From Komagataeibacter sp. FNDCF1 (GTDB lineage: Bacteria; Pseudomonadota; Alphaproteobacteria; Acetobacterales; Acetobacteraceae), in assembly GCF_021295335.1 (NCBI RefSeq), contig NZ_JAIWOT010000001.1:1863001-1927000 (forward strand): a stretch of DNA of 64,000 nt, written 5' to 3'. A program made the translations under genes and the position numbers. The notes beneath the pieces are model-generated. The model was not told the origin of the DNA. It searched no databases and saw only the letters and a program-made list of their open reading frames with translations. Of this stretch, positions 1 to 64,000 are shown one piece after another. Positions within the stretch are counted from its first letter, which is position 1. Each line of letters starts with the position of its first letter.

Positions 1-2
1 GC

Positions 3-341
3 TGGCACGCCCCTGAATTTCGCGCGCGAGTGGTCATCGCGTCCTACGAGAGCCGACGCCCCATAAGGGAGGTGGCTGCACAGTATGGGATCCATCCAAG
101 TCTGGTGTTTCGCTGGCGGCGAGAGGCTCGGGCCAAAGCGCAGGCCAAAGGCGGGACATCGTTCATACCTGTCATGGTGGCCCCGGTCCCCGAGCCGCCG
201 CCATTGGAGCGTCGGAGAGCACAGGGAACGCTGTCCGGCCAAGCCGTCAGCCTGGTCTTTCCGGACGGTGTGCGGCTGGAGTTCGACATAGGGCTGTCCG
301 CTGATCGTCTGCGTGAGATTGTGGGCGCACTACGATCATGA
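3..341 (+). CDS. tnpA: IS66 accessory protein TnpA, 5' truncated by window edge
   Basis: The reading frame is open from base 3 and encodes the C-terminal part of the small IS66 TnpA protein: a helix-turn-helix with the motif YESRRPIREVAAQYGIHPSL, then a Trp-Arg-Arg-Arg segment, then a tail starting VSLVFPDGVRLEFD. The homologue at 35400-35802 aligns along its full length. TnpA-type proteins are thought to assist the TnpC transposase by binding DNA. The stop overlaps the tnpB start by 4 bp (ATGA), as usual in this family. The first ATG in frame is at 30, but homology continues upstream, so the true start is outside the window. Confidence 0.88.
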   Translation, partial: WHAPEFRARVVIASYESRRPIREVAAQYGIHPSLVFRWRREARAKAQAKGGTSFIPVMVAPVPEPPPLERRRAQGTLSGQAVSLVFPDGVRLEFDIGLSADRLREIVGALRS

Positions 342-550
342 TCCCGCTTCCTTCCACGCTGAGGATATGGCTGGCGGCCGGTGTAACCGATATGCGCCTG
401 GGGATGCCCGGGCTGGCGTTGAAAGTCCAGGAAGCACTGGGTCGTGACCCTTTCGCGGGTGACGTCTATGCCTTCAGATTCCATGAGGAGTGGATAGCGA
501 GCCGCGCCGTGTCAGAGTGTGCTTGCTGAAACTCTCTGGAGGGCAGAACC

Positions 551-1717
551 ATGCTCGAGGCATCTGATCATCCCACGACCCCGGTCGCTATCCGCGTTGA
601 TCTTGGCGCGATCTTCGTTTCACTGGAACTTGGAAAATCGAGTTGGCTGGTCACATCGCTCTCACCCGGAAGCGAGAAGATGTCGCGCCACTCGGTTCAA
701 GGTGGCGATATTGCGGGCCTGTTCGGCTGTTTCACTAGTCTTCGTGACAAGGCCCGCGCTCGGGAAGGAAGACTTTTTCCGCTTGTGGTGATTCAGGAAG
801 CCGGATTGGATGGATTCTGGATCGATAGAGCCTTGAAGCAGGAGGACTGGATCGAGAGCCATGTCGTCGATGCGGCGTCGATCGCAGTTCCCCGCAAGCA
901 CCGGCGTGCAAAGACGGATCGTATCGACGGGGAGATGCTGGTCCGTACGCTGCTGGCGTTCAAACGCGGAGAGGCACGGGTCTGCTCAATGGTCCGCCCT
1001 CCATCACGGGAAGAGGAAGACCGCCGACGTCTCAGTCGGGAGCGTAAGGTTCTGGTGGGCGAGCGCACGCGGCATATCAACCGCGTCCAGGGCCTGCTGC
1101 TGAGCCAGGGCATTCGAGGTTACCGGCCGCTGCGACGGGATCGGCGTGCCTGTCTCGACGAGTTGCGAACGGGCGATGGTCATCCCTTGCCGAAGCATCT
1201 CAAGGCGCAGATCGGACGAGAACTGGACCGCATCGAACTTCTCATGGAACAGATTAAAATGGTTGAGAGCGAACGGGACGAATTGGCAAAAGTGAATGAC
1301 AACAATCAATGTTCGCCAGTTGTCCTGTTGCAGGGTCTCAGAGGGATTGGCGCCGAGTTTGCCACCGTTCTGACGCAGGAAGGACTGTTCCGGCATTTCG
1401 ACAACAGGCGGCAGGTCGCGGCTTATGCCGGTCTGGCGCCTTCGCCGTGGAAAAGCGGATCGATCGACCGTGAACAAGGCGTCTCGAAATCCGGTAATCC
1501 GCGCCTGCGCACGGCCATGATCCAGCTTGCCTGGCTGTGGCTCCGCTACCAGCCTGACACCGCGCTGGCGCAGTGGTTCCATGAACACGTGGGCGCAAGA
1601 AGTAACCGGAGCCGCAAAACGGCGATCGTTGCCCTGGCCCGCAAGCTTCTTGTTGCGCTCTGGAAATATGTCACGAGTGGTGTCGTTATCGATGGCGCGC
1701 ATCCGGCGTCCCGCTGA
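551..1717 (+). CDS. IS110/IS1111-type transposase (388 aa), IS-A copy 1
   Basis: This is the DEDD/serine recombinase of the IS110 family, which acts with a guide RNA on donor and target DNA. The N-terminal RuvC-like half contains RVDLGAIFVSLE and the acidic KTDRIDGEML motif. The C-terminal transposase-20 half contains GLRGIGAEFATVLTQEG, AAYAGLAPSPWKSGSIDREQ (a Ser lies in the expected catalytic stretch) and SKSGNPRLRTAMIQLAWLW. The ATG at 551 follows GGAGGG at a normal distance. The protein is identical in all three copies of the window, which points to recent spread. Length is normal for the family. Confidence 0.93.
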   Translation: MLEASDHPTTPVAIRVDLGAIFVSLELGKSSWLVTSLSPGSEKMSRHSVQGGDIAGLFGCFTSLRDKARAREGRLFPLVVIQEAGLDGFWIDRALKQEDWIESHVVDAASIAVPRKHRRAKTDRIDGEMLVRTLLAFKRGEARVCSMVRPPSREEEDRRRLSRERKVLVGERTRHINRVQGLLLSQGIRGYRPLRRDRRACLDELRTGDGHPLPKHLKAQIGRELDRIELLMEQIKMVESERDELAKVNDNNQCSPVVLLQGLRGIGAEFATVLTQEGLFRHFDNRRQVAAYAGLAPSPWKSGSIDREQGVSKSGNPRLRTAMIQLAWLWLRYQPDTALAQWFHEHVGARSNRSRKTAIVALARKLLVALWKYVTSGVVIDGAHPASR

Positions 1718-1744
1718 TGGAAACACCACAGACATAAACCCCAT

Positions 1745-1925
1745 CCCCAGGACCTGATCAGTCCTGTGGATCCAGGTGAACGGACCGATCGGCCCCATGG
1801 CTTGCAATGCCGACCTTTCAGAATGGTCCCGTTCTCCTGAGCCTTTGCCCCGAATGCGGGATAGTGGTGCTGCCGCGCGCGAGCGGCGACCGGATGTGAG
1901 GTTCTACAGGTGCGGCATCGCGCCG
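1745..1925 (+). ncRNA. Candidate bridge RNA (seekRNA) of IS-A, copy 1
   Basis: Approximate limits. A stem GAACGGACC (1778-1786) pairs with GGTCC-c-GTTC (1825-1834). Inside it an internal loop has TCGGCCC (1789-1795) on the 5' strand and CTTTCAG (1815-1821) on the 3' strand, closed by the small hairpin GGC/GCC (1799-1811). Read on the bottom strand, the occupied target is TCGGCCC-CT-GAAGG: the first strand equals the left half and the second is complementary to CTGAA. Further down, ATGTGAG (1894-1900) is complementary to CTCACAT at the element's own end, and GAAT (1852-1855) equals its other end. The architecture is known for IS110/IS1111 guide RNAs; the assignment here is inference from base matching. 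Confidence 0.72.
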
Positions 1926-3055
1926 GTAGTCGTTAAACAGGCTCAGACCATGGATCCAAAACACGGAGAAGAAAAAATGATCTCGCAGTGAAAGTGGCCA
2001 TTGACGTGAAACTCCTCATGTGAGGGGCCGACGCGGCGACCTGGTGAAACTGATCTGGCACGATGGGATCGGCCTTTCCTTATATGCGAAGCGGATCGAG
2101 CGCGGGCATTTCCTGTGGCCTTCGGCAAAGGACGGAGCGATCCATCTCTCCCCGTCACAATTGACTTGTCTGCTGGAGGGTGTGGACTGGCGCAATCCGC
2201 AGAAAACATGGAGACCTGAACTGGCGGGATAATAAAAACTGCGCCAGGTCAGCATATACTGGTACCCTTTTGAGCGCCCATGTGATCAACTGCCTTCATG
2301 ACGGGAGATACGGACGACATCATCGCCTTGCGCGCAGCACTTGCCGCTGCCGAGGCGCGTGCCCAGGTCGCCGAACTCCGGGCCACTGATGCAGAATCGC
2401 GCGCGGCCAGCGCCGAAGCGCAGATTGCCCATCTCAAACATCTTATCGCGCGGATGCGCCAGGACCGTTTCGGCGCCTCGTCGGAGCGGGGGCGCCGCCT
2501 GCTGGCCCAGCTCGAACTCGAACTGGAAGAGCTGGAGACGACACTCGCCGAGGACGCGCCCGAAAATGCGGCGGATCCCGCCGTCCGCGCGACAGCACCC
2601 AGGAGCAACCGGGGGCGCCAGCCCCTGCGTGCCGATCTGCCGCGCGAGCGGGTCGTCATCCCCGCACCGACACAGTGTCCGTGCTGTGGCAGCGATCGTC
2701 TGAGCAAACTGGGGGAGAGCGTCACCGAGACGCTGGAGGTGATCCCGCGCCAGTTCAAGATGGGGTGGACGGCCCCCATGCGGCATCAATGTGCCATGCT
2801 GGGGTCGGAATGACCATTCAGAGGAGACCGCCCGGATGAAAATTACCATGATCGGCCTGGATATCGCCAAGTCCGTTTTTCAGGCGCACGGCACAGATGC
2901 AAACGGAAAATGTCTTCTCAAGCGAAAGCTCGGGCGCAGCGAGGTTGCCTCATTCTTCGGGAAACTCGAGCGGTGTCAGGTCGTGCTCGAAGCTTGCGGC
3001 ACATCGCATCATTGGGCGCGCGTCATCCGCGATGCGGGTCATGACGTGAAACTTA

Positions 3056-4218
3056 TACCAAGGGCTATTGTCTCTGACTCATCTGTGAAGTGACGCGAAG
3101 GGCCTGTTCTGATTCTGTTGTGAGAGGGAGGATCGGGAATGGCTGGTGCGATTGCTTTACGGACGGATTATACGGCTTCTGCGTTACGACGTCTGGCTTC
3201 TCGTACGCGGGATGCGAATGTTGCACGGCGCCTTTTGTCTCTGGCTGCGGTGCGCGATGGTGCCAGCCGTGGCGAAGCGGCGCGGATCGGCGGCATGGAC
3301 CGGCAAACCCTGCGGGACTGGGTGCACCGGTTCAATGCTACGGGGCCGGATGGTTTGCGGGACCAATGGCGCAACGGGTCGGTCTGCCGCCTGACAGCGG
3401 ACCAACTGGCAGAATTATCGGCGCTGGTCACGACAGGGCCTGACCGTGCCCGGGACGGTGTGGTGCGCTGGCGTCGGGTCGATCTTCAGCGGGTCATCGA
3501 AGAGCGTTTTGGCGTCTCCTATCACGAACGCCATGTCTCCACCCTGCTGAAGCGGCTTGGGTTCAGCCACGTCAGCGCGCGTCCGCGTCACCCCGGACAG
3601 GATCCATCCGTCATGGACGCGTTTAAAAAAACTTCCCCACGATCCTGAGCGCCCACACCGGACATCTGCCCAAGGGCAGGCGGATTGAACTCTGGTTTCA
3701 GGACGAGGCCCGCATCGGGCAGAAGAACGGCCTTGTCCGACAATGGGCGCGGCGTGGCACCCGACCACGCCAGCCGGCCGACCAGCGCTACGAGAATGCC
3801 TGGCTGTTCGGGGCGATCTGCCCGGCACTTGGCAAGGCGGCAGGCCTGGTGCTGCCGTTTACCGGCACGGCCAGCATGCAACTGCATATCGAGGAAATCT
3901 CACGCTGCGTCGCACGCGGCGCCCATGCCGTCGTCCTGCTCGATCGTGCCGGCTGGCATACGACACCCAAACTCAGACTGCCGCGCAACGTCAGCCTGGT
4001 CTTCCTGCCGTCCCGCGCGCCCGAACTGAACCCGGTCGAGAATATCTGGCAGTTCCTCCGCGCCAACTGGCTGTCCAACACCGTGTTCAGTGGCATCGAA
4101 CACATCATCGAAGCCGCATGCACCGCATGGAACAACCTCACCGCCCTGCCACAGACCATCCGATCCATCGGTCTCAGAAACTGGGCTCATATAGGTCAAA
4201 GGTGATAGCCCTTGGTAT
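3056..4218 (+). mobile_element. IS630-family element inside IS-B
   Basis: The ends are TACCAAGGGCTAT at the left and its inverted copy ATAGCCCTTGGTA at the right (4205-4217). The host sequence around it carries TTA on both sides (3053-3055 and 4218-4220), which contains the TA that IS630 elements duplicate. Removing the element and one TTA restores the IS-B transposase frame. The exact boundary is uncertain by one base. Confidence 0.85.
3139..4205 (+). CDS. IS630-family transposase in two overlapping frames (-1 frameshift)
   Basis: The first frame (3139-3648) carries the helix-turn-helix/Winged-helix N-terminus: ARRLLSLAAVRDGASRGEAA, GMDRQTLRDWVHRFNATG and YHERHVSTLLKRLGFSH. The DDE domain is in the -1 frame up to 4205: ELWFQDEARIGQKNG (first Asp), AVVLLDRAGWHTTP (second Asp), APELNPVENIWQFLR (Glu). 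The two frames meet at a run of seven A (3625-3631), where slippage would join ...AFKK to NFPTILSAHTGHL. Several IS630 elements use frameshifting, so this may be a working gene rather than a mutation; a true indel cannot be excluded. Confidence 0.82.
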
Positions 4219-5130
4219 TATTCCGCCGGACATGGTCAAGCCGTTCGTCAAACGTGGCAAGAAAAACGACGCTGTTGACGCCGCAGCCATCTGTCTTGCG
4301 GCACTCCATCCCGACACGCGCTTCGTCCCGATCAAAAACGAAGAACAGCAAAGTCTGCTCTCGTTACACTCAACGCGCACACTATTGGTCAAACAGCAGA
4401 CGATGCTGGTCAATGCGTTGCGCGCGCTCGCAGCGGAATTCGGCTTGATCGTGCCGTTGGGAAACAGTCGCCTGCCCGATCTTCTGGCGAAAATCGAGAC
4501 ATCACCCGGTTTGCCCGACGTCATGAAGCAGACCGTCATTTTGCTCTTCGAACAATATGGAAAGTTGAGTGAAAGCATCGGATGCCTGGAAAGGCGAATC
4601 CAGGCGCACGCCAGGCAGGACGAAGATGCCCGTCGTCTTTTGACAATACCCGGCATCGGCCCGATGACCGCGTCCTTGATCGTGGCATCTGTCACGGATA
4701 TCGACACTTTCGAAAGTGCGCGGCACTTCGCGGCCTGGCTTGGACTTGTGCCGCGCCAGCACTCGTCCGGCGGAAAGGTCCGGCTGGGCAGGATTACGAA
4801 AACGGGCAACCGGGAAATAAGGAAGCTGCTCGTTCTGGGGGCGACATCCATGTCCTTCCGCGCGCAGAAATGGACAGGCGCCGCAGGGGCATGGCTTTGC
4901 AAGCTTCTGGAGCGTCGCCCAACACGTCTTGCAACCGTCGCACTTGCCAACAAACTGGCCCGGATCGTCTGGGCTCTGCTGTCGCGCAAAGAGATCTATC
5001 GTCCGGCCGGCCGCAATGTCGCTGTAATCTGACATGCGCTGCCAAGACGATGGATGCCGGGGTTCGCCCCGGTAGATCCGGCAGAATGCACTGACCAGCG
5101 TGATGGGAAGACTGTAATTCAGGAACAGTT

Positions 5131-5255
5131 CAGGCGATACCGTTGTATGACATGTGCCATCGAGCACGTTTTCAAGATTGGTGCCTGACACGCAAGCGCA
5201 CACCCATAATGGCCAGCGAAGAACGTCGCACAAATAGGCCGGACATAAGGGCGCA
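5131..5255 (+). ncRNA. Candidate bridge RNA (seekRNA) of IS-B
   Basis: Approximate limits. The outer stem CAGGC-gat-ACC (5131-5141) pairs with GGT-GCCTG (5180-5187); the apical hairpin is GTGC-catcga-GCAC (5154-5167). Between them the 5' loop strand holds TGTATGAC (5144-5151) and the 3' strand TTCAAG (5171-5176). The occupied target read on the bottom strand is TGTATGAC-CT-TGAACTGG, so the first strand equals the left half in 8 of 8 bases and the second is complementary to CTTGAA. A second part has ACCCAT (5202-5207) and ACATAAG (5243-5249), matching the two element ends (CCCCAT-CT and CT-TATGT). It follows the transposase stop by about 100 nt. Confidence 0.75.
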
Positions 5256-6532
5256 CCTGACCGGATCCCCGCATCCTGCGAGCAGCGATGCATTCCACCG
5301 AGAAAACAAGATTTAGGGAAACGCAGAGAGATAACAAATGTGATCCATTGCATCGAACCGGCCGTCCACATAAGGTCATACAGACGGTGCGGGAGAAGTT
5401 CACCTGCCGGGACTGCGAGAGCATCACCCAGCCACCCGCCCCCTTCCATCCGATCGCGCGCGGACGCGCCGGCCCATGGCTGCTGTCGACCATCCTGTGC
5501 GACAAGTTCCTGCAGCATCTGCCTCTGAACCGCCAGAGCGATGCCTTTGCCCGCGAAGGGATCGATCTCGACACATCAACGCTGGCTGACTGGGTGGGAG
5601 CCTGCACCGCGACGCTGGCCCCCCTGACTACGCTGATCCGGGCGCATGTGCTGGCGGCACAACGCCTGCACGCGGACGACACCACCGTGCCGGTTCTGGC
5701 GAAAGGCCGGACAGTCACCGGACGATTGTGGAATTATGTGCGGGACGATCACCCCTTTGGAGGCACAGCGCCCCCAGCCGTCTGGTTCCGTTATTCCCGG
5801 GACCGCAAGGGCGAACATCCCACGGATCATCTCACCGGCTGGACCGGCATTGTGCAGTCAGACGCCTATGCGGGTTACAATACTCTGGCGAAACCGGGAC
5901 GCCAACCCGCGCCGGTTGTCTCCGCCGGATGCTGGGCGCATGGACGCAGGGGACTGTTCAAAATCGCCGAGAGGGACAAGGCGCCCCTCGCCATAGAGGC
6001 AGTAGGCAGGATCGACGCCATATTCCAGGCCGAGCGCACCATCAACGGTACGCCCCCGGAACATCGGCTGGCAGTCCGTCAAACAGACATAGCCCCTCTG
6101 GTCGACGATCTGTTCGATTGGATGCGGGAGTGTTGCCGGCGCATGTCGACAAAAAATCCCGTTGCCCACGCCATGAACTATTTTCTCAGACGTGCCGATA
6201 CATTCACACGATTCCTCACTGACGGCCGGATCTGCCTCTCAAACAATGCAGCAGAACGCGCCCTGCGCGGCATCGCCCTGGGCAGGAAAGCCTGGTTGTT
6301 CGCCGGGTCCGATCGTGGCGGAGAGCGCGCCGCCGCCATGTATTCCCTGATCGTCACCGCGCGCCTGAACGATGTCGATCCCCATGCATGGCTCGCTGAT
6401 GTCCTGGCACGGATCAATGACATTCCCAATCCACGCCTCCATGAACTCCTGCCCTGGCACTGGAAAGCCCACCAGCAGGTCCACAATACCATCGCCGCCT
6501 GAATACGCCCGCGTCTCTCGCCGGATGATTAC

Positions 6533-6891
6533 TGGCTGTCGATAATGCCCACTGAAGGCGTGGCGTCTCGCCCGTCCTGCTCACGCGACAGGATCACGAG
6601 AATATGGTTCATGGCTTCCCATCTTCCCTCGCGGATCCAACGGTAGAAATAGCCCTGTACGGTCGTGAAGGCCGGAAAGTGCCGGGGCAACTGCCGCCAT
6701 TGGCAGCCGGTCGTGACGATATAGAGGATCGCCTCCATGACCCGGCGCAAATCCGTACGTCGTGGTCTGCCCAGCCGTTTCTTCTCGGGCATCAGCGGCG
6801 CAATCAGCGCCCACTCCGCATCGCGCAGGTCGCTTGCATATTCCAGGTCGTCCCTTTGATACTGCGCTCGGGTGATTTCAGTCCAGGCCAT
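6533..6891 (-). pseudogene. IS5-family transposase, N-terminal fragment cut by IS66
   Basis: The reverse strand encodes MAWTEITRAQYQRDDLEYAS, then WALIAPLMPEKKRLGRPRRT, MEAILYIVTTGCQWRQLP and FTTVQGYFYRWIREGRWEAM, the conserved N-terminal domain of IS5-type (IS1031-like) transposases. It stops at GIIDSQ, just where the first catalytic Asp region begins; the stop codon TAA is supplied by the IS66 terminal GTAA. About 60 bp upstream of the ATG (6900-6965) is AT-rich and probably the element's own end. The rest of the gene is absent from the window. Confidence 0.85.
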
Positions 6892-7019
6892 CTTGATCTC
6901 ATCAGGTTATCGCAAACCCATGAATCATAACTCGCTGAAATCACTCAACTCATTTTCGGTCAGACACTAAGACGCCCTCGGTTTGAAGTAATAGGCCGCC
7001 AACATACATCTCATCCCAG

Positions 7020-8297
7020 TCAAAGACCCCACCCGCGTTTCCGCGCGAACGACCAGTCGATCCCCCCGTCACTGCGCACGATGCCCGACACCTCCCGCCC
7101 ACGCTGTTTTTCCAGAGACGGCGACCATGGCACCAGTTCGAAGCCCAGCCCGTCATCGATCATGGCAAACCGCCCCGACGCCAGGTTGAAACGCTGACGA
7201 TAGGTGCCGGCAACGGGATCACCCTCACTGCTCCGCCGGAATGGCATCCCCGACTTCATGGCGAGGCTCCGGCCCAACGTGTCCAGTTCCCGCTGGCGCA
7301 GCGTGGCGATCAGGTTTCGCGCATAACGGATACCCCCGCCGTCGCGGCTGGCCAGCCCCTGCTCCACCAAATGATCCATCCGCTTTTCCACGGCCTCTTT
7401 GACATTGGCGCCGAACCCGGTGGACGCGAGGGAAAGAGGCTCCCGCGCGATGGCCTGCCGGTCGAGCCAGGTGGCACCCTCCGCCGCCACCTGCCGCTCC
7501 AGCGTGACGTCCGAGCGCACGGCCAGAGCGACACGGTCACGTCCCTGTTTGTCGGTGAAACGTCGCAGTTCGACGATGGAACCGACCGGCCCATCGCCTG
7601 CGGCTTCAAGGTGCGGCACCCTCTGCGTCGAACCCATTCCCGGCGCGCTACGGACATGACCTGCGAAGAGCGTGGCCGGAGTGAAAATCGCCTGCCCGGA
7701 TCGGCTTAAAAAAATACCTTGAGAGGACGATGGAAACGTACTTTCGCTGCCGGAAATGAAGAGCGAAGCGGAGGTCCAGTTGTGCGCCGGTGCGATGGAA
7801 AACGGGACGGAAAAATGTACGCTGAACGATGGGTCATCGATCAGCCGGGCGACAGACGCGACGTAGGAAACCGTCTTGGCTGGCAATGGCCGACCAGTCG
7901 CCAGATGGTCGTCGTAACGACCGGGACCTGCGTTATAGGCGGCGAGAAATCCCGCATCGCCGTAGCGGTCATGCAGCCATCGCAGATAGGCTGCTCCGGC
8001 CGCGATGTTGTCATGCGGATCGAAGGGATCGCCCCCCAGATTCAGCGCACGCCGGACATCCTTCCATGTGCCGGGCATGAGCTGCATCAGACCCACCGCA
8101 CCGGCACCCGAAACCGCGTGGGGATCGCCAGCGCTTTCAGCTTGCAGGACCGCCCGCACCCACGTCGCCGGGATCGCGTTTTGCCCCGCCGCCTGCCGCA
8201 CGAGATCGTCAAAATCCTGCGCTTGGACAATGGTCGGCGAGAGTGGCAGCGCGAGCACGGCCAGCATGCCGGCTGACATGAAGAACCGGGCGCTCAT
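7020..8297 (-). CDS. Lytic transglycosylase fused in frame to relaxase C-terminal region
   Basis: Residues 1-27 form a signal peptide (MSARFFMSAGMLAVLALPLS...AQ). Residues of about 30-160 are a lysozyme-like transglycosylase domain with AVLQAESAGDPHAVSGAGAV (catalytic Glu), GLMQLMPGTW and FLAAYNAGPGRYDDHLATGR. After GMGSTQ (near 7630) the protein runs straight into RVPHLEAAGDGPVGSIVELR and on to the end, which is the C-terminal third of the DUF3363 relaxase found intact at 43054-44793. In the intact module these are two separate genes with an IR-rich intergenic region between them, so a deletion removed the end of one gene, the intergenic region and the relaxase catalytic part. The start is chosen at the ATG overlapping the DUF736 stop. 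Whether the chimera folds is unknown. Confidence 0.8.
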   Translation of the reverse strand: MSARFFMSAGMLAVLALPLSPTIVQAQDFDDLVRQAAGQNAIPATWVRAVLQAESAGDPHAVSGAGAVGLMQLMPGTWKDVRRALNLGGDPFDPHDNIAAGAAYLRWLHDRYGDAGFLAAYNAGPGRYDDHLATGRPLPAKTVSYVASVARLIDDPSFSVHFSVPFSIAPAHNWTSASLFISGSESTFPSSSQGIFLSRSGQAIFTPATLFAGHVRSAPGMGSTQRVPHLEAAGDGPVGSIVELRRFTDKQGRDRVALAVRSDVTLERQVAAEGATWLDRQAIAREPLSLASTGFGANVKEAVEKRMDHLVEQGLASRDGGGIRYARNLIATLRQRELDTLGRSLAMKSGMPFRRSSEGDPVAGTYRQRFNLASGRFAMIDDGLGFELVPWSPSLEKQRGREVSGIVRSDGGIDWSFARKRGWGL

Positions 8298-8635
8298 TCC
8301 CGGCCTCCTGGGCGTTTTGCAGGTCGGTTCCACACCAGTTGCCATTCACGCCCACCGCGCCCGGCCTGGAACAACGTGGCGCGGATTGGCTGCATGAAAC
8401 TGGGATCATCCAGCACGATGGAAATATACTCGCCAGCACGCTCTCCGGTGCGTTTCCATCCCGCACCCAGTTCTGGTCCGGACTCTCCATCACCGAGATG
8501 GATGCGATAATCCGGCGCATGTTCCGCGCCATTGTTTTCCGTCGGCACGAAGGTCAGTTCGGCGTCCAGCGACAGGGTGCGCACCCGACCGGCGAAACCA
8601 TCAGCGGTGCGCGTAAAAAATCCGATCTGGCTCAT
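8294..8635 (-). CDS. DUF736 family protein (module copy A)
   Basis: 113 residues beginning MSQIGFFTRTADGFAGRVRT and containing LDAELTFVPTENN, DYRIHLGDG and YISIVLDDPSFMQPIRATLF, the DUF736 pattern. It is nearly the same as the copy at 45667-46008 and more distant from 52002-52325. DUF736 proteins of plasmids and conjugative elements have no established function. The stop overlaps the ATG of the transglycosylase fusion (ATGA), so the two are translationally coupled. Confidence 0.85.
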   Translation of the reverse strand: MSQIGFFTRTADGFAGRVRTLSLDAELTFVPTENNGAEHAPDYRIHLGDGESGPELGAGWKRTGERAGEYISIVLDDPSFMQPIRATLFQAGRGGREWQLVWNRPAKRPGGRE

Positions 8636-8693
8636 GGAAAAAATCCTTTCAGACAGAGTGGGAGTGACTGAGAATTCAATGGTCGGGTGCCCA

Positions 8694-9110
8694 TCACTGG
8701 ATGGGTGGTTCACCCGGTTTGGCCAGCAGGTAGGCGCTTTCGTGTTCATACCGGAAAAACCGGGAAGAGGATGAATAGGACTTGCGAAAGACGATATGCC
8801 CGACCATGCGGAACCCCGCCGCCTTCCAGGCATCGGCGAAGAGATCAATCCGGTTCCAGCCATAGAACGAAACAGCAAACCCGCCCCATTTCAGGACACG
8901 GTGCATCTGGTTGAAGGCTGGCCGGAGCCAGCGCGCATTGTCGTCGTTGCGAACCTTCCGCCCGTCCCTGCCCTGATAGTTCACCAGATAAGGCGGGTCT
9001 GTCAGGATGAAATCCACCGCATTGCGTGGGAGTGCGCGCATAAGCTGCACACTGTCGCCGTTAAGGATGGTATTGCGGAAATCGGTCTCCTTGGTGGTGT
9101 TGCCGGTCAT
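8694..9110 (-). CDS. DNA methyltransferase (N6-adenine/N4-cytosine type), C-terminus truncated
   Basis: The protein starts MTGNTTKETDFRNTILNGDS and has the catalytic motif DFILTDPPY followed by LVNYQGRDGRKVRNDD, WLRPAFNQMHRVLKWGGF and HIVFRKSYSSSSRFFRYEHE. This is the DPPY (motif IV) methyltransferase fold. It ends after AKPGEPPIQ at 138 residues; related proteins usually go on to a region with an HPTxKP-like motif, which is missing here. The truncation suggests loss of activity, in line with decay of the neighbouring mobilization genes. Confidence 0.75.
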   Translation of the reverse strand: MTGNTTKETDFRNTILNGDSVQLMRALPRNAVDFILTDPPYLVNYQGRDGRKVRNDDNARWLRPAFNQMHRVLKWGGFAVSFYGWNRIDLFADAWKAAGFRMVGHIVFRKSYSSSSRFFRYEHESAYLLAKPGEPPIQ

Positions 9111-9131
9111 GGTCTTTGCCCTTTGTTCCGC

Positions 9132-9178
9132 GAGGAACAGCCCCCGCTGTTCCTCTGCCTCGCGGCGAGCAGCGGGGG
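9132..9178. other. Overlapping alternative hairpins upstream of the methylase gene
   Basis: GAGGAACAG (9132-9140) is the exact inverted repeat of CTGTTCCTC (9147-9155). The loop of that hairpin, CCCCCGCTG (9141-9149), is itself the exact inverted repeat of CAGCGGGGG (9170-9178). The two pairings share bases and exclude each other. The element lies 22-70 bp upstream of the methylase ATG on the reverse strand. Function is unknown; a leader control element is one possibility. The rest of 9180-9380 shows no gene; a T-rich stretch lies at 9281-9300. Confidence 0.5.
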
Positions 9179-9395
9179 TGCAAACGGAGTGACGACTTCG
9201 CGGGGAACCGGCTGCACGGAGCGCAGCGAAGGAAGCTGGGCGGAAAACGTTACGAAGTGCGCCGTGGGCAGCGCCCCAAGTTTTTTCTCTTCTTTTTCAT
9301 CACATTTCGAACTTTCCACATCGCAACGTCGAATCTTGATGCAATACGGCAAGGATTCAGGATATTCTGAAGACCCGGCCGCAAGGAGGCTTGTT

Positions 9396-9689
9396 ATGTT
9401 TCCGCGTCCCGAGATAAATCCCGCGTTCCAAGATCTGGCCCCCACGGAGCCATTCCTGACGCCATATGATTTCAAGATGCTGGTCGTCTATCTTCGCCTG
9501 CTCGATGCGGCCGAAGACGAAGCAAACTGGAAAGAGGTCGCCCGGATCGTGCTGCGTCGTGATCCAGATGCCGATCCCGCCAGAACAAGGCGATGCCGGG
9601 AATCCCATCTCGCACGAGCAGAGTGGATGAGCCATACGGGCCATCGCCTACTACTGGCCACGGGAGCCGAGTGGCCGAGATACCATTGA
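9396..9689 (+). CDS. Short DUF2285-like conserved protein
   Basis: 97 residues: MFPRPEINPAFQDLAPTEPF, then LTPYDFKMLVVYLRLLDAAE, WKEVARIVLRRDPDADPART and SHLARAEWMSHTGHRLLL. I recognise this as the short protein often annotated DUF2285/DNA-binding that accompanies AlpA and RepA in alphaproteobacterial conjugative elements, though the family name is less certain than the type. A strong ribosome site AAGGAGG (9384-9390) sets the start. It is divergent from the methylase gene. No partner replication gene is next to it here, so it looks like a leftover of the decayed module. Confidence 0.55.
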   Translation: MFPRPEINPAFQDLAPTEPFLTPYDFKMLVVYLRLLDAAEDEANWKEVARIVLRRDPDADPARTRRCRESHLARAEWMSHTGHRLLLATGAEWPRYH

Positions 9690-10018
9690 CAGCCCGGAGA
9701 ATTGGGCTTGCCCTCGTGTGCATACGTCCAAGAAAGGGTTAGGATTTTCCAGGCGGGTTGACCGTAAGCCTCAAGACGTAAGTTCTGGTGAAATCGTCTT
9801 TCTTAAACATCGAGCAGTGCTGCCATAGCTTCGGCCCGCACGTAGGAAAAGCAGTCGCCGCCCAATGCCCATGCCAAATCGGATATGCGCATCCCGAGCA
9901 AAACCTACCTGCTTTGGTGCTACCAGTTCGCCCCTGATACTTGCGACATGGAGGAACTCATCCAGCTAGGTTTCCGCTTGGGCGGGACTGACCTGTTTCG
10001 GACCCTTCGGCACGTACC
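9690..10018. other. 329 bp without a recognisable gene
   Basis: No frame encodes anything I recognise; short open frames here are anti-sense or broken. The stretch ends at the left terminus of IS3 copy A and was probably separated from its original neighbour by that element, because the IS3 flanks do not match. Confidence 0.6.
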
Positions 10019-10088
10019 GGTAATCCCCCCATAAAAAGAGTGACTTTTGAATGAGAATTTTCTCAGCGTAAGAATTGAGGAGATTCTG

Positions 10089-10352
10089 ATGAAGAGTGAT
10101 CGCTTTACTGACGCACAGATCATGGGTGTGATCCGCCAGGCTGAGGGCGGTGTCCCGGTTCCTGACCTGTGTCGGGAGCATGGGATCAGCAACGCCACGT
10201 TTTACCGGTGGCGCGCGAAATATGGCGGTATGGATGCTTCGATGATCAGTCAGATGAAGGCTCTGGAAGAGGAGAACCGTCGGCTGAAGCGCATGTATGC
10301 GGATCTGAGCATGCAGACGGATATCCTGAAGGAAGCCCTTGGAAAAAAATGA
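10089..10352 (+). CDS. IS3-family OrfA, copy A
   Basis: 87 residues with a helix-turn-helix ([40 protein letters not shown]) and a leucine-zipper tail ([20 protein letters not shown]) ending LKEALGKK. It starts at the ATG after GAGGAG. The last codons form A AAA AAA TGA (10343-10352), a canonical -1 slippery heptamer that would yield an OrfAB fusion, the active transposase in this family. Confidence 0.93.
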
Positions 10353-11176
10353 AGCGGCCAGCCCAGCGCCGGGAACCGGCCGCACAGGCTGTGGCGCATC
10401 ATGGGGTCAGCATTGCGCTGGCCTGTCGGATTTTTGGGATATCCGAGACCTGCTTTCGCTATCGTCCGCGACTGGCAGCGGAGAACGACAGGATTGCCGA
10501 TCTTCTGGTGGGACTGACCCAGGCTCACAGGAGATGGGGATTTGGTCTGTGTTTCCTGTATCTGCGCAATGTGCAGGGACATGTCTGGAATCATAAGCGG
10601 GTTTATCGGATCTATCGGGAACTGGAACTCAACCTGCGGATTAAACCCCGCAAGCGTCTTGTTCGCGAAAAGCCTGAAAAGCTGTCGGTTCCGGCCCTTC
10701 CCAACACGGTCTGGTCCATGGATTTTATGGCGGACAGGCTTTTGGATGGGCGCGCTTTTCGGCTCCTGAACATTCTGGATGACTTCAATCGTGAAGGACT
10801 GGCGATCGAGGTTGATTTTTCCCTGCCGGCCTGTCGGGTTGTCCGCTGTCTGGAACAGGTTATGGAGTGGCGTGGCAGGCCAGAAGCTATCCGAATGGAT
10901 AATGGCCCTGAATATGTCAGTCATACGTTGGTTTCATGGGCCGGAAAACAGGGGATTACCCTGATCTATACGCAACCGGGTAATCCGCAGCAGAACGCCT
11001 ATATTGAACGTTACAATAGAACTGTCCGGCAGGAATGGCTGGAGCAGTATTTGTTTGAAAGCATTCAGGACGTGCAGGAGGTCGCAACACAATGGCTCTG
11101 GACATATAACCATGACAGACCCAACATGGGGAACAGCGGGCTAACCCCCGCCCAGAAACTAAAAACAGCTGCCTGA
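10349..11176 (+). CDS. IS3-family OrfB transposase (rve domain), copy A
   Basis: 275 residues in the -1 frame relative to orfA, overlapping it by 4 bp (ATGA). The DDE integrase domain is visible: [15 protein letters not shown] (first Asp), [12 protein letters not shown] (second Asp) and [20 protein letters not shown] (Glu), followed by WTYNHDRPN and the end GLTPAQKL. Nearly identical to the copy at 22598-23425; a few residues differ, for example HVWN versus QLWN. Confidence 0.93.
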
Positions 11177-11215
11177 ATTCTCATTCAATGCCCCACTAAA
11201 AATGGGGGGATTACC

Positions 11216-11604
11216 GATTAACCACCAAGATCCACATGCTGGCCGACGCCCTGGGTCGACCGTTACGGTTCATTATCACCGGCGGTCAGGTTCATGACGC
11301 CACCCAGGCATCTGCATTGCTCGAAGGCCAGACTGCGGGCGCGGTAATCGCCGATAAGGCTTATGACAGCAATGGGTTCCGCGAACAGATTGCTGTCATG
11401 AACGCAGAGGCTATCATTCCGTCAAAACGGAACCGCAAGGTGTTCATCCCGCACGACCAGGCTCTTTACAAAGACCGAAACCGTATCGAGCGATGCTTCA
11501 ATCGCCTCAAACATTTTCGTCGTTTCGCAACGCGCTACGATCGCAGAACCATCCATTTCACAGGCTTCATTCATCTCGCAGCAGCCATGATCTGGGTCGC
11601 TTGA
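11216..11604 (+). pseudogene. IS5-family transposase, C-terminal fragment
   Basis: The frame is open from the IS3 right end and reads LTTKIHMLADALGRPLRFII, VIADKAYDSNGFREQI, AIIPSKRNRKVFIPHD, KDRNRIERCFNRLKHFRRFA and ends HLAAAMIWVA. This is the C-terminal half of an IS427-type IS5 transposase with second Asp and Glu regions. The N-terminal half was removed at the IS3 junction. The fragment at 6533-6891 belongs to a different IS5 subgroup, so the two are not halves of one gene. Confidence 0.85.
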
Positions 11605-11617
11605 ATGTCGATTAGCC

Positions 11618-12715
11618 CTAGTCACCTGAATCTGAAGTTCGGTTCATTGTCTTGTGACAAAAGCGCTTCACCGAGGCGAGGATCTGGTCGGCTGATTTGA
11701 CCCACCGATACGGCTTGGGATTTTCGTTATGTGCGTCGATAAAAGTTGTGATGTCGGCTTCGAGTTCAGTTGTTGACCGATGCACGCCGCGTTGGAGTTG
11801 CTTGCGCGTCAGTTCGGCGAACCAGCGCTCTACCTGATTGATCCAGGAAGCCGAGGTGGGTGTGAAGTGAACATGCCAATGCGGGCGGCGTGCGAGCCAT
11901 GTCTTGATCGTGGTCGTTTTATGCGTGGCGTAGTTGTCCATCACGAGATGAACATCCAGGCCAGCAGGGATCTCAGCGTCGATACATTTCAGGAAGTCCA
12001 GAAATTCCGTGGTACGATGACGTTTGTAGCATTTGCCGATCACCGCACCTGTTGCGATGTCGAGGGCTGCAAACAGCGACGTCGTGCCGTTCCGGAGATA
12101 GGTATGGGTACGTCGTTCCGGCACGCCCGGTGCCATAGGCAGGACTGGCTGTTCGCGGTCCAGCGCCTGGATCTGGGATTTCTCGTCGACGCACAGCACG
12201 ATCGCACGGTTCGGTGGCGACATGTAAAGACCGACAATATCCCGAACCTTGTCGACAAATAGCGGGTCCGTCGACAGTTTGAAGGTTTCGGCCCGATGCG
12301 GCTGCAGACCGAAGGCGCTCCAGATCCGGCGGATGGTCGTATGCGACAGGCCGATCTCGGCAGCCATGGAACGGATCGACCAGTGCGTCGCGTCTTTGGG
12401 CGTTGTGTTCAGCGTGCGCTCGATGACCTGCGTAACCTGCGCGTCCGACACCGTGCGGGGCCGGCCGGCACGATATTCGTCGGTCAGGCCTTCAATGCCA
12501 TCTTCGACAAACCGCCGCCGCCATTTGCCGACGGTGTGCTCATGTACCCCCAGGCGTGCAGCGACTTCCTTGCTCTGCAAGCCTTCGGCGCAGAGCAGAA
12601 CCATCCGGCAGCGATCCGACAATGACCGCGGCGCCTTGTGACGCCGGACCTGCCCTTCAAGAAACGTCCGCGCCTGCGGACGCAGTACTACCTGACCTGC
12701 CTGTCGTCCCGCCAT
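11618..12715 (-). CDS. IS630-family transposase (365 aa)
   Basis: The N-terminal helix-turn-helix has [20 protein letters not shown] and [20 protein letters not shown]. The DDE domain has [19 protein letters not shown] (first Asp), [16 protein letters not shown] (second Asp) and [19 protein letters not shown] (Glu). All catalytic residues are present and the length is normal. The last codon is completed by the duplicated target TA: the stop TAG lies at 11618-11620, outside the element proper. Confidence 0.93.
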
Positions 12716-12779
12716 CGTTCTGCTCCCGTCAGTGCGACAGGAATATCATATAATGATGCTTATTTCAGTTCCAGGTGAC
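11621..12779 (-). mobile_element. IS630-family element, flanked by TA
   Basis: Inverted ends GTCACCTG (11621-11628) and CAGGTGAC (12772-12779) are bordered by TA on each side (11619-11620, 12780-12781); both borders read CTAG. Length 1159 bp. It sits between an IS5 fragment and the region upstream of the SulP gene. Confidence 0.9.
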
Positions 12780-12781
12780 TA

Positions 12782-13012
12782 GTCAGTCCTCCCAAGACGA
12801 TAATGCCGCAGCAGCAGTCAACGTTGTGTTGGCTGGTCTGTCTTCTCGGGTTGTCCTCATGTGGGTGTTTCACAAGAGGTTCCCGACCATAAGGTGGGTT
12901 GCATCGCCCTCACGACCTGACTACCCTGCAAGCACCATTGCCGCGTCGGGCCACAATACGACGACACCTTATTGAGCGTGCTTACTACCTAGAGAGGTTT
13001 CGAAAAAACGCC
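12782..13012. other. Upstream region of the SulP gene
   Basis: 231 bp with no gene. It holds the presumed promoter and the AGAGAGG ribosome site (12991-12997) for the SulP gene. An open frame runs in from 12899, but its residues up to 13012 are rich in Arg/His and do not resemble a transporter N-terminus. Confidence 0.5.
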
Positions 13013-14467
13013 ATGAACTTTGCGACTTATCGGTCGCAGTGGGCTTATAACCCGCTGCGCGAGGTGCTGGCCGGAATGGTCGGCACCTTCGCCCTCATTC
13101 CCGAGGTCATTGCTTTCTCCTACGTTGCCGGCGTCTCTCCCGCCGTCTCCCTTTTCGCGTCATTTGTCATTAGCGTCGCCATTTCCATCACCGGTGGCCG
13201 CCCGGGAATGATCTCAGGGGCGGCGGGTTCCGTGGCCCTCGTAGCTGCGGCCCTCGTGCATAGCTACGGGCTTCAATACCTTCTCGTCGCGACATTACTG
13301 GCGGGCGGACTACAGATCATTTTCGGTGCGCTTGGCTTTCAGGTCATTATGCGCTTCGTATCGGCTGAGGTCCGCACCGGCTTTGTGAATGCTCTCGCGA
13401 TCCTGATCTTTTCGGCACAGTTACCACAAATGCTTCATGTGACGTGGCACACGTATGCACTGATTGCCCTTGGGCTTGCTATCATCTATCTCATGCCACG
13501 GATATCAAACCTGATACCGTCGCCCCTGATCTGTATCGTAGTTCTGACAGGCATCACGATGTGGTATCCAATGCCGGTGCACACTGTCTCTGATCTGGGC
13601 ACGCTGCCGACAGGCCTTCCTGCTTTTACGATCCCCCACGTACCATTCAATCTGGCCACACTGAAAATTGTGTTTCCCTATGCCCTTGCGATGGCATCTG
13701 TGGGTCTCCTTGAATCTCTCATGACAGCAGGTGTCGTGGATGATGAGACCGACACGCACGGTGATCCCAGAATGGAATGCGTAGGTCTTGGTGTTTCGAA
13801 TGTGTTTGTAGGACTGTTCGGCGGCATCGCCGGGTGCGGTATGGTAGGCCAGACAGTCGGCAATCTTCGGTACGGCGGTCAAGGACGTCTGTCGACCTTT
13901 ACTGCCGGCGCTTTCCTGCTGTTTCTGATGGTCATGCTGCATACTTATGTCGCCCGCATTCCAATGGCTGCTCTTGTCGCCATTATGTGCATGGTCTCAA
14001 TCAGCACATTCTCGTGGTCGTCCCTGCGTGATCTTGCGCGTTTTCCAAAGCTCTCAAGCCTCGTCATGGTCGTAACCGTTGCCGTGACTGTCGCATCCTC
14101 GGATCTGGCTCTAGGTGTGCTTGTCGGTGTTCTGCTCAGTGGTGTGTTCTTTGCCTGGTCTGTGACGCATTTGATGCACGTCAAAAAGATCAGAGAAGAG
14201 GGTACGGATATCTACGAGGTTGAGGGACAGGTTTTCTTTGCTTCGTCTGACCTTCTTCACGATCAGATCGACTTCAGGACCAATGCGCGCCGGGTCGTCA
14301 TCAGGCTGAACAACGCCCATTTCTGGGACGTGACCTCGGTGGCTATGATTGAGAAGATCGTATCCAAACTCAAGGCTCGCGACATTGAAGTTGAAATCGA
14401 GGGCTTGCATGCGCTCCGGCATGGCATCGTCATGCGGTTGACCAGTGAAAAGCTCCTGACCACCTGA
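13013..14467 (+). CDS. SulP-family anion transporter with STAS domain
   Basis: 484 residues from the ATG at 13013. The N-terminal 400 residues form about 10-12 membrane segments with the SulP signature region YNPLREVLAGMVGTFALIPE, FSYVAGVSPAVSLFASF and ISITGGRPGMISGAAGSVAL, later FGGIAGCGMVGQTVGNLRYG. The last 90 residues are a STAS domain (VEGQVFFASSDLLHDQ, RVVIRLNNAHFWDVTSVAMI). SulP proteins carry sulfate, bicarbonate or other anions by symport or exchange at the inner membrane; the substrate cannot be read from sequence. It lies upstream of a cluster with an SsuD-like monooxygenase, so sulfate/sulfite traffic is possible but unproven. Confidence 0.9.
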   Translation: MNFATYRSQWAYNPLREVLAGMVGTFALIPEVIAFSYVAGVSPAVSLFASFVISVAISITGGRPGMISGAAGSVALVAAALVHSYGLQYLLVATLLAGGLQIIFGALGFQVIMRFVSAEVRTGFVNALAILIFSAQLPQMLHVTWHTYALIALGLAIIYLMPRISNLIPSPLICIVVLTGITMWYPMPVHTVSDLGTLPTGLPAFTIPHVPFNLATLKIVFPYALAMASVGLLESLMTAGVVDDETDTHGDPRMECVGLGVSNVFVGLFGGIAGCGMVGQTVGNLRYGGQGRLSTFTAGAFLLFLMVMLHTYVARIPMAALVAIMCMVSISTFSWSSLRDLARFPKLSSLVMVVTVAVTVASSDLALGVLVGVLLSGVFFAWSVTHLMHVKKIREEGTDIYEVEGQVFFASSDLLHDQIDFRTNARRVVIRLNNAHFWDVTSVAMIEKIVSKLKARDIEVEIEGLHALRHGIVMRLTSEKLLTT

Positions 14468-15079
14468 TAAACTTCTAGCATTACTTTGGCAGAATGCGTT
14501 GCGGGGTCTGGAGTAGAAGGTTCCGCTACTTCTGCGATGACGTCTTCAATCCGTTGTTCAAGTTCGCTGGCCCGGAAGGCATCACTCTCCTCCAACTCGT
14601 TGGTATAGAGATCATGCGCGCGCTGACGTTTTCATTCGTGTCTACGTCAAGAACATATGAGAAATACGTGAAATAGGCGGCCATCGGGACAACCTCTGCG
14701 TAAAGAATAAGCCCCGAACACGTCAGGGCTTTCGCTAGAGACATGACAGAAATTACGCTTCTGGTCTCAGACACGCTCCATGATCTGCCGGGTCTTACCT
14801 TCCTGGTCGAAGCGCATTGCCCTGATTGCTCTTGGTTCGGACGAACGACGCGATGCCCTGAACGAAGTCAAACACGCTTTCCGGCGGGTTCAGGGCAACG
14901 CACTGGACGTTTCCGGCAAGTGAGTCGTCCTCGGCCTGGGTCGTCGTCTGTGCTTGATGAAGCAGACACTCGTGGAATTGATAAAATCACGCTAACAACT
15001 ATCATATGATGTGCAATATTCTATTGACTGCGTTTTTATGAGCATATAAATATTTCACCTGAAACAACAGGCATTAAAA
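14468..15079. other. 612 bp intergenic, no convincing gene
   Basis: Short open frames on both strands have no recognisable product. One plus-strand stretch near 14812-14924 reads RIALIALGSDERRDALNEVK and then HAFRRVQGNALDVSGK before a stop, which looks protein-like and may be the tail of a lost gene. From about 15000 the sequence is AT-rich (TATAAATATTTC at 15044-15055) and probably contains the promoter of the TonB-receptor gene. Confidence 0.5.
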
Positions 15080-17423
15080 GTGACATATCTATCCGACAGT
15101 TTAGATTCATGCGTTCGCCGCCATACTCAGCACTCATGCCAATTCTTACTGGCGATGAGCGTCGTATGTTTTAGCCTATCGACTACTCAGGTTTTTGCAG
15201 CAGAAAATGAGGCCTCCATAAAGCCTCTTTCTTCTTCAGATAAAAGCCTAAATCCAGAAAAATCAGCAGTTTCCAGAGGCGATGAGCAGATTACAGTCAC
15301 TGTCCGACGTCGCAGCGAACCCCTGCAGAAGGTGCCTGTTGCTACCTCCGTTTTCACATCCAAAGAAGCCGCACGGAACAATGTGCATGATCTTCAGGGT
15401 ATCTTCCAGTTCATTCCGTCGGCAAATTTTCGAACCAGCGCATCTTCGAAAGATAGAACTGTTTTCGTTCGTGGAATAGGTACTATTTCCACATCTCCGG
15501 GCGTAGAACCTTCCGTCTCGACCGTGGTGGATGGTGTTGTTCTGGCGCGGTCGGGGCAGGCAACTGCGGACCTTCTCGATCTTGACCACATTGAGGTTCT
15601 GCGCGGTCCACAAGGTACATTGTTCGGCAAGAATGCTTCAGCCGGTGCAGTTAACATTGTCACCTCAGCACCGACAGAAGCCTTTCATGCTCATGCAGAT
15701 GCGTCTTACTTTTCGGGAGATGAATACCGCCTGAGCGCAGGAGCATCAGGAACACTTGTTCCGTCAAAACTGACGGCTAATGCCTCTTTCCTGGTCGGCG
15801 GTTATACCGGCAACGTCCGTAACCTCCGCACCAGCGAAACTGTCAACGGCTATCAGCATCGTGGTGCCAGAACCAAGTTTGCGTGGACACCAGACGGTCA
15901 GACACGCGTCACACTAGGTCTGGATTACATGTACTCCAACGATGCTGTGCCTAATGGGGTATTTTCTTCTACCTCCCACGTTACCTACCCAACCGGGATT
16001 GTGACTGGAAATTCGGCTCTCGCTCAGGCTCTGACATCAGAAGGCATTCACCCTTCTTCCAATAATACGCGTGTCAGCAACAATACCCTCAGCAAATCAA
16101 TTGATCATAACGGCGGCGCGTCCATCACACTTGATCGGAAATTTGGCGGTTATACCCTGACCTCCATTTCTGCGTATCGACGCTGGCAAAACACACAGGA
16201 TCAGGATTACGACCAACTCTCGCAGGCCTATGCTTCCCTTCCACAGTTGGCAGATCATGGGTGGCTTGATTTCTGGCAGGCTTCGCAGGAGGTTCGTATT
16301 GCCTCCCCGAAAGGCCATTTTTTCGATTACGTAGCAGGCCTGTATTATCTTCCTTCATACGTCCGATTCAGAGACGTATGATCGCTCACTGCAACCTTAT
16401 GGTGAGCCGGCATCTTCCGGTCATGCGCATTTCGGGACAACAGGAAACAACTACGCAGCCTTCGCAGAGGGCAACCTTAATTTCACAAAGAATTTTCGGG
16501 CTATCCTCGGTCTTCGCCTTCTGAGAGACGACCTCGATTATCGCTTCGCACGAACATCAACGTCCGCAGCAGCTGTCACCGGCATACGCCCTGATTATGC
16601 GTCCAAAGGTTCCACAGCTCATAACGGATATGTCGACCGGCTCGGCCTGCAATATGACATCAGTCGTGACATTCATGCCTATTTTACTTATTCCCACGGC
16701 TATAAGGGGCCAGCCTACAATGTGTTCTTCAATATGCAGAACACCGATGCAAAAGCTTTACGTCCAGAACAGAACAACAGCTTCGAACTCGGCCTGAAAT
16801 CACAATTCCTGCATCGCCGGATCACCGCCAATTTTGCAGCTTTTATTGAGGACTTTTCAAACTATCAGGCCAATTTCCTCGACACTGTTTCCGGGGCCAC
16901 CGTTACCCGCCTTATCAACGCCGGAACAGTCTCAAGCAAGGGTGTGGAAGGCGACATCACTGCACGCCCCTTCCGTTATCTGACTGTCGGTGGCAATTTC
17001 GCCTATACTTACGCGACGGTTGATCATTTCAACTGCCCCGCAGGTGCACCGCTGTCCTGCAATGTGAACGGCCAGCCTCTGCCTTTCGCGCCACGGTGGA
17101 AATTTGTTCTGAACGCGGACTACACCCGGCCATTAAATGATCGTTTCACGCTCTCGCTTGACAGCGATTATACATGGCAGAGTCGCACCCAGTATTCTCT
17201 GACGGAAACACCCGACACCATTCAGAAGGCTTATGGAATCTGGAATTTGAGTACCACCATTGAGGACACAAAACACCATCTCCGCCTCACTCTGGTCATG
17301 CGCAACGCGATCAACACACATTACTCATCTTATATGAGTTATGGGAGCCTTGGCGGCGTCACAAATTGGCTCCCACGGGATTACGGTCGTTATGGTGGCT
17401 TCACCCTACACAAGGATTTCTGA
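15080..17423 (+). pseudogene. TonB-dependent outer-membrane receptor, one frameshift
   Basis: The first frame (15080-16381, GTG start) has a signal peptide ending in TTQVFAAENE, a plug domain (EQITVTVRRRSEPLQKVPVA, TVFVRGIGTISTSPGVEPS, IEVLRGPQGTLFGKNASAGA) and early barrel strands. After AGLYYL near 16360 the barrel continues in the +1 frame (HTSDSETYDRSLQPYGE, YSHGYKGPAYNVFFNM, LRPEQNNSFELGLKSQF) to the C-terminal aromatic end GGFTLHKDF at 17423. One extra base in the CTTCCTT stretch (about 16353-16362) explains the break. Joined length near 780 aa is normal. Such receptors import siderophores, sugars or other substrates using TonB energy. A sequencing error is possible. Confidence 0.85.
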
Positions 17424-17427
17424 GCCG

Positions 17428-18723
17428 ATGAATATACGGCTCTCCAGTGCAGAAAAGGCCGATAAAAAGACGGAAACAGCCACCTTGAAAAGACAGTCCA
17501 TTCTGATGCCGTCTCTCCTGTTCATGATCGGTATCATCGCCTACGCAGATCGCCAGATCATTGCTTTGCTCAAGCCGGAACTCGATCGCACTTTCGGCTG
17601 GACAGCCACCGACTACGCGTCAATCTCTTCCTGGTCTCAGGCCGCAATTGCGATCAGTCTTCTGACCAGCGGCTGGCTTGTCGATCGCCTGGGGTTAAAA
17701 AAGACCCTTGGTGCAGGGCTGACAGGGTGGAGCATCGCCACCATCCTCCACGCTGCCGTCCGGACCATACCCGGCTTTGTGGCTGTTCGGGTGGCCTTGG
17801 GGTTCTTCGAAGGTGTCGGAACCCCCGCCAGCATGAAAGCTATCAGAACTACGTTCGCTCGCGATGCTCAGGGCCGCATCATCGGCCTGCTCAACGCAGC
17901 ACCCAACCTCGCAGCAATGGCGACCCCACTGATGGTGGCCTTTCTGTTTCCCCTGGTAGGATGGCGGGGCACCATTGTCACAGTTGGCGCGTCAGGTCTG
18001 GTCTGTGCTGTTTTGTGGTTCCGTTTTGCCCTGCCAGGACAATTCGAAACGACCACTGCGCCAGACCATGATACAGCGCACTCCGGACTGCCCGTCTGGC
18101 GTTCTGTCACAGGCTTCGCTTTGGGAAAATTACTGACCGACCCGGTCTGGTGGTTTCTGCTGTTCTGGTTGCCAGACCTGCTCCACCGACGCTTTGAACT
18201 AGGTCCGTCGTCCATGGGCTTTCCGCTGGCCATCGCATATGGAATGGCCGGCATAGGCTCCATTCTCGGCGGTTACGCACCTTTTTTGCTGATGCGCGCC
18301 GGACTGACACACGAAACATCCCGACGAGTCATCATGGCTCTTGCAGCACTCTGCGTGCTGCCACTTCCTCTCCTTCTAACGACATCAAGCCTCACTTTCG
18401 GTGTTATCATATGCGGGCTAACACTTGCCGCACATCAGGCGTTCGCCACCAACCTGTTCGGCTTCATTACGGAGTGGGCGCCTGCCCGCATCACAGGTCG
18501 CGCAACCGGAGTTGGAGCTTTCGCCGGAAACATCAGCGGGGCGCTTATGCTTCATCTTGTGGGACGTTTCGCTGCCCCAAGCCATTCATTGCTTCCGGTT
18601 TTCAGTTATTGCGCAGTTGCCTACATTCTAGGGTGGTTGTCTCTGGCCCTCTTTGCTCCAGTCCGGCAGTTGTTATCCAAACCAAAAACTTCGGAACTTA
18701 ACCTTCCAGTTCCGACAACCTGA
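17428..18723 (+). CDS. MFS transporter (ACS/sugar-acid type)
   Basis: 431 residues with 12 predicted membrane segments. Motifs: YADRQIIALLKPELDRTFGW near the first segment, GWLVDRLGLKKTLGAG (MFS signature between segments 2 and 3), ALGFFEGVGTPASMKAIRTT, and VGWRGTIVTVGASGL. The pattern resembles the anion:cation symporter family that takes up hexuronates and other organic anions. The start at 17428 follows the TonB-receptor stop by 4 bp, so the two belong to one transcription unit: outer and inner membrane uptake of the same compound. The 3' end overlaps the convergent oxidoreductase gene by 26 bp. Confidence 0.88.
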   Translation: MNIRLSSAEKADKKTETATLKRQSILMPSLLFMIGIIAYADRQIIALLKPELDRTFGWTATDYASISSWSQAAIAISLLTSGWLVDRLGLKKTLGAGLTGWSIATILHAAVRTIPGFVAVRVALGFFEGVGTPASMKAIRTTFARDAQGRIIGLLNAAPNLAAMATPLMVAFLFPLVGWRGTIVTVGASGLVCAVLWFRFALPGQFETTTAPDHDTAHSGLPVWRSVTGFALGKLLTDPVWWFLLFWLPDLLHRRFELGPSSMGFPLAIAYGMAGIGSILGGYAPFLLMRAGLTHETSRRVIMALAALCVLPLPLLLTTSSLTFGVIICGLTLAAHQAFATNLFGFITEWAPARITGRATGVGAFAGNISGALMLHLVGRFAAPSHSLLPVFSYCAVAYILGWLSLALFAPVRQLLSKPKTSELNLPVPTT

Positions 18724-19786
18724 CCACCCTCTTTTCCCGAGCACTGATCTCAGCCGCAGTGCCAATCTTTACAGCCAGAAGACCATCCTCAGCAGTTACC
18801 TGAACTGGCGCACGTCCTGCGGCGGCCTCCAGAAAGGCAAGTAGCTGATAGTAGGTAGCACCATGGTGGTGGCCCGCGGCCAACACATCCTCGCGCACTT
18901 CAATCACCTCACGCGTGACGGCTTTCGGCTCACCGACAGGAACGCGCGGTGACAAAATCTTGATGCCGGAAGGGATACCGACTTCCAGTTTTGCCCGATC
19001 ACCAATTGCAACAAGTTGCTCCTGCTCCTCGGCTCCTTCTGCAAACATGCACAAATCCAGCATGGCTCGCACGCCGTTATCGAAATCGACGATCGTATAA
19101 CTATTGTCGATAATGTCAGGCACCTGCCCGTCATAGTTTTCGTCCAGATGATTGACGTCCGCAGCCCCGGAACAAAAAACCCTGACAGGGCTGGCTTGAA
19201 CAATGCACGTCATCAGGTCAAAGAAATGACAGCATTTCTCAACCATTGTCCCGCCTGTGTTATGGTTGAAGCGATTCCAGTCGCCCACTTTCCTCAGAAA
19301 CGGGAAACGATGCTCATGCAGCGCCAACCGACGCAAGATGCCGGTTTTTCCCTCATGGACATCCGAAATGAACCGTGAGACGGGAGGCATGAACCGATAC
19401 TCCATACCAACCCAGAAAATCCCTTTGCGACCTTTTGTCCGCGCCACGATATCTGTCGCATCGGGGATGGTTGTGCAGAGTGGTTTCTCACACAGAATAT
19501 GGAGATCTGTCTCAAGCAGTGGTAAAATTACGTCGTGATGCGTATAATTCGGGGACGCCACAATCACCGCGTCAGCTTCAGTCGTTGCCAGCATGGACGG
19601 TACATCAGCATAAGCCGGAATATCAGCTGCTTTTTCACCAAAACTGTTCCGCAGGCTTTCTCTGGCCCATGTGATGGAACACGGTTCAGGGTCAACAAGC
19701 GCAACGACGCGCGCTCCGGGTACAAGGGCCAGATTACGGATATGTTCCTGAGCCATGAGCCCGGTACCAACGAGGATGAAGCGCAT
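18698..19786 (-). CDS. Gfo/Idh/MocA-family NAD(P)-dependent oxidoreductase
   Basis: 362 residues. The N-terminal Rossmann fold reads MRFILVGTGLMAQEHIRNLA; then DAVIVASPNYTHHDVILPLL and the family motif HILCEKPLCTT. The C-terminal domain has WNRFNHNTGGTMVEKCCHFF and ENYDGQVPDIIDNSYTIVDF, where His and Asp positions of the substrate pocket lie. The start is taken at the MRF codon with the glycine motif at the correct distance. Members are sugar or inositol dehydrogenases, or NAD-dependent glycosidases that use a transient oxidation. Its place in a cluster with an SsuD-like monooxygenase and an aldo/keto reductase makes an NAD-dependent sulfo-sugar glycosidase a testable guess. Confidence 0.85.
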   Translation of the reverse strand: MRFILVGTGLMAQEHIRNLALVPGARVVALVDPEPCSITWARESLRNSFGEKAADIPAYADVPSMLATTEADAVIVASPNYTHHDVILPLLETDLHILCEKPLCTTIPDATDIVARTKGRKGIFWVGMEYRFMPPVSRFISDVHEGKTGILRRLALHEHRFPFLRKVGDWNRFNHNTGGTMVEKCCHFFDLMTCIVQASPVRVFCSGAADVNHLDENYDGQVPDIIDNSYTIVDFDNGVRAMLDLCMFAEGAEEQEQLVAIGDRAKLEVGIPSGIKILSPRVPVGEPKAVTREVIEVREDVLAAGHHHGATYYQLLAFLEAAAGRAPVQVTAEDGLLAVKIGTAAEISAREKRVVRLSELEG

Positions 19787-19894
19787 TATCCCACACTTAA
19801 TTGTTGTTACGATCATGATACACGATATACAGCATTATCAAAAAGTGGTAAATTGTCATATAACATTATTTTTAGTGAATAAGGATTTCCTTGA
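19787..19894. promoter_or_regulatory. Divergent promoter region
   Basis: This 108-bp AT-rich stretch separates the minus-strand oxidoreductase from the plus-strand monooxygenase and must hold both promoters. TATAACATTATT (19858-19869) and an AAGGATT ribosome site (19881-19887) serve the plus strand. A LysR-type site would fit here, but I do not see a convincing T-N11-A palindrome. Confidence 0.5.
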
Positions 19895-20983
19895 ATGCAG
19901 GCCACCCCGGACCCAAACCCATCGAGTGAAGTGAGTTGGTTTTCCGCCCTGTGTGATGATGACTACGAGTTTCTCGGCGTTCCAGACGCAGCACTCCAAT
20001 CCTCATGGGAGCATTGCCGAAATATCGTGCTCGGCGCTGAGAAAGGAGGCTTTGACCGCATCCTGCTTCCGTCTGGATATAGTCTTGGATTGGACACGAT
20101 CGCTTTCGCCGGTGGCATGGCCCCCATACTGCGACGCCTGAAACTTCTGACAGCCATTCGCTGCGGAGAAGTTTGGCCGCCTCAGCAAGCAAGACAAATC
20201 GCCACTCTCGACCAGATGGCTGAAGGTCGGCTTGACATCAATATCATCTCGTCTGATCTGCCTGGAGAAACGCTGGAAAGTGCGCCACGCTACAGACGTA
20301 CGCTCGAATACATGCACATTCTACGAGCGCTCTTGAACGGTCAGTCCGTCAACGCTGACGGAGAGTTCTACAAATTCTCGGTCGCTCCGCCTCGCCTGCA
20401 AGGCTATGGCGGGAAGTCACCTCTGTTCTATTTTGGCGGCCTCTCCGATGCGGCGCGTGAGACAGCGGCGGCAGCAGCGGATGTGTATCTGATGTGGCCT
20501 GATACACTAGAAGGGGTTCGAAACGTTGTCACTGACATGCGCGCCCGTGCGGCACGGCACGGGCGTAAGCTGAAATTCGGCTACCGTGTCCATATCATCG
20601 TCCGGGATACCGAAGCCGAAGCCCGCACAGCAGCGACCCGACTTGTTTCCCACCTGGATACTTCTACCGGAGCCAGCATCCGAAACCGCTCGTTGGATGC
20701 CATCACTGCTGGCGTTCTCCGTCAAGGCGAGCTTCGGGATCGTGCCGATAGCGAAGGTTATGTGGAAGACATTCTATGGACAGGCGTTGGCCGAGCACGC
20801 TCCGGGTGTGGCGCAGCCCTGGTAGGCACCCCTGACCAGATTCTTGCCAAGCTACGCGTCTATCAGGATCTAGGGATGGAAGCCTTCATTCTGTCAGGAT
20901 ACCCACATCAGAGTGAATGCGACCTCTTCGCCAGGCACGTCTTGCCACATCTAAACCATGCTCCATTATCCCGGTTCGACTGA
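19895..20983 (+). CDS. SsuD-like FMNH2-dependent (sulfonate) monooxygenase, LLM class
   Basis: 362 residues of the bacterial luciferase-like fold. It aligns by eye with alkanesulfonate monooxygenase SsuD along its length: GGFDRILLPSGYSLG, RLKLLTAIRCGEVWPPQQAR, GRLDINIISSDLPGE, PLFYFGGLSDAARETAAAAA, HGRKLKFGYRVHIIVRDTEA, GAALVGTPDQILAKL and AFILSGYPHQSE. Active-site residues of SsuD have counterparts: His in RVHIIVR, Tyr in LSGYPH and Arg in GRARSGCG. These enzymes split C-S bonds of sulfonates, releasing sulfite and an aldehyde, with reduced FMN from a separate reductase, which is not in the window. Followed after 43 bp by an aldo/keto reductase that could reduce the aldehyde. Confidence 0.85.
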   Translation: MQATPDPNPSSEVSWFSALCDDDYEFLGVPDAALQSSWEHCRNIVLGAEKGGFDRILLPSGYSLGLDTIAFAGGMAPILRRLKLLTAIRCGEVWPPQQARQIATLDQMAEGRLDINIISSDLPGETLESAPRYRRTLEYMHILRALLNGQSVNADGEFYKFSVAPPRLQGYGGKSPLFYFGGLSDAARETAAAAADVYLMWPDTLEGVRNVVTDMRARAARHGRKLKFGYRVHIIVRDTEAEARTAATRLVSHLDTSTGASIRNRSLDAITAGVLRQGELRDRADSEGYVEDILWTGVGRARSGCGAALVGTPDQILAKLRVYQDLGMEAFILSGYPHQSECDLFARHVLPHLNHAPLSRFD

Positions 20984-21026
20984 AACCAGCATAACGCATC
21001 CCGACACGGGTAAAAAGGAAAGCCCC

Positions 21027-22049
21027 ATGACCTGGACACCAGATCCCTCCCGTTATGAAACAGCGACCTTCCGTCGCTGTGGCCGATCTGGCCTTGACCT
21101 GCCGCCCATTTCCCTTGGTCTTTGGCACAACTTTGGGGGTGTCGACGTATTTGAGACGGGGCGCGCCGTGATCAGGCGCGCTTTTGATCGCGGCGTTACT
21201 CACTTCGATCTGGCCAACAACTATGGACCGCCGTATGGCTCTGCCGAGGAGAATTTTGGCACGATCCTGAAAAAGGATTTTGCGGCTCACCGTGATGAAA
21301 TGATCATTTCATCAAAAGCTGGGTGGGATATGTGGCCCGGTCCTTACGGAAATGGTGGATCACGCAAATACCTGCTGGCTTCGCTCGACCAAAGCCTTCA
21401 AAGAATGGAGCTTGATTACGTCGATATTTTCTACTCGCATCGCCCGACACCGGATGTGCCGCTGGAAGAAACGATGGGGGCTCTGGTGCAGATGCATCGG
21501 CAGGGTAAGGCGCTCTATGTCGGTATTTCGTCCTATGGACCGGAGCGAACAAAACAGGCAGCGGCCATTCTGAAATCTGAAGGTGTGCCGCTACTCATTC
21601 ACCAACCATCTTATTCCATGCTCAACCGCTGGGTTGAAGTCGAGCTCCTTGATACACTTGAGAAACTTGGTGTGGGTTGTATCGCCTTTTCTCCTTTGGC
21701 GCAGGGACTTTTGACGAATAAGTACCTCAATGGCACCCCCGAGAATTCACGCGCAGCGGTAGGCGATTCTTTTGCCAAGACAATGCTCTCGGAAGAAAAT
21801 ATCGCGCACGTCCGTTCTTTGAATAATATCGCCCAAAAACGCGGGCAGTCTCTCGCGCAAATGGCCATTGCCTGGATTCTGCGTGACGCCCGAGTGACAT
21901 CGGCACTCATTGGTGCGCGTAATGTCCAGCAATTGGACGACTCACTGGATGCCCTAAAAAATCTGTCCTTTAGCTCCGAAGAGCTAAAGCTGATCGACCA
22001 ATATGCCCGCGAAGGGCATATCGACCTATGGCGCAATCTTTCTGAATGA
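21027..22049 (+). CDS. Aldo/keto reductase (YghZ/SmoB-like)
   Basis: 340 residues with the (beta/alpha)8 tetrad: Asp in FDLANNYG, Tyr in NYGPPYGSAEENFG, Lys in IISSKAGWDMW and His in FYSHRPTPDVP. NADP-binding elements near the C-terminus are ALIGARNVQQLDDSLDAL. The opening FRRCGRSGLDLPPISLGLWH and the NNYGPPYGSAE motif place it with YghZ-like reductases. The ATG at 21027 is preceded by AAAGGAAAG. It probably shares an operon with the monooxygenase and could reduce the carbonyl product to a sugar alcohol or sugar. Confidence 0.88.
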   Translation: MTWTPDPSRYETATFRRCGRSGLDLPPISLGLWHNFGGVDVFETGRAVIRRAFDRGVTHFDLANNYGPPYGSAEENFGTILKKDFAAHRDEMIISSKAGWDMWPGPYGNGGSRKYLLASLDQSLQRMELDYVDIFYSHRPTPDVPLEETMGALVQMHRQGKALYVGISSYGPERTKQAAAILKSEGVPLLIHQPSYSMLNRWVEVELLDTLEKLGVGCIAFSPLAQGLLTNKYLNGTPENSRAAVGDSFAKTMLSEENIAHVRSLNNIAQKRGQSLAQMAIAWILRDARVTSALIGARNVQQLDDSLDALKNLSFSSEELKLIDQYAREGHIDLWRNLSE

Positions 22050-22070
22050 ATCTTGCTTTTCCTGACAGGG

Positions 22071-22086
22071 CCCTACGTTCGTAGGG
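22071..22086. terminator. Possible bidirectional terminator hairpin
   Basis: CCCTACG (22071-22077) and CGTAGGG (22080-22086) form a short perfect stem between the convergent aldo/keto reductase and LysR genes. There is no strong T-run, so the call is weak. Confidence 0.35.
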
Positions 22087-22124
22087 TTCGGTACCACAAA
22101 CCCATTGAGAGGGAATACTTGTAT

Positions 22125-22558
22125 TTAGCCGGAAGAATAGCGGAGCTTCTCGACCAGAAGAGATAAAGCTGGTGCATGCTTCCGGCTCGGATAATACAAG
22201 TGATAGCCTGGAAACGTTGGGCACCAGTCTTCCAGAACTCGCACCAACCTCTTTGACTTGATATACGGCAGCACTGTGTCCTCAGGAAGATAGGCAATCC
22301 CCAGCCCATCAAGCGCGGATTTCACCCGCAGGGCCAGATTGTTGAATACAAGTTGGCCTTCAACCCGCACATTCACGTCCTGCCCGTCCTTTTCCAGATC
22401 CCACGGAAAAATACCCCCGTAAGTCGGCAGCCGGACATTAATGCAATTATGCTCCATCAGGTCGTGAGGTGATTGTGGCAAAGGGTGTTGCTTGAAGTAT
22501 TTTGGGGATGCAACAACAGCCATCCGCATATCCGGGCCAATCCGCACCGCGATCATAT
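22125..22558 (-). pseudogene. LysR-family regulator, C-terminal domain only
   Basis: The reverse strand encodes MIAVRIGPDMRMAVVASPKY, FKQHPLPQSPHDLMEHNCIN, ALRVKSALDGLGIAYLPEDT and FPGYHLYYPSRKHAPALSLL: the last 140 residues of a LysR substrate-binding domain. The DNA-binding half is missing; the frame stops at the IS3 end at 22559. It lies convergent to the aldo/keto reductase and was probably the local regulator. Its loss should leave the operons without specific control. Confidence 0.85.
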
Positions 22559-22597
22559 GGTAATCCCCCCATTTTTAGTGGGGCATTGAATGAGAAT

Positions 22598-23425
22598 TCA
22601 GGCAGCTGTTTTTAGTTTCTGGGCGGGGGTTAGCCCGCTGTTCCCCATGTTGGGTCTGTCATGGTTATATGTCCAGAGCCATTGTGTTGCGACCTCCTGC
22701 ACGTCCTGAATGCTTTCAAACAAATACTGCTCCAGCCATTCCTGCCGGACAGTTCTGTTGTAGCGTTCAATATAGGCGTTCTGCTGCGGATTACCCGGTT
22801 GCGTATAGATCAGGGTAATCCCCTGTTTTTCGGCCCATGAAACCAACGTATGACTGACATATTCAGGGCCATTATCCATTCGGATAGCTTCTGGTCTGCC
22901 ACGCCACTCCATAACCTGTTCCAGATAGCGGACAACCCGACAGGCTGGCAGGGAAAAATCAACCTCAATCGCCAGTCCTTCACGATTGAAGTCATCCAGA
23001 ATGTTCAGGAGCCGAAAAGCACGTCCATCCAAAAGTCTGTCCGCCATGAAGTCCATAGACCAGACCGTGTTGGGAAGGGCTGGAACCGACAGCTTTTCTG
23101 GCTTTTCGCGAACCAGACGCCTGCGGGGTTTAATCCGCAGGTTGAGTTCCAGTTCCCGATAGATCCGATAAACCCGCTTATGATTCCAGAGCTGTCCCTG
23201 CACATTGCGCAGATACAGGAAACACAGACCAAATCCCCATCTCCTGTGAGCCTGGGTCAGTCCCACAAGAAGATCGGCAATCCTGTCGTTCTCCGCTGCC
23301 AGTCGCGGACGATAGCGAAAGCAGGTCTCGGATATCCCAAAAATCCGACAGGCCAGCGCAATGCTGACCCCATGATGCGCCACAGCCTGTGCGGCCAGTT
23401 CCCGGCGCTGGGCTGGCCGCTTCAT
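22598..23425 (-). CDS. IS3-family OrfB transposase, copy B
   Basis: 275 residues with all three DDE motifs ([42 protein letters not shown]). It differs from copy A by a few substitutions, for example KPRRRLV versus KPRKRLV. Expressed by -1 frameshift from orfA, which overlaps it by 4 bp. Confidence 0.93.
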
Positions 23426-23685
23426 TTTTTTCCAAGGGCTTCCTTCAGGATATCCGTCTGCATGCTCAAATCCGCATACATGCGCTTCAGCCGACGGTTC
23501 TCCTCTTCCAGAGCCTTCATCTGACTGATCATCGAAGCATCCATGCCGCCATATTTCGCGCGCCACCGGTAAAACGTGGCGTTGCTGATCCCATGCTCCC
23601 GGCACAGGTCAGGAACCGAAACACCGCCCTCAGCCTGGCGGATCACACCCATGATCTGTGCGTCAGTAAAGCGATCACTCTTCAT
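23422..23685 (-). CDS. IS3-family OrfA, copy B
   Basis: 87 residues, one visible difference from copy A (GGVSVPD for GGVPVPD). The helix-turn-helix and zipper are intact, and the A AAA AAA TGA slippery end is retained on the reverse strand. Confidence 0.93.
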
Positions 23686-23755
23686 CAGAATCTCCTCAAT
23701 TCTTACGCTGAGAAAATTCTCATTCAAAAGCCACTCTTTTTATGGGGGGATTACC

Positions 23756-24167
23756 GGGCGAAATGCACGTAAATTTTGATAGCCAGCCCATCTATGAAGG
23801 CGTGGAGATTGACTACGGCAAAGGATCACTGTCACCTGACAACTATCGGGTGACACAGATGAAATACGGCAAGGGCAAGAACAAAACCATCCTGCATTAC
23901 AATGACCGCATCACTATCACAGGTATCCCTCTGGAAGCCTACGACTACGTGGTGAACGGCAAGCCTGCCCTCGACTGGGTCGTAGAACGTCAATGCGTGA
24001 AGACCGACAAGGCCAGCGGTATCGTCAATGATGCCAATAACTGGGCCATCGAAACCATGAACGACCCCCGCTATCCGCTGGACCTGTTCCTGCGTGTCAT
24101 CACGATCAGCCTGGAAACCATGAAGATTGTGAAGAACCTTCCAGCCCTGGAAATTCTGGACAACTGA
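23756..24167 (+). pseudogene. C-terminal remnant of a large helicase/type ISP-like restriction enzyme
   Basis: The open frame runs out of the IS3 end and encodes about 135 residues: YEGVEIDYGKGSLSPDNYRV, YNDRITITGIPLEAYDYVVN, ALDWVVERQCVKTDKASGIV and FLRVITISLETMKIVKNLPA, ending EILDN. I recognise this as the extreme C-terminus of large DEAD-box helicase/restriction proteins (type ISP or similar). No start or catalytic domain remains, so it is a remnant. The family name is from memory of the C-terminal pattern. Confidence 0.6.
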
Positions 24168-24277
24168 CAGGCTGCTAACAGGTCATGAAAGCATGACGTT
24201 AAACGCCATACCTTTACGAACTTATCGGACTTGACAGATTTATCGAAAATGAGGAGGATAACGGCAGGAGATACGCC

Positions 24278-25000
24278 ATGCCCCGAGCAACTGCATCCTC
24301 TTTCACCACAAAATCGCGCCGTCTTGCGGCGAAAACGCGTAGCGGCGCTGTGGTTCTCAGCGCACGCGGCGTGCAACCCGTTTCCATTCCTGTCGGACGC
24401 ACTGCGCTGACATCTGTCGCCAGACAGGTGGGAACAGCACGCTCTGTAATCGAAAATCTCGGCCACGCGCTGGCGGAGACCCGGAAAACAGGACGTGGCG
24501 TCCGCTTTTCAGTCGAAGTCACGCCCGAAGGTACAGTCCGGATTGTGCATCCTCCAGAGAATCAGGACATTGCAGGCACACAGGCGGCGGAGCGCACGTC
24601 CGGTAGCGGTCTGGCGCGCGCGAAGGCGCGTGGCGAGGCGCTGGCCGCCAGCATTCTTGCCCATGAGGATATGGTGACGGCGGAAGAACTGGCGCGGCGC
24701 ATGGGAACAACCCGTGTCACGGTGAATGCCCGTCGGCACGCTCGCCAACTGATCGGCCTCGAAGGCCCGACACGCGGTTATCGTTACCCGGCCTGGCAAC
24801 TCGATCGCGACGGTCGTCCGTTCGCTATCATCCCGAACCTGTTTACCGCGCTTGGCGACAGTCCGTGGACCATTTACCGGTTCCTCACCCAAAAGCACCC
24901 TGAACTCGAAGGACGGACTGCAATCGCGGCCTTGGAGAAAGGAGAAGATAAACGCGTCCTCTCGGTCGCGGCCAGTATCGCCGAGGGCACCTTCGCGTAA
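24278..25000 (+). CDS. Antitoxin partner of a RES-domain toxin (Xre/MbcA-ParS-like)
   Basis: 240 residues. A central helix-turn-helix reads DMVTAEELARRMGTTRVTVN; the C-terminus has PNLFTALGDSPWTIYRFLTQ and LEGRTAIAALEKGEDKRVLS, a pattern of the small domain of RES-partner antitoxins. The N-terminal 100 residues are basic and unusual. The stop is directly followed by the toxin ATG (TAAATG), as in two-gene toxin-antitoxin operons. It likely binds and represses its own promoter. Confidence 0.78.
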   Translation: MPRATASSFTTKSRRLAAKTRSGAVVLSARGVQPVSIPVGRTALTSVARQVGTARSVIENLGHALAETRKTGRGVRFSVEVTPEGTVRIVHPPENQDIAGTQAAERTSGSGLARAKARGEALAASILAHEDMVTAEELARRMGTTRVTVNARRHARQLIGLEGPTRGYRYPAWQLDRDGRPFAIIPNLFTALGDSPWTIYRFLTQKHPELEGRTAIAALEKGEDKRVLSVAASIAEGTFA

Positions 25001-25615
25001 ATGTCGTCCGCAAGCCTACCCCCCAGCAACTTCGACCAAGCTGACCTCGTTGTGACAACAGTACCAGCCGGTACCCGTTATGGGCGCGTCCTGTTGCGGC
25101 GGTTTTCGGACACTCTGGGTTTCGGCAAGAACGAGAGCCGGTTCAGCGATCCTAGGGATCTGCCACCACCTGAGCGGTTTGGGGTTCTTTATGTCGGCAG
25201 CACCCTGAAGGTTTGTTTCGTGGAAGCCATCCTGCGCGACAGTCGTGATGGCGTAATCGGAGAGCTTCTGCTCGCCGAGCAGGAAATCACCGACCGTGAT
25301 TATGCGGAGATCGTGGTGGTCACTGATTTGCGGGTTGTCGATCTGCGGAGCGACAATCCCTTAAGGATGGGCATTCCCAGTGATGTAGTCGGCGGATCGG
25401 ACCAGCGTCCCGCGCGCCAATGGTCACTCGCACTCCATAACCATCCTGCCAAACCTGACGGTATTCTCTATCCCTCCCGATTGAACGAGGAAATCAATCT
25501 GGCAATCTTCGAACGTGCCATTCCAAAACTATCGGAAGCTGCCAGGATGAATCTTAATGGAATCTTCGCACTCGAAGATATTCTCGATCTCTTTCAGGTG
25601 GCCATCAGAGAGTGA
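25001..25615 (+). CDS. RES-family NAD+-degrading toxin
   Basis: 204 residues with the RES pattern: TVPAGTRYGRVLLRRFSDTL (Arg), SRFSDPRDLPPPERFGVLYV (Tyr), STLKVCFVEAILRDSRDG (Glu), VVTDLRVVDLRS and ARQWSLALHNHPAKPDGILY (Ser/Pro region). RES toxins deplete NAD+ by phosphorolysis and arrest growth unless bound by the antitoxin. Immediate downstream position of the antitoxin gene supports the call. Confidence 0.85.
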   Translation: MSSASLPPSNFDQADLVVTTVPAGTRYGRVLLRRFSDTLGFGKNESRFSDPRDLPPPERFGVLYVGSTLKVCFVEAILRDSRDGVIGELLLAEQEITDRDYAEIVVVTDLRVVDLRSDNPLRMGIPSDVVGGSDQRPARQWSLALHNHPAKPDGILYPSRLNEEINLAIFERAIPKLSEAARMNLNGIFALEDILDLFQVAIRE

Positions 25616-25617
25616 GT

Positions 25618-25894
25618 AGTCGGAAGCAACGGTCATTGAAGAACTGCCACGACACGCGCAGCTTGAGGCGGCGGTACAGTTCGGCCAGCAACATATTGTC
25701 AACGCGGCACCATTGCCCCAGATGCGGACCTCTTTGAGGTCATAGGATGCAACGAAAGCCAGGAAATTCTCTAGAACAGGGAAAAGGCTTCCGCTACGTT
25801 GCAGAGCGGCATATCGCTGCGCTTGTGCTGCCTTCGGCTGCCGTGCACACCATTCCATCGTGGCGTTGTCCCGCTCATTCCAAAGAGTCTGCAA
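25618..25894 (-). pseudogene. 3'-5' exonuclease (Rv2179c-like) fragment, frameshifted
   Basis: The reverse strand encodes ARQPKAAQAQRYAALQRSGS, LENFLAFVASYDLKEVRIWG and NGAAL; after one base shift near 25695 it continues NMLLAELYRRLKLRVSWQFF and NDRCFR before being lost. WGNGAAFDN...YRR...WxFxNDRCxR is the middle of a DEDDh exonuclease. The N-terminal acidic motif and the C-terminus are missing. It follows the scpA stop by 10 bp on the same strand. Confidence 0.65.
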
Positions 25895-25903
25895 TCGCTA
25901 ACA

Positions 25904-26677
25904 TCATGCCATGGGAAACACGACCGTATCGATCGATGCGTCTCCCTGCCGCACCAATTCCAGCCCAGCCACAAATGTCGCAGCTACAGCCGCTCGACGA
26001 GCGATTAATCCCTCAGGCTCAGCAAACGGCGTCGCAGGAACACAGTCCCATATGCTTCGGAAAGCTCCGTTTCTCATTTTCGCTCGGATAAAGGCCAATG
26101 CATCGGTCACACGCCAGTAGGCAGGCACATCAATCCGATAGATCGGAACCGAGAACTCAATCTGCGCCAGTTCCCGCTCCAGTACACTGAGACAGGCTTC
26201 CATCAGACTGAAATACGTCCCCTGCCGTACAGAATCACTACGATCCACGTCTGTTCCGCCCCGCGTAAAAACCGACACGCCAAGCTGTGGCTTCGCTTCC
26301 AGCCAGTCTGCCGCTGCGCGCATCTGCAACAGCCCTTCAATCTGGCCGACGGTCCGGCGCGCTTCATTTTCGGCAAGCTGTTTTTCTGCCTGGGTGGCAA
26401 ACAGCAGCCGCGAGCGCAGGAAGACCAGCCGGGCGATCCAGATCACCCAGTCCGCACGCTGCATGAGCGGCGTCGTGCAGGCCAACCGCTCCGCCTCAGC
26501 GACAAACTGGGCCGCCAGATCTGCAATGGACAGCACGCCCAGATCCAGACGCTGGCGTTCCGCCAGATCCAGCAGCAGGTCCAGCGGCCCGTCAAACCCC
26601 TCGACATGGAACTCGGGCACCGCCGGGCGCGGCCGCCGGCGCGGCGGATCACCCCAGTCTTCCTCGTCAGGCAGCAT
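25904..26677 (-). CDS. scpA: ScpA-like kleisin, orphan copy on accessory DNA
   Basis: The protein reads MLPDEEDWGDPPRRR..., FHVEGFDGPLDLLLDLAERQ, RLDLGVLSIADLAAQFVAEA, LVFLRSRLLFATQAEKQLAE, and ends with a winged-helix region (IDVPAYWRVTDALAFIRAKM, AVAATFVAGLELVRQG). EGFDGPLDLLL is the ScpA hallmark. Kleisins bridge SMC heads and with ScpB compact and segregate DNA. No smc or scpB is present here. The start at 26677 lies inside the end of the upstream gene (ATGCTGCCTGA), so the two are coupled; an alternative ATG is at 26695. Confidence 0.85.
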   Translation of the reverse strand: MLPDEEDWGDPPRRRPRPAVPEFHVEGFDGPLDLLLDLAERQRLDLGVLSIADLAAQFVAEAERLACTTPLMQRADWVIWIARLVFLRSRLLFATQAEKQLAENEARRTVGQIEGLLQMRAAADWLEAKPQLGVSVFTRGGTDVDRSDSVRQGTYFSLMEACLSVLERELAQIEFSVPIYRIDVPAYWRVTDALAFIRAKMRNGAFRSIWDCVPATPFAEPEGLIARRAAVAATFVAGLELVRQGDASIDTVVFPMA

Positions 26678-28004
26678 TGGCGGTCTTCTCGGCATCAGCC
26701 CGCGCGTATTGCGGCCGGATGTCGAACACCAGCTCTGGCCAGTCCGTCCGCACCCGCTCCAGCGCCTGCCATGGCGTCCATTCCGCCGACCAGAAGCGGT
26801 AGACCAGCCGGGCGCTGCGGCGGACGCGCTGGTCGCGCGGGGCTTCGACCTCCACCCGACGCAACGGCAGCAGCGTGCCCCAATGCGCTCGCAGCCAAGC
26901 CGCCGCCGCGCGGGAGTCCGACCCGGCTTCCAGAAGGGGACCGGGAACAGGCACCAGCCGGTGCAGGTCAAAGGCACAGGCGGGCGTGCCCGCCGCCTGG
27001 TGCTGCAGGGCGATCCGATGCACGCGCTCGGACGCCTGCCGCAGCAGACGGGCCAGCGTCACCGCCTGCGCCCCCCTCCCCGCCATCGGCACCAGCAGGC
27101 GGGCCTGTTCGTAGTCAAAATCCACCTGCCAGGGAATGATCCCCGGACCCCGGGCCGCCGCCCGGAACCGGGCCACTTCGTCTACCGGACCGCTTACCGT
27201 CAGCGTTGTCCGGATCCAGTCCGGGGTCGGTCTCAGCATGCGTTGACGCGTTGGCGTCCGGACTGAGGACTCTGGCGGGGACCCCGATTTTGTCCGCCGC
27301 GCCCGGTGAGCCGGACGGTCCAGGCGCCCCAGCGCCCGGTCCAGCACGAACCGGATCCCGGGCACCGAGAGCGGATCCCCGACGGTGCCATGGACGTCGA
27401 TCCCCCGGAACGCCGCCCCCCAGCGCAGTTGCGCGGCATCGCGCCAGGCGGCCCAGGACCGCACCGGACAGACGGCCAGATCCCGGCGCCGTCGCAACCG
27501 GCGCAACTGGTGCCGCCCGGACCGGGGCCGTAGCAGGGCGACGGTCATGCCGTCCGTCGTGTCGGTGATATCTTCGATGGTCAGACGGGCCAGTGCCTCG
27601 GCACCGATGTCCAGCGCTGCCGCCAGCAGCAGCAAAGCCCGGTCGCGCAGGCCGGACAGGTCGGGCCCGCAGCGTCGCACGGCGGCCAGCAGGGAAGCCA
27701 CATCGACCCCGGCCCCGGTCTGGCGCACCCGCGTAGCGGGCAGGGCAACATCAAGCCCCTCGCCATTGGCGGCACACCACGCTGTCAGCGCCGCGCGATC
27801 CACCACCAGGCTCTGCCGCGGCCGCCCGGCCTTGGCCCGGGCGTCCAGCCACGCTGCCACCGCGGCAGGGCCGACCGGAAAACAGAGGCCGACTGTCTGG
27901 GTCCCGACAAAGGCGCGCCACGACGCTGCGTAGGCCCGTGCCGTAGCAGGCGACAGGCCGGTCGGTGGCCGCGCCGCCTGCAGCAATCGGCCGGTCTCAG
28001 CCAT
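26667..28004 (-). CDS. Tyrosine-recombinase-like domain fused to Api92/YubB-like domain
   Basis: 445 residues. Residues 1-225 follow a tyrosine recombinase: a SAM-like N-terminus (LSPATARAYAASWRAFVGTQ, AVAAWLDARAKAGRPRQSLV) and the start of the catalytic domain (LRDRALLLLAAALDIGAEAL, ARLTIEDI), alignable with the intact enzyme at 31277-32722. The first catalytic Arg (GAFRRSEL in the intact enzyme) is replaced (ALDIGAEAL), and the HxxR, His and Tyr region is absent. The last 200 residues (LTVSGPVDEVARFRAAARGP, WLRAHWGTLLPLRRVEV, RFWSAEWTPWQALERVRTDW) resemble the Api92/YubB ferredoxin-like domain. It cannot be a working recombinase; coupling to scpA suggests a role in DNA maintenance. Function unknown. 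Confidence 0.6.
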   Translation of the reverse strand: MAETGRLLQAARPPTGLSPATARAYAASWRAFVGTQTVGLCFPVGPAAVAAWLDARAKAGRPRQSLVVDRAALTAWCAANGEGLDVALPATRVRQTGAGVDVASLLAAVRRCGPDLSGLRDRALLLLAAALDIGAEALARLTIEDITDTTDGMTVALLRPRSGRHQLRRLRRRRDLAVCPVRSWAAWRDAAQLRWGAAFRGIDVHGTVGDPLSVPGIRFVLDRALGRLDRPAHRARRTKSGSPPESSVRTPTRQRMLRPTPDWIRTTLTVSGPVDEVARFRAAARGPGIIPWQVDFDYEQARLLVPMAGRGAQAVTLARLLRQASERVHRIALQHQAAGTPACAFDLHRLVPVPGPLLEAGSDSRAAAAWLRAHWGTLLPLRRVEVEAPRDQRVRRSARLVYRFWSAEWTPWQALERVRTDWPELVFDIRPQYARADAEKTANAA

Positions 28005-28273
28005 TCTGATCGGATCCGCAGTTTTCCAGCCCGCACGCCCTGCGGGCCGATCCCGAATGGGCTTTCGAAGAGGGCAGCCTGCCCATCCTCAGCGGGCAAC
28101 TGCGCCACCTGACTCTGACCATATTAAGGCGTTTGCACTTCATATAATACATCGTATCATGTTAATGGGTTTTGGAGAACGAAAAAGCGCCCGATTAATC
28201 CTGAAAGGCGCGGTTTCCCGGACTTTATGCTTCCTCCCTTCCCCGCCAGGCAAAATCCGACCAATCAAAACCC

Positions 28274-28301
28274 TACTTCCGATAAGTTATCTTGTCGGAA
28301 G
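28274..28301. promoter_or_regulatory. Inverted repeat, operator-like
   Basis: ACTTCCGA (28274-28281) and TCGGAAGT (28294-28301) are exact inverse copies separated by 12 AT-rich bases. The 28-bp dyad is 270 bp upstream of the recombinase-like/scpA operon start on the reverse strand. It has the size and symmetry of a dimeric regulator site. Confidence 0.5.
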
Positions 28302-28342
28302 TATGACAAATCTGGAAATTCCTGCTAATTTTATCGAAAGGC

Positions 28343-28449
28343 CCTTAATAAGGAGAATGTCAGGTTTTCCGCGATCCTCTCCGATTCAGGTTCCCCTTAA
28401 TCAGGAGAAAAATGATCCTTATTAATGCGAAAAAGTACCCTTAATTCGG
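28343..28449. repeat. Four CCTTAAT-type repeats, iteron- or centromere-like
   Basis: CCTTAATAAGG (28343), CCTTAATCAGG (28395), CCTTATTAATG (28417) and CCTTAATTCGG (28439) share an 11-bp pattern. The first is a near-perfect palindrome. Starts are spaced 52, 22 and 22 bp, close to whole helical turns. The first two are followed by AGAA. The array is upstream of the scpA operon and could be a partition site, a regulator array or replication iterons. Confidence 0.5.
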
Positions 28450-28748
28450 TTACGCATCATCAGTGCTTCCAGGCAGCAGCCTCCCCCAGCCCGCTATGCT
28501 TGGATGACGCCACTGCAAAAAACTCTCTGGACTGAAAACCTCGCGTTGCTTTCCTCTCCCCACGGGGCGCCGTCGACTTGTCCCGCCAAGCCCCCTGTCC
28601 ATCCCGGACAGGGCTGAAGAAAACACTCATTCTGGTCCGTTATGGCGATCTCCTGACAGCTTTACTCCGTCAATGGTTGAGCGCAAAACAGCATATGCGA
28701 TAATCTGACCTGCCCCTCGCCCGTCCCATAACCGAAAGAGAAACGTCA

Positions 28749-29520
28749 ATGATCCGTTTGCGTCCGCTCGTCATTGCCGCATTGCCGTTCCTTATTTCCG
28801 GGCATGCGCGTGCCCGCATGGTCGACAGGCCAGTTTCGTAGACGTTCGAGGGCGCGCGTTATGACTGCGTCCTAATCTACGACGACACGACTGCCGCGCG
28901 GCGGTCGGGTCTCCTGATGGTGCCCGCATGGTTCATGCGTCAACGAGAGCGTGATCCGCAAGGCCGAGGACATCGCAGGGCAACGCTACGTGATCCTGCT
29001 GACGGATATGTATGCCGCCGCGATCCGCCCGAAAGACGCCGCTGGCGCACGCGATGCCATATCCCCCTTCTGCTCGCTGACCGTTCCATGATGCGCCGTC
29101 GCGTGGCCTTTGCCCTGGCACAGTTCAGGTCGTTTGTATCGCAGGCACCAATCGACACGACCCATCTTGCGCCATCGGTTATTGCTTCGGCGGCGCGGCC
29201 GTGCTGGATCTCGCGCGGTCCGGTCCGGAGATCGCAGCCGTGGTCGCGTTCCACGGCAATCTCTCGACGGATAATCCCGCCCTGGCACATGCGATCCGGG
29301 CACGGGTTCTTGCCATGAACGGGGCGGATGATACCTCGACCAGCTCCCAGTTTGACGGCTTCCTGACCGAAATGTACGGCAGCCCTGCCCCGTGGCAGTT
29401 TCTCGCCATCGGCCATGCTGTCCATTGCTTCACCGAAAAGGAGGCCGTGGCCTCATCCGGCCTATGCCGGTACGATGCGCAGGCAGATGCCTGGTCAATG
29501 CATATGGCTCGACAAAAGTT
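28749..29520 (+). pseudogene. Dienelactone hydrolase family protein, multiply frameshifted
   Basis: A signal-peptide-like start (MIRLRPLVIAALPFLISGHA) is followed, in changing frames, by TFEGARYDCVLIYDDTTAAR, RSGLLMVPAW, DIAGQRYVILLTDMYAAAIR, LDLARSGPEIAAVVAFHGNL and RVLAMNGADDTSTSSQFDGF. These pieces follow a secreted dienelactone-hydrolase-like enzyme in order. Several indels and stops (for example TAG near 28840) break it, and the nucleophile region near 29175-29200 is disrupted. Confidence 0.75.
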
Positions 29521-29743
29521 TCTCCTCGCATTGACGATCCGGGATGAATGTCCCGCTTCGGTCCAGATTGCGTGGAAGAGCGAACCAGATCCGCACCATT
29601 TATCTACTGTTGGGAATATCTCGCCTTCATCAGAAAACGGCGGATATGATGCCCGTCTTAGTGAACATTATGGAATGCTGCGGGCCACTCTGGGTTCATA
29701 CGCAGCATAATCCGTCACGCCGAAGGATCGATAGATTAGACTT

Positions 29744-29779
29744 CTATCAATCATAAAAATGCGATAGAATGATTGATAG
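29744..29779. promoter_or_regulatory. Inverted repeat upstream of fic
   Basis: CTATCAATCAT (29744-29754) and ATGATTGATAG (29769-29779) are perfect 11-bp inverse copies with a 14-bp spacer, ending 18 bp before the Fic start codon. This is the position expected for an autoregulatory operator overlapping the promoter. Confidence 0.6.
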
Positions 29780-29797
29780 AGCCTTGGGATATCAATC

Positions 29798-30898
29798 ATG
29801 CTTTGGAATTGGCAGCTTCCGGACTGGCCACATTTTCACTTCGAGAAAAGCTGTCTGCGAGACGCCGAAACGGAGTTCCTGAAAGGTTCAGGCGTGGTCG
29901 TCGGTGCGATGCAGCATCTGGACAAAGACGCCAATCAGCATCTTGTCGTTCAACTCATGTCGCAAGAAACGGTCGAGAGCTCCGCTATTGAAGGCGAGGA
30001 GCTTGATCGGGCCAGTGTGCAATCGTCGATTGCGCGACACCTTGGCTTCGCCACAGACAGGCGACGTTCTACGCCAACTGAGGCTGGGGCCGCTGAATTG
30101 ATGGCGGACCTCTATCGGCATTATGCGGCCCCTTTGACTGACCAGAGTCTCTTTGAGTGGCATGCCATGCTCATGAACGGTCGGCGAGATCTGGATGTCA
30201 TTGGCAGATATCGGACGCATGCCGAGGCAATGCAGATTATCTCCGGCCCCATCCATGCGCCGCACATCCACTTCGAAGCCCCGCCATCTCGAAGCGTCCC
30301 TTCGGAGATGGCGCAGTTTATCGGCTGGTTTAACAGGACCGCCCCAGGCGGGATCGACCCCTTGCCCGCGATTGAGCGGGCTGCGATTGCGCATCTGTGG
30401 TTTGAGACCATTCATCCCTTTGAAGATGGAAATGGTCGCATCGGACGGGCTATTGCTGAAAAAGCATTGGCGCAAACCCTCGCAGCCCCAACGCTGACGG
30501 CGTTGGCCGCGACCATCAATACATACAAGAAAGCGTATTATCTCGAACTGCATCGGGCCAGCAAGACGAACCAGATAGAGAACTGGATGGTCTGGTTCTC
30601 TCAGGTCGTGTTGGAGGCGCAATCCCGCACGCTTCGGAACATCCGGTTTCTTATTGAGAAAACGCGGTTTCTGGATCGCTTACGCGGAAAACTGAACATT
30701 CGTCAGGAGAAGGCCCTGCTTCGAATGCTGGCAGAAGGGCCTGATGGTTTTCAAGGTGGCCTGAGTGCCCAGAATTATCGGTCGATTACAGGGGCGACGT
30801 CTGCCACGGCGACGCGTGATCTGGTTGATCTGGTGGCGCTTGATGCTCTTATTCGGACAGGAGAAAACCGGTATGCCCGGTATTCTCTTCGTCTCTGA
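29798..30898 (+). CDS. Fic-domain protein with N-terminal inhibitory helix
   Basis: 366 residues. The N-terminal domain (MLWNWQLPDWPHFHFEKSCL) is of the DUF4172 type. An inhibition motif ETVESSAIEGEE lies near residue 60, as in class II Fic proteins where the Glu blocks ATP. The core motif ETIHPFEDGNGRIGRAIAEK (HPFxDGNGRxGR) is complete, so AMP-transfer to a target Tyr/Ser/Thr is expected. A C-terminal winged-helix-like region (LNIRQEKALLRMLAEGPDGF, ATATRDLVDLVALDALIR) probably binds DNA, perhaps the upstream inverted repeat. Confidence 0.9.
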   Translation: MLWNWQLPDWPHFHFEKSCLRDAETEFLKGSGVVVGAMQHLDKDANQHLVVQLMSQETVESSAIEGEELDRASVQSSIARHLGFATDRRRSTPTEAGAAELMADLYRHYAAPLTDQSLFEWHAMLMNGRRDLDVIGRYRTHAEAMQIISGPIHAPHIHFEAPPSRSVPSEMAQFIGWFNRTAPGGIDPLPAIERAAIAHLWFETIHPFEDGNGRIGRAIAEKALAQTLAAPTLTALAATINTYKKAYYLELHRASKTNQIENWMVWFSQVVLEAQSRTLRNIRFLIEKTRFLDRLRGKLNIRQEKALLRMLAEGPDGFQGGLSAQNYRSITGATSATATRDLVDLVALDALIRTGENRYARYSLRL

Positions 30899-31276
30899 CA
30901 AACATGTAGTTTACTGTTCAGCCACGAAAAAACCTTCAAGGTCGCTGCTTATGGACGCGGATAATCTGACAGAGCTCCCGACCGCGCTGGATAGCATTTT
31001 CTGCCACGATTAACTGGACGGTGCCAAATAGGTGGTTGGTAAAATAGGATTTCTGTTCCCATTCATGAGGCATTTCGACAAAAATCCCAAAATGCGCTTG
31101 TTCCAGAGCCTTTCCACCCTACCTGCCTGTCTGCCCCTCCCCTGCTGCCCGCGTAGCGGTCGGCTCTGTCCTGCCGAACCGATCGCCCAGCCTAGGCCGG
31201 GCCAGCGGAAAAGAGGCAGGGGCGACCCCGGTCACCTTTTCTGCACCCAGGGGTCTTCGGACCGGGAAAGCCGGTC
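30899..31276. other. 378 bp without a recognisable gene
   Basis: Short frames only. GC rises from the Fic gene side towards the recombinase. No ribosome site of note precedes the recombinase ATG, so its upstream limit is uncertain. Confidence 0.5.
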
Positions 31277-32722
31277 ATGCTGAGCGACATCCGCATCCTC
31301 GGCTCCAGCAGGCGCGCGCAGGCCGCGCTGCACGCCCGCGTTGACCATTTGACACGACAGCGTCTGGCCGAGACACAGGACCCGGCGCGCTGGCGCGAAA
31401 TCCTCTCGACCGCGCGGTTCACCCCGCCCCTGCCCCTGCTTCTGGCGGGCATCGAATTGCCGGACGGTAGCTATTCCCCGGATATCCCCCTCGCCCAGGG
31501 CGTGCCATATGCGTCGGCTGCCCAGCAGATGGCTCAGGACCATGTTGGCAATGCCCCATCGGGGTTTGAACTGGCCGTCGGACTGGAAATTGATGACGGC
31601 ACGCCCAGCTTCCTGGCCTGGTTCCGACCGCTCCAGTCCGTAGGGTCCTGTCCCGAGACGTCAGACGCAGCGCCTCCTGCACCCGTCGGCCAGCCGGCAG
31701 CTACCGTCGCGCAATGGTTTTCCGTCGTCTCGACGCAACCTGTACCCGAACATGATGGCCGCCTTGCCACCGCCCGTCAGGCGGCTGATGCCTATATGCA
31801 CCGCAGCAAGGCCGGGAACACGCTACGCACCTATCGTGCCGCCGTGCGATCCTGGTGCCAGTGGGCTGCTGGCCATACCCTGCCCGCCCTGCCAGCCCGC
31901 GGCGAAGATGTCGCCGCCTATCTGGCCGACATGGCGCTGCAGGGGCGCAGGACCAGCACTATCGACCTGCACCGTGCAGCCCTGCGCTACCTGCACCACC
32001 TGGCGCAGATTGCCGTGCCAACCTCTCACCCGATGGTGACCGCAACCCTCGCCGGCATCCGTCGGGAAGCCAAGGAGGCCCTGCCCCGCCAGAAAACCGC
32101 GCTCACCTGGGACAGGCTGGTCCGGGTCGTCGATACCATCAGTCCACATGATCTGGTCGGCGCGCGGGACCGGGCCATTCTGCTCCTCGGTTTTGCCGGC
32201 GCGTTCCGACGCTCCGAGCTTGCCGCACTGAAAGTGGACGACATCACGATGGACGAGGATGGCATGCAGATCCGGCTGGGCCGGTCCAAGGGGGATCCCC
32301 AGCGCAAGGGCGCGCTGATCGGCATCCCGCGGGGCCTGACCCGGAACTGCCCGGTTCTGGCGTACGAAGTCTGGCTCCGGCAGGCCGGGATCGCGGAAGG
32401 TCCCGTCTTCCGCCGCATCTGGTCCGCACGGGGTCACAGGGCGGGAGTTACTCCCGTCGGGGTGCTGCCCAGGATCGGGCCGCACGCCCTGTCGGACCGG
32501 GCGGTCACGGACATCATCCGCAAACGATGCGGTGACATCCACCTTGAGGGGGACTTTGGCGGGCACAGCCTGCGCCGTGGCGCCATCACCACAGGGGCAA
32601 AAGACGGGTATGACCTTCTGGAACTGAAGCGCTTCTCGCGACATAAAAGTCTCCAGGTCGTCGAGACCTATATCGACGAGGCCAGCATCAAGGCCCGGCA
32701 CCCGGGAAGGTCGAGATTCTGA
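31277..32722 (+). CDS. Tyrosine-type site-specific recombinase with N-terminal extension
   Basis: 481 residues. About 165 N-terminal residues are not part of the recombinase fold. A SAM-like domain follows (NTLRTYRAAVRSWCQWAAGH, DVAAYLADMALQGRRTSTID), then the catalytic domain: Arg in GFAGAFRRSELAALKVDDI, Lys near LGRSKGDPQRKG, HSLRRGAITTGAKDG (HxxR), FSRHKSLQVVETYIDEAS (His and Tyr). All catalytic residues are present. It could act in plasmid dimer resolution or element integration; no attachment sites are evident next to it. Confidence 0.9.
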   Translation: MLSDIRILGSSRRAQAALHARVDHLTRQRLAETQDPARWREILSTARFTPPLPLLLAGIELPDGSYSPDIPLAQGVPYASAAQQMAQDHVGNAPSGFELAVGLEIDDGTPSFLAWFRPLQSVGSCPETSDAAPPAPVGQPAATVAQWFSVVSTQPVPEHDGRLATARQAADAYMHRSKAGNTLRTYRAAVRSWCQWAAGHTLPALPARGEDVAAYLADMALQGRRTSTIDLHRAALRYLHHLAQIAVPTSHPMVTATLAGIRREAKEALPRQKTALTWDRLVRVVDTISPHDLVGARDRAILLLGFAGAFRRSELAALKVDDITMDEDGMQIRLGRSKGDPQRKGALIGIPRGLTRNCPVLAYEVWLRQAGIAEGPVFRRIWSARGHRAGVTPVGVLPRIGPHALSDRAVTDIIRKRCGDIHLEGDFGGHSLRRGAITTGAKDGYDLLELKRFSRHKSLQVVETYIDEASIKARHPGRSRF

Positions 32723-32808
32723 GCCTGTCTTGACCCCTGCCTCCAGAGCGCTTCAACTCGCCTTCAACCGCAACACGTCAGGACGGACTAAAGCGAGGAA
32801 ACAGAGTG

Positions 32809-33349
32809 ATGGGTTCCAGAATTCTTGTTGTCGGCGCGGGCGCGGTGGGTGGGTATTTTGGCGCCCGCATGGCCAGCGCCGGGCATGACGTGACCTTTCT
32901 GGTGCGGGAAAGACGCCTGCAGCAGCTCCGTGCCGAGGACCTGTGCCTGATCAGTTCCATTGGCAACGTCACCATCACCCCCCGGATGGTGATGGCCGGT
33001 GAGATTGACGATCCCTACGACATCATCCTGCTCAGCGTAAAAGCCTATTCCCTGATGGCGGCAATGGACGATTTCGCGCCTGCGGCGGGACCGCAGACAT
33101 GGATTGTCCCGCTGCTCAACGGCATGCAGCATCTTGATATTCTGGCAGAGCGCTTTGGACCTGCTGCGGTCATGGGGGGCACATGCTTTGTCGTCAGCAG
33201 GCTTGATGCGCAGGGGCACATTGTCCAGACGGGTTCCCTTCCCCGGCTTTCGGTGGGGGAGCGGGACGGTAGTGATACGCCAGCGGCGCGCAGTATTGCG
33301 GAAACCCTGTCGGGGTCCGGATTTGAAACGGTGTGTTCCGCCCACATCC
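32809..33349 (+). pseudogene. panE: 2-dehydropantoate 2-reductase, truncated by IS66
   Basis: The N-terminal NADP-binding domain is clear: MGSRILVVGAGAVGGYFGAR, VTFLVRERRLQQLRAEDLCL, YDIILLSVKAYSLMAAM and IVPLLNGMQHLDILAERFG. The frame runs into the IS66 end at 33350 after VCSAHI, about residue 180 of about 310. The C-terminal domain with the catalytic Lys and Glu is absent, so the product should be inactive. A GTG codon directly precedes the chosen ATG. Confidence 0.9.
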
Positions 33350-33379
33350 GTAACCATCCGGCGAGAGACGCGGGCGTGA

Positions 33380-34990
33380 TCAGGCAGCGACGTTATTCTC
33401 GCCTTGAGCAATGGGTTTCCAATGCCAGGGCAGGAGTTCATGGAGGCGTGGGTTGGGAGTGTCGTTGATGCGGGCGAGCACATCGGCGAGCCATGCCTGA
33501 GGATCGACCTCGTTCAGGCGGCAGGTGACGACGAGGGAATACATGGCGGCGGCTCTTTCACCGCCACGATCGGAGCCGGCGAACAGCCAGGCTTTTCTCC
33601 CCAGTGCGATACCCCGGATTGCGCGTTCCGCCGCGTTATTCGTCAGACAGATCCGACCGTCTTCCAGAAATACCGTGAATGTATCGCCCCGTCTGAGAAT
33701 ATAGTTCATTGCCTGGGCGATGGGGTTTTTGGACGACATGCGCCGGCAGGTATCGCGCATCCAGTCGAGCAACTCCTCGACCAGCGGGGCGATGCTCTCC
33801 TTGCGGATCTCCAGCCGATGTGCGGCGGAGCTGCCGTTGATCGCGCGTTCGGCGTCGAATATGGCGTCGATCCGGCGCACGGCCTCTATGGCGAGTGGCG
33901 CCTTGTCCTTTTCGGCAATCTTGAACAGTCCCCGGCGTCCATGCGCCCAGCAGCCGGCCGGAACAACAGGCGCGGGCTGGCGTCCCGGCTTTGCCAGGTG
34001 GGTGTATCCGCCATAGGCGTCTGATTGCAGGATTCCGGTCCAGCCGGTGAGATGGTCGGCCGGATGTTCACCTTTGCGGTCTCGGGAGTAGCGGAACCAC
34101 ACGGCTGGGGGCGCGAGGCCGCCAAATGGGGCATCGTCGCGCACGTAATTCCACAACCGTCCGGTCACGGTGCGCCCCCTGGCCAGCACGGGCACTGTGG
34201 TATCGTCCGCATGCAGACGCCGGGCTGCCAGCACATGTGCCCGGATCAGCGCGGTAAGGGGCGCCAGCGTCGCCGTGCAGGCCCCCACCCAGTCGGCCAG
34301 CGTCGAGGTATCGAGATCGATCCCCTCACGGGCAAATGCGGCGCTCTGCCGGTTCAGCGGCAGATGCTGCAGGAACTTGTCGCACAGGATGCCCGCAAGC
34401 AGCTTTGGCCCGGCCCGTCCGCGCGCGATCGGGTGGAAAGGTGCCGGGGGCTGGATGATGTTCTCGCAGTCGCGGCAGGTGAATTTCTCGCGTATCGTCT
34501 GAATCACCTTGAACTGGCGCGGGATCACCTCCAGCGTCTCGGTGACGCTCTCCCCCAGTTTGCTCAGGCGCTCGCCGCCACAGCACGGGCAATGTGTCGG
34601 CACGGGGATGACGACCCGTTCGCGCGGGAGATCGGCGCGCAACGGCTGGCGACCGTGATTGCGCCGGGGCGCTGTCGCCCGCACGGCAGGATCCGGAGCG
34701 TTTTCCGGCGCATCCTCGGCGTGCGCCGTCTCCAGATCTTCCAGTTCGAGTTCGAACTGGGCCAGCAGACGGCGCCCCCGCTCCGATGAGGCCCCGAAAC
34801 GGTCCTGGCGCATCCGCGCAATGAGGTGCTTGAGATGGGCGATCTGCGCCTCGGCGCTGATCGCTCGGGTTTCAGCGGCAGTGGCCCGGGTTTCGGCAGA
34901 AGACGCCCGGAATTCGGCGACCTGAGCGCGCGCCTCGACCGCGGCAAGTGCCGCGCGCAGGGCCATCATCTCGTCCGTGTCTCCCGTCAT
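33380..34990 (-). CDS. tnpC: IS66 transposase TnpC
   Basis: 536 residues from MTGDTDEMMALRAALAAVEA. An Ala-rich coiled coil spans residues 1-60, then RMRQDRFGASSERGRRLLAQ, a zinc motif (CPCCGGERLSKLGE, FTCRDCENIIQPPAPFHP) and the DDE transposase domain (HADDTTVPVLARGRTVTGRL, SDAYGGYTHLA, GCWAHGRRGLF, NNAAERAIRGIALGRKAWLF). Full length for the family and apparently active. Confidence 0.95.
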   Translation of the reverse strand: MTGDTDEMMALRAALAAVEARAQVAEFRASSAETRATAAETRAISAEAQIAHLKHLIARMRQDRFGASSERGRRLLAQFELELEDLETAHAEDAPENAPDPAVRATAPRRNHGRQPLRADLPRERVVIPVPTHCPCCGGERLSKLGESVTETLEVIPRQFKVIQTIREKFTCRDCENIIQPPAPFHPIARGRAGPKLLAGILCDKFLQHLPLNRQSAAFAREGIDLDTSTLADWVGACTATLAPLTALIRAHVLAARRLHADDTTVPVLARGRTVTGRLWNYVRDDAPFGGLAPPAVWFRYSRDRKGEHPADHLTGWTGILQSDAYGGYTHLAKPGRQPAPVVPAGCWAHGRRGLFKIAEKDKAPLAIEAVRRIDAIFDAERAINGSSAAHRLEIRKESIAPLVEELLDWMRDTCRRMSSKNPIAQAMNYILRRGDTFTVFLEDGRICLTNNAAERAIRGIALGRKAWLFAGSDRGGERAAAMYSLVVTCRLNEVDPQAWLADVLARINDTPNPRLHELLPWHWKPIAQGENNVAA

Positions 34991-35055
34991 GAAGACAGTT
35001 GACCACATGGGCGCTCAAAAGAGTACCAGTATATGCTGATCTGGCGCAGTTTTTA

Positions 35056-35403
35056 TTATCCCGCCAGTTCGGGTCTCCAGGTTTTCTGCGGGTTTCTCCA
35101 GTCGATCCCTTCCAGCAGGCAACTTAATTGTGACGGGGAAAGATGGATCACCCCGTCCCTGGCCGAGGGCCAGAGGAAATGCCCACGCTCGATCCGCTTC
35201 GCATATAATGACAGGCCTACGCCATCGTGCCAGATCAGTTTCACCAGGTCGCCGCGCTTTCCCCTGAAGACATAAACGTCGCCGGCGAAAGGATCACGAC
35301 CCAGCGTTTCCTGGACTTTCAGGGCCAGCCCGGGCATCCCGAGGCGCATATCGGTCACGCCGGCCGCCAGCCATATCCTCAGCGTGGAGGGAAGCGGAAT
35401 CAT
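35056..35403 (-). CDS. tnpB: IS66 TnpB (Orf2 family)
   Basis: 115 residues, MIPLPSTLRIWLAAGVTDMR ... KRGDLVKLIWHDGVGLSLYA ... WRNPQKTWRPELAG. It overlaps the tnpA stop by 4 bp. It shows what the interrupted copy at 338-2232 looked like before insertion. Confidence 0.95.
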   Translation of the reverse strand: MIPLPSTLRIWLAAGVTDMRLGMPGLALKVQETLGRDPFAGDVYVFRGKRGDLVKLIWHDGVGLSLYAKRIERGHFLWPSARDGVIHLSPSQLSCLLEGIDWRNPQKTWRPELAG

Positions 35404-35802
35404 GACCGCAGCGCGCCCACAATCTCACGCAGACGATCAGCGGACAGCCCCGTGTCGAATTCGAGCCGCACACCGTCCGGAAAGACCACGCTGACCGCTC
35501 GGCCAGGCGGCGTTCCCTGTTCGCTTCGACGCTCCAATGCCTGCGGCTGAGGTGCCGGAGCCACCATGACAGGCACGAACGATGTTCCGCCCTGCGCTTT
35601 GGCCCGGGCCTCTCGCCGCCACCGAAACACCAGGCTTGGATGAACACCATACTGTGCAGCCACCTCCCTTACGGGGCGCCGGCTCTCGTAGGACGCGATG
35701 ACCACGCGCGCGCGAAATTCAGGGGCGTGCCAGCGGCGGCGATCTGAAACGATCTCGATCCGCGAGGCTTCCGCCAGCCTGTCTCGCTCTCCTGCCTCCA
35801 TA
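35400..35802 (-). CDS. tnpA: IS66 TnpA accessory protein
   Basis: The start at 35802 (MEAGERDRLAEASRIEIVSD) is preferred because AAGGGA precedes it at the right distance; the frame is open further up to 35882, through a palindrome that would be odd as coding sequence. The helix-turn-helix RRPVREVAAQYGVHPSLVFR and the tail VVFPDGVRLEFDTGLSADRL match the family. Confidence 0.85.
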
Positions 35803-35823
35803 CCGCTCCCTTGGAGCCTCTCT

Positions 35824-35858
35824 GCGGTACTACCTGCGACACTCGCAGGTAGTACCGC
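35824..35858. repeat. 16-bp perfect palindrome in the IS66 leader
   Basis: GCGGTACTACCTGCGA (35824-35839) and TCGCAGGTAGTACCGC (35843-35858) are exact inverse copies separated by CAC. It lies 22 bp upstream of the preferred tnpA start inside the left end of IS66 copy 2. As RNA it would make a very stable hairpin in the tnpA leader. Confidence 0.7.
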
Positions 35859-35941
35859 GTCTCTATCTCTTGAATCGCTCATGATTCATAGCTGAACCAG
35901 AATAGAAATATTCAGCAAGGCGGCAGTCGCCGGGTGCTTAC

Positions 35942-36362
35942 GAAACGCCGCCTGCTCTTCTGTCATGATCCCGGCTTCGACATAGTCATCGAGGGTGAAC
36001 ACGGCGACGGCGGGCTTGCGGATCGCGAAACTGGGCGCCGTCACCACAGGCGGGAGCAATCCCTCGAACCGTTCCCCGGTTGGCAGTTCCGCCGACACAC
36101 GCGGGGCCGCGTCATGCACCTCCGCCCCGACATGATGCGCGACCAGACGCACGATGCGCTCCGCATCGGCGGGCGCGATCGTCTCGCCCGTGTCGGACAA
36201 GCCCTCTGACAGCCGGTCGATCCACAGCCGCCCGTCCGGGTTGAGCATCACCTCGACCACGGCAGGATCCGCCAGATGCGCCGCGATCGCCGACCCCATG
36301 GCGGTGCGCAGCATCGAAATGCCGCGCATCCGGGCGCCGCTCTCAATCGGTGTGACCGCCAT
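35942..36362 (-). pseudogene. trbB: Conjugal transfer ATPase TrbB, N-terminal fragment
   Basis: The reverse strand encodes [60 protein letters not shown] and [20 protein letters not shown], the N-terminal domain of VirB11-type ATPases. It is cut by IS66 after EEQAAF, before the Walker A loop. The motor ATPase of the mating apparatus is therefore not functional, and no other trb genes are in the window. Confidence 0.9.
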
Positions 36363-36509
36363 GGAAATCCCCGTCCGTTCAGGTCATCCGGCCTCTCCGG
36401 ACGACGACGGGGACAATTAGAGAGTGCTGTTTTCTCCCGTTTTCAACAGCATTTTCCTGCGATCGTACAGGATCGTAACGGATGCGGTTTTTACTTGCGG
36501 ATCGCGGGA

Positions 36510-36941
36510 TCAGGATTCCGATGTGGGAGGCACATCCTCCGGGATCTCATGCCGGAAAAATGGCCCCCGACTGAGTCGCCGCCCAAGGGCGGCCACGAAT
36601 GCCTCATAGCGTTCCGCCCCCTGCGCCCGCGCAGCTGCGGCCGCAGGTTCAGGGAAGGGCGGGCTGACCGTCATCCAGTAGCGGATAAACAGAGCCAGCG
36701 TCTCAAGGCTGATCCCGAGATCGCGCTCCATGCGGGCGACCTGCCGGTCGAGGCGGTCCAGCCTGCGGCTCATCGCCGCTTCCCGCCGCTCATCGGCATC
36801 GGGAGAGAGAAAGGACGCGATGGCCGCTTCCGCCACCAGGGACAGGGACAGATCGCGCCGAGCGGCATGCGCGGTCAGGGCATCCAGCAGCTTCGGTTCC
36901 AGATAGACCGACAGCCGCGCCTTCTTCGGGGATGTTCTCAT
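36510..36941 (-). CDS. CopG/ribbon-helix-helix-type protein downstream of traG
   Basis: 143 residues starting MRTSPKKARLSVYLEPKLLD, a ribbon-helix-helix start (ARLSVYLEPKLLDALTAHAA), then a coiled stretch (MSRRLDRLDRQVARMERDLG) and ETLALFIRYWMTVSPPFPEP. Proteins of this kind lie between traG and trbB in alphaproteobacterial elements and are thought to be regulatory or accessory. The start lies 8 bp beyond the traG stop, so the genes are co-transcribed. About 150 bp before trbB holds no gene. Confidence 0.78.
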   Translation of the reverse strand: MRTSPKKARLSVYLEPKLLDALTAHAARRDLSLSLVAEAAIASFLSPDADERREAAMSRRLDRLDRQVARMERDLGISLETLALFIRYWMTVSPPFPEPAAAAARAQGAERYEAFVAALGRRLSRGPFFRHEIPEDVPPTSES

Positions 36942-36948
36942 CACGCCC

Positions 36949-38949
36949 TCACAGCCCAAGGTCATTGCCACGGTCGAGGCCGACCTGCCGGGCGATCCGC
37001 GTCAGGTCGGCACGATCCCGTGCTTCCGGATCCGGTGGCAGTTCCTCGCCAAACAGATCGGGGGCGGTGCGCTTCCTGTGTTTGGCGGGATCCGCCGGAT
37101 CATGCTCGCGCGACCATTTCCGTCCCGTGCCGAGGGATTCATCACTATCGGCGTCGTCGGGCTGGTCGGGCGCTGCTGACGGTGCCGTCTCCTCCGGTGA
37201 CGGGGTGGCAGGAGATGGACGGTCACACCAGTCATCAGGCCGGACCGGCCGTGGCAGTTGCGCCGGATCAGGCGGCGGCAGGATACGCTCGACAAAACGG
37301 CGATCCCGGAAATACCGCGCCTTCCGTGCCCGGATCGGCGGACAGCCCGCCACCATGACCACCTCATCCCGTGCCGGGATCTGCATGACCTCGCCCACCG
37401 TCATCAGGGGCCGCGCGCTTTCCTGACGCGAAACCATGAGATGCCCCAGCCAGGGCGACAGCCGGTGCCCGGCATAGTTCTTCTGCGACCGGATCTCGGT
37501 GGCCACCCCCAGACCATCGGACACGCGCTTCGCGGTGCGTTCATCGTTCGTGGCGAAGGATACCCGGACATGGCAATTATCGAGAATGCTGTTGTTCTGG
37601 CCATAGGCCTTGTCGATCTGATTGAGGGACTGCGCGATCAGAAACGCCTTGATCCCGTAGCCCGCCATGAAGGCCAGCGCGCTCTCGAAGAAGTCCAGAC
37701 GGCCGAGGGCGGGAAACTCGTCGAGCATCAGCAGTAGGCGACGACGCCCCTTCCGGCCGGACAGATCCTCCGTCAACCGCCGCCCGATCTGGTTGAGAAG
37801 CAGGCGGATCAGCGGCTTGGTGCGGCTGATATCCGAGGGTGGGATAACAAAATACAGCGAGACGGGCCGCCCTCCCTCCAACAGGTCGCCGATCCGCCAT
37901 TCGCAGTGACTGGTCACGGTGGCCACCACCGGATCGCGATAGAGGCCGAGAAACGACATGGCGGTGGACAGCACGCCGGAGCGCTCGTTGTCCGACTTGT
38001 TCAGCAATTCCCGTGCGGCCGACGCCACGACGGGGTGAGGCCCTGCCTTCCCGAGATGCGGTGTCCGCATCATGGCGGACAGGGTCGCCTCGATCGACCG
38101 CTTCGGGTCGGAGAGGAATTTCGCCACCCCGGCGAGGGTCTTGTCGTCCTCGGCATAGAGCACATGCAGGATAGCTCCGACCAGCAGGGCATGGGAGGTT
38201 TTCTCCCAATGGTTGCGCCGTTCCAGCGAGCCTTCGGGATCGACCAGGATGTCGGCGATGTTCTGCACGTCACGAACTTCCGACGCCCCGCGCCGGACCT
38301 CCAGCAGTGGGTTATAGGCCGAGGACGCCGGATTGGTGGGGTCGAACAGCAGTACCCGCCCGAAGCGGTTACGGAAACCGGCTGTAATCTGCCAGTTCTC
38401 GCCCTTGATGTCATGAATAATAGCCGAACCTGGCCAGGTCAGGAGTGTGGGGATCACCATGCCTACACCCTTGCCGGTGCGGGTGGGCGCGAAAGTCAGG
38501 ACGTGCTCGGGACCATCGTGTCGGAGATAGACCCGGCGGTATTTGCCCAGCACCACGCCGTCCTCGCCCAGCAGCCCGGCGGCACTGATTTCCGCGTCCT
38601 CAGCCCAGCGGGCAGAGCCATAGGTCGCGGCCCGCTTCGCCTCGCGGGCGCGATGGACGGACAGCGCCACAGCGGCCGCGAAGGCTAGCACACCGCCCGA
38701 TCCCGCAATCCAGGCGCCGCGCGTGAACACCGCCGGGGCGTAGGCGTCGAACTCGTACCACCACCAGAAAAACAGCGGCGGGGCATAGACCGGCCAGCGA
38801 TGCAGGATCGTGAACCACGGTCGTCCGAGTTCCGGCTGGAACGCCAGTTCCCAGGCCGTCCATTGTGTCGCCGTCCACCAGGACAGTACGATCATGGCCA
38901 GGACCACGAGCGCCTGTCCCCACTGGATACGTGTTCCCGGCTGGTCCAT
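36949..38949 (-). CDS. traG: Type IV coupling protein TraG/VirD4
   Basis: 666 residues. Two membrane segments lie at the N-terminus (ALVVLAMIVLSWWTATQW; WIAGSGGVLAFAAAVALSVH). The ATPase domain has Walker A in FAPTRTGKGVGMVIPTLL and Walker B in LLLMLDEFPALGRLDFF, plus IIHDIKGENWQITAGFR and AFLIAQSLNQIDKAYG. The Pro/Asp-rich tail is typically variable. It hands the relaxase-DNA complex to the secretion channel and energises transfer. The gene is intact, unlike trbB downstream. Confidence 0.95.
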   Translation of the reverse strand: MDQPGTRIQWGQALVVLAMIVLSWWTATQWTAWELAFQPELGRPWFTILHRWPVYAPPLFFWWWYEFDAYAPAVFTRGAWIAGSGGVLAFAAAVALSVHRAREAKRAATYGSARWAEDAEISAAGLLGEDGVVLGKYRRVYLRHDGPEHVLTFAPTRTGKGVGMVIPTLLTWPGSAIIHDIKGENWQITAGFRNRFGRVLLFDPTNPASSAYNPLLEVRRGASEVRDVQNIADILVDPEGSLERRNHWEKTSHALLVGAILHVLYAEDDKTLAGVAKFLSDPKRSIEATLSAMMRTPHLGKAGPHPVVASAARELLNKSDNERSGVLSTAMSFLGLYRDPVVATVTSHCEWRIGDLLEGGRPVSLYFVIPPSDISRTKPLIRLLLNQIGRRLTEDLSGRKGRRRLLLMLDEFPALGRLDFFESALAFMAGYGIKAFLIAQSLNQIDKAYGQNNSILDNCHVRVSFATNDERTAKRVSDGLGVATEIRSQKNYAGHRLSPWLGHLMVSRQESARPLMTVGEVMQIPARDEVVMVAGCPPIRARKARYFRDRRFVERILPPPDPAQLPRPVRPDDWCDRPSPATPSPEETAPSAAPDQPDDADSDESLGTGRKWSREHDPADPAKHRKRTAPDLFGEELPPDPEARDRADLTRIARQVGLDRGNDLGL

Positions 38950-39011
38950 CGATCCCTCCCCTTGTCATGGGAGACAGCGAAGAACCGGGATTTTCCCGTG
39001 TGCAAGCATGA

Positions 39012-39032
39012 TCCGGTACCCATCGTACCGGA
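39012..39032. promoter_or_regulatory. Inverted repeat upstream of traG
   Basis: TCCGGTAC (39012-39019) and GTACCGGA (39025-39032) are exact inverse copies with a 5-bp spacer, 63 bp upstream of the traG start on the reverse strand and 91 bp upstream of the plus-strand 39123 gene. It may be an operator shared by the divergent units. The rest of 38950-39122 has no gene. Confidence 0.45.
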
Positions 39033-39122
39033 GGGGGCAGGAGCGAAAAAATACTTGCGCGTTGCGGTCTACAGCCAAACCCGCCCATCATGCGCGGGAT
39101 ATCTCTCGGAAGGAATCGAGCC

Positions 39123-39272
39123 ATGACTGGACCGCAGAACCCGCCTCGGTCTGACGACGCCGTTGATCAACTAGGCACGGAGGAACGGAGGAAGCTCGAC
39201 CCTGTGATTGATGCACTGAACGCATTGCACTTGCAGCACGGCTTCCTGAGCGATGAATTCCCGACGCTTTGA
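39123..39272 (+). CDS. Small protein, CcdA-antitoxin-like tail
   Basis: 49 residues, MTGPQNPPRSDDAVDQLGTE... then KLDPVIDALNALHLQHGFLS and DEFPTL. The end (IDALNALHLQHGFLSDEF) resembles the C-terminus of CcdA-type antitoxins that wraps the toxin. No DNA-binding ribbon-helix-helix and no ccdB follow. A good ribosome site GGAAGGA (39108-39114) supports translation. It may be a remnant antitoxin. Confidence 0.45.
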   Translation: MTGPQNPPRSDDAVDQLGTEERRKLDPVIDALNALHLQHGFLSDEFPTL

Positions 39273-39300
39273 GCCGGGCGATCTCCACTTGAATCGTGCA

Positions 39301-39335
39301 TATGTCGGACATTTATGGTAGAAACGTCCGACATA
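39301..39335. promoter_or_regulatory. Operator-like inverted repeat before the PIN toxin module
   Basis: TATGTCGGAC (39301-39310) and GTCCGACATA (39326-39335) are perfect inverse copies separated by 15 bp. The right arm ends at the AGGGAG ribosome site of the antitoxin gene (start 39348). This is the classic layout of an autorepressed toxin-antitoxin promoter. Confidence 0.65.
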
Positions 39336-39347
39336 AGGGAGACTCCG

Positions 39348-39770
39348 ATGGCACATACGAGCCGACAGCAAGGTGCTACCAAATCCGGTGTGACTGCACC
39401 GGCCAGCATCGGTCCTGCTGCCCGCCCGGCGCGCCGGCGTGGGAAAACCAGCCAGCCGACCGTGGAAAGCGACATTATACGGGTGTTCAAAAGCAAGGCG
39501 TTCGCGAGCCTGATGGCGCGCGATCCGTCGGTTGCACGCGCGGTTGTCTTCCTGACGCACCAGGGTGTCGTCACCGGCGTCCGCTCGAAGAAGATTTCCA
39601 CGCGTGTCGATCCCGGCGTGATGGATGCAGCCCGGAAGCGGTTCGGACTGACCAACGATGCCGACGTCATCAACGCCAGCCTGGCGATGGCGGCAGCGCC
39701 AGATCGGTTCAAGACATGGCTCATGGAGAGCCAGGACACGGTCACGGACGATTTTGAACTCGCGGTATAA
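39348..39770 (+). CDS. Putative antitoxin upstream of a PIN-domain protein
   Basis: 140 residues. The N-terminal 45 residues are basic and low complexity; then TVESDIIRVFKSKAFASLMA, ARAVVFLTHQGVVTGVRSKK, ISTRVDPGVMDAARKRFGLT and ADVINASLAMAAAPDRFKTW. The last part resembles a ribbon-helix-helix or other DNA-binding/binding-helix segment (ISTRVDPGVMDAARKRF). I do not recognise a named family. It precedes the PIN gene by 9 bp and has an operator-like repeat just upstream. Confidence 0.65.
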   Translation: MAHTSRQQGATKSGVTAPASIGPAARPARRRGKTSQPTVESDIIRVFKSKAFASLMARDPSVARAVVFLTHQGVVTGVRSKKISTRVDPGVMDAARKRFGLTNDADVINASLAMAAAPDRFKTWLMESQDTVTDDFELAV

Positions 39771-39779
39771 GCATTCATC

Positions 39780-40406
39780 GTGAAGACGCCAGCAGGATCG
39801 CGCGGCAACGAAACCGCCGCCGACATTGCACGACAGCATGACCCCGACGCCTATGCACGGGCGATGGCACGCCGACCCGACACAGAGCTTCCGTTCGACA
39901 TCACGGCCCAGCCGCCGGACCTGCCGGTCATGCTCGACACGAATTTCTATCTGCGACGCCTTCAGGGAAAGCTCGCGCCGGATCTGGCTGCCTTCGTGGC
40001 CAGCCGGAGGATTCTGCATAGCGGCGTCGCATGTAGCGAGCTTGCCATCAGCGCAGGCATCCTCGATCCGACTCATCCCGCCACGCCGCACAACCGCAAA
40101 GTCGTGCTGGATATGCTCGACACGATCGACCGAACGGATATCGTGGCCCCCAGCGCGGAAACCTGGGCCGAAGCGGGCATGATCGCCGGTATTCTGGCTC
40201 GGACGCAGCATCTCGCAAAGCCCAAGAGCACGCTGACGTCAGCGGAAGCGTGCTGCCAGGAGGGCCTGCGCCGGAAGCTGATTAATGACACACTGCTCTT
40301 CCTCAACGCCCGCGAGCAAAATGCCATCCTGGTGTCGATGAACCGTCGCGATATGGATCTCCTTCTCCGTTTCCGGCCGGACACCAGCGTTCTGCTATTC
40401 CGCTGA
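39780..40406 (+). CDS. PIN-domain (VapC-like) ribonuclease toxin
   Basis: 208 residues from a GTG start. PIN-type acidic residues are visible: PVMLDTNFYLRRLQGK (first Asp), HSGVACSELAISAGIL (Glu), LRRKLINDTLLFLNAREQNA (Asp) and AILVSMNRRDMDLLL (last acidic). The 60-residue N-terminal extension is longer than in usual VapC proteins. Expected activity is Mg2+-dependent RNA cleavage, blocked by the upstream antitoxin. The stop overlaps the next ATG (TGATG). Confidence 0.75.
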   Translation: MKTPAGSRGNETAADIARQHDPDAYARAMARRPDTELPFDITAQPPDLPVMLDTNFYLRRLQGKLAPDLAAFVASRRILHSGVACSELAISAGILDPTHPATPHNRKVVLDMLDTIDRTDIVAPSAETWAEAGMIAGILARTQHLAKPKSTLTSAEACCQEGLRRKLINDTLLFLNAREQNAILVSMNRRDMDLLLRFRPDTSVLLFR

Positions 40407-40864
40407 TGGCGGCACTGGAACCAGAGCGAACAAAAATTGAAGTGAGAGCGGACATGATTTCACGTCACATTTCGATTTTCTTCTACGGCCTGTTCATGGA
40501 TGCGGATGTTCTTCGAACGAAAGGCTTTGAACCCGCGAACCCTCGACCGGCTGAGGTCGCGGGAATGGCGCTTCGTATTGGAAAGCGCGCTACTCTTGTC
40601 CCTGACATATCTGGTTCAGTGCATGGAATCGTCATGGACCTGACTCACAACGATATCGACCGTCTTTACGCCGACGAAAGCGTCGCCTCATACCGGCCAG
40701 AAGCTGTCTTGGCCCGCCTCTCCGATAGCACAAGCATCGCAGCCCTTTGTTTCAATCTGCCGATACCTCCGGAAAGAGGCGTCACCAGCAATGAGTATCG
40801 CGAAAAACTCCGCGAAGTTGGCCGCAAAGTCGGCCTACCTGCCCACTATACCGACGGACTGTGA
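40406..40864 (+). CDS. Gamma-glutamylcyclotransferase-like (AIG2/GGCT fold) protein
   Basis: 152 residues; after a 16-residue leader it reads MISRHISIFFYGLFMDADVL, AGMALRIGKRATLVPDISGS, VHGIVMDLTHNDIDRLYADE and LCFNLPIPPERGVTSNEYRE. FFYGLFMD corresponds to the conserved YGSNM-like loop, with L in place of the usual S/T. The catalytic Glu is not obvious; D in LTHNDIDRLYADE is in the region. Coupled by TGATG to the PIN gene, so it may be a third component of that operon. A start at 40454 is also possible. Confidence 0.6.
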   Translation: MAALEPERTKIEVRADMISRHISIFFYGLFMDADVLRTKGFEPANPRPAEVAGMALRIGKRATLVPDISGSVHGIVMDLTHNDIDRLYADESVASYRPEAVLARLSDSTSIAALCFNLPIPPERGVTSNEYREKLREVGRKVGLPAHYTDGL

Positions 40865-40900
40865 AACCTAATCGAGACATCCGAACGACAATGACGCTTC

Positions 40901-41593
40901 TCAGTCCAGCATCCAGGAAACGCCCATATCAGCATGAATCGCGGTGGTATCAAAAATCGGCAAGTCTATATCGTCCTGAGAGATAAGCATGGCGATCTCC
41001 GTGCATCCAAGAATGACACTATCGGCCCCTTCCGTCTGCATTCGGCGGACGGCATTTCTATAATGCTCTCGGCTTTCATCGCGTATGATACCCCGGCAAA
41101 GTTCTTCATAGATAATGCGATGAATGCCGATCCGCGCATCCCCATCGGGAATCCTGGCCGTGATCCCGAACAAATCGCGCAGGCGTTTCGTGTAGAATTC
41201 GCGCTCCATCGTGAAACGGGTCGCAAGAAGCACGGGGTGTTTGCAGCCGGCGCGTTGCAACGCTTCACCGGTTGCGTCCGCGATATGCAGTGCCGGGATC
41301 TCCGCCGCCTGTTCGATGGCCTCATGGAGACAATGCATGGTGTTGCTACAGATCAGCAATGCCTCAGCGCCTGACCGTTTCAAATGCTGACCGGCCCGGC
41401 TTAACTGCTCTGTGAGCGCCGACCAGTCATCTTCACGTTGACGTTCCGCGATCGGCGCGAAATCCGGAGACCAGAGCAGCGAGGGGGCCGAGTGCAGACC
41501 ACCCTTTCGCGCCCGGACGCCCTCGTTCAGCAGCCGATAGTAGATCGCCGTGCTTTCCCAGCTCATTCCACCCAGAAGACCAAGAACGCGCAT
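40901..41593 (-). CDS. Aspartate/glutamate racemase family protein
   Basis: 230 residues: MRVLGLLGGMSWESTAIYYR, LLNEGVRARKGGLHSAP, GAEALLICSNTMHCLHEAIE (first catalytic Cys in CSNTMH) and GADSVILGCTEIAMLISQDD (second Cys in GCTE). Both Cys of the PLP-independent two-base racemase mechanism are present. Substrate is probably aspartate. Divergent from the AraC gene with 63 bp between. Confidence 0.9.
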   Translation of the reverse strand: MRVLGLLGGMSWESTAIYYRLLNEGVRARKGGLHSAPSLLWSPDFAPIAERQREDDWSALTEQLSRAGQHLKRSGAEALLICSNTMHCLHEAIEQAAEIPALHIADATGEALQRAGCKHPVLLATRFTMEREFYTKRLRDLFGITARIPDGDARIGIHRIIYEELCRGIIRDESREHYRNAVRRMQTEGADSVILGCTEIAMLISQDDIDLPIFDTTAIHADMGVSWMLD

Positions 41594-41656
41594 TTTCTTC
41601 TCCTTTTCCTGTCCGTGACCGTTACTATCGAAGCCAGGGGACGGGTCTTGAACAAA

Positions 41657-42439
41657 ATGCACATGGTGAAAACGGTCAGAAGGCTTGAGACAGAAAACTG
41701 GGTGGTCGAGTTGTGGCCCAAGGCGGCCTACGATGTGCAGGCAACCTCTGATCGCGCTGTGATCGGCTTCGCCTTCGAGGCGCAGAGCGGCATGGATGCG
41801 ATCGGAACCGGGAAGGCGCGCTCCTTCCTGCGACGCCCCAATACCTTGTCCTGGGTGCCAGGCAAATGTCCGGTGTTTTCCCGCTCGGACGAAGGCGGCG
41901 AATACCTCGTCCTGCGCGGTATGCCGTCCGTCATGATCGGACATCGGGAGGCCGGGGAGCGGCCTTTGAACGCCATTGTCGACCCGGACGCCGTGGCGGC
42001 CGCCTGTTCATTGCGGCGCAGGCTGCTCTCCGGGGAACGGGAGATCGCGTCGGAACCGGATATCCTCGCCGCCGTCCTCCTCCGTCATTTCACTTCCGGG
42101 AAGGCTGCTGCACCCTGGATCACGGCGGCTCGTTTGGCCGCGATCGACAGGTTGATCGACCGTCACATGGGCGAACGGTTGGCAATTGCCCGACTGGCAG
42201 CGGAGCTTGAATTGTCCGTTGGATTTCTGGTTCGGGCTTTCCGGCAAAGCCTCGGCGTAACGCCGCATCGCTATGTCATGGAACGACGCCTCGCCCAAGC
42301 TCGACGGCTACTTGACGCCGGGTGTCCTATTGCGGACACCGCCGCCGAATGTGGGTTCGCCGATCAGGCGCATCTGACGCGCCATTTGAAGCGCTCTACC
42401 GGGGTCACGCCAGCGTACTATGAGCGTATGGAGAAATGA
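41657..42439 (+). CDS. AraC-family transcriptional regulator
   Basis: 260 residues. The N-terminal 150 residues form an effector/sensor region (WVVELWPKAAYDVQATSDRA). The C-terminal double helix-turn-helix is typical: AARLAAIDRLIDRHMGERLA, ELSVGFLVRAFRQSLGVTPH, YVMERRLAQARRLLDAGCPI and ECGFADQAHLTRHLKRSTGV. The ATG at 41657 is preceded only weakly by a ribosome site. It likely controls the divergent racemase gene. Confidence 0.88.
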   Translation: MHMVKTVRRLETENWVVELWPKAAYDVQATSDRAVIGFAFEAQSGMDAIGTGKARSFLRRPNTLSWVPGKCPVFSRSDEGGEYLVLRGMPSVMIGHREAGERPLNAIVDPDAVAAACSLRRRLLSGEREIASEPDILAAVLLRHFTSGKAAAPWITAARLAAIDRLIDRHMGERLAIARLAAELELSVGFLVRAFRQSLGVTPHRYVMERRLAQARRLLDAGCPIADTAAECGFADQAHLTRHLKRSTGVTPAYYERMEK

Positions 42440-42555
42440 GAGGACAAAATATCAAGCAGCTGCCGCCTTCCAGACTATTTCGACATAGTTGTTTTTGAAG
42501 CCGAGGGTCGCTCCTGGCAAACGCTCACGCTGGATCTTGCCGTATGGGGGCGATG

Positions 42556-42783
42556 CTAAGTCCTGTTCTGCTTGTTGGCGCGCTCCAGGAACTTTATAGC
42601 TTCGTCGAAAATTGGAAGGCCAACGGGAGACTGCTCGAATGACGCCTCCCGATCCGCCCTCACGCCACTCAGGACGTCCGTTATGAGGCCCGGCTGTGCT
42701 TCATCAAGCCTTTGCAGAATACAGAGCAAGACGTACGACACGGCTTGCAGCTTTATCTCGGTCTCACCAAGCTCTTTCGGCAT
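42556..42783 (-). CDS. Hypothetical small protein
   Basis: 75 residues, MPKELGETEIKLQAVSYVLL, CILQRLDEAQPGLITDVLSG, VRADREASFEQSPVGLPIFD and EAIKFLERANKQNRT. Mostly helical and soluble; no family recognised. The frame is open further upstream to 42861, but MPK follows a plausible GGGAGACC site. The lower GC of the surroundings suggests separate origin. Confidence 0.45.
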   Translation of the reverse strand: MPKELGETEIKLQAVSYVLLCILQRLDEAQPGLITDVLSGVRADREASFEQSPVGLPIFDEAIKFLERANKQNRT

Positions 42784-43053
42784 GACGGTCTCCCAAACAA
42801 TTAGAAGATAATGCGATTCGACGGCGTGGCAACTGAGAATAATATAGGCTTTCTCGACCAACCGACCAGGCTGCCCTCGCTGCGAAGAAGCCGCTCCTTT
42901 GCAACCCTGTCTAGGACCGTTTTGGAGTCAGCTTGAGACGTTTAAGTATCTCTTATGGGCGTGTAACTGTTGACCATCTGAGCCTGATTAAAGGGTAACT
43001 TATGTCGGCTTGATGCTCCAAAGCAGGAGGCCCGTAATCCCTGTCCTTCCTGG
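42784..43053. other. 270 bp, no recognisable gene
   Basis: This AT-richer stretch separates the racemase/AraC cargo from the relaxase C-terminus. No frame has a plausible product. Confidence 0.5.
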
Positions 43054-44793
43054 TCATAGACCCAGCCCCCGTTTGCGCGCGAATGACCAGTCAATCCCAC
43101 CGTCCTCGCGCATGATGCCTGACACCTCCCGCCCGCGCTGCTTTTCCAGCGACGGCGACCATGGCACCAGTTCAAACCCCAGCCCGTCGTCGATCATCGC
43201 GAACCGCCCCGACGCCAGGTTGAAACGCTGGCGATAGGTGCCGGTGACGGGATCGCCCTCGCCGCTCCGCCGGAAGGGCATTCCTGACGTCCCGGCGAGG
43301 CTCCGGCCCAGCGTCTCCAACTCCCGCTGGCGCAGTGTGGCAATCAGGTTCCGGGCGTAGCGAATGTTTCCGCCGTCACGACTGGCCAAACCCTGCTCCA
43401 CCAAATGGTCCGCCCGCTTCTCCATCGCCACTTTGACATCGGCACCGAACCCAGTGGAGGCCAGGACAAGAGGCTCCCGCGTGATGGCCTGCCGGTCGAG
43501 CCAGGTCACGCCCTCCGCCGTCACCTGCCGCTCCAGCGTGACGTCCGAGCGCACGGCCAGCGCGACACGGTCACGTCCCTGTTTGTCGGTGAAACGCCGC
43601 AGTTCCACGATGGAACCGACGGCCCCATCACCTGCGGCTTCGAGGTGCGGCAGGCGGACATGGTGCGTGCGTCCGTCAATCCCGTCGATCACCGCATAGG
43701 CCGTGCCGCGCAGTTCATCGTCGAGGCCGCGATCAACCAGCCGGCCGATAAGGGGATCGGTGGTGTCCTGTCCCGCCAGCACCCAGGAGGACGCGGCGCG
43801 GTCGATCTTCTGCTCCGCCAGCCCCCGGTGGATCCGTTTGATGATGTCGTTGCGCTCGCTGATCTCCCGCAGGGTTGCCTCCGCGCTCTCGTCCATCCGC
43901 CAGCGATCCGGCCCGACCTGGTGCGCCAGCCCCATCGTCTCCAGACGGCGCAGGCGCCCCAACTTCACGGTGGCGAAGGCGTCCGGCGTTTCGCCCGGCG
44001 CGCGTCCGAGATCGATGACACCATCCTCTCCGGCGTCCTTCTGAAGCTGACGGTCAAGCTGGGTCCAGCGGTCGGCATTCACCTGCCGCTCGACCGCATG
44101 GTGGATGTCGTGATCCGTGCGTGGCCCGAGTTCCAGCGTCACCAGATCCTGGGCACGAGCACGCATTCCCTCGCGGATGTAATCGCGCGCGATCACCAGG
44201 TCGGAACCGTCCTCCGCAACGCCTCGGACGATGACGTGCAAATGGGGATGCGCGGTGTTCCAGTGATCGACGGCGACCCAGTCGAGTTTCGTGCCGAGAT
44301 CGGACTCCATCTGCCCCATCAGATCCCGCGCAAAGGCGCGCAGGTCCGACATCTCCGGCGCATCCTCTGGCGAGACGATGAAGCGGAAATGATGGCGGTC
44401 GCCATCGCAGCGTTCGGCGAAGTCCGAGGCGCGGATATCGTCGCTGTCCTTCCCGAACAGGCGCGCATCCTCCCCGTCCCGCGTCACGCCCTCCCGGCGG
44501 AGATAGCGAAGATGAGCCGCCAGTGGTGTGGCGCGCGGCGCATGTCGCACGACGCGGGCCTTGATCACGACGCCCCGCGAGCGGCTGGTCAGCAGGCGAT
44601 TGGCCGCATGGGCGGCGGCCCGCCCCCGCCCGAAACTGGAGCGCCGTCCGGAACTGATTTTCCCCGCGCGGGAGACCCTGCCACCGGCCCTTTGCACGGA
44701 CGCCAGCACCTGCGTCACGAAAGGCCGACCCTGCCGGGCGCGGGTAGAACGGATGCGCCCCGGCCGAACCCGGAATTCTTCATCTCCGTTCAT
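43054..44793 (-). CDS. Relaxase/mobilization nuclease (VirD2-like, DUF3363)
   Basis: 579 residues from MNGDEEFRVRPGRIRSTRAR. The nuclease domain has the metal-binding His cluster HWNTAHPHLHVIVRGV and the upstream HHFRFIVSPEDAPEMSDL; a nicking Tyr is likely in HLRYLRREGVTRDGEDARLF. The C-terminal DUF3363 part (HLEAAGDGAVGSIVELRRFT, RDRVALAVRSDVTLERQV, FARKRGLGL) is shared with the fusion at 7020-8297. It would nick oriT and lead the strand through TraG. The gene order relaxase-transglycosylase-DUF736-TraF is conserved in alphaproteobacterial elements. Confidence 0.9.
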   Translation of the reverse strand: MNGDEEFRVRPGRIRSTRARQGRPFVTQVLASVQRAGGRVSRAGKISSGRRSSFGRGRAAAHAANRLLTSRSRGVVIKARVVRHAPRATPLAAHLRYLRREGVTRDGEDARLFGKDSDDIRASDFAERCDGDRHHFRFIVSPEDAPEMSDLRAFARDLMGQMESDLGTKLDWVAVDHWNTAHPHLHVIVRGVAEDGSDLVIARDYIREGMRARAQDLVTLELGPRTDHDIHHAVERQVNADRWTQLDRQLQKDAGEDGVIDLGRAPGETPDAFATVKLGRLRRLETMGLAHQVGPDRWRMDESAEATLREISERNDIIKRIHRGLAEQKIDRAASSWVLAGQDTTDPLIGRLVDRGLDDELRGTAYAVIDGIDGRTHHVRLPHLEAAGDGAVGSIVELRRFTDKQGRDRVALAVRSDVTLERQVTAEGVTWLDRQAITREPLVLASTGFGADVKVAMEKRADHLVEQGLASRDGGNIRYARNLIATLRQRELETLGRSLAGTSGMPFRRSGEGDPVTGTYRQRFNLASGRFAMIDDGLGFELVPWSPSLEKQRGREVSGIMREDGGIDWSFARKRGLGL

Positions 44794-44845
44794 GAAAAAT
44801 GTCCTGCACCGCGCGAAAGATCGCGCCGGATCAAAGAGATGACAC

Positions 44846-44886
44846 CTTGTCGCGAGGTGCGGGAAATCCACGCACCTCGCGACAAG
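44846..44886. other. Candidate oriT hairpin next to the relaxase gene
   Basis: CTTGTCGCGAGGTGCG (44846-44861) and CGCACCTCGCGACAAG (44871-44886) are perfect 16-bp inverse copies with a 9-bp loop, 53 bp upstream of the relaxase start. A second, imperfect dyad AAAACCCC...GGGGGTTTT spans about 44890-44982. No T-run follows on the relaxase strand, which argues against a plain terminator. An inverted repeat directly beside a relaxase gene is the usual layout of oriT. The nick site is not identified. Confidence 0.55.
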
Positions 44887-44986
44887 ACTTCAAAAACCCC
44901 GGAAAACAGCCACCCCAACCGAGCCGCGATGTGCGGCCTTTTATCCAGCCCTAACTTTTTCTGTCCTTTTCGGGGGTTTTCAGGAT

Positions 44987-45670
44987 TCACATCCCCTGCT
45001 CCGACCCCTGTGTCGAACCCACTCCGGGCACGCTGCGGGCATGACCTGCGACGAGCGCAGACGGAGTAAAAATCGCCTGCCCGGATCGGCTTAAAAAAAT
45101 GCCCTGAGAGGACGATGGAAACGCACTTTCGCTGCCGGAAATGAAGAGCGTGGCGGAGGTCCAGTCACGCGCGGGAGCGACGGAAAAATGCACGCCGAGC
45201 GCCGGGTCATCGATCAGCCGGGCGACAGACGCGACATAGGACATCGTCTCACCAGGCAATGGCCGGCCGGTCGCCAGATGGTCGTCATAACGACGGGGAC
45301 CAGCGTTGTAGGCGGCAAGAAATCCCGCATCGCCGTAGCGGTCATGCAGCCATCGCAGATAGGCTGCTCCGGCCGCAATATTGTCGTGCGGATCGAAGGG
45401 ATCAGCACCGAGATTGAGCGCGCGCCGGACATCCTTCCATGTGCCCGGCATGAGCTGCATCAGGCCCATCGCACCGGCGCCCGAAACCGCGTGGGGATCG
45501 CCAGCACTTTCGGCTTGCAGGACGGCCCGCACCCACGTCGCCGGAATCCCGTTTTGCCCCGCCGCCCGCCGCACCAGATCATCCCAACCCTGCGCCCGGA
45601 CGGTGGTCGGCGAGAGCGGCAGCGCGAGCATGGCCAGCACGCCGGCGGACATGAAAAACCGGACACTCAT
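44987..45670 (-). CDS. Lytic transglycosylase of the transfer module
   Basis: 227 residues with signal peptide MSVRFFMSAGVLAMLALPLS...RAQ, catalytic Glu in AVLQAESAGDPHAVSGAGAM, GLMQLMPGTWKDVRRALNLG and AAYNAGPRRYDDHLATGRPL. It opens peptidoglycan for the transfer channel in the periplasm. The start overlaps the DUF736 stop (ATGA). It ends GVGSTQGSEQGM, which shows where the fused copy at 7020-8297 departs. Confidence 0.92.
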   Translation of the reverse strand: MSVRFFMSAGVLAMLALPLSPTTVRAQGWDDLVRRAAGQNGIPATWVRAVLQAESAGDPHAVSGAGAMGLMQLMPGTWKDVRRALNLGADPFDPHDNIAAGAAYLRWLHDRYGDAGFLAAYNAGPRRYDDHLATGRPLPGETMSYVASVARLIDDPALGVHFSVAPARDWTSATLFISGSESAFPSSSQGIFLSRSGQAIFTPSALVAGHARSVPGVGSTQGSEQGM

Positions 45671-46008
45671 TCCCGACCAACTGGACGTTTTGCAGGCCGG
45701 TTCCAGACCAGTTGCCACTCACGCCCGCCGCGCCCAGCCTGGAACAGCGTGGCGCGGATTGGCTGCATGAAACTGGGATCGTCGAGGAGCACGGAAACAT
45801 ACTCGCCGGCACGTTCCCCAGTGCGCGTCCATCCGGCACCGATCTCCAATGCTGAATCGCCATCACCAAGATGGATGCGGTAATCGGGGGCATGTTCCGC
45901 ACCGTTATTTTCCGCTGGCGCGAAGGTCAGTTCGGCATCCAGCGACAGGGTGCGCACGCGCCCGGCGAAACCATCAGCGGTGCGGGTAAAAAATCCGATC
46001 TGGCTCAT
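45667..46008 (-). CDS. DUF736 family protein (module copy B)
   Basis: 113 residues, MSQIGFFTRTADGFAGRVRT ... SVLLDDPSFMQPIRATLFQA. Same operon position as copy A at 8294-8635: upstream of and overlapping the transglycosylase. Function unknown. Confidence 0.88.
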   Translation of the reverse strand: MSQIGFFTRTADGFAGRVRTLSLDAELTFAPAENNGAEHAPDYRIHLGDGDSALEIGAGWTRTGERAGEYVSVLLDDPSFMQPIRATLFQAGRGGREWQLVWNRPAKRPVGRE

Positions 46009-46066
46009 GGGAAAAATCCTTTCGTAAATGGTAAGGATGATGGAAAATCCGTGTGTCTTACGATCG

Positions 46067-46696
46067 TCATTCGATCGGCGGTTCGCTCTGTTTCATGGGC
46101 ATCATGGGGGGCGCCAGAAGCGGTCGCTTCTGGATCAGAGCGCCGGGTTCCGGAAGGGGATCGAAATGCGGCGGAGGCAATTCGGCCTTGCCTGTGCGCA
46201 CATGCACCGGCACTGCGCGACCGATCACTGTTTCCATCGGCAGGACACCGAAATACCGCCCATCCAGACTGGTCGGCACGGCGGCGTTCATGACGAACAC
46301 CTGCCCCGCTCCGAGACGTTGGCATCCCTGCCAGACCGGCAGCTTGCGGCCACGATGATCGACGGGTTTTGCATCGCCGACCGGTTTCCCGTCGATGGTG
46401 ACATACACGCCGTTACGGCAGACGTTCTGCCCCGCGAGTGCCGCCACCGGCTTGAGCAACGGTACGCCGAAAGGCAGGTAGCCGCGCGCCGCCAGCAGTG
46501 TCGCCTCGCGCTCCGGCAGGCGGATGGCGACAATATCGTCGACACGGACGGGTATCGTGGGCTGGATGCGATACAGGCCCACCGGAACGCTGGCCGTTTC
46601 ATTCCAGACCCAGCGCGGTGTGGGATGAAACGCCAGCGAGGCACCCACGCCGAGCACGGCGAAATACGTGGTGAAGAACCAGGCGCGCCGGGTCAT
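46067..46696 (-). CDS. traF: TraF-like S26-family peptidase
   Basis: 209 residues: an N-terminal membrane anchor (MTRRAWFFTTYFAVLGVGAS), ETASVPVGLYRI with the catalytic Ser, VPLLKPVAALAGQNVCRNGV with the catalytic Lys, and QVFVMNAAVPTSLDGRYFGV. TraF proteases mature (and may cyclise) the TrbC pilin. The start overlaps the DUF2840 stop by 4 bp. The partner pilin gene is not in the window. Confidence 0.9.
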   Translation of the reverse strand: MTRRAWFFTTYFAVLGVGASLAFHPTPRWVWNETASVPVGLYRIQPTIPVRVDDIVAIRLPEREATLLAARGYLPFGVPLLKPVAALAGQNVCRNGVYVTIDGKPVGDAKPVDHRGRKLPVWQGCQRLGAGQVFVMNAAVPTSLDGRYFGVLPMETVIGRAVPVHVRTGKAELPPPHFDPLPEPGALIQKRPLLAPPMMPMKQSEPPIE

Positions 46697-47181
46697 GACG
46701 CAGCCCTCCTGCGCAGCCACGCCTCGTGGCGCTCCCGCGTGTAGGGGCGAGGCTCCTGCGCTGCCGTGAGACGGTGATGCAGGTGCTGCCAGTGATCGGG
46801 ACAGGCAGCGGTGGGATCGATCCCCAGCGCCTCCACGCCGTCAATCGCCTCCAGCACCCGACGCACTTTTGGCCAGCCGCTCTGGCGCAGCAGGCTCTCG
46901 CCGCCGGGCCGCACGAAGGGCACGGTCTGGCAGGCTTCGCCCGCCCTGACGGCGCGCACGATGTCGATGCAGGACACGACGGTCCCGAAATCGTTCGCGG
47001 CCCACCGGATGAAGGCGAACACGCTGTCCGGCGTGAAGCTCATCAGCCTGCGCCGACGGTCGAGAATGCGATCCTCTATGGGATGACCGAACCGGACCCA
47101 GTGCTCGATGCGCTTCTCGATCCAGGTCAGTTCGACCGTGGTGAGCACATCGCCCCGTGGTCGGAAAGAACAGTCGGTCAT
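46693..47181 (-). CDS. DUF2840 family protein
   Basis: 162 residues: TTVELTWIEKRIEHWVRFGH, RRRRLMSFTPDSVFAFIRWA, ANDFGTVVSCIDIVRAVRAG and WPKVRRVLEAIDGVEALGID. I recognise the DUF2840 pattern found between the replication genes and traF in these elements. Function unknown. It overlaps repA (ATGA) and traF (ATGA). Confidence 0.85.
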   Translation of the reverse strand: MTDCSFRPRGDVLTTVELTWIEKRIEHWVRFGHPIEDRILDRRRRLMSFTPDSVFAFIRWAANDFGTVVSCIDIVRAVRAGEACQTVPFVRPGGESLLRQSGWPKVRRVLEAIDGVEALGIDPTAACPDHWQHLHHRLTAAQEPRPYTRERHEAWLRRRAAS

Positions 47182-48251
47182 GGGACACCGACCATGCGAT
47201 CCGCGACCGCTTCCCGAGCCTCTTTTTCCCGCCTCACCGGGGCTGTCGGGAAGGTGTCCGAAGGGCCGGAATCCCCATCTATATAAGTTATTATATAAGT
47301 TATATAAGTTACGGGGACGATTTCACATTTAAGAACAATGGGTTGCGGCGTTTTTCGCCAACGGTCCGACGATGAATCCGCCAACGGTCCCACGATATGA
47401 TGCGCCGTTGGTCCGACGACAGAATTCACATCGTTATCCACAGATCCTGTGGATTGACTCGTTGGAGCGGCGCATAAAACTCCCAGTTTTCCGCCAGAAA
47501 TGACACGAAACGTGTAACCTGGAACCGTATGACGGATGGCGATGGCACGGATTTTCGCGGCGAAGTCACGACGCCGGGTCAGGCTACCCGAGCGCGCATG
47601 CAGGTCCGCCAGATCGAAGCGCCAGCCATCCTTCTGCCGCCCGGCATGGCGTCGGGCCAGGCGGTAAAGCCACCGCTCCAGACCGCCGCCAAGGCGGAAA
47701 TAAGCGGGATCGACGCTCAGGACGCGGGACCGGTCACAGGCTCCCTCCATCAGCCAGTCCGCCAGCGTCAGGGCCACGCCCTCCTCACGGGTGATGCGGA
47801 GGCCGCTGATCCAGGTAAACGACTTCTCCCGCCAGTCCGCGCCATGGCGGATGCTGGTAGCGACGGTCGTGGCCGCCAGACGCCCAAGCGCGCCGTGCAG
47901 GCGCCGATACTCGTTCGCCCCCGTCGCCCAACCCAGATCCTGGAACAGACGCCAGGGCGTGAAGCGCACATGGCGCGATACCCACAGGTCGTGGTTCAGG
48001 GCATCGACGATCTGTCCGGTCAGCCAAAGCAGCACGTCCGCATCCCAGATCGTGGCCATGCCCGATCCGTCCGGTGCCGATACCGTCACACTGGCATGCC
48101 GCGCCTCGTAATCGACGGGGATGACACGCGGCGTTTTCCCCAACGGGAAGAACGGGCGTCCCATCAGATCGCGGACGTCGCGAGGCCGTGCCGCCCCCGT
48201 GACCACGAAGCGCCGGTCGGGCTGGCGCCAGCTATCGGCGGCCGGCATCAT
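47178..48251 (-). CDS. repA: Replication initiator protein RepA
   Basis: 357 residues from MMPAADSWRQPDRRFVVTGA. Core: GRPFFPLGKTPRVIPVDYEA, IWDADVLLWLTGQIVDAL, FTPWRLFQDLGWATGANEYR, RLHGALGRLAATTVATSI and YFRLGGGLERWLYRLARRHA, the winged-helix domains of the alphaproteobacterial RepA initiator. The last 70 residues are low-complexity (TYITYIITYIDGDS) because they are encoded by direct DNA repeats that look like an origin. The start codon overlaps the AlpA stop. No parA follows, unlike many related elements. Confidence 0.85.
   Translation of the reverse strand: MMPAADSWRQPDRRFVVTGAARPRDVRDLMGRPFFPLGKTPRVIPVDYEARHASVTVSAPDGSGMATIWDADVLLWLTGQIVDALNHDLWVSRHVRFTPWRLFQDLGWATGANEYRRLHGALGRLAATTVATSIRHGADWREKSFTWISGLRITREEGVALTLADWLMEGACDRSRVLSVDPAYFRLGGGLERWLYRLARRHAGRQKDGWRFDLADLHARSGSLTRRRDFAAKIRAIAIRHTVPGYTFRVISGGKLGVLCAAPTSQSTGSVDNDVNSVVGPTAHHIVGPLADSSSDRWRKTPQPIVLKCEIVPVTYITYIITYIDGDSGPSDTFPTAPVRREKEAREAVADRMVGVP
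47281..47442. other. Candidate replication origin inside the repA 3' end
   Basis: ATATAAGTTA occurs three times in a 31-bp AT-only-like tract (47281, 47293, 47302), resembling a DNA unwinding element. Three 17-bp direct repeats CGCC-(AACG/GTTG)-GTCC(G/C)ACGA start at 47356, 47379 and 47404, spaced 23 and 25 bp, like iterons. A perfect DnaA box TTATCCACA is at 47434-47442 within a TCCACAG/CTGTGGA dyad. All lie in the coding sequence of repA. Confidence 0.62.
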
Positions 48252-48547
48252 CGCCCGGCACCCCGCTGCTGGGCTTTGCGAGCCCTGGCCTGCAAGCGGA
48301 TGATATAGGCGCGGGGATCGGACGGCATAGGGATGCCACCACCGTCCCCGGTCGAAAGCCGGACGTTCAGGTCGGCCCAGGCGCAGAGGTCTTCGACGGC
48401 ATAGACGATCCGGCCGCCGAGTTGGCGGTAGAGGGGACCGGTGCCGCAACTCCGGTGTTTTTCGAGGGTGCGTATGGACAGGCCAACGAAATTGGCCGCG
48501 TCCGGGGTGCGCAGATAGCGCGGTGGCAATGTCGGCTGGACACGCAT
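48248..48547 (-). CDS. AlpA/MerR-type helix-turn-helix protein
   Basis: 99 residues from MRVQPTLPPRYLRTPDAANF. The motif RTPDAANFVGLSIRTLEKHR, GTGPLYRQLGGRIVYAVEDL and CAWAD is the excisionase/AlpA winged helix-turn-helix. Such proteins regulate replication or excision genes on these elements. A GGAGGAA site precedes the ATG. The stop overlaps the repA start. Confidence 0.88.
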   Translation of the reverse strand: MRVQPTLPPRYLRTPDAANFVGLSIRTLEKHRSCGTGPLYRQLGGRIVYAVEDLCAWADLNVRLSTGDGGGIPMPSDPRAYIIRLQARARKAQQRGAGR

Positions 48548-48778
48548 GAGATGTTCCTCCCGTTGGATCGGGCCGCGTGCGGAATGTCGCGGCTCATGGG
48601 AGGACGCTGCCGGAGAATGGGCTGTGGGGAGGGATGACAAAGTTCAGGCCGCCAGACTGTCACCCCCCTGCTTCAGCCCCTCACATGAGGAGTTTCACGT
48701 CAATGGCCACTTTCACTGCGAGATCATTTTTTCTTCTCCGTGTTTTGGATCCATGGTCTGAGCCTGTTTAACGACTAC

Positions 48779-48959
48779 CGGCGCGATGCCGCACCTGTAG
48801 AACCTCACATCCGGTCGCCGCTCGCGCGCGGCAGCACCACTATCCCGCATTCGGGGCAAAGGCTCAGGAGAACGGGACCATTCTGAAAGGTCGGCATTGC
48901 AAGCCATGGGGCCGATCGGTCCGTTCACCTGGATCCACAGGACTGATCAGGTCCTGGGG
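48779..48959 (-). ncRNA. Candidate bridge RNA of IS-A, copy 2
   Basis: Same sequence and fold as in copy 1 (stem arms at 48918-48926 and 48870-48879). The single target difference in this copy (TCAGCCC for TCGGCCC) would be a G-T wobble with the guide, so the RNA still fits the site. Confidence 0.68.
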
Positions 48960-48986
48960 ATGGGGTTTATGTCTGTGGTGTTTCCA

Positions 48987-50153
48987 TCAGCGGGACGCCG
49001 GATGCGCGCCATCGATAACGACACCACTCGTGACATATTTCCAGAGCGCAACAAGAAGCTTGCGGGCCAGGGCAACGATCGCCGTTTTGCGGCTCCGGTT
49101 ACTTCTTGCGCCCACGTGTTCATGGAACCACTGCGCCAGCGCGGTGTCAGGCTGGTAGCGGAGCCACAGCCAGGCAAGCTGGATCATGGCCGTGCGCAGG
49201 CGCGGATTACCGGATTTCGAGACGCCTTGTTCACGGTCGATCGATCCGCTTTTCCACGGCGAAGGCGCCAGACCGGCATAAGCCGCGACCTGCCGCCTGT
49301 TGTCGAAATGCCGGAACAGTCCTTCCTGCGTCAGAACGGTGGCAAACTCGGCGCCAATCCCTCTGAGACCCTGCAACAGGACAACTGGCGAACATTGATT
49401 GTTGTCATTCACTTTTGCCAATTCGTCCCGTTCGCTCTCAACCATTTTAATCTGTTCCATGAGAAGTTCGATGCGGTCCAGTTCTCGTCCGATCTGCGCC
49501 TTGAGATGCTTCGGCAAGGGATGACCATCGCCCGTTCGCAACTCGTCGAGACAGGCACGCCGATCCCGTCGCAGCGGCCGGTAACCTCGAATGCCCTGGC
49601 TCAGCAGCAGGCCCTGGACGCGGTTGATATGCCGCGTGCGCTCGCCCACCAGAACCTTACGCTCCCGACTGAGACGTCGGCGGTCTTCCTCTTCCCGTGA
49701 TGGAGGGCGGACCATTGAGCAGACCCGTGCCTCTCCGCGTTTGAACGCCAGCAGCGTACGGACCAGCATCTCCCCGTCGATACGATCCGTCTTTGCACGC
49801 CGGTGCTTGCGGGGAACTGCGATCGACGCCGCATCGACGACATGGCTCTCGATCCAGTCCTCCTGCTTCAAGGCTCTATCGATCCAGAATCCATCCAATC
49901 CGGCTTCCTGAATCACCACAAGCGGAAAAAGTCTTCCTTCCCGAGCGCGGGCCTTGTCACGAAGACTAGTGAAACAGCCGAACAGGCCCGCAATATCGCC
50001 ACCTTGAACCGAGTGGCGCGACATCTTCTCGCTTCCGGGTGAGAGCGATGTGACCAGCCAACTCGATTTTCCAAGTTCCAGTGAAACGAAGATCGCGCCA
50101 AGATCAACGCGGATAGCGACCGGGGTCGTGGGATGATCAGATGCCTCGAGCAT
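48987..50153 (-). CDS. IS110/IS1111-type transposase, IS-A copy 2
   Basis: 388 residues identical to the protein at 551-1717, intact, with GGAGGG ribosome site. Motifs as described for copy 1. Confidence 0.93.
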   Translation of the reverse strand: MLEASDHPTTPVAIRVDLGAIFVSLELGKSSWLVTSLSPGSEKMSRHSVQGGDIAGLFGCFTSLRDKARAREGRLFPLVVIQEAGLDGFWIDRALKQEDWIESHVVDAASIAVPRKHRRAKTDRIDGEMLVRTLLAFKRGEARVCSMVRPPSREEEDRRRLSRERKVLVGERTRHINRVQGLLLSQGIRGYRPLRRDRRACLDELRTGDGHPLPKHLKAQIGRELDRIELLMEQIKMVESERDELAKVNDNNQCSPVVLLQGLRGIGAEFATVLTQEGLFRHFDNRRQVAAYAGLAPSPWKSGSIDREQGVSKSGNPRLRTAMIQLAWLWLRYQPDTALAQWFHEHVGARSNRSRKTAIVALARKLLVALWKYVTSGVVIDGAHPASR

Positions 50154-51197
50154 GGTTCTGCCCTCCAGAGAGTTTCAGCAAGCACACTCTGACACGGCGC
50201 GGCTCGCTATCCACTCCTCATGGAATCTGAAGGAGGGCAATGTGGCCGCCATTCAGATAGAACCCGGCTCCATCGAGATCGCGGTAGAAAGCACGGTGCC
50301 ACGAACTGGCGCGCCATTCATTGCGGGACAGGTGCAGGATGCGCTCGCCGTAGATGCCCGCCGCGATCCGGCGTGTCGCCAGTCCCATGCGCCGACCTTC
50401 GGCGATGCAAAGCATGCGGATCTGGCGGAGTCTCTGCTGGGGGCTCAGGCGCAAGACGGATGAAATTGGGCCAGGTAATTGACCGGCAAGTAGACGGCCG
50501 AAGCGCGCGACGCAGGCCAGACGGGCCGCGAGGTGTCCATCATCGATGACGAACCAGGTTCCTGGCGCATCAGGCTGCCGATCGACGACAATGACGATAC
50601 GCAGCGGACCAGAATCGCCGTCCAGCACGAGGTGGATGCCATCGGGACCGTCATGTCGTGCCCGTGCGTATGGCGCGAGACGAGACAGGATGTCACCCTC
50701 ATCACCACGCACGGCGACCTCCGGCGCGATGTCCGGATCCCAGAAAGCGGGGGCAAGCCAGGCGGGGAGATCAGGATCGACTGGGAAAACGCAACCCCCA
50801 GCGACGGGCAAAAGCGCGCCATGCCTCGGCATCCGCCTTGCCCGTCGTCATGATTGCTGCATGGTCGTCTCTGTAAGCGGGGTTGCGCCGCAGCCATTCC
50901 TGGGCGAGACCAGCAGGGTCGAGCCCGGCGAAGGCGCGACGAAGGGGTGCGGCATCCCACGGCCGGATTGTCGGCACGTCCCCCTCCCCCGATATATCAT
51001 GGATTCGACCCAGTATCCGGTGCGAACCCGAAACGGGTAGTCCCGAAGACTCAGAGAGGTGATCCCGAAAATTTCCGAACTGATCGGAATTATTTGGAGG
51101 GAGATTGAGGATTTAGGCCGCGCGTGCGGGAAAGATCGGTTTTTCCGGCATTACGTGATGCGTGCGGGACATCACTACGGTGGGAGAGAAACCGTCC

Positions 51198-51228
51198 GTG
51201 TATTATAATACGTAGCGCGATAATACAC
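51198..51228. promoter_or_regulatory. Inverted repeat upstream of the XRE gene
   Basis: GTGTATTAT (51198-51206) and ATAATACAC (51220-51228) are perfect inverse copies in an AT-rich stretch, ending 20 bp before the XRE start codon. It overlaps the presumed promoter and is a natural operator for the XRE protein. 50978-51197 shows no gene. Confidence 0.6.
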
Positions 51229-51248
51229 AAATCGTTCCTATCCTGCGG

Positions 51249-51482
51249 ATGGACATCCGAGGACTTTTCGGCGCGAACGTGAGGCGCCTGCGACGCGCCG
51301 CCGGTCTCAGCCAGGAGGCCCTGGCGGAACGGATGGGCGTGGACCGCGCCTATATCAGCTGGATCGAGACAGGACGCCAGAACGCAACGCTGCTCTCGCT
51401 GTGGCATGCGTCGCAGGCGCTGGGCGTGCGGCCGGCCGCGCTACTGGACGAAAGCCATTTCCCGACGGACGATCAGAAATAG
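51249..51482 (+). CDS. XRE-family helix-turn-helix regulator
   Basis: 77 residues: LFGANVRRLRRAAGLSQEAL, AERMGVDRAYISWIETGRQN and ATLLSLWHASQALGVRPAAL form one complete XRE/Cro helix-turn-helix domain. It lies divergent from the DUF6499/RepA block and probably represses itself and its neighbours through the upstream dyad. Confidence 0.92.
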   Translation: MDIRGLFGANVRRLRRAAGLSQEALAERMGVDRAYISWIETGRQNATLLSLWHASQALGVRPAALLDESHFPTDDQK

Positions 51483-51508
51483 GCTTCCTCACCCTACCGT
51501 ATCCGCCC

Positions 51509-51664
51509 TCAATGGGGCGGTGGCGGCCTGTGTGATTCGATACGGGTCTGTTGTGCAAGCGCCTCTTTCAGTTCTCGCTCGATCTGCCGGCACTCGCGAC
51601 GGCTGAGATGAAAGCTGCTCAGTTCGGCGCGCAGCATCTGGATATGGTCGTGTAGCGTGGTCAT
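51509..51664 (-). CDS. Small coiled-coil protein (51 aa)
   Basis: MTTLHDHIQMLRAELSSFHL, SRRECRQIERELKEALAQQT and RIESHRPPPPH form a short amphipathic helix pair with a Pro tail. The ATG follows AAAGGAGCAGG, a strong ribosome site, at the right spacing. No family recognised. It is convergent with the XRE gene and downstream of DUF736 on the same strand. Confidence 0.6.
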   Translation of the reverse strand: MTTLHDHIQMLRAELSSFHLSRRECRQIERELKEALAQQTRIESHRPPPPH

Positions 51665-52001
51665 CGTCCTGCTCCTTTCGTTTCTCGAAGACAGGACGGA
51701 CGGCTCATGCCGGGGCGGACTGGGTCAGGGATCGCCGCAGGCGACCGGCTTGCCGGCGCGTGGGGGAGCCGATTTTGTCTGGCGTGCCCGAAGGGTGCGT
51801 CGGGCAAAATTGGGGGCACCGCGCGTCCTTGACGCGGTTTGCCCTCGCGCATGGTACAATGGGAAGGCTGAGGGAAAGCCTCTTGTTCTTCCTGCGTCTC
51901 ACGTCGGGCGACCAGCACGATCGCCCGCGCCCTGGAAGAACCCGCCAGAAAACCCGGAAGGCCCCGCCCGGAGAGACCGGGCGGGGTTGGTCGTGGGAGG
52001 T
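51665..52001. other. 337 bp without a recognisable gene
   Basis: GC-rich, with a short repeated AGACCGGGCGGGG-type stretch near 51975-51990. Open frames here are not protein-like. Confidence 0.5.
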
Positions 52002-52325
52002 TCAGTCCCCGTTCCGGCTGCGGGGCCGGGTCCAGATAAGGGAGTAGCCCTCGCCTTCCTCGTCGGTGAACAGGTTGGCGAAGATCGGGGCGGCGAAGGA
52101 AGGATCATCCAGCTTCAGGCTCAGATAGGTGCGCCCTTCGCTGGAGCGGCGGGTCCAGGCCGCACCGAGTTCAATCCTGCCCAGATAGACGCGGTAGTTG
52201 GGGGCGTTGTCGTTAGGACGGTTGGTTTCCGCCACCAGCCGGACGTTGCGGGCCTGCAGGGCCAGGGTGACGATTTCGCCTTCGAAGCCTTCGCCCACTT
52301 TCTTGAAGGAACCGATGTTAGCCAT
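52002..52325 (-). CDS. DUF736 family protein (third copy)
   Basis: 107 residues, MANIGSFKKVGEGFEGEIVT, LALQARNVRLVAETNRPNDN, APNYRVYLGRIELGAAWTRR and LSLKLDDPSFAAPIFANLFT. The most typical DUF736 protein of the three here. It belongs to the maintenance block between XRE and DUF2493. Function unknown. Confidence 0.9.
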   Translation of the reverse strand: MANIGSFKKVGEGFEGEIVTLALQARNVRLVAETNRPNDNAPNYRVYLGRIELGAAWTRRSSEGRTYLSLKLDDPSFAAPIFANLFTDEEGEGYSLIWTRPRSRNGD

Positions 52326-53051
52326 TGTCGTATCTCCATGCTGTTATCGGGCCGCGACCACCGTGGCCTCGATGGCGATCGACCAGCCGGAGGCGAGCGG
52401 CAGAGCACCCCGCAGGGGCCGCAGCGCAGCGGAGGACGGCAGGGCCGGAACTTTCTTGGCTCGCGAGGAATGACGGCGCAGCCGTCAGGGGAAGAAAGTT
52501 TTGGAACGCCGTTGCGGCCAGCCGATCGAGGCGTAGCCGGTCTTCGGCTAGATCAGCCATCCAACAGAGGCCATGGTGTGCGGACCCGCAGCCTCAAGGA
52601 GATACGATGCCAGCATGACCGGTCCACAAAGGTGGGGCCATGCTGTCTGGAGCGAAATTGTCTCTGCCCGTTAAAGGGCTCTGCAAAAGCTGGTGGTCGT
52701 TTCCACAGCCAATCCGGCATTATGCCCATCATCCGCGCCTGTTTATGGGCACGTCCGCGCCGCGTCGCATGGCCCTGCCCCCAGCACAGCGCGCTCCATC
52801 GAGGCAGTCTGGACGATCCCTCTTTCGCCACTGCTGTCCTGACCATGTCACCGATGACAAAAGCAGGGCCTTTCCCCCATGGACCATGCCTGCAACAGGA
52901 ATGGGAACAGCCCCTGATCCATCCCGTCGGTCTTTCCGGGCGGACCCTTCCGGGCGCAGGTAGACATGCTTCGGTCAGGTAGGCCCGCTGGAAACAGGGA
53001 GCCCAACGTTATGCTGGAGTTCGCATCCATGAACAGACCGGATACTGGCGC
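52326..53051. other. 726 bp intergenic with a nested hairpin
   Basis: No convincing gene on either strand. AACTTTCTT (52449-52457) pairs with AAGAAAGTT (52492-52500), and inside it TGACGGC (52471-52477) pairs with GCCGTCA (52481-52487). The structure lies 124-175 bp upstream of the DUF736 start on its strand. The remainder to 53051 shows nothing I can name. Confidence 0.5.
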
Positions 53052-53987
53052 TCACGCGCCAGCCTCCTTGTGGAACCTCCAGACCGGGATGCACATCTGC
53101 TTCGCCTTGTCGGCCAGATTGTCCTGAATGCCAGATCCGGGGAACACCATGACACCGATGGGCAGGACCTTCAGCAGGGCGTCGTTGCGCCGGAACGGCG
53201 CCGCTTTGCCATGTCGGTTCCAGTCCGGCTTGAAGGCGATCTGGGCGACCTGCCGATGATCGGCCCAGCGGGAGGCGATGAATTCCGCCCCCTTGGGTGA
53301 GCCACCATGCAGCAGCACCATGTCGGGATGCTTCTCCCGCACCTTGTCCAGACGCGTCCAGATCAGATGGTGGTCCTCGTAATCAGGGCCGCCCGTGACC
53401 GCGATCTTGGGGCCGGCCGGCACCAGCAGTTCCGTTTCAGCTTTCCTGCGGGCGTTGAGAAAATCGCGGCTGTCGATCATGGACGCCGTCATGGTGCTGC
53501 GGCTGACCAGCGAGCCGGAGCGTGGCCGCCAGAGCGAGAGGGTCAGGCGTTCGAACTGGTCGCAGGCGAGATCGCGGAAGATCTCGTAAGCGTTGCGTCG
53601 CTCCAGCAAAGTCAGCCCCTCGGCAATGAGGCGCTCCAGTTCCACCGAGCGGATTTCGCTGCCATCCTGTTCCTGCTGGCTGCGTTTCTGCGCCGCCTCG
53701 TTGCGATCAAGATCACGCTCCACCTGCCCGACCATGCGGTGGAAGACATTGACCGTGGACCAGAGCAGCGGTTCGAGATCAGGTTCCAGCCGCGTGTCGG
53801 TCAGCGTGGCGGACAGGGCATCGAAGACATCCGCGACAGTTCCCTCGATCTGGCTGGCGTCAGGCAGCGGCCTTGGGTCCGGCTCATCCTCGAATGGACG
53901 GTGGCCGTAAAGCTGGAGTTCCGCCAGCACATCGGCGGTGGAAGATGTGGCGTGGGCGGGTTCGAAATCGTCCTGTGTGCGGGTCAT
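53052..53987 (-). CDS. DUF2493 (SLOG-like) domain protein
   Basis: 311 residues. The C-terminal third is a Rossmann-like DUF2493 domain: GPKIAVTGGPDYEDHHLIWT, KHPDMVLLHGGSPKGAEFIA and WADHRQVAQIAFKPDWNRHG, ending PGSGIQDNLADKAKQMCIPV. The N-terminal part is acidic and helical. The family is common on alphaproteobacterial plasmids; SLOG relatives bind nucleotides. Role unknown. Confidence 0.88.
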   Translation of the reverse strand: MTRTQDDFEPAHATSSTADVLAELQLYGHRPFEDEPDPRPLPDASQIEGTVADVFDALSATLTDTRLEPDLEPLLWSTVNVFHRMVGQVERDLDRNEAAQKRSQQEQDGSEIRSVELERLIAEGLTLLERRNAYEIFRDLACDQFERLTLSLWRPRSGSLVSRSTMTASMIDSRDFLNARRKAETELLVPAGPKIAVTGGPDYEDHHLIWTRLDKVREKHPDMVLLHGGSPKGAEFIASRWADHRQVAQIAFKPDWNRHGKAAPFRRNDALLKVLPIGVMVFPGSGIQDNLADKAKQMCIPVWRFHKEAGA

Positions 53988-54098
53988 GGGTCTGTCCTCC
54001 GGTTCTGGCCGCGCCCCTCGCGGCCTTTACGGGGGCGGATAGCGGCAGACGAAGGCCGGGCCGGAACCGCGCATCGCGCGGCCGGAACGCAGTGAAGG

Positions 54099-54173
54099 AT
54101 GGCAGGGAGACGGCTATTTTGCTTCGCGATGCAAAGCGCGGCACGCGCGGCGGAAAATAGCCGTCTCCGCCAT
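54099..54173. other. Long perfect hairpin between the Toprim and DUF2493 genes
   Basis: GGAGACGGCTATTTT (54106-54120) and AAAATAGCCGTCTCC (54154-54168) are exact 15-bp inverse copies, extended by ATGGC/GCCAT (54099-54103, 54169-54173) beyond a 2-base bulge. The 33-base loop is GC-rich and contains GCGCG/CGCGC. A second hairpin GGCCGCG/CGCGGCC is at 54007-54025. Both would be in the leader of the DUF2493 transcript. 53988-54303 has no gene. Confidence 0.6.
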
Positions 54174-55116
54174 TGAAGGCCCGGTCTGGCTGACGCCCGC
54201 TCCCCTTCCTGAAAGGCCGCGGGCGCGCCCCATCCGGAAAGCAGGACAGCCCCCACACCACGCCGGAAAGAAGATGACCCTCACACCCTCTTCCCGGCCC
54301 GCCTCAGTGCGTGACCGGATGCAGGAACCGCGCCACGTCCTGAGGGGCAAGCTGGGGATGCAGGATCGCCCGCATCGCCCCACGCCCGAGGTAGCGGAGA
54401 TCATCATTGAAATCCGCCAGACGCGGTGACAGCACAAGGCACTCGATCCCGGCTTCCTGCGTCCGGGCCTGCAGGGTCGTCACCGCATGGTCCCCGGCCG
54501 GGTCGTCATCGCGCAGCACGTAGAGGCGGCGCAGCATGGACGGAAACGCCATGGCGGCGAGATGCGCCGAGGACATGCAGGCGGCCAGTGGCAGAGCGGG
54601 CATGATCTCATGGAGCGACAGCGCCGTCTCGATCCCCTCGCCTGCCGCCAGAACGTCGGACATCGCGCCAAAGCGCACGGCGTGGCCGAGCAGGTCGCCC
54701 ATGGCCCGACGGGGCATGGCGACGGGGGCCTTGCCCTTTCCGTCCCGCGCCAGCCAGGTGCGATGGACGCCTGTAACGCGGCTATCAAGGTTGGTGACGG
54801 CGGCAATCAGCGCGGGCCAGGTCTCGGTCGAACTGTCGGCATCGGCCCGGTAGTAGCAATCCGGGTGAAAACGCAGGGATGAAAGGTCTGACAGGCGTGT
54901 CAGGTCACGATGCCGCAGCCAGGTTTCCGCCAGAGTGCCGGCGATCGGGCGGGACATGGACCAGAGCCGACGTGCGGCGTCTGCGGTGCCAGATGCCTGC
55001 CCGGAAGTATCCTGGCTGAACGCATGGGAACGGCCGCGATCAGATTCCATGAGGAGTGGATAGCGAGCCGCGCCGTGTCAGAGTGTGCTTGCTGAAACTC
55101 TCTGGAGGGCAGAACC

Positions 55117-56283
55117 ATGCTCGAGGCATCTGATCATCCCACGACCCCGGTCGCTATCCGCGTTGATCTTGGCGCGATCTTCGTTTCACTGGAACTTGGA
55201 AAATCGAGTTGGCTGGTCACATCGCTCTCACCCGGAAGCGAGAAGATGTCGCGCCACTCGGTTCAAGGTGGCGATATTGCGGGCCTGTTCGGCTGTTTCA
55301 CTAGTCTTCGTGACAAGGCCCGCGCTCGGGAAGGAAGACTTTTTCCGCTTGTGGTGATTCAGGAAGCCGGATTGGATGGATTCTGGATCGATAGAGCCTT
55401 GAAGCAGGAGGACTGGATCGAGAGCCATGTCGTCGATGCGGCGTCGATCGCAGTTCCCCGCAAGCACCGGCGTGCAAAGACGGATCGTATCGACGGGGAG
55501 ATGCTGGTCCGTACGCTGCTGGCGTTCAAACGCGGAGAGGCACGGGTCTGCTCAATGGTCCGCCCTCCATCACGGGAAGAGGAAGACCGCCGACGTCTCA
55601 GTCGGGAGCGTAAGGTTCTGGTGGGCGAGCGCACGCGGCATATCAACCGCGTCCAGGGCCTGCTGCTGAGCCAGGGCATTCGAGGTTACCGGCCGCTGCG
55701 ACGGGATCGGCGTGCCTGTCTCGACGAGTTGCGAACGGGCGATGGTCATCCCTTGCCGAAGCATCTCAAGGCGCAGATCGGACGAGAACTGGACCGCATC
55801 GAACTTCTCATGGAACAGATTAAAATGGTTGAGAGCGAACGGGACGAATTGGCAAAAGTGAATGACAACAATCAATGTTCGCCAGTTGTCCTGTTGCAGG
55901 GTCTCAGAGGGATTGGCGCCGAGTTTGCCACCGTTCTGACGCAGGAAGGACTGTTCCGGCATTTCGACAACAGGCGGCAGGTCGCGGCTTATGCCGGTCT
56001 GGCGCCTTCGCCGTGGAAAAGCGGATCGATCGACCGTGAACAAGGCGTCTCGAAATCCGGTAATCCGCGCCTGCGCACGGCCATGATCCAGCTTGCCTGG
56101 CTGTGGCTCCGCTACCAGCCTGACACCGCGCTGGCGCAGTGGTTCCATGAACACGTGGGCGCAAGAAGTAACCGGAGCCGCAAAACGGCGATCGTTGCCC
56201 TGGCCCGCAAGCTTCTTGTTGCGCTCTGGAAATATGTCACGAGTGGTGTCGTTATCGATGGCGCGCATCCGGCGTCCCGCTGA
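55117..56283 (+). CDS. IS110/IS1111-type transposase, IS-A copy 3
   Basis: 388 residues identical to copies 1 and 2, intact. Confidence 0.93.
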   Translation: MLEASDHPTTPVAIRVDLGAIFVSLELGKSSWLVTSLSPGSEKMSRHSVQGGDIAGLFGCFTSLRDKARAREGRLFPLVVIQEAGLDGFWIDRALKQEDWIESHVVDAASIAVPRKHRRAKTDRIDGEMLVRTLLAFKRGEARVCSMVRPPSREEEDRRRLSRERKVLVGERTRHINRVQGLLLSQGIRGYRPLRRDRRACLDELRTGDGHPLPKHLKAQIGRELDRIELLMEQIKMVESERDELAKVNDNNQCSPVVLLQGLRGIGAEFATVLTQEGLFRHFDNRRQVAAYAGLAPSPWKSGSIDREQGVSKSGNPRLRTAMIQLAWLWLRYQPDTALAQWFHEHVGARSNRSRKTAIVALARKLLVALWKYVTSGVVIDGAHPASR

Positions 56284-56310
56284 TGGAAACACCACAGACA
56301 TAAACCCCAT

Positions 56311-56491
56311 CCCCAGGACCTGATCAGTCCTGTGGATCCAGGTGAACGGACCGATCGGCCCCATGGCTTGCAATGCCGACCTTTCAGAATGGTCCCGTTC
56401 TCCTGAGCCTTTGCCCCGAATGCGGGATAGTGGTGCTGCCGCGCGCGAGCGGCGACCGGATGTGAGGTTCTACAGGTGCGGCATCGCGCCG
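56311..56491 (+). ncRNA. Candidate bridge RNA of IS-A, copy 3
   Basis: Same sequence and fold as copy 1 (stem arms 56344-56352 and 56391-56400). The guide strand TCGGCCC matches this target perfectly; the other strand matches CTGA only. Confidence 0.68.
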
Positions 56492-57019
56492 GTAGTCGTT
56501 AAACAGGCTCAGACCATGGATCCAAAACACGGAGAAGAAAAAATGATCTCGCAGTGAAAGTGGCCATTGACGTGAAACTCCTCATGTGAGGGGCCGATCG
56601 TGGCTCGGACTGCGGCAGACAGAGAAAGCGCCGGGCCTCGTCGGCGACATCACGAAAATCCAGCAGCCCGAGGCTTTCACGGATGATGTCGAGCAGATCG
56701 CCATGCTGCCCCGTCGCGCCATCCGTCCATTTGCCCGCGCGGCCACGTCCGTCCGGTCCACCATGCAGGCGGACATAAAGAGACCGCCCAGGGGTATTGT
56801 GGACGTCGCCGACCAGCCAGTAATTGCCATGCCGTCGCCCGGCTGAGAGGTAATGGCGACAGACCGCCTCGGCATCTTCTGCCAGCCTGCGGGCCAGATC
56901 GCCAGCATCCCATGAATGCGCATTGGTCATCTCCCCCTCCCTGCAGGCTTGATGCCGCCATGATTCCACCGTAACGGCAGAGGCAACGGGCACAGGCCCG
57001 AATGCAAAAGGATAGTCCC

Positions 57020-57295
57020 ATGAAGATTGCCGATCTGGTCGATCATATCGCCACCACCACCGACACGAGCAAGACCGATACCCGCAAGGTGCTGGACGCC
57101 CTGGTCGAAGCGATGACCACTGCCGCCAGGGCCGGTGATGAAATCACCCTGCCGAACTTCGGCAAGTTCAAGGTGAAAGAGGTCGCCGCCCGCGAAGGCC
57201 GCAACCCGGCCACGGGTGCGACCATCCAGATCGCAGCCTCGCGCAAGCTGGCCTTCACGCCTGCCAAGGCGCTCAAGGACAGCCTGAACGACTGA
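57020..57295 (+). CDS. HU-family DNA-binding protein
   Basis: 91 residues: MKIADLVDHIATTTDTSKTD, RKVLDALVEAMTTAARAGDE, ITLPNFGKFKVKEVAAREGR and NPATGATIQIAASRKLAFTP. GRNPATGxxIxI with the following Lys/Phe-Pro is the HU arm signature. Probably an architectural protein that helps maintenance or replication of the element. It is the only plus-strand gene of this block. A GGATAG stretch precedes the ATG. Confidence 0.93.
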   Translation: MKIADLVDHIATTTDTSKTDTRKVLDALVEAMTTAARAGDEITLPNFGKFKVKEVAAREGRNPATGATIQIAASRKLAFTPAKALKDSLND

Positions 57296-57372
57296 CCTGC
57301 CGACAGGCAAAAGGCGGCGGACCCTGTCCGCCGCCCCTTCCCCATCATGCCGGTTTCTGATGACGGGCGCGT

Positions 57373-58575
57373 TCATCCGACCTTCTCCATCAGCCTGCGT
57401 GCCCTGCCCTCCAGATCCAGCCGTGTGTCCTGGTTGGTCTTTGTCCGCGCCAGCGCCGTGATCCCCTGCACGAAGTCGAACACGCTCTCGGGCTTGCGGC
57501 CTTCCTCGTTCAAAACCGTTTCGATGATCTTCGTGGTTTCCGGTTTGGAGAACCCACGCCGACGCAGGAAACTTTCCCGATCATCATCGGTTCTGGCAAC
57601 CAGCGCCTTGCGCGAGGCCTGAATGCCGGAGACGAACGAGGCCGGACTGGCCGTGGCGAAATTCCGCAGGGCTGGTGTCGCCTGATGCACGAAACGGGAT
57701 GCTGCGAACTTGCTATGCCGGATCGTGATCTGTTCGAAATTTTCCACGCCCCAGAGCATCCTATTTTGACACACTCCGCGCAGATAGAATGACGCTATGC
57801 CGAGGCTCTTGCTGCCGACTTCCGAGTTCCAGGCGTAGAAGCCCCGAAAATAGAGATCGGGGTCGCCGTTGGGAAGGCGTCCCGCCTCGATCGGATGCGT
57901 GTCGTCGACCAGAAACAGGAAGACATCGCGATCCGATGCGTAGAGCGTGGTAGTTTCCTTGGTGATGTCGACATAGGGATTATGGGTCATGGAGGCCCAG
58001 TCGATCACGCCCGGCACCTTCCAGTTGGTATCGCCAGTGCCGTCGCCGGCGATCTTGCGCACCGCGCCGACCAGTTCATGGTCCCAGATGCGGCCGTAAT
58101 CGGGGCCGGTCACGGCGCGCAGTTCCACCCGACCGTCTTCGGTCTCCAGAGTTTTCACCAGTTCGACGCGGTGCGACAGCAGCCCGTGCTGCAGGTTGAT
58201 CGCCGCCAGTGGGGCCGGGAGATTGCGCAGGTATGACGATGGCGCGCCGACCAGGCTGCACATCTGGCCAAAGGACCAGTGGGTGGGTGCGATCGGGTCA
58301 TTCTGTCCTGGCACGGTCAGGGTCAGGCGCTCGGCATTGTCGCGGGACGCCTCGACGCGAATGGCGCGGCTCTCCACGGTGCGGGCCGTGGCCCGATCCG
58401 CACGCGCCAAGGTCGCGGCGTGCAGATCGGACAGCGACAGGTAGCGCTCGTCATCGGGGCGCGAGAACCATTCGGACGAGACGCGGGCGCTGCGTTCGCC
58501 GCGGGAGGGATCAATCCGGAAGCCGCCGGAAGCTGCACCGCGGGACGCAGGGGGCAGGATGGTGGTTGTGGTCAT
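57373..58575 (-). CDS. DUF932 family (plasmid/phage) protein
   Basis: 400 residues: YLSLSDLHAATLARADRATA, HWSFGQMCSLVGAPSSYLRN, VTGPDYGRIWDHELVGAVRK, LYASDRDVFLFLVDDTHPIE and YLRGVCQNRMLWGVENFEQI. This is the DUF932/TIGR03299 family common beside parB on large plasmids. Function unknown. The start at 58575 is chosen because upstream residues are not conserved-looking and GGAGAG precedes it. Confidence 0.88.
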   Translation of the reverse strand: MTTTTILPPASRGAASGGFRIDPSRGERSARVSSEWFSRPDDERYLSLSDLHAATLARADRATARTVESRAIRVEASRDNAERLTLTVPGQNDPIAPTHWSFGQMCSLVGAPSSYLRNLPAPLAAINLQHGLLSHRVELVKTLETEDGRVELRAVTGPDYGRIWDHELVGAVRKIAGDGTGDTNWKVPGVIDWASMTHNPYVDITKETTTLYASDRDVFLFLVDDTHPIEAGRLPNGDPDLYFRGFYAWNSEVGSKSLGIASFYLRGVCQNRMLWGVENFEQITIRHSKFAASRFVHQATPALRNFATASPASFVSGIQASRKALVARTDDDRESFLRRRGFSKPETTKIIETVLNEEGRKPESVFDFVQGITALARTKTNQDTRLDLEGRARRLMEKVG

Positions 58576-58713
58576 GGAAAACTCTCCTCTGATGCCGGTT
58601 ATTCGGCACCAGAGGCGAAGCCGCCCTCTCCCTCTTTCCGGGGCGCCGGACATGAAAAAAGCGGCTTCCGGGCACCGGAAGCCGCTGTCTCAAAGTTCCA
58701 GACCTCATAAAGG

Positions 58714-60786
58714 CTACTCGGCGGCGATAGCCTCCATACCCTCGTCCACCGTTGCCGTTTCAACCGGCACCTGCTCTGCACCTCCTGCCGTGCGCAACGC
58801 CTCGGGCAGCCAGCCCGAACCATCGAGCAGCCGCTCGGCCTCGCGGGCCATGTCGGGCTTCTTCAGGTGGGCAAGGCGGTCAGCCGCCTCGTCACCGCGT
58901 GCTTCGCGCACGGCCTGCAGGATGCGCGCCTTGGTCACCCGGCCGAAATAGTTCTCGACGGTCGGCTGCCAGCCTGCCTCGACCAGATCGAGGCTGAGGG
59001 CCGATGCCAGTCGATCGGCCCTCTTGAGGCGCTCGGTGACGCTGCGCTGGGACACCGCGCCATAGGCGGGCATGCGCTCGTAAAGCGCATTGATTCCGAA
59101 GGACAGGCAGTGGGCCAGCAACGCCATGCGGCTGGGATCATCCAGCCCGTCAATCCATCGCCACAGCGCATCCTCGTCCTCGGGCAGATCGTGCTTCCAG
59201 CCCTCGTTGCGCTGGCGCAGCGCATGAGCCGGCAGGCTACCCGGCATGTCGGGCGAATGGACGGGCAGGGAGATTTCGCGGACATAGGCTTCCAAGCAAT
59301 CCGCACCCGGTATCTGCCAATAAACATCGCGCACCAAGGTGTGCAGCAGTTCCGTCAGGGCGATGTGCGGGTTGCTGGCAAACGCGTCCCGCAGGGCCAG
59401 CGTGCGCCAGGCCGTCAGTTCGGTGAGAAGCCGGTCGGGAAGCGGTCTGATCCCGTCTTCTTCCTCGGGTTCGACGTCTGGAGCAATGCTATCGCCCTCC
59501 TGATAACCATGGCCTGTGCTATCATGGTGCTGCCCATCATATGCGGGGCGATCGTATTCATCGGCGCTGCCCGCATCATCGGTCTCTTCCGGCTCAGTCG
59601 GCATGTCCTCGGGTAGGACGAAGCCCCGCTCCACCTGCAGCGTGCCATCGCTGGCAAGGCTGACGAAGGCCCCCGCCCGCGCCATGTCAGCGGGATCGAA
59701 TGCGAGGGGACGGGCTTCCAGGGCAAGAATGGCCTGTTCGATCTCGCCCAGCTGTGCATCCACCTCATCAGGGTATTCATCGGCCTGGGCGTATTCAGCC
59801 TCGATGGCTTCCTGCTCGGCACGCAGGGCTTCAAGACGGGCTGTCTCTTCATCGGTCAGGGGCACTTCCGTGCCATCGATCTCGACGAACTGCCGTGTGT
59901 GGCCCCATGGGAATGACAGGGCGGTTTCGACCCACTTCCAACCCTCGGCGCAGACCTGTTCAGCCCCCTCCTGCAACTTTTCCATGACCAGCCGGTCCAG
60001 AATGGCCGGATCCTGCAGCCAGCCGCCGTCATCGGCTTCGAACAGGTCGCGCATGATAGGACCACCGGCCGCGAGATAGGTGTCCAGCCCGACGAAGCGC
60101 ACGCGACGATCCGAGGCCCGCACGGTCTTTTCCGTCAGCATGCGGCGGATGACATAGGGTTCACGGTTATGGCTCTGGGCCACGATGTCCCAGACCTGTT
60201 CCTGACGGGCATGATCATCACTGATGGAAAAGGCCATCAACTGTTCCAGCTTCATGCCGTCCTGCTCGTAGATCTCAAGCAGTTTGTCGGACACCGTCAT
60301 CAGCCGCAGGCGCTGTTTGACCACGGCCGGTGCGACAAAGAACGCTGCAGCGATTTCCTCCTCGGACATGCCCTTCTCCAGCATGTCACGAAAGGCGCGA
60401 AACTGGTCCAGCGGATGCAGGGCCACGCGCTGCACGTTCTCAGCCAGGGAATCATCCTCGGCGAGAATGGTCGAGCCGGCCTCGCGCACGACACAGGGCA
60501 CCGGGGCCGTCTTCGCCAGTTTCTTCTGCTTCACCAGCAGTTCGAGAGCGCGGAACCGGCGGCCCCCGGCCGGCACTTCGTATGACCCGGTTTCTGCCCC
60601 TTCGCCGTCAAGAACGGGCCGCACGTTCAGGCTCTGCAGCAGCCCGCGGCGCTCGATATCGCGGGCCAGTTCCTCGATCGACAGGCCGGATTTCACACGC
60701 CGCACGTTGGACTGGGACAGCACCAGCCGGTTGAACGGGATGTCGCGAGAGGAACTCAACGTAATTTTGGGTACAGCGGTCGCCAT
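58714..60786 (-). CDS. parB: ParB/RepB-type partition protein, long form
   Basis: 690 residues. The N-terminal ParB domain has IPFNRLVLSQSNVRRVKSGL, SIEELARDIERRGLLQSLNV, YEVPAGGRRFRALELLVKQK (the GGRR-type CTP/arginine motif) and LAENVQRVALHPLDQFRAF. A helix-turn-helix follows (MSEEEIAAAFFVAPAVVKQR). The C-terminal 350 residues are a long extension with an acidic linker, typical of plasmid ParB-like proteins with unclear role. Start at MATAVPK; an in-frame ATG lies 15 bp upstream. No parA gene is adjacent. Confidence 0.88.
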   Translation of the reverse strand: MATAVPKITLSSSRDIPFNRLVLSQSNVRRVKSGLSIEELARDIERRGLLQSLNVRPVLDGEGAETGSYEVPAGGRRFRALELLVKQKKLAKTAPVPCVVREAGSTILAEDDSLAENVQRVALHPLDQFRAFRDMLEKGMSEEEIAAAFFVAPAVVKQRLRLMTVSDKLLEIYEQDGMKLEQLMAFSISDDHARQEQVWDIVAQSHNREPYVIRRMLTEKTVRASDRRVRFVGLDTYLAAGGPIMRDLFEADDGGWLQDPAILDRLVMEKLQEGAEQVCAEGWKWVETALSFPWGHTRQFVEIDGTEVPLTDEETARLEALRAEQEAIEAEYAQADEYPDEVDAQLGEIEQAILALEARPLAFDPADMARAGAFVSLASDGTLQVERGFVLPEDMPTEPEETDDAGSADEYDRPAYDGQHHDSTGHGYQEGDSIAPDVEPEEEDGIRPLPDRLLTELTAWRTLALRDAFASNPHIALTELLHTLVRDVYWQIPGADCLEAYVREISLPVHSPDMPGSLPAHALRQRNEGWKHDLPEDEDALWRWIDGLDDPSRMALLAHCLSFGINALYERMPAYGAVSQRSVTERLKRADRLASALSLDLVEAGWQPTVENYFGRVTKARILQAVREARGDEAADRLAHLKKPDMAREAERLLDGSGWLPEALRTAGGAEQVPVETATVDEGMEAIAAE

Positions 60787-61385
60787 GACGAAAAACTCCA
60801 TGACGGGCGGACAGGAGACTCCCTCCCACCCTCTCAACCCGTCACGAAATCCGCGCAGCCCTCTGACTCTGAAGGCCCCAGACCCACCCAATCCGCAGCA
60901 TTTTCCCGGCAGGAAACGACGGCAATGGGGGGAAGCAGAATGTGTGGTTTGAGCTATAAACAAGAAATAGTTGACGTTCCTTACTTCGGTACACTCGGGA
61001 CGGTTTTTGACCGGTTTACAGCCCTGTTGTTGATCTGGATGCTTCATTTCCCCCCAACGTGGAGAAACGGCTTTTGACCCGCGAGTATATTGCTGTCTGC
61101 ACGATTGGATACTTGTAATGAAAGACATATTCCGGCAGGAAATCAGAGGCCGTGGCATGAAGCGTACATAACGAAGTTTGTTCATCCTGACGAAACTTCA
61201 TCAAAATTCAGCCATAGCCATTCCGGTGAATATTTATCACTGCAATGATGAGTATGACACAATAGGCACCTTGCTCCCCCGACTGCTAAGGTTTGCTACC
61301 AACCAATCATACCCCCTTGTTCCGTCTCAGGCAGGCCGACCTGGCACGAGCTCATGCACTACAGGGGCACCAGAGGGGCGGCCCC
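60787..61385. other. 599 bp intergenic between parB and gcd
   Basis: No gene recognised. It should contain the divergent promoters of parB and gcd and perhaps the element/host boundary. I see no tRNA gene and no clear attachment-site repeat here. Confidence 0.5.
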
Positions 61386-63776
61386 ATGTCTCAGTCACTA
61401 TCCCAGCGCCTGAAAACCCTATCTTGCATCAGCCTCGGCCTCCTGATCCTCGCGATCGGCATCTTCATGGCGTTGGGGGGCGTCTACCTGATTAGCCTGG
61501 GCGGCTCATGGTACTTTGCTCTCGCGGGTCTGGGTCTCATTGGCTCAGGCGTATCGATTGCCCGGAAACATCCGGCCGGAGCGGCCCTCTATCTGGCTAT
61601 TCTCGGGGCGACCGTCGTCTGGTCCGTGTGGGATGCGGGATTGAACTTTTGGCCGCTGTTCTCGCGGCTGTTCGCACCCGCGGTTCTCGCCGTACCGGTC
61701 CTCCTTACCTGTCCGGCCATCAAGATCGGGACAGGCCAGATCTCAAAAAGGGCGGCATATGGGAGTGCTGCTTTCATTCTGCTTGCTCTCGGGATGACCG
61801 GCTATGAGGCTTTTCAGCCCCGCCCGCTAGTTGTTGCGGAAAATCTCCCGCATCCCAGGCCCGGCATTCCCGTGGGGGCAGACGCTCAGGCTGACTGGTC
61901 TCAATGGGGCCGTACACCTTCCGGAACACGTTTCGCGCCGCTGGAGCAGATCACCCCCCGGAATGTTGCGCACCTGCGGGTGGCGTGGACATACCGAACC
62001 GGTGAAATACCCACTGGCCCGGAAGGTTTTGTCGTCACGCCGCTCGCTGTGAACGGGATGCTATACGGATGTACCCAGTCGAACGTCATCTTCGCGCTTG
62101 ATCCGGACACAGGCCAGGAGCGGTGGCGCTTTGATCCACACGCTCACGGCAACCTGCGCCCGCGCTGCCGAGGGGTCGGATATCACGATGCATTCCTGAA
62201 CGATCGTAGCGCGCTGCCCGCTCTGCCGGGCTCGCCTGCGACTCTCTGCACGCGACGGATCATCTCGACCACGGTCGATGACCGCATGATCGCGGTGGAT
62301 GCGAATTCGGGTCAGCCCTGCACCGATTTCGGCGATCATGGCGTCGTCAGCCTGCGTACCGGTATGGGGCCAATCAAACCCGGCTTCTATTTTCCGACTG
62401 CCGCTCCGACCATCGTGCATGACCTGGTGATCGTAGGCGGACTGGTCTGGGACAATGCCGAAGTCGGAGAGCCTTCCGGGGTTGTCCGTGCCTTCAACGT
62501 GCAGACCGGAGCCCTCGTCTGGGCCTGGGATCTCGGAGATCCGGCCTATTCTGGCCTGCCCCCACAGGGACAAACTTACACGCGCGGGACACCCAACGTC
62601 TGGTCGACGCCAGCCTATGATGAGGCTCTGGGTCTCGTGTATCTGCCCACCGGGAACGCGACTCCTGACTTCTGGGGCGCGCATCGGAGTGCCGCTGACG
62701 AACGGTATTCGTCCTCCATCGTAGCCCTCGATATTGCGACCGGCCAGGAGCGGTGGCGCTTCCAGACGGTTCATCACGACCTGTGGGACTACGACGTTCC
62801 CTCGCAGCCAGCCCTGTATAATGTCCCCGATGGGCGAGGCGGCACCATTCCCGCACTCATCCAGACCACCAAGCGTGGGCAGATCTTCATGCTTGACCGG
62901 CGTACCGGCAAGCCTGTGGCTGACGTTCAGGAGCGTTCAGTGCCGCACGACACGATGGCTGATGACCATGCCGCGCCGACGCAGCCCTACTCGGTGGGAA
63001 TGCCGGCGATCGGCACCCGGCCGCTGGACGAACATCGCATGTGGGGGATAACGCCGCTCGATCAGATGATGTGCCGCATCAACTTCCGCAGAGCGCATTA
63101 CGAAGGTGATTTCACACCACCCGGAGACCGGACAGCCATTCATTTCCCTGGCTGGTTCGGGGGCATGAACTGGGGATCTGTCTCAATCGCGGAAAATCTG
63201 GGGTACCTGATCGTCAATGACATCCGCATGGGTGTTACCACACGCCTGATTCCCCGTGCCCTTTATGATGCCGCCCATCATGGCCCGGACGCCGAAGGAA
63301 CGGGAGCCGCCCAGGCCGGCACACCGTGGGGTGTCGTGCAGGGGGCTTTCGTCTCGCCGCTGGGTATTCCGTGTCAGGCGCCGCCCTATGGCACACTGAC
63401 CGCTATCGACCTCGCAACGCGGAAGATCGCCTGGCAAATTCCGATGGGCACGGTTCAGGATCTCGGTCCCTTTGATCTGCCGACCCATCTGCCAATCCCG
63501 ATCGGCATGCCGACACGGGGCGGTCCGGTCACGACCGGGAGCGGTCTCATCTTCATGGCGGGAACGCAGGATTTCTACCTGCGCGCCATGGACGTGCGGA
63601 CAGGCCGGGAACTTTGGAAGGGCCGTCTGCCGGTCGGGGCGGAGACCACGCCGATGACCTATGTCTCGGCGCATAGCGGACGCCAGTTCGTGGTCATTGC
63701 CGCCGGCGGTACCGAGGCCAGCAGGAAAATGGGCGATTACGTCGTGGCCTTCGCCCTTCCCGATAACGGCAGATAG
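61386..63776 (+). CDS. gcd: Membrane-bound PQQ-dependent glucose dehydrogenase
   Basis: 796 residues, the usual length of mGDH. Five membrane segments span residues of about 10-150 (ISLGLLILAIGIFMALGGVY; FALAGLGLIGSGVSIA). The periplasmic beta-propeller begins DWSQWGRTPSGTRFAPLEQI. Catalytic and PQQ-binding motifs: TVHHDLWDYDVPSQPALYNV (base Asp), TTKRGQIFMLDRRTGKPVAD (PQQ Lys) and FPGWFGGMNWGSVSIAENLG. It oxidises glucose to gluconolactone in the periplasm and passes electrons to ubiquinone, a hallmark of acetic acid bacteria. A related quinoprotein polyol dehydrogenase is less likely. Confidence 0.93.
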   Translation: MSQSLSQRLKTLSCISLGLLILAIGIFMALGGVYLISLGGSWYFALAGLGLIGSGVSIARKHPAGAALYLAILGATVVWSVWDAGLNFWPLFSRLFAPAVLAVPVLLTCPAIKIGTGQISKRAAYGSAAFILLALGMTGYEAFQPRPLVVAENLPHPRPGIPVGADAQADWSQWGRTPSGTRFAPLEQITPRNVAHLRVAWTYRTGEIPTGPEGFVVTPLAVNGMLYGCTQSNVIFALDPDTGQERWRFDPHAHGNLRPRCRGVGYHDAFLNDRSALPALPGSPATLCTRRIISTTVDDRMIAVDANSGQPCTDFGDHGVVSLRTGMGPIKPGFYFPTAAPTIVHDLVIVGGLVWDNAEVGEPSGVVRAFNVQTGALVWAWDLGDPAYSGLPPQGQTYTRGTPNVWSTPAYDEALGLVYLPTGNATPDFWGAHRSAADERYSSSIVALDIATGQERWRFQTVHHDLWDYDVPSQPALYNVPDGRGGTIPALIQTTKRGQIFMLDRRTGKPVADVQERSVPHDTMADDHAAPTQPYSVGMPAIGTRPLDEHRMWGITPLDQMMCRINFRRAHYEGDFTPPGDRTAIHFPGWFGGMNWGSVSIAENLGYLIVNDIRMGVTTRLIPRALYDAAHHGPDAEGTGAAQAGTPWGVVQGAFVSPLGIPCQAPPYGTLTAIDLATRKIAWQIPMGTVQDLGPFDLPTHLPIPIGMPTRGGPVTTGSGLIFMAGTQDFYLRAMDVRTGRELWKGRLPVGAETTPMTYVSAHSGRQFVVIAAGGTEASRKMGDYVVAFALPDNGR

Positions 63777-63860
63777 CCTGATGGCCATCTGCCTCCTGAT
63801 TTCGACCGTCTCGCCTCGCTGCGGGGGACGAAGAGACATCGACAGGAAAAGGAGTGTGGT

Positions 63861-64000
63861 ATGTGGAACAGGGCCGACCTTGAGATCATCGATCAGGAAG
63901 ATGGCATTCGGATCGCACCATTCAGGGAAGATGGCAGAACACCGGGAACCCCGACCTATATCTGGGCGGTGCGTGTGGGCGATGCACTTTATGTGCGTCC
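63861..64000 (+). CDS. DUF2255 family protein, 3' truncated by window edge
   Basis: The frame MWNRADLEIIDQEDGIRIAP, FREDGRTPGTPTYIWAVRVG, DALYVR continues past the end. WN.xDL..I...D.IRIAP.R.DG..xG.PTxIW.VR.GDxLYVR is the DUF2255 pattern, a family of small proteins of unknown function. AAAGGAG lies 9 bp before the ATG. It follows gcd by 84 bp. Confidence 0.8.
   Translation, partial: MWNRADLEIIDQEDGIRIAPFREDGRTPGTPTYIWAVRVGDALYVR

Follow-up and report, generated by a model that had tools for sequence, protein, structure and literature searches.

We propose, with a probability of roughly 0.6, that the locus described here is part of a module of large plasmids that combines Xer/dif-like site-specific recombination (resolution) with a condensin kleisin of its own and would be wired to SMC. 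The window, i.e., the whole stretch of 64,000 nucleotides of Komagataeibacter sp. FNDCF1 that was analysed (C1:1863001-1927000), contains both open reading frames of the original prediction, which had described a kleisin adjoining a fusion of a dead recombinase part to an Api92-like half. This arrangement is confirmed, with a weak Api92 fold match, and the module extends past the borders drawn originally, so that it includes a dif-like site at 28275-28302 and a second recombinase (INT') at 31277-32722:

25904..26677, minus strand: module kleisin (ScpA-like), 257 aa from ATG (ORF call, profile match, dN/dS)
26667..28004, minus strand: fusion, 445 aa, of a dead tyrosine recombinase part and an Api92-like HP domain (alignment, model, dN/dS)
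28275..28302, minus strand: dif-like site, 28 bp, 11-6-11 palindrome (alignment and pattern scan)
31277..32722, plus strand: INT', divergent intact tyrosine recombinase, 481 aa (catalytic residues in alignment, PF00589)

The ATG at 26677 is a better start for the kleisin than the GTG at 26977 chosen originally, and from this start the kleisin and fusion genes overlap by 11 nt. With recombinase, site and private kleisin side by side, an arrangement conserved on large plasmids of acetic acid bacteria and related taxa, the locus suggests that plasmid-copy separation and DNA organisation could be served by one linked machine.

The usual gene order of the module is a tyrosine recombinase (INT), followed by HP (Api92-like, ~190 aa) and ScpA, while in Komagataeibacter and close kin INT, now without its catalytic residues, forms a single protein with HP. 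Among 95 HP occurrences surveyed for gene order, a recombinase gene lies upstream of HP in 81 of the 86 with enough upstream DNA, and ScpA follows within 400 nt in 76 of the 90 with enough downstream DNA; the exceptions are HP without INT (5/86) and HP without ScpA within 400 nt (14/90). The pair thus recurs in other replicons, as the original prediction required: the fusion is found on nine Komagataeibacter plasmid records at 87.6-91.5% protein identity, each time with ScpA adjoining. Searches by tblastn placed HP in 50 plasmid records, each of at least 45 kb, and ScpA in 39. We also looked at one further plasmid in each of five strains with a module plasmid; those of 13, 17, 31 and 43 kb appear in neither the HP nor the ScpA list, and one of 171 kb gave no HP or ScpA match, though HP is present on other plasmids of that strain. 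A genome scan with the HP alignment yielded 152 relatives, from which 80 loci were kept. HP occurs in at least 72 of 299 genomes of the family (at least 29 of 102 genera) and in at least 2 of 385 genomes in a sample of the class, including that of the window; these counts are lower bounds because at most 10 (family) or 8 (class) candidates were scored per genome. The class sample includes a few genomes of the same family. A terminus-like placement of the module was considered and rejected because its distance to ParA varies from ~1.4 kb to nearly opposite, following no rule.

Residues ~1-225 of the fusion correspond to a catalytically dead tyrosine recombinase, comprising the core-binding domain and part of the catalytic half, and residues ~259-434 to the Api92-like HP domain. 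The recombinase fold originally proposed for the N-terminal half is borne out in its first part by structure prediction, in which residues 1-94 model as a recombinase core-binding domain; residues 7-94 align with integron integrase 2a3v (VIA-align Z 9.8), archaeal Xer 4a8e (Z 9.1) and XerA 5hxy (Z 8.8). Residues 134-259 are poorly modelled, and the remnant catalytic half was therefore placed by alignment. In this alignment a G replaces the first catalytic Arg of intact relatives and both HxxR and Tyr are absent, in agreement with the original reading of the catalytic residues. For the HP half, the top Foldseek match is Api92 (2ijr, DUF1281), a weak one at E 0.028 and prob 0.99, and superposition on 2ijr likewise gives a weak fold match (Z 7.9, rmsd 8.3 over 157 residues); sequence searches of Pfam and PDB with this half at E 1 returned nothing above chance level. 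Over the whole fusion protein dN/dS is 0.20, based on 17 copies without internal stops, after removal of pairs in which synonymous changes were too few or saturated; that the frames are open partly reflects the way the copies were picked, namely as open fused frames. Broken down by part, the recombinase portion gives 0.19 (residues 1-110) and 0.126 (residues 111-225), the two HP parts 0.16 and 0.28, and the linker 0.40. On these values the dead recombinase part is under purifying selection and does not look like a decaying relic.

Assignment of the kleisin relies on the family as a whole. A profile of 53 module ScpAs matches the solved ScpA chains 3w6j (1.2e-18), 4i98 (1.9e-18) and 3zgx (6.3e-15) and covers both their N-terminal SMC-binding and their middle ScpB-binding regions, and PF02616 was found in 48 of the 53. 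The window ScpA alone scores 18.9 bits, under the Pfam cut-off of 24.6, and is absent from the whole-genome Pfam matches at E 0.001. Fold searches with its predicted model gave unrelated helical matches only, so that ScpA membership is founded on sequence. Across 16 copies without internal stops dN/dS is 0.24 over the whole protein and falls to 0.08 in residues 19-100, which are SMC-binding by homology, the lowest value of the parts tested. In the ScpA tree, from which ten near-copies and matches of 600 nt or less were dropped and in which the locus L094 is present twice (also as L105), a single branch with 100/100 support splits module ScpA (64 rows) from chromosomal ScpA (30 rows). Because of this branch, module ScpA is an old, separate lineage outside that of chromosomal scpA and does not consist of recent copies. 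In 60 genomes of the family, nine of the ten ScpA matches beyond one per genome adjoin HP, and the tenth lies at a contig end. A PHROGs family of unknown function (phrog_30628) matches the window ScpA at 2.8e-5, and another (phrog_31717) matches the ScpB of a Gluconobacter module (P0001) at 6.5e-19; phages may carry such ScpA- and ScpB-like proteins too.

The original prediction also described the kleisin as lacking SMC and ScpB. This holds for the window, as genome-wide family searches put the sole ScpB and all SMC matches elsewhere, and the genome carries SMC, ScpB and its own ScpA outside the module. It does not hold throughout, since L009 (Gluconobacter sphaericus), L081 and L091 have ScpB upstream of INT, although L081 has no ScpA directly behind HP. 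Upstream of the module in L091 (Acetobacter nitrogenifigens), four consecutive ScpB-like matches were observed (L091:2487-4537). On 11 module plasmids searched, ScpB was found on one, the Gluconobacter plasmid, and SMC over the cut-off on none, with weak matches on five. SMC, and mostly ScpB, would for this reason have to be supplied by the host. None of the PADLOC families was matched at E 0.01 by the fusion, ScpA, INT' or the Gluconobacter ScpB.

Where INT is a separate gene upstream of HP, the catalytic Arg, HxxR and Tyr are kept in 50 of 63 cases; the 13 counted as non-intact include L006 (cut by the locus edge), L056 (broken up) and L072, in which one HxxR residue differs. All 22 fused INTs, one of them cut by a contig end, lack these residues. 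The fusion looks like a derived state, given that most separate INTs retain them. It was found in Komagataeibacter, Novacetimonas and Gluconacetobacter entanii and, as a more distant case, in Acetobacter sicerae (L032). INT is dead and yet separate in L007, L033, L034, L036, L057, L061, L071, L084, L085 and L090. An HP tree was built without 15 named loci (near-copies, L006, L056 and L072); HP matches shorter than 450 nt and rows in which no INT had been scored were also left out. On this tree the dead state needs four changes, three of which are forced by well-supported branches, and a topology with the dead loci as a single clade is rejected (p-AU 2e-66). At least three or four losses of catalysis took place.

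Loss of catalysis goes together with the presence of INT'. In the window, INT' has the catalytic Arg, Lys, HxxR and Tyr by alignment, matches PF00589 at 2e-11 and shows a dN/dS of 0.135. A divergent recombinase of at least 100 bits lies upstream in 22 of 30 loci with a dead INT and in 2 of 44 with an intact one; L056 and L072 were excluded from this count, and L006 was not taken as dead. The dead loci without an INT' of 100 bits are L022, L024, L026, L032, L033, L034, L036 and L071. Lineages are a fairer counting unit than rows here, many dead rows being Komagataeibacter near-copies, and all four dead groups on the HP tree have a member with an INT' of at least 230 bits, as scored with a profile trained on L007's own INT'. 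The start of INT' is ~430 bp from that of the fusion in L003 and ~3.3 kb in the window, with other genes between. One of these, between site and INT', encodes a Fic protein with DUF4172 (29798-30898); K. rhaeticus plasmids of ~10 kb likewise carry a stretch with Fic and INT'. In L007 (Lichenicola), a gene with a DnaB-like helicase domain lies between the site and the dead INT (L007:5611-6459).

The dif-like site emerged from an alignment of Komagataeibacter intergenic copies and reads ACTTCCGACAA-GATAAC-TTATCGGAAGT (11-6-11) in the window, where it occurs once; it has one place in the genome, and its pattern gave zero matches in 100 shuffles. Of the 20 fused-type loci having the site, 19 match its arms exactly. 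We scanned 93 loci for CGAYAA-N5..8-TTATCG with palindromic outer arms, a pattern derived from the same loci, and found a site at -2200 to +60 of the INT start in 56 of them (187 kb in total), with 3 matches in the other 881 kb. A control in which single bases were shuffled and the window was left out gave 0 matches at up to one mismatch and 8 at up to three. The outer arms vary between lineages yet remain palindromic. Site form follows the state of the recombinase: 24 of 27 sites at intact INTs are symmetric with a 7-bp spacer, and 28 of 29 sites at dead INTs, a class that includes L017 with its INT lost at a contig end, have a 6-bp spacer, 26 of these being asymmetric (CGACAA left, TTATCG right). 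Three of the four dead groups in the HP tree include sites of this asymmetric 6-bp form. This 6-bp signal needs the CGAYAA/TTATCG core, as plain 11-bp palindromes show no excess at 6 bp (45 versus 23 to 61 at other lengths) and were discarded as a source of the signal. Among loci with 1 kb of upstream sequence, a site is present in 28 of 32 with a dead INT, in 26 of 47 with an intact INT and in none of four without INT; intact-INT loci in which no site was detected may use other sequences or none. In all 20 loci having INT', site and dead INT, the site sits between the two recombinases. The exact core was found at one place on seven of 11 module plasmids searched, at two places on one (W03) and not on the other three. 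The second place on W03 is a symmetric 6-bp-spacer core to which no module was assigned, at 54812-54829 of CP004365.1 (pGX5). In L080, a leftover left half-site (L080:331-344) lies ~1.2 kb upstream of the full site (about 1521), an arrangement that looks as if DNA had been inserted into a site.

A natural junction coincides with the site in one clean case. Two loci from different species, L053 and L054, share a stretch of 8588 bp at 99.92% identity that begins at the first base of the site and runs to the end of the loci. There is no similarity to the left of the site, and five of the seven differences fall inside the site, four of those in the spacer. A crossover at the site would leave such a junction. 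Among 15 pairs of loci compared, eight, including this one, show site-side similarity that stops within 34 bp left of the site; it ends at ~90 bp in L062/L046 and ~70 bp in L002/L013, and in L084/L090 it continues through INT'. One or both members have no detected site in the remaining four pairs, two of which are near-alike over the whole locus. With tyrosine recombinases, differing spacers would keep different plasmids from fusing, and separate contigs of one strain carry similar arms with different 7-bp spacers both in Roseomonas pecuniae (L049, L059, L063) and in R. nepalensis (L043, L050). Komagataeibacter copies share one spacer except L025, even in two-copy strains (L014/L028), which would allow different plasmids to fuse.

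In the genome studied here (3.74 Mb in 5 contigs), the module lies on the 3.53-Mb contig C1 and not on a plasmid-sized one. Pieces of the window from 19000-43500 match Komagataeibacter plasmids, and the region is for that reason likely a plasmid-derived stretch inside the chromosome. Entry of the plasmid via the dif-like site was rejected because the site is found at one place in the genome and thus has no flanking pair. Adjoining the module at 24278-25615 is a likely Xre-like/RES toxin-antitoxin pair, with a clear RES match and a weak partner, and a fragment at 23742-24167 matches a type ISP specificity domain at its C-terminal end only. A second INT-HP-ScpA copy lies on the same contig (G000:C1:2766844; L094, also L105:7821-10247), between what we take from the translations to be thiC and a tonB/exbB-like operon. 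Its INT lacks the catalytic Lys, no dif-like site was detected at this locus, and HP matches scoring like that of L094 occur in other genomes of the genus.

The wiring of an Xer/dif-like system to SMC is suggested by the fusion of INT to HP, by the overlap of the HP and ScpA genes and by the precedent of XerD unloading SMC in B. subtilis. Both gene arrangements suggest single working units, INT with HP in the case of the Komagataeibacter fusion and HP with ScpA in that of the overlap. In our proposal, the recombinase would recognise a palindrome of 28-29 bp close to its own gene, HP would link the site-bound recombinase to ScpA, and ScpA would engage host SMC together with host ScpB or, in a few cases, a module ScpB. 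Plasmid multimers would be resolved and sister plasmids organised at one place, HP and ScpA forming a constant core to which the recombinase would give an address. In a first type, a single intact recombinase would act on a symmetric site with a 7-bp spacer. In a second, which includes the window, labour would be split: INT' would cut, and the dead INT, fused to HP in the window, would still bind the site and hold the kleisin there, the dead and active partners sharing the asymmetric site; which half-site each would take is a guess. Multimer resolution, the HP-ScpA and ScpA-SMC contacts and the half-site assigned to each recombinase are what we infer from these arrangements, and unloading or tethering of SMC fits the data as well as loading does. 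A more specific version, which we favour somewhat less than its negation, holds that host SMC is captured or released by the private kleisin at the plasmid site to which the recombinase is bound, which would make a single regulated act of recombination and loop extrusion on the plasmid. Where catalysis was lost, the site reader would have been kept for the SMC side alone while cutting passed to a second recombinase, the site there being mostly asymmetric with a 6-bp centre in place of the symmetric form with 7 bp. On this version, a condensin would be dedicated to recombination on secondary replicons.

Three other explanations deserve consideration. The module could simply serve to resolve or integrate plasmids, with ScpA and HP confined to regulating the recombinase as architectural or directionality factors and making no contact with SMC. 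Recombinase, site and junction need no SMC, and accessory proteins are used by small-plasmid Xer systems, according to PMC11724359. We nevertheless consider this explanation unlikely, as the lowest dN/dS of the parts tested (0.08) is that of the kleisin region that is SMC-binding by homology, the family matches ScpA chains across both the SMC- and the ScpB-binding parts, and ScpB accompanies the module in L009, L081 and L091, although in L081 no ScpA follows HP. A second explanation, in which a site reader does not cut but loads the plasmid with host SMC in the manner of ParB-parS, recombination being unimportant, is closest to the original prediction of a non-cutting recogniser feeding a kleisin. 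That prediction stands insofar as a dead INT-HP fusion lies beside the kleisin, and purifying selection on the dead INT (0.126 in residues 111-225) and the repeated loss of catalysis while HP and ScpA were retained speak for it. It does not extend to the module at large: most separate INTs keep their catalytic residues (50/63), the window itself holds INT' and a site, INT' accompanies dead but rarely intact INTs (22/30 versus 2/44), and the L053/L054 junction falls at the site. We regard such a loader without recombination as improbable, more so than the purely regulatory role.

Least probable of the three, and very unlikely, is a decoy kleisin, i.e., a plasmid protein that replaces host ScpA and hinders host or anti-plasmid SMC complexes. 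The 11 module plasmids do carry a kleisin without SMC over the cut-off, and ten of them lack ScpB, as a decoy might; however, this would leave the linkage to a recombinase and a site unexplained, no PADLOC defence family matches the fusion, ScpA, INT' or ScpB, and a chromosomal copy of the module is retained in the genus. To our knowledge, the link between Xer proteins and SMC is known mainly from XerD unloading SMC in B. subtilis. The module makes this question testable in easily grown acetic acid bacteria, and its natural variants without catalysis, the rest being under selection, make the cutting role separable from the SMC role. It also offers a marker for, and a handle on, large-plasmid stability in cellulose- and vinegar-producing strains.

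Among known systems, Cre/loxP-type resolution systems of large low-copy plasmids likewise combine a plasmid-borne tyrosine recombinase with one site, but we know of no kleisin or Api92-like partner in them. Api92/YubB (DUF1281) resembles HP through the weak match of the predicted HP fold to 2ijr, whereas HP has no sequence match in Pfam or PDB. The parts of the module are of known kinds, and their combination was not found in the literature searched: among the matches listed, no title or abstract describes such a module, most subscription papers lying outside the searched set. Xer sites consist of two 11-bp arms and a 6-8 bp centre, as given in PMC11724359, and both one- and two-recombinase forms exist, as described in PMC5357621. 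The module is like the Xer/dif systems (XerCD, XerS, XerH, XerA) in pairing one or more tyrosine recombinases with a short pseudo-palindrome, here of 11-6-11 or 11-7-11, and the window holds a single pseudo-palindromic site within the 28-30 bp range. It is unlike them in that recombinase and site come as a set, with HP and a kleisin linked to them, and in that one partner is catalytically dead in the second type. An Xer-type protein also acts on the SMC-kleisin complex in B. subtilis, where XerD works at terminus sites and unloads SMC there, as cited in PMC12322038, PMC8357415 and PMC13342612; in the module, by contrast, the link is genetic, lies mostly on plasmids and involves a separate kleisin lineage. 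Overall, the module fits no one family fully, with a kleisin outside the chromosomal lineage, a window INT without the catalytic residues of a recombinase and a site that is dif-like.
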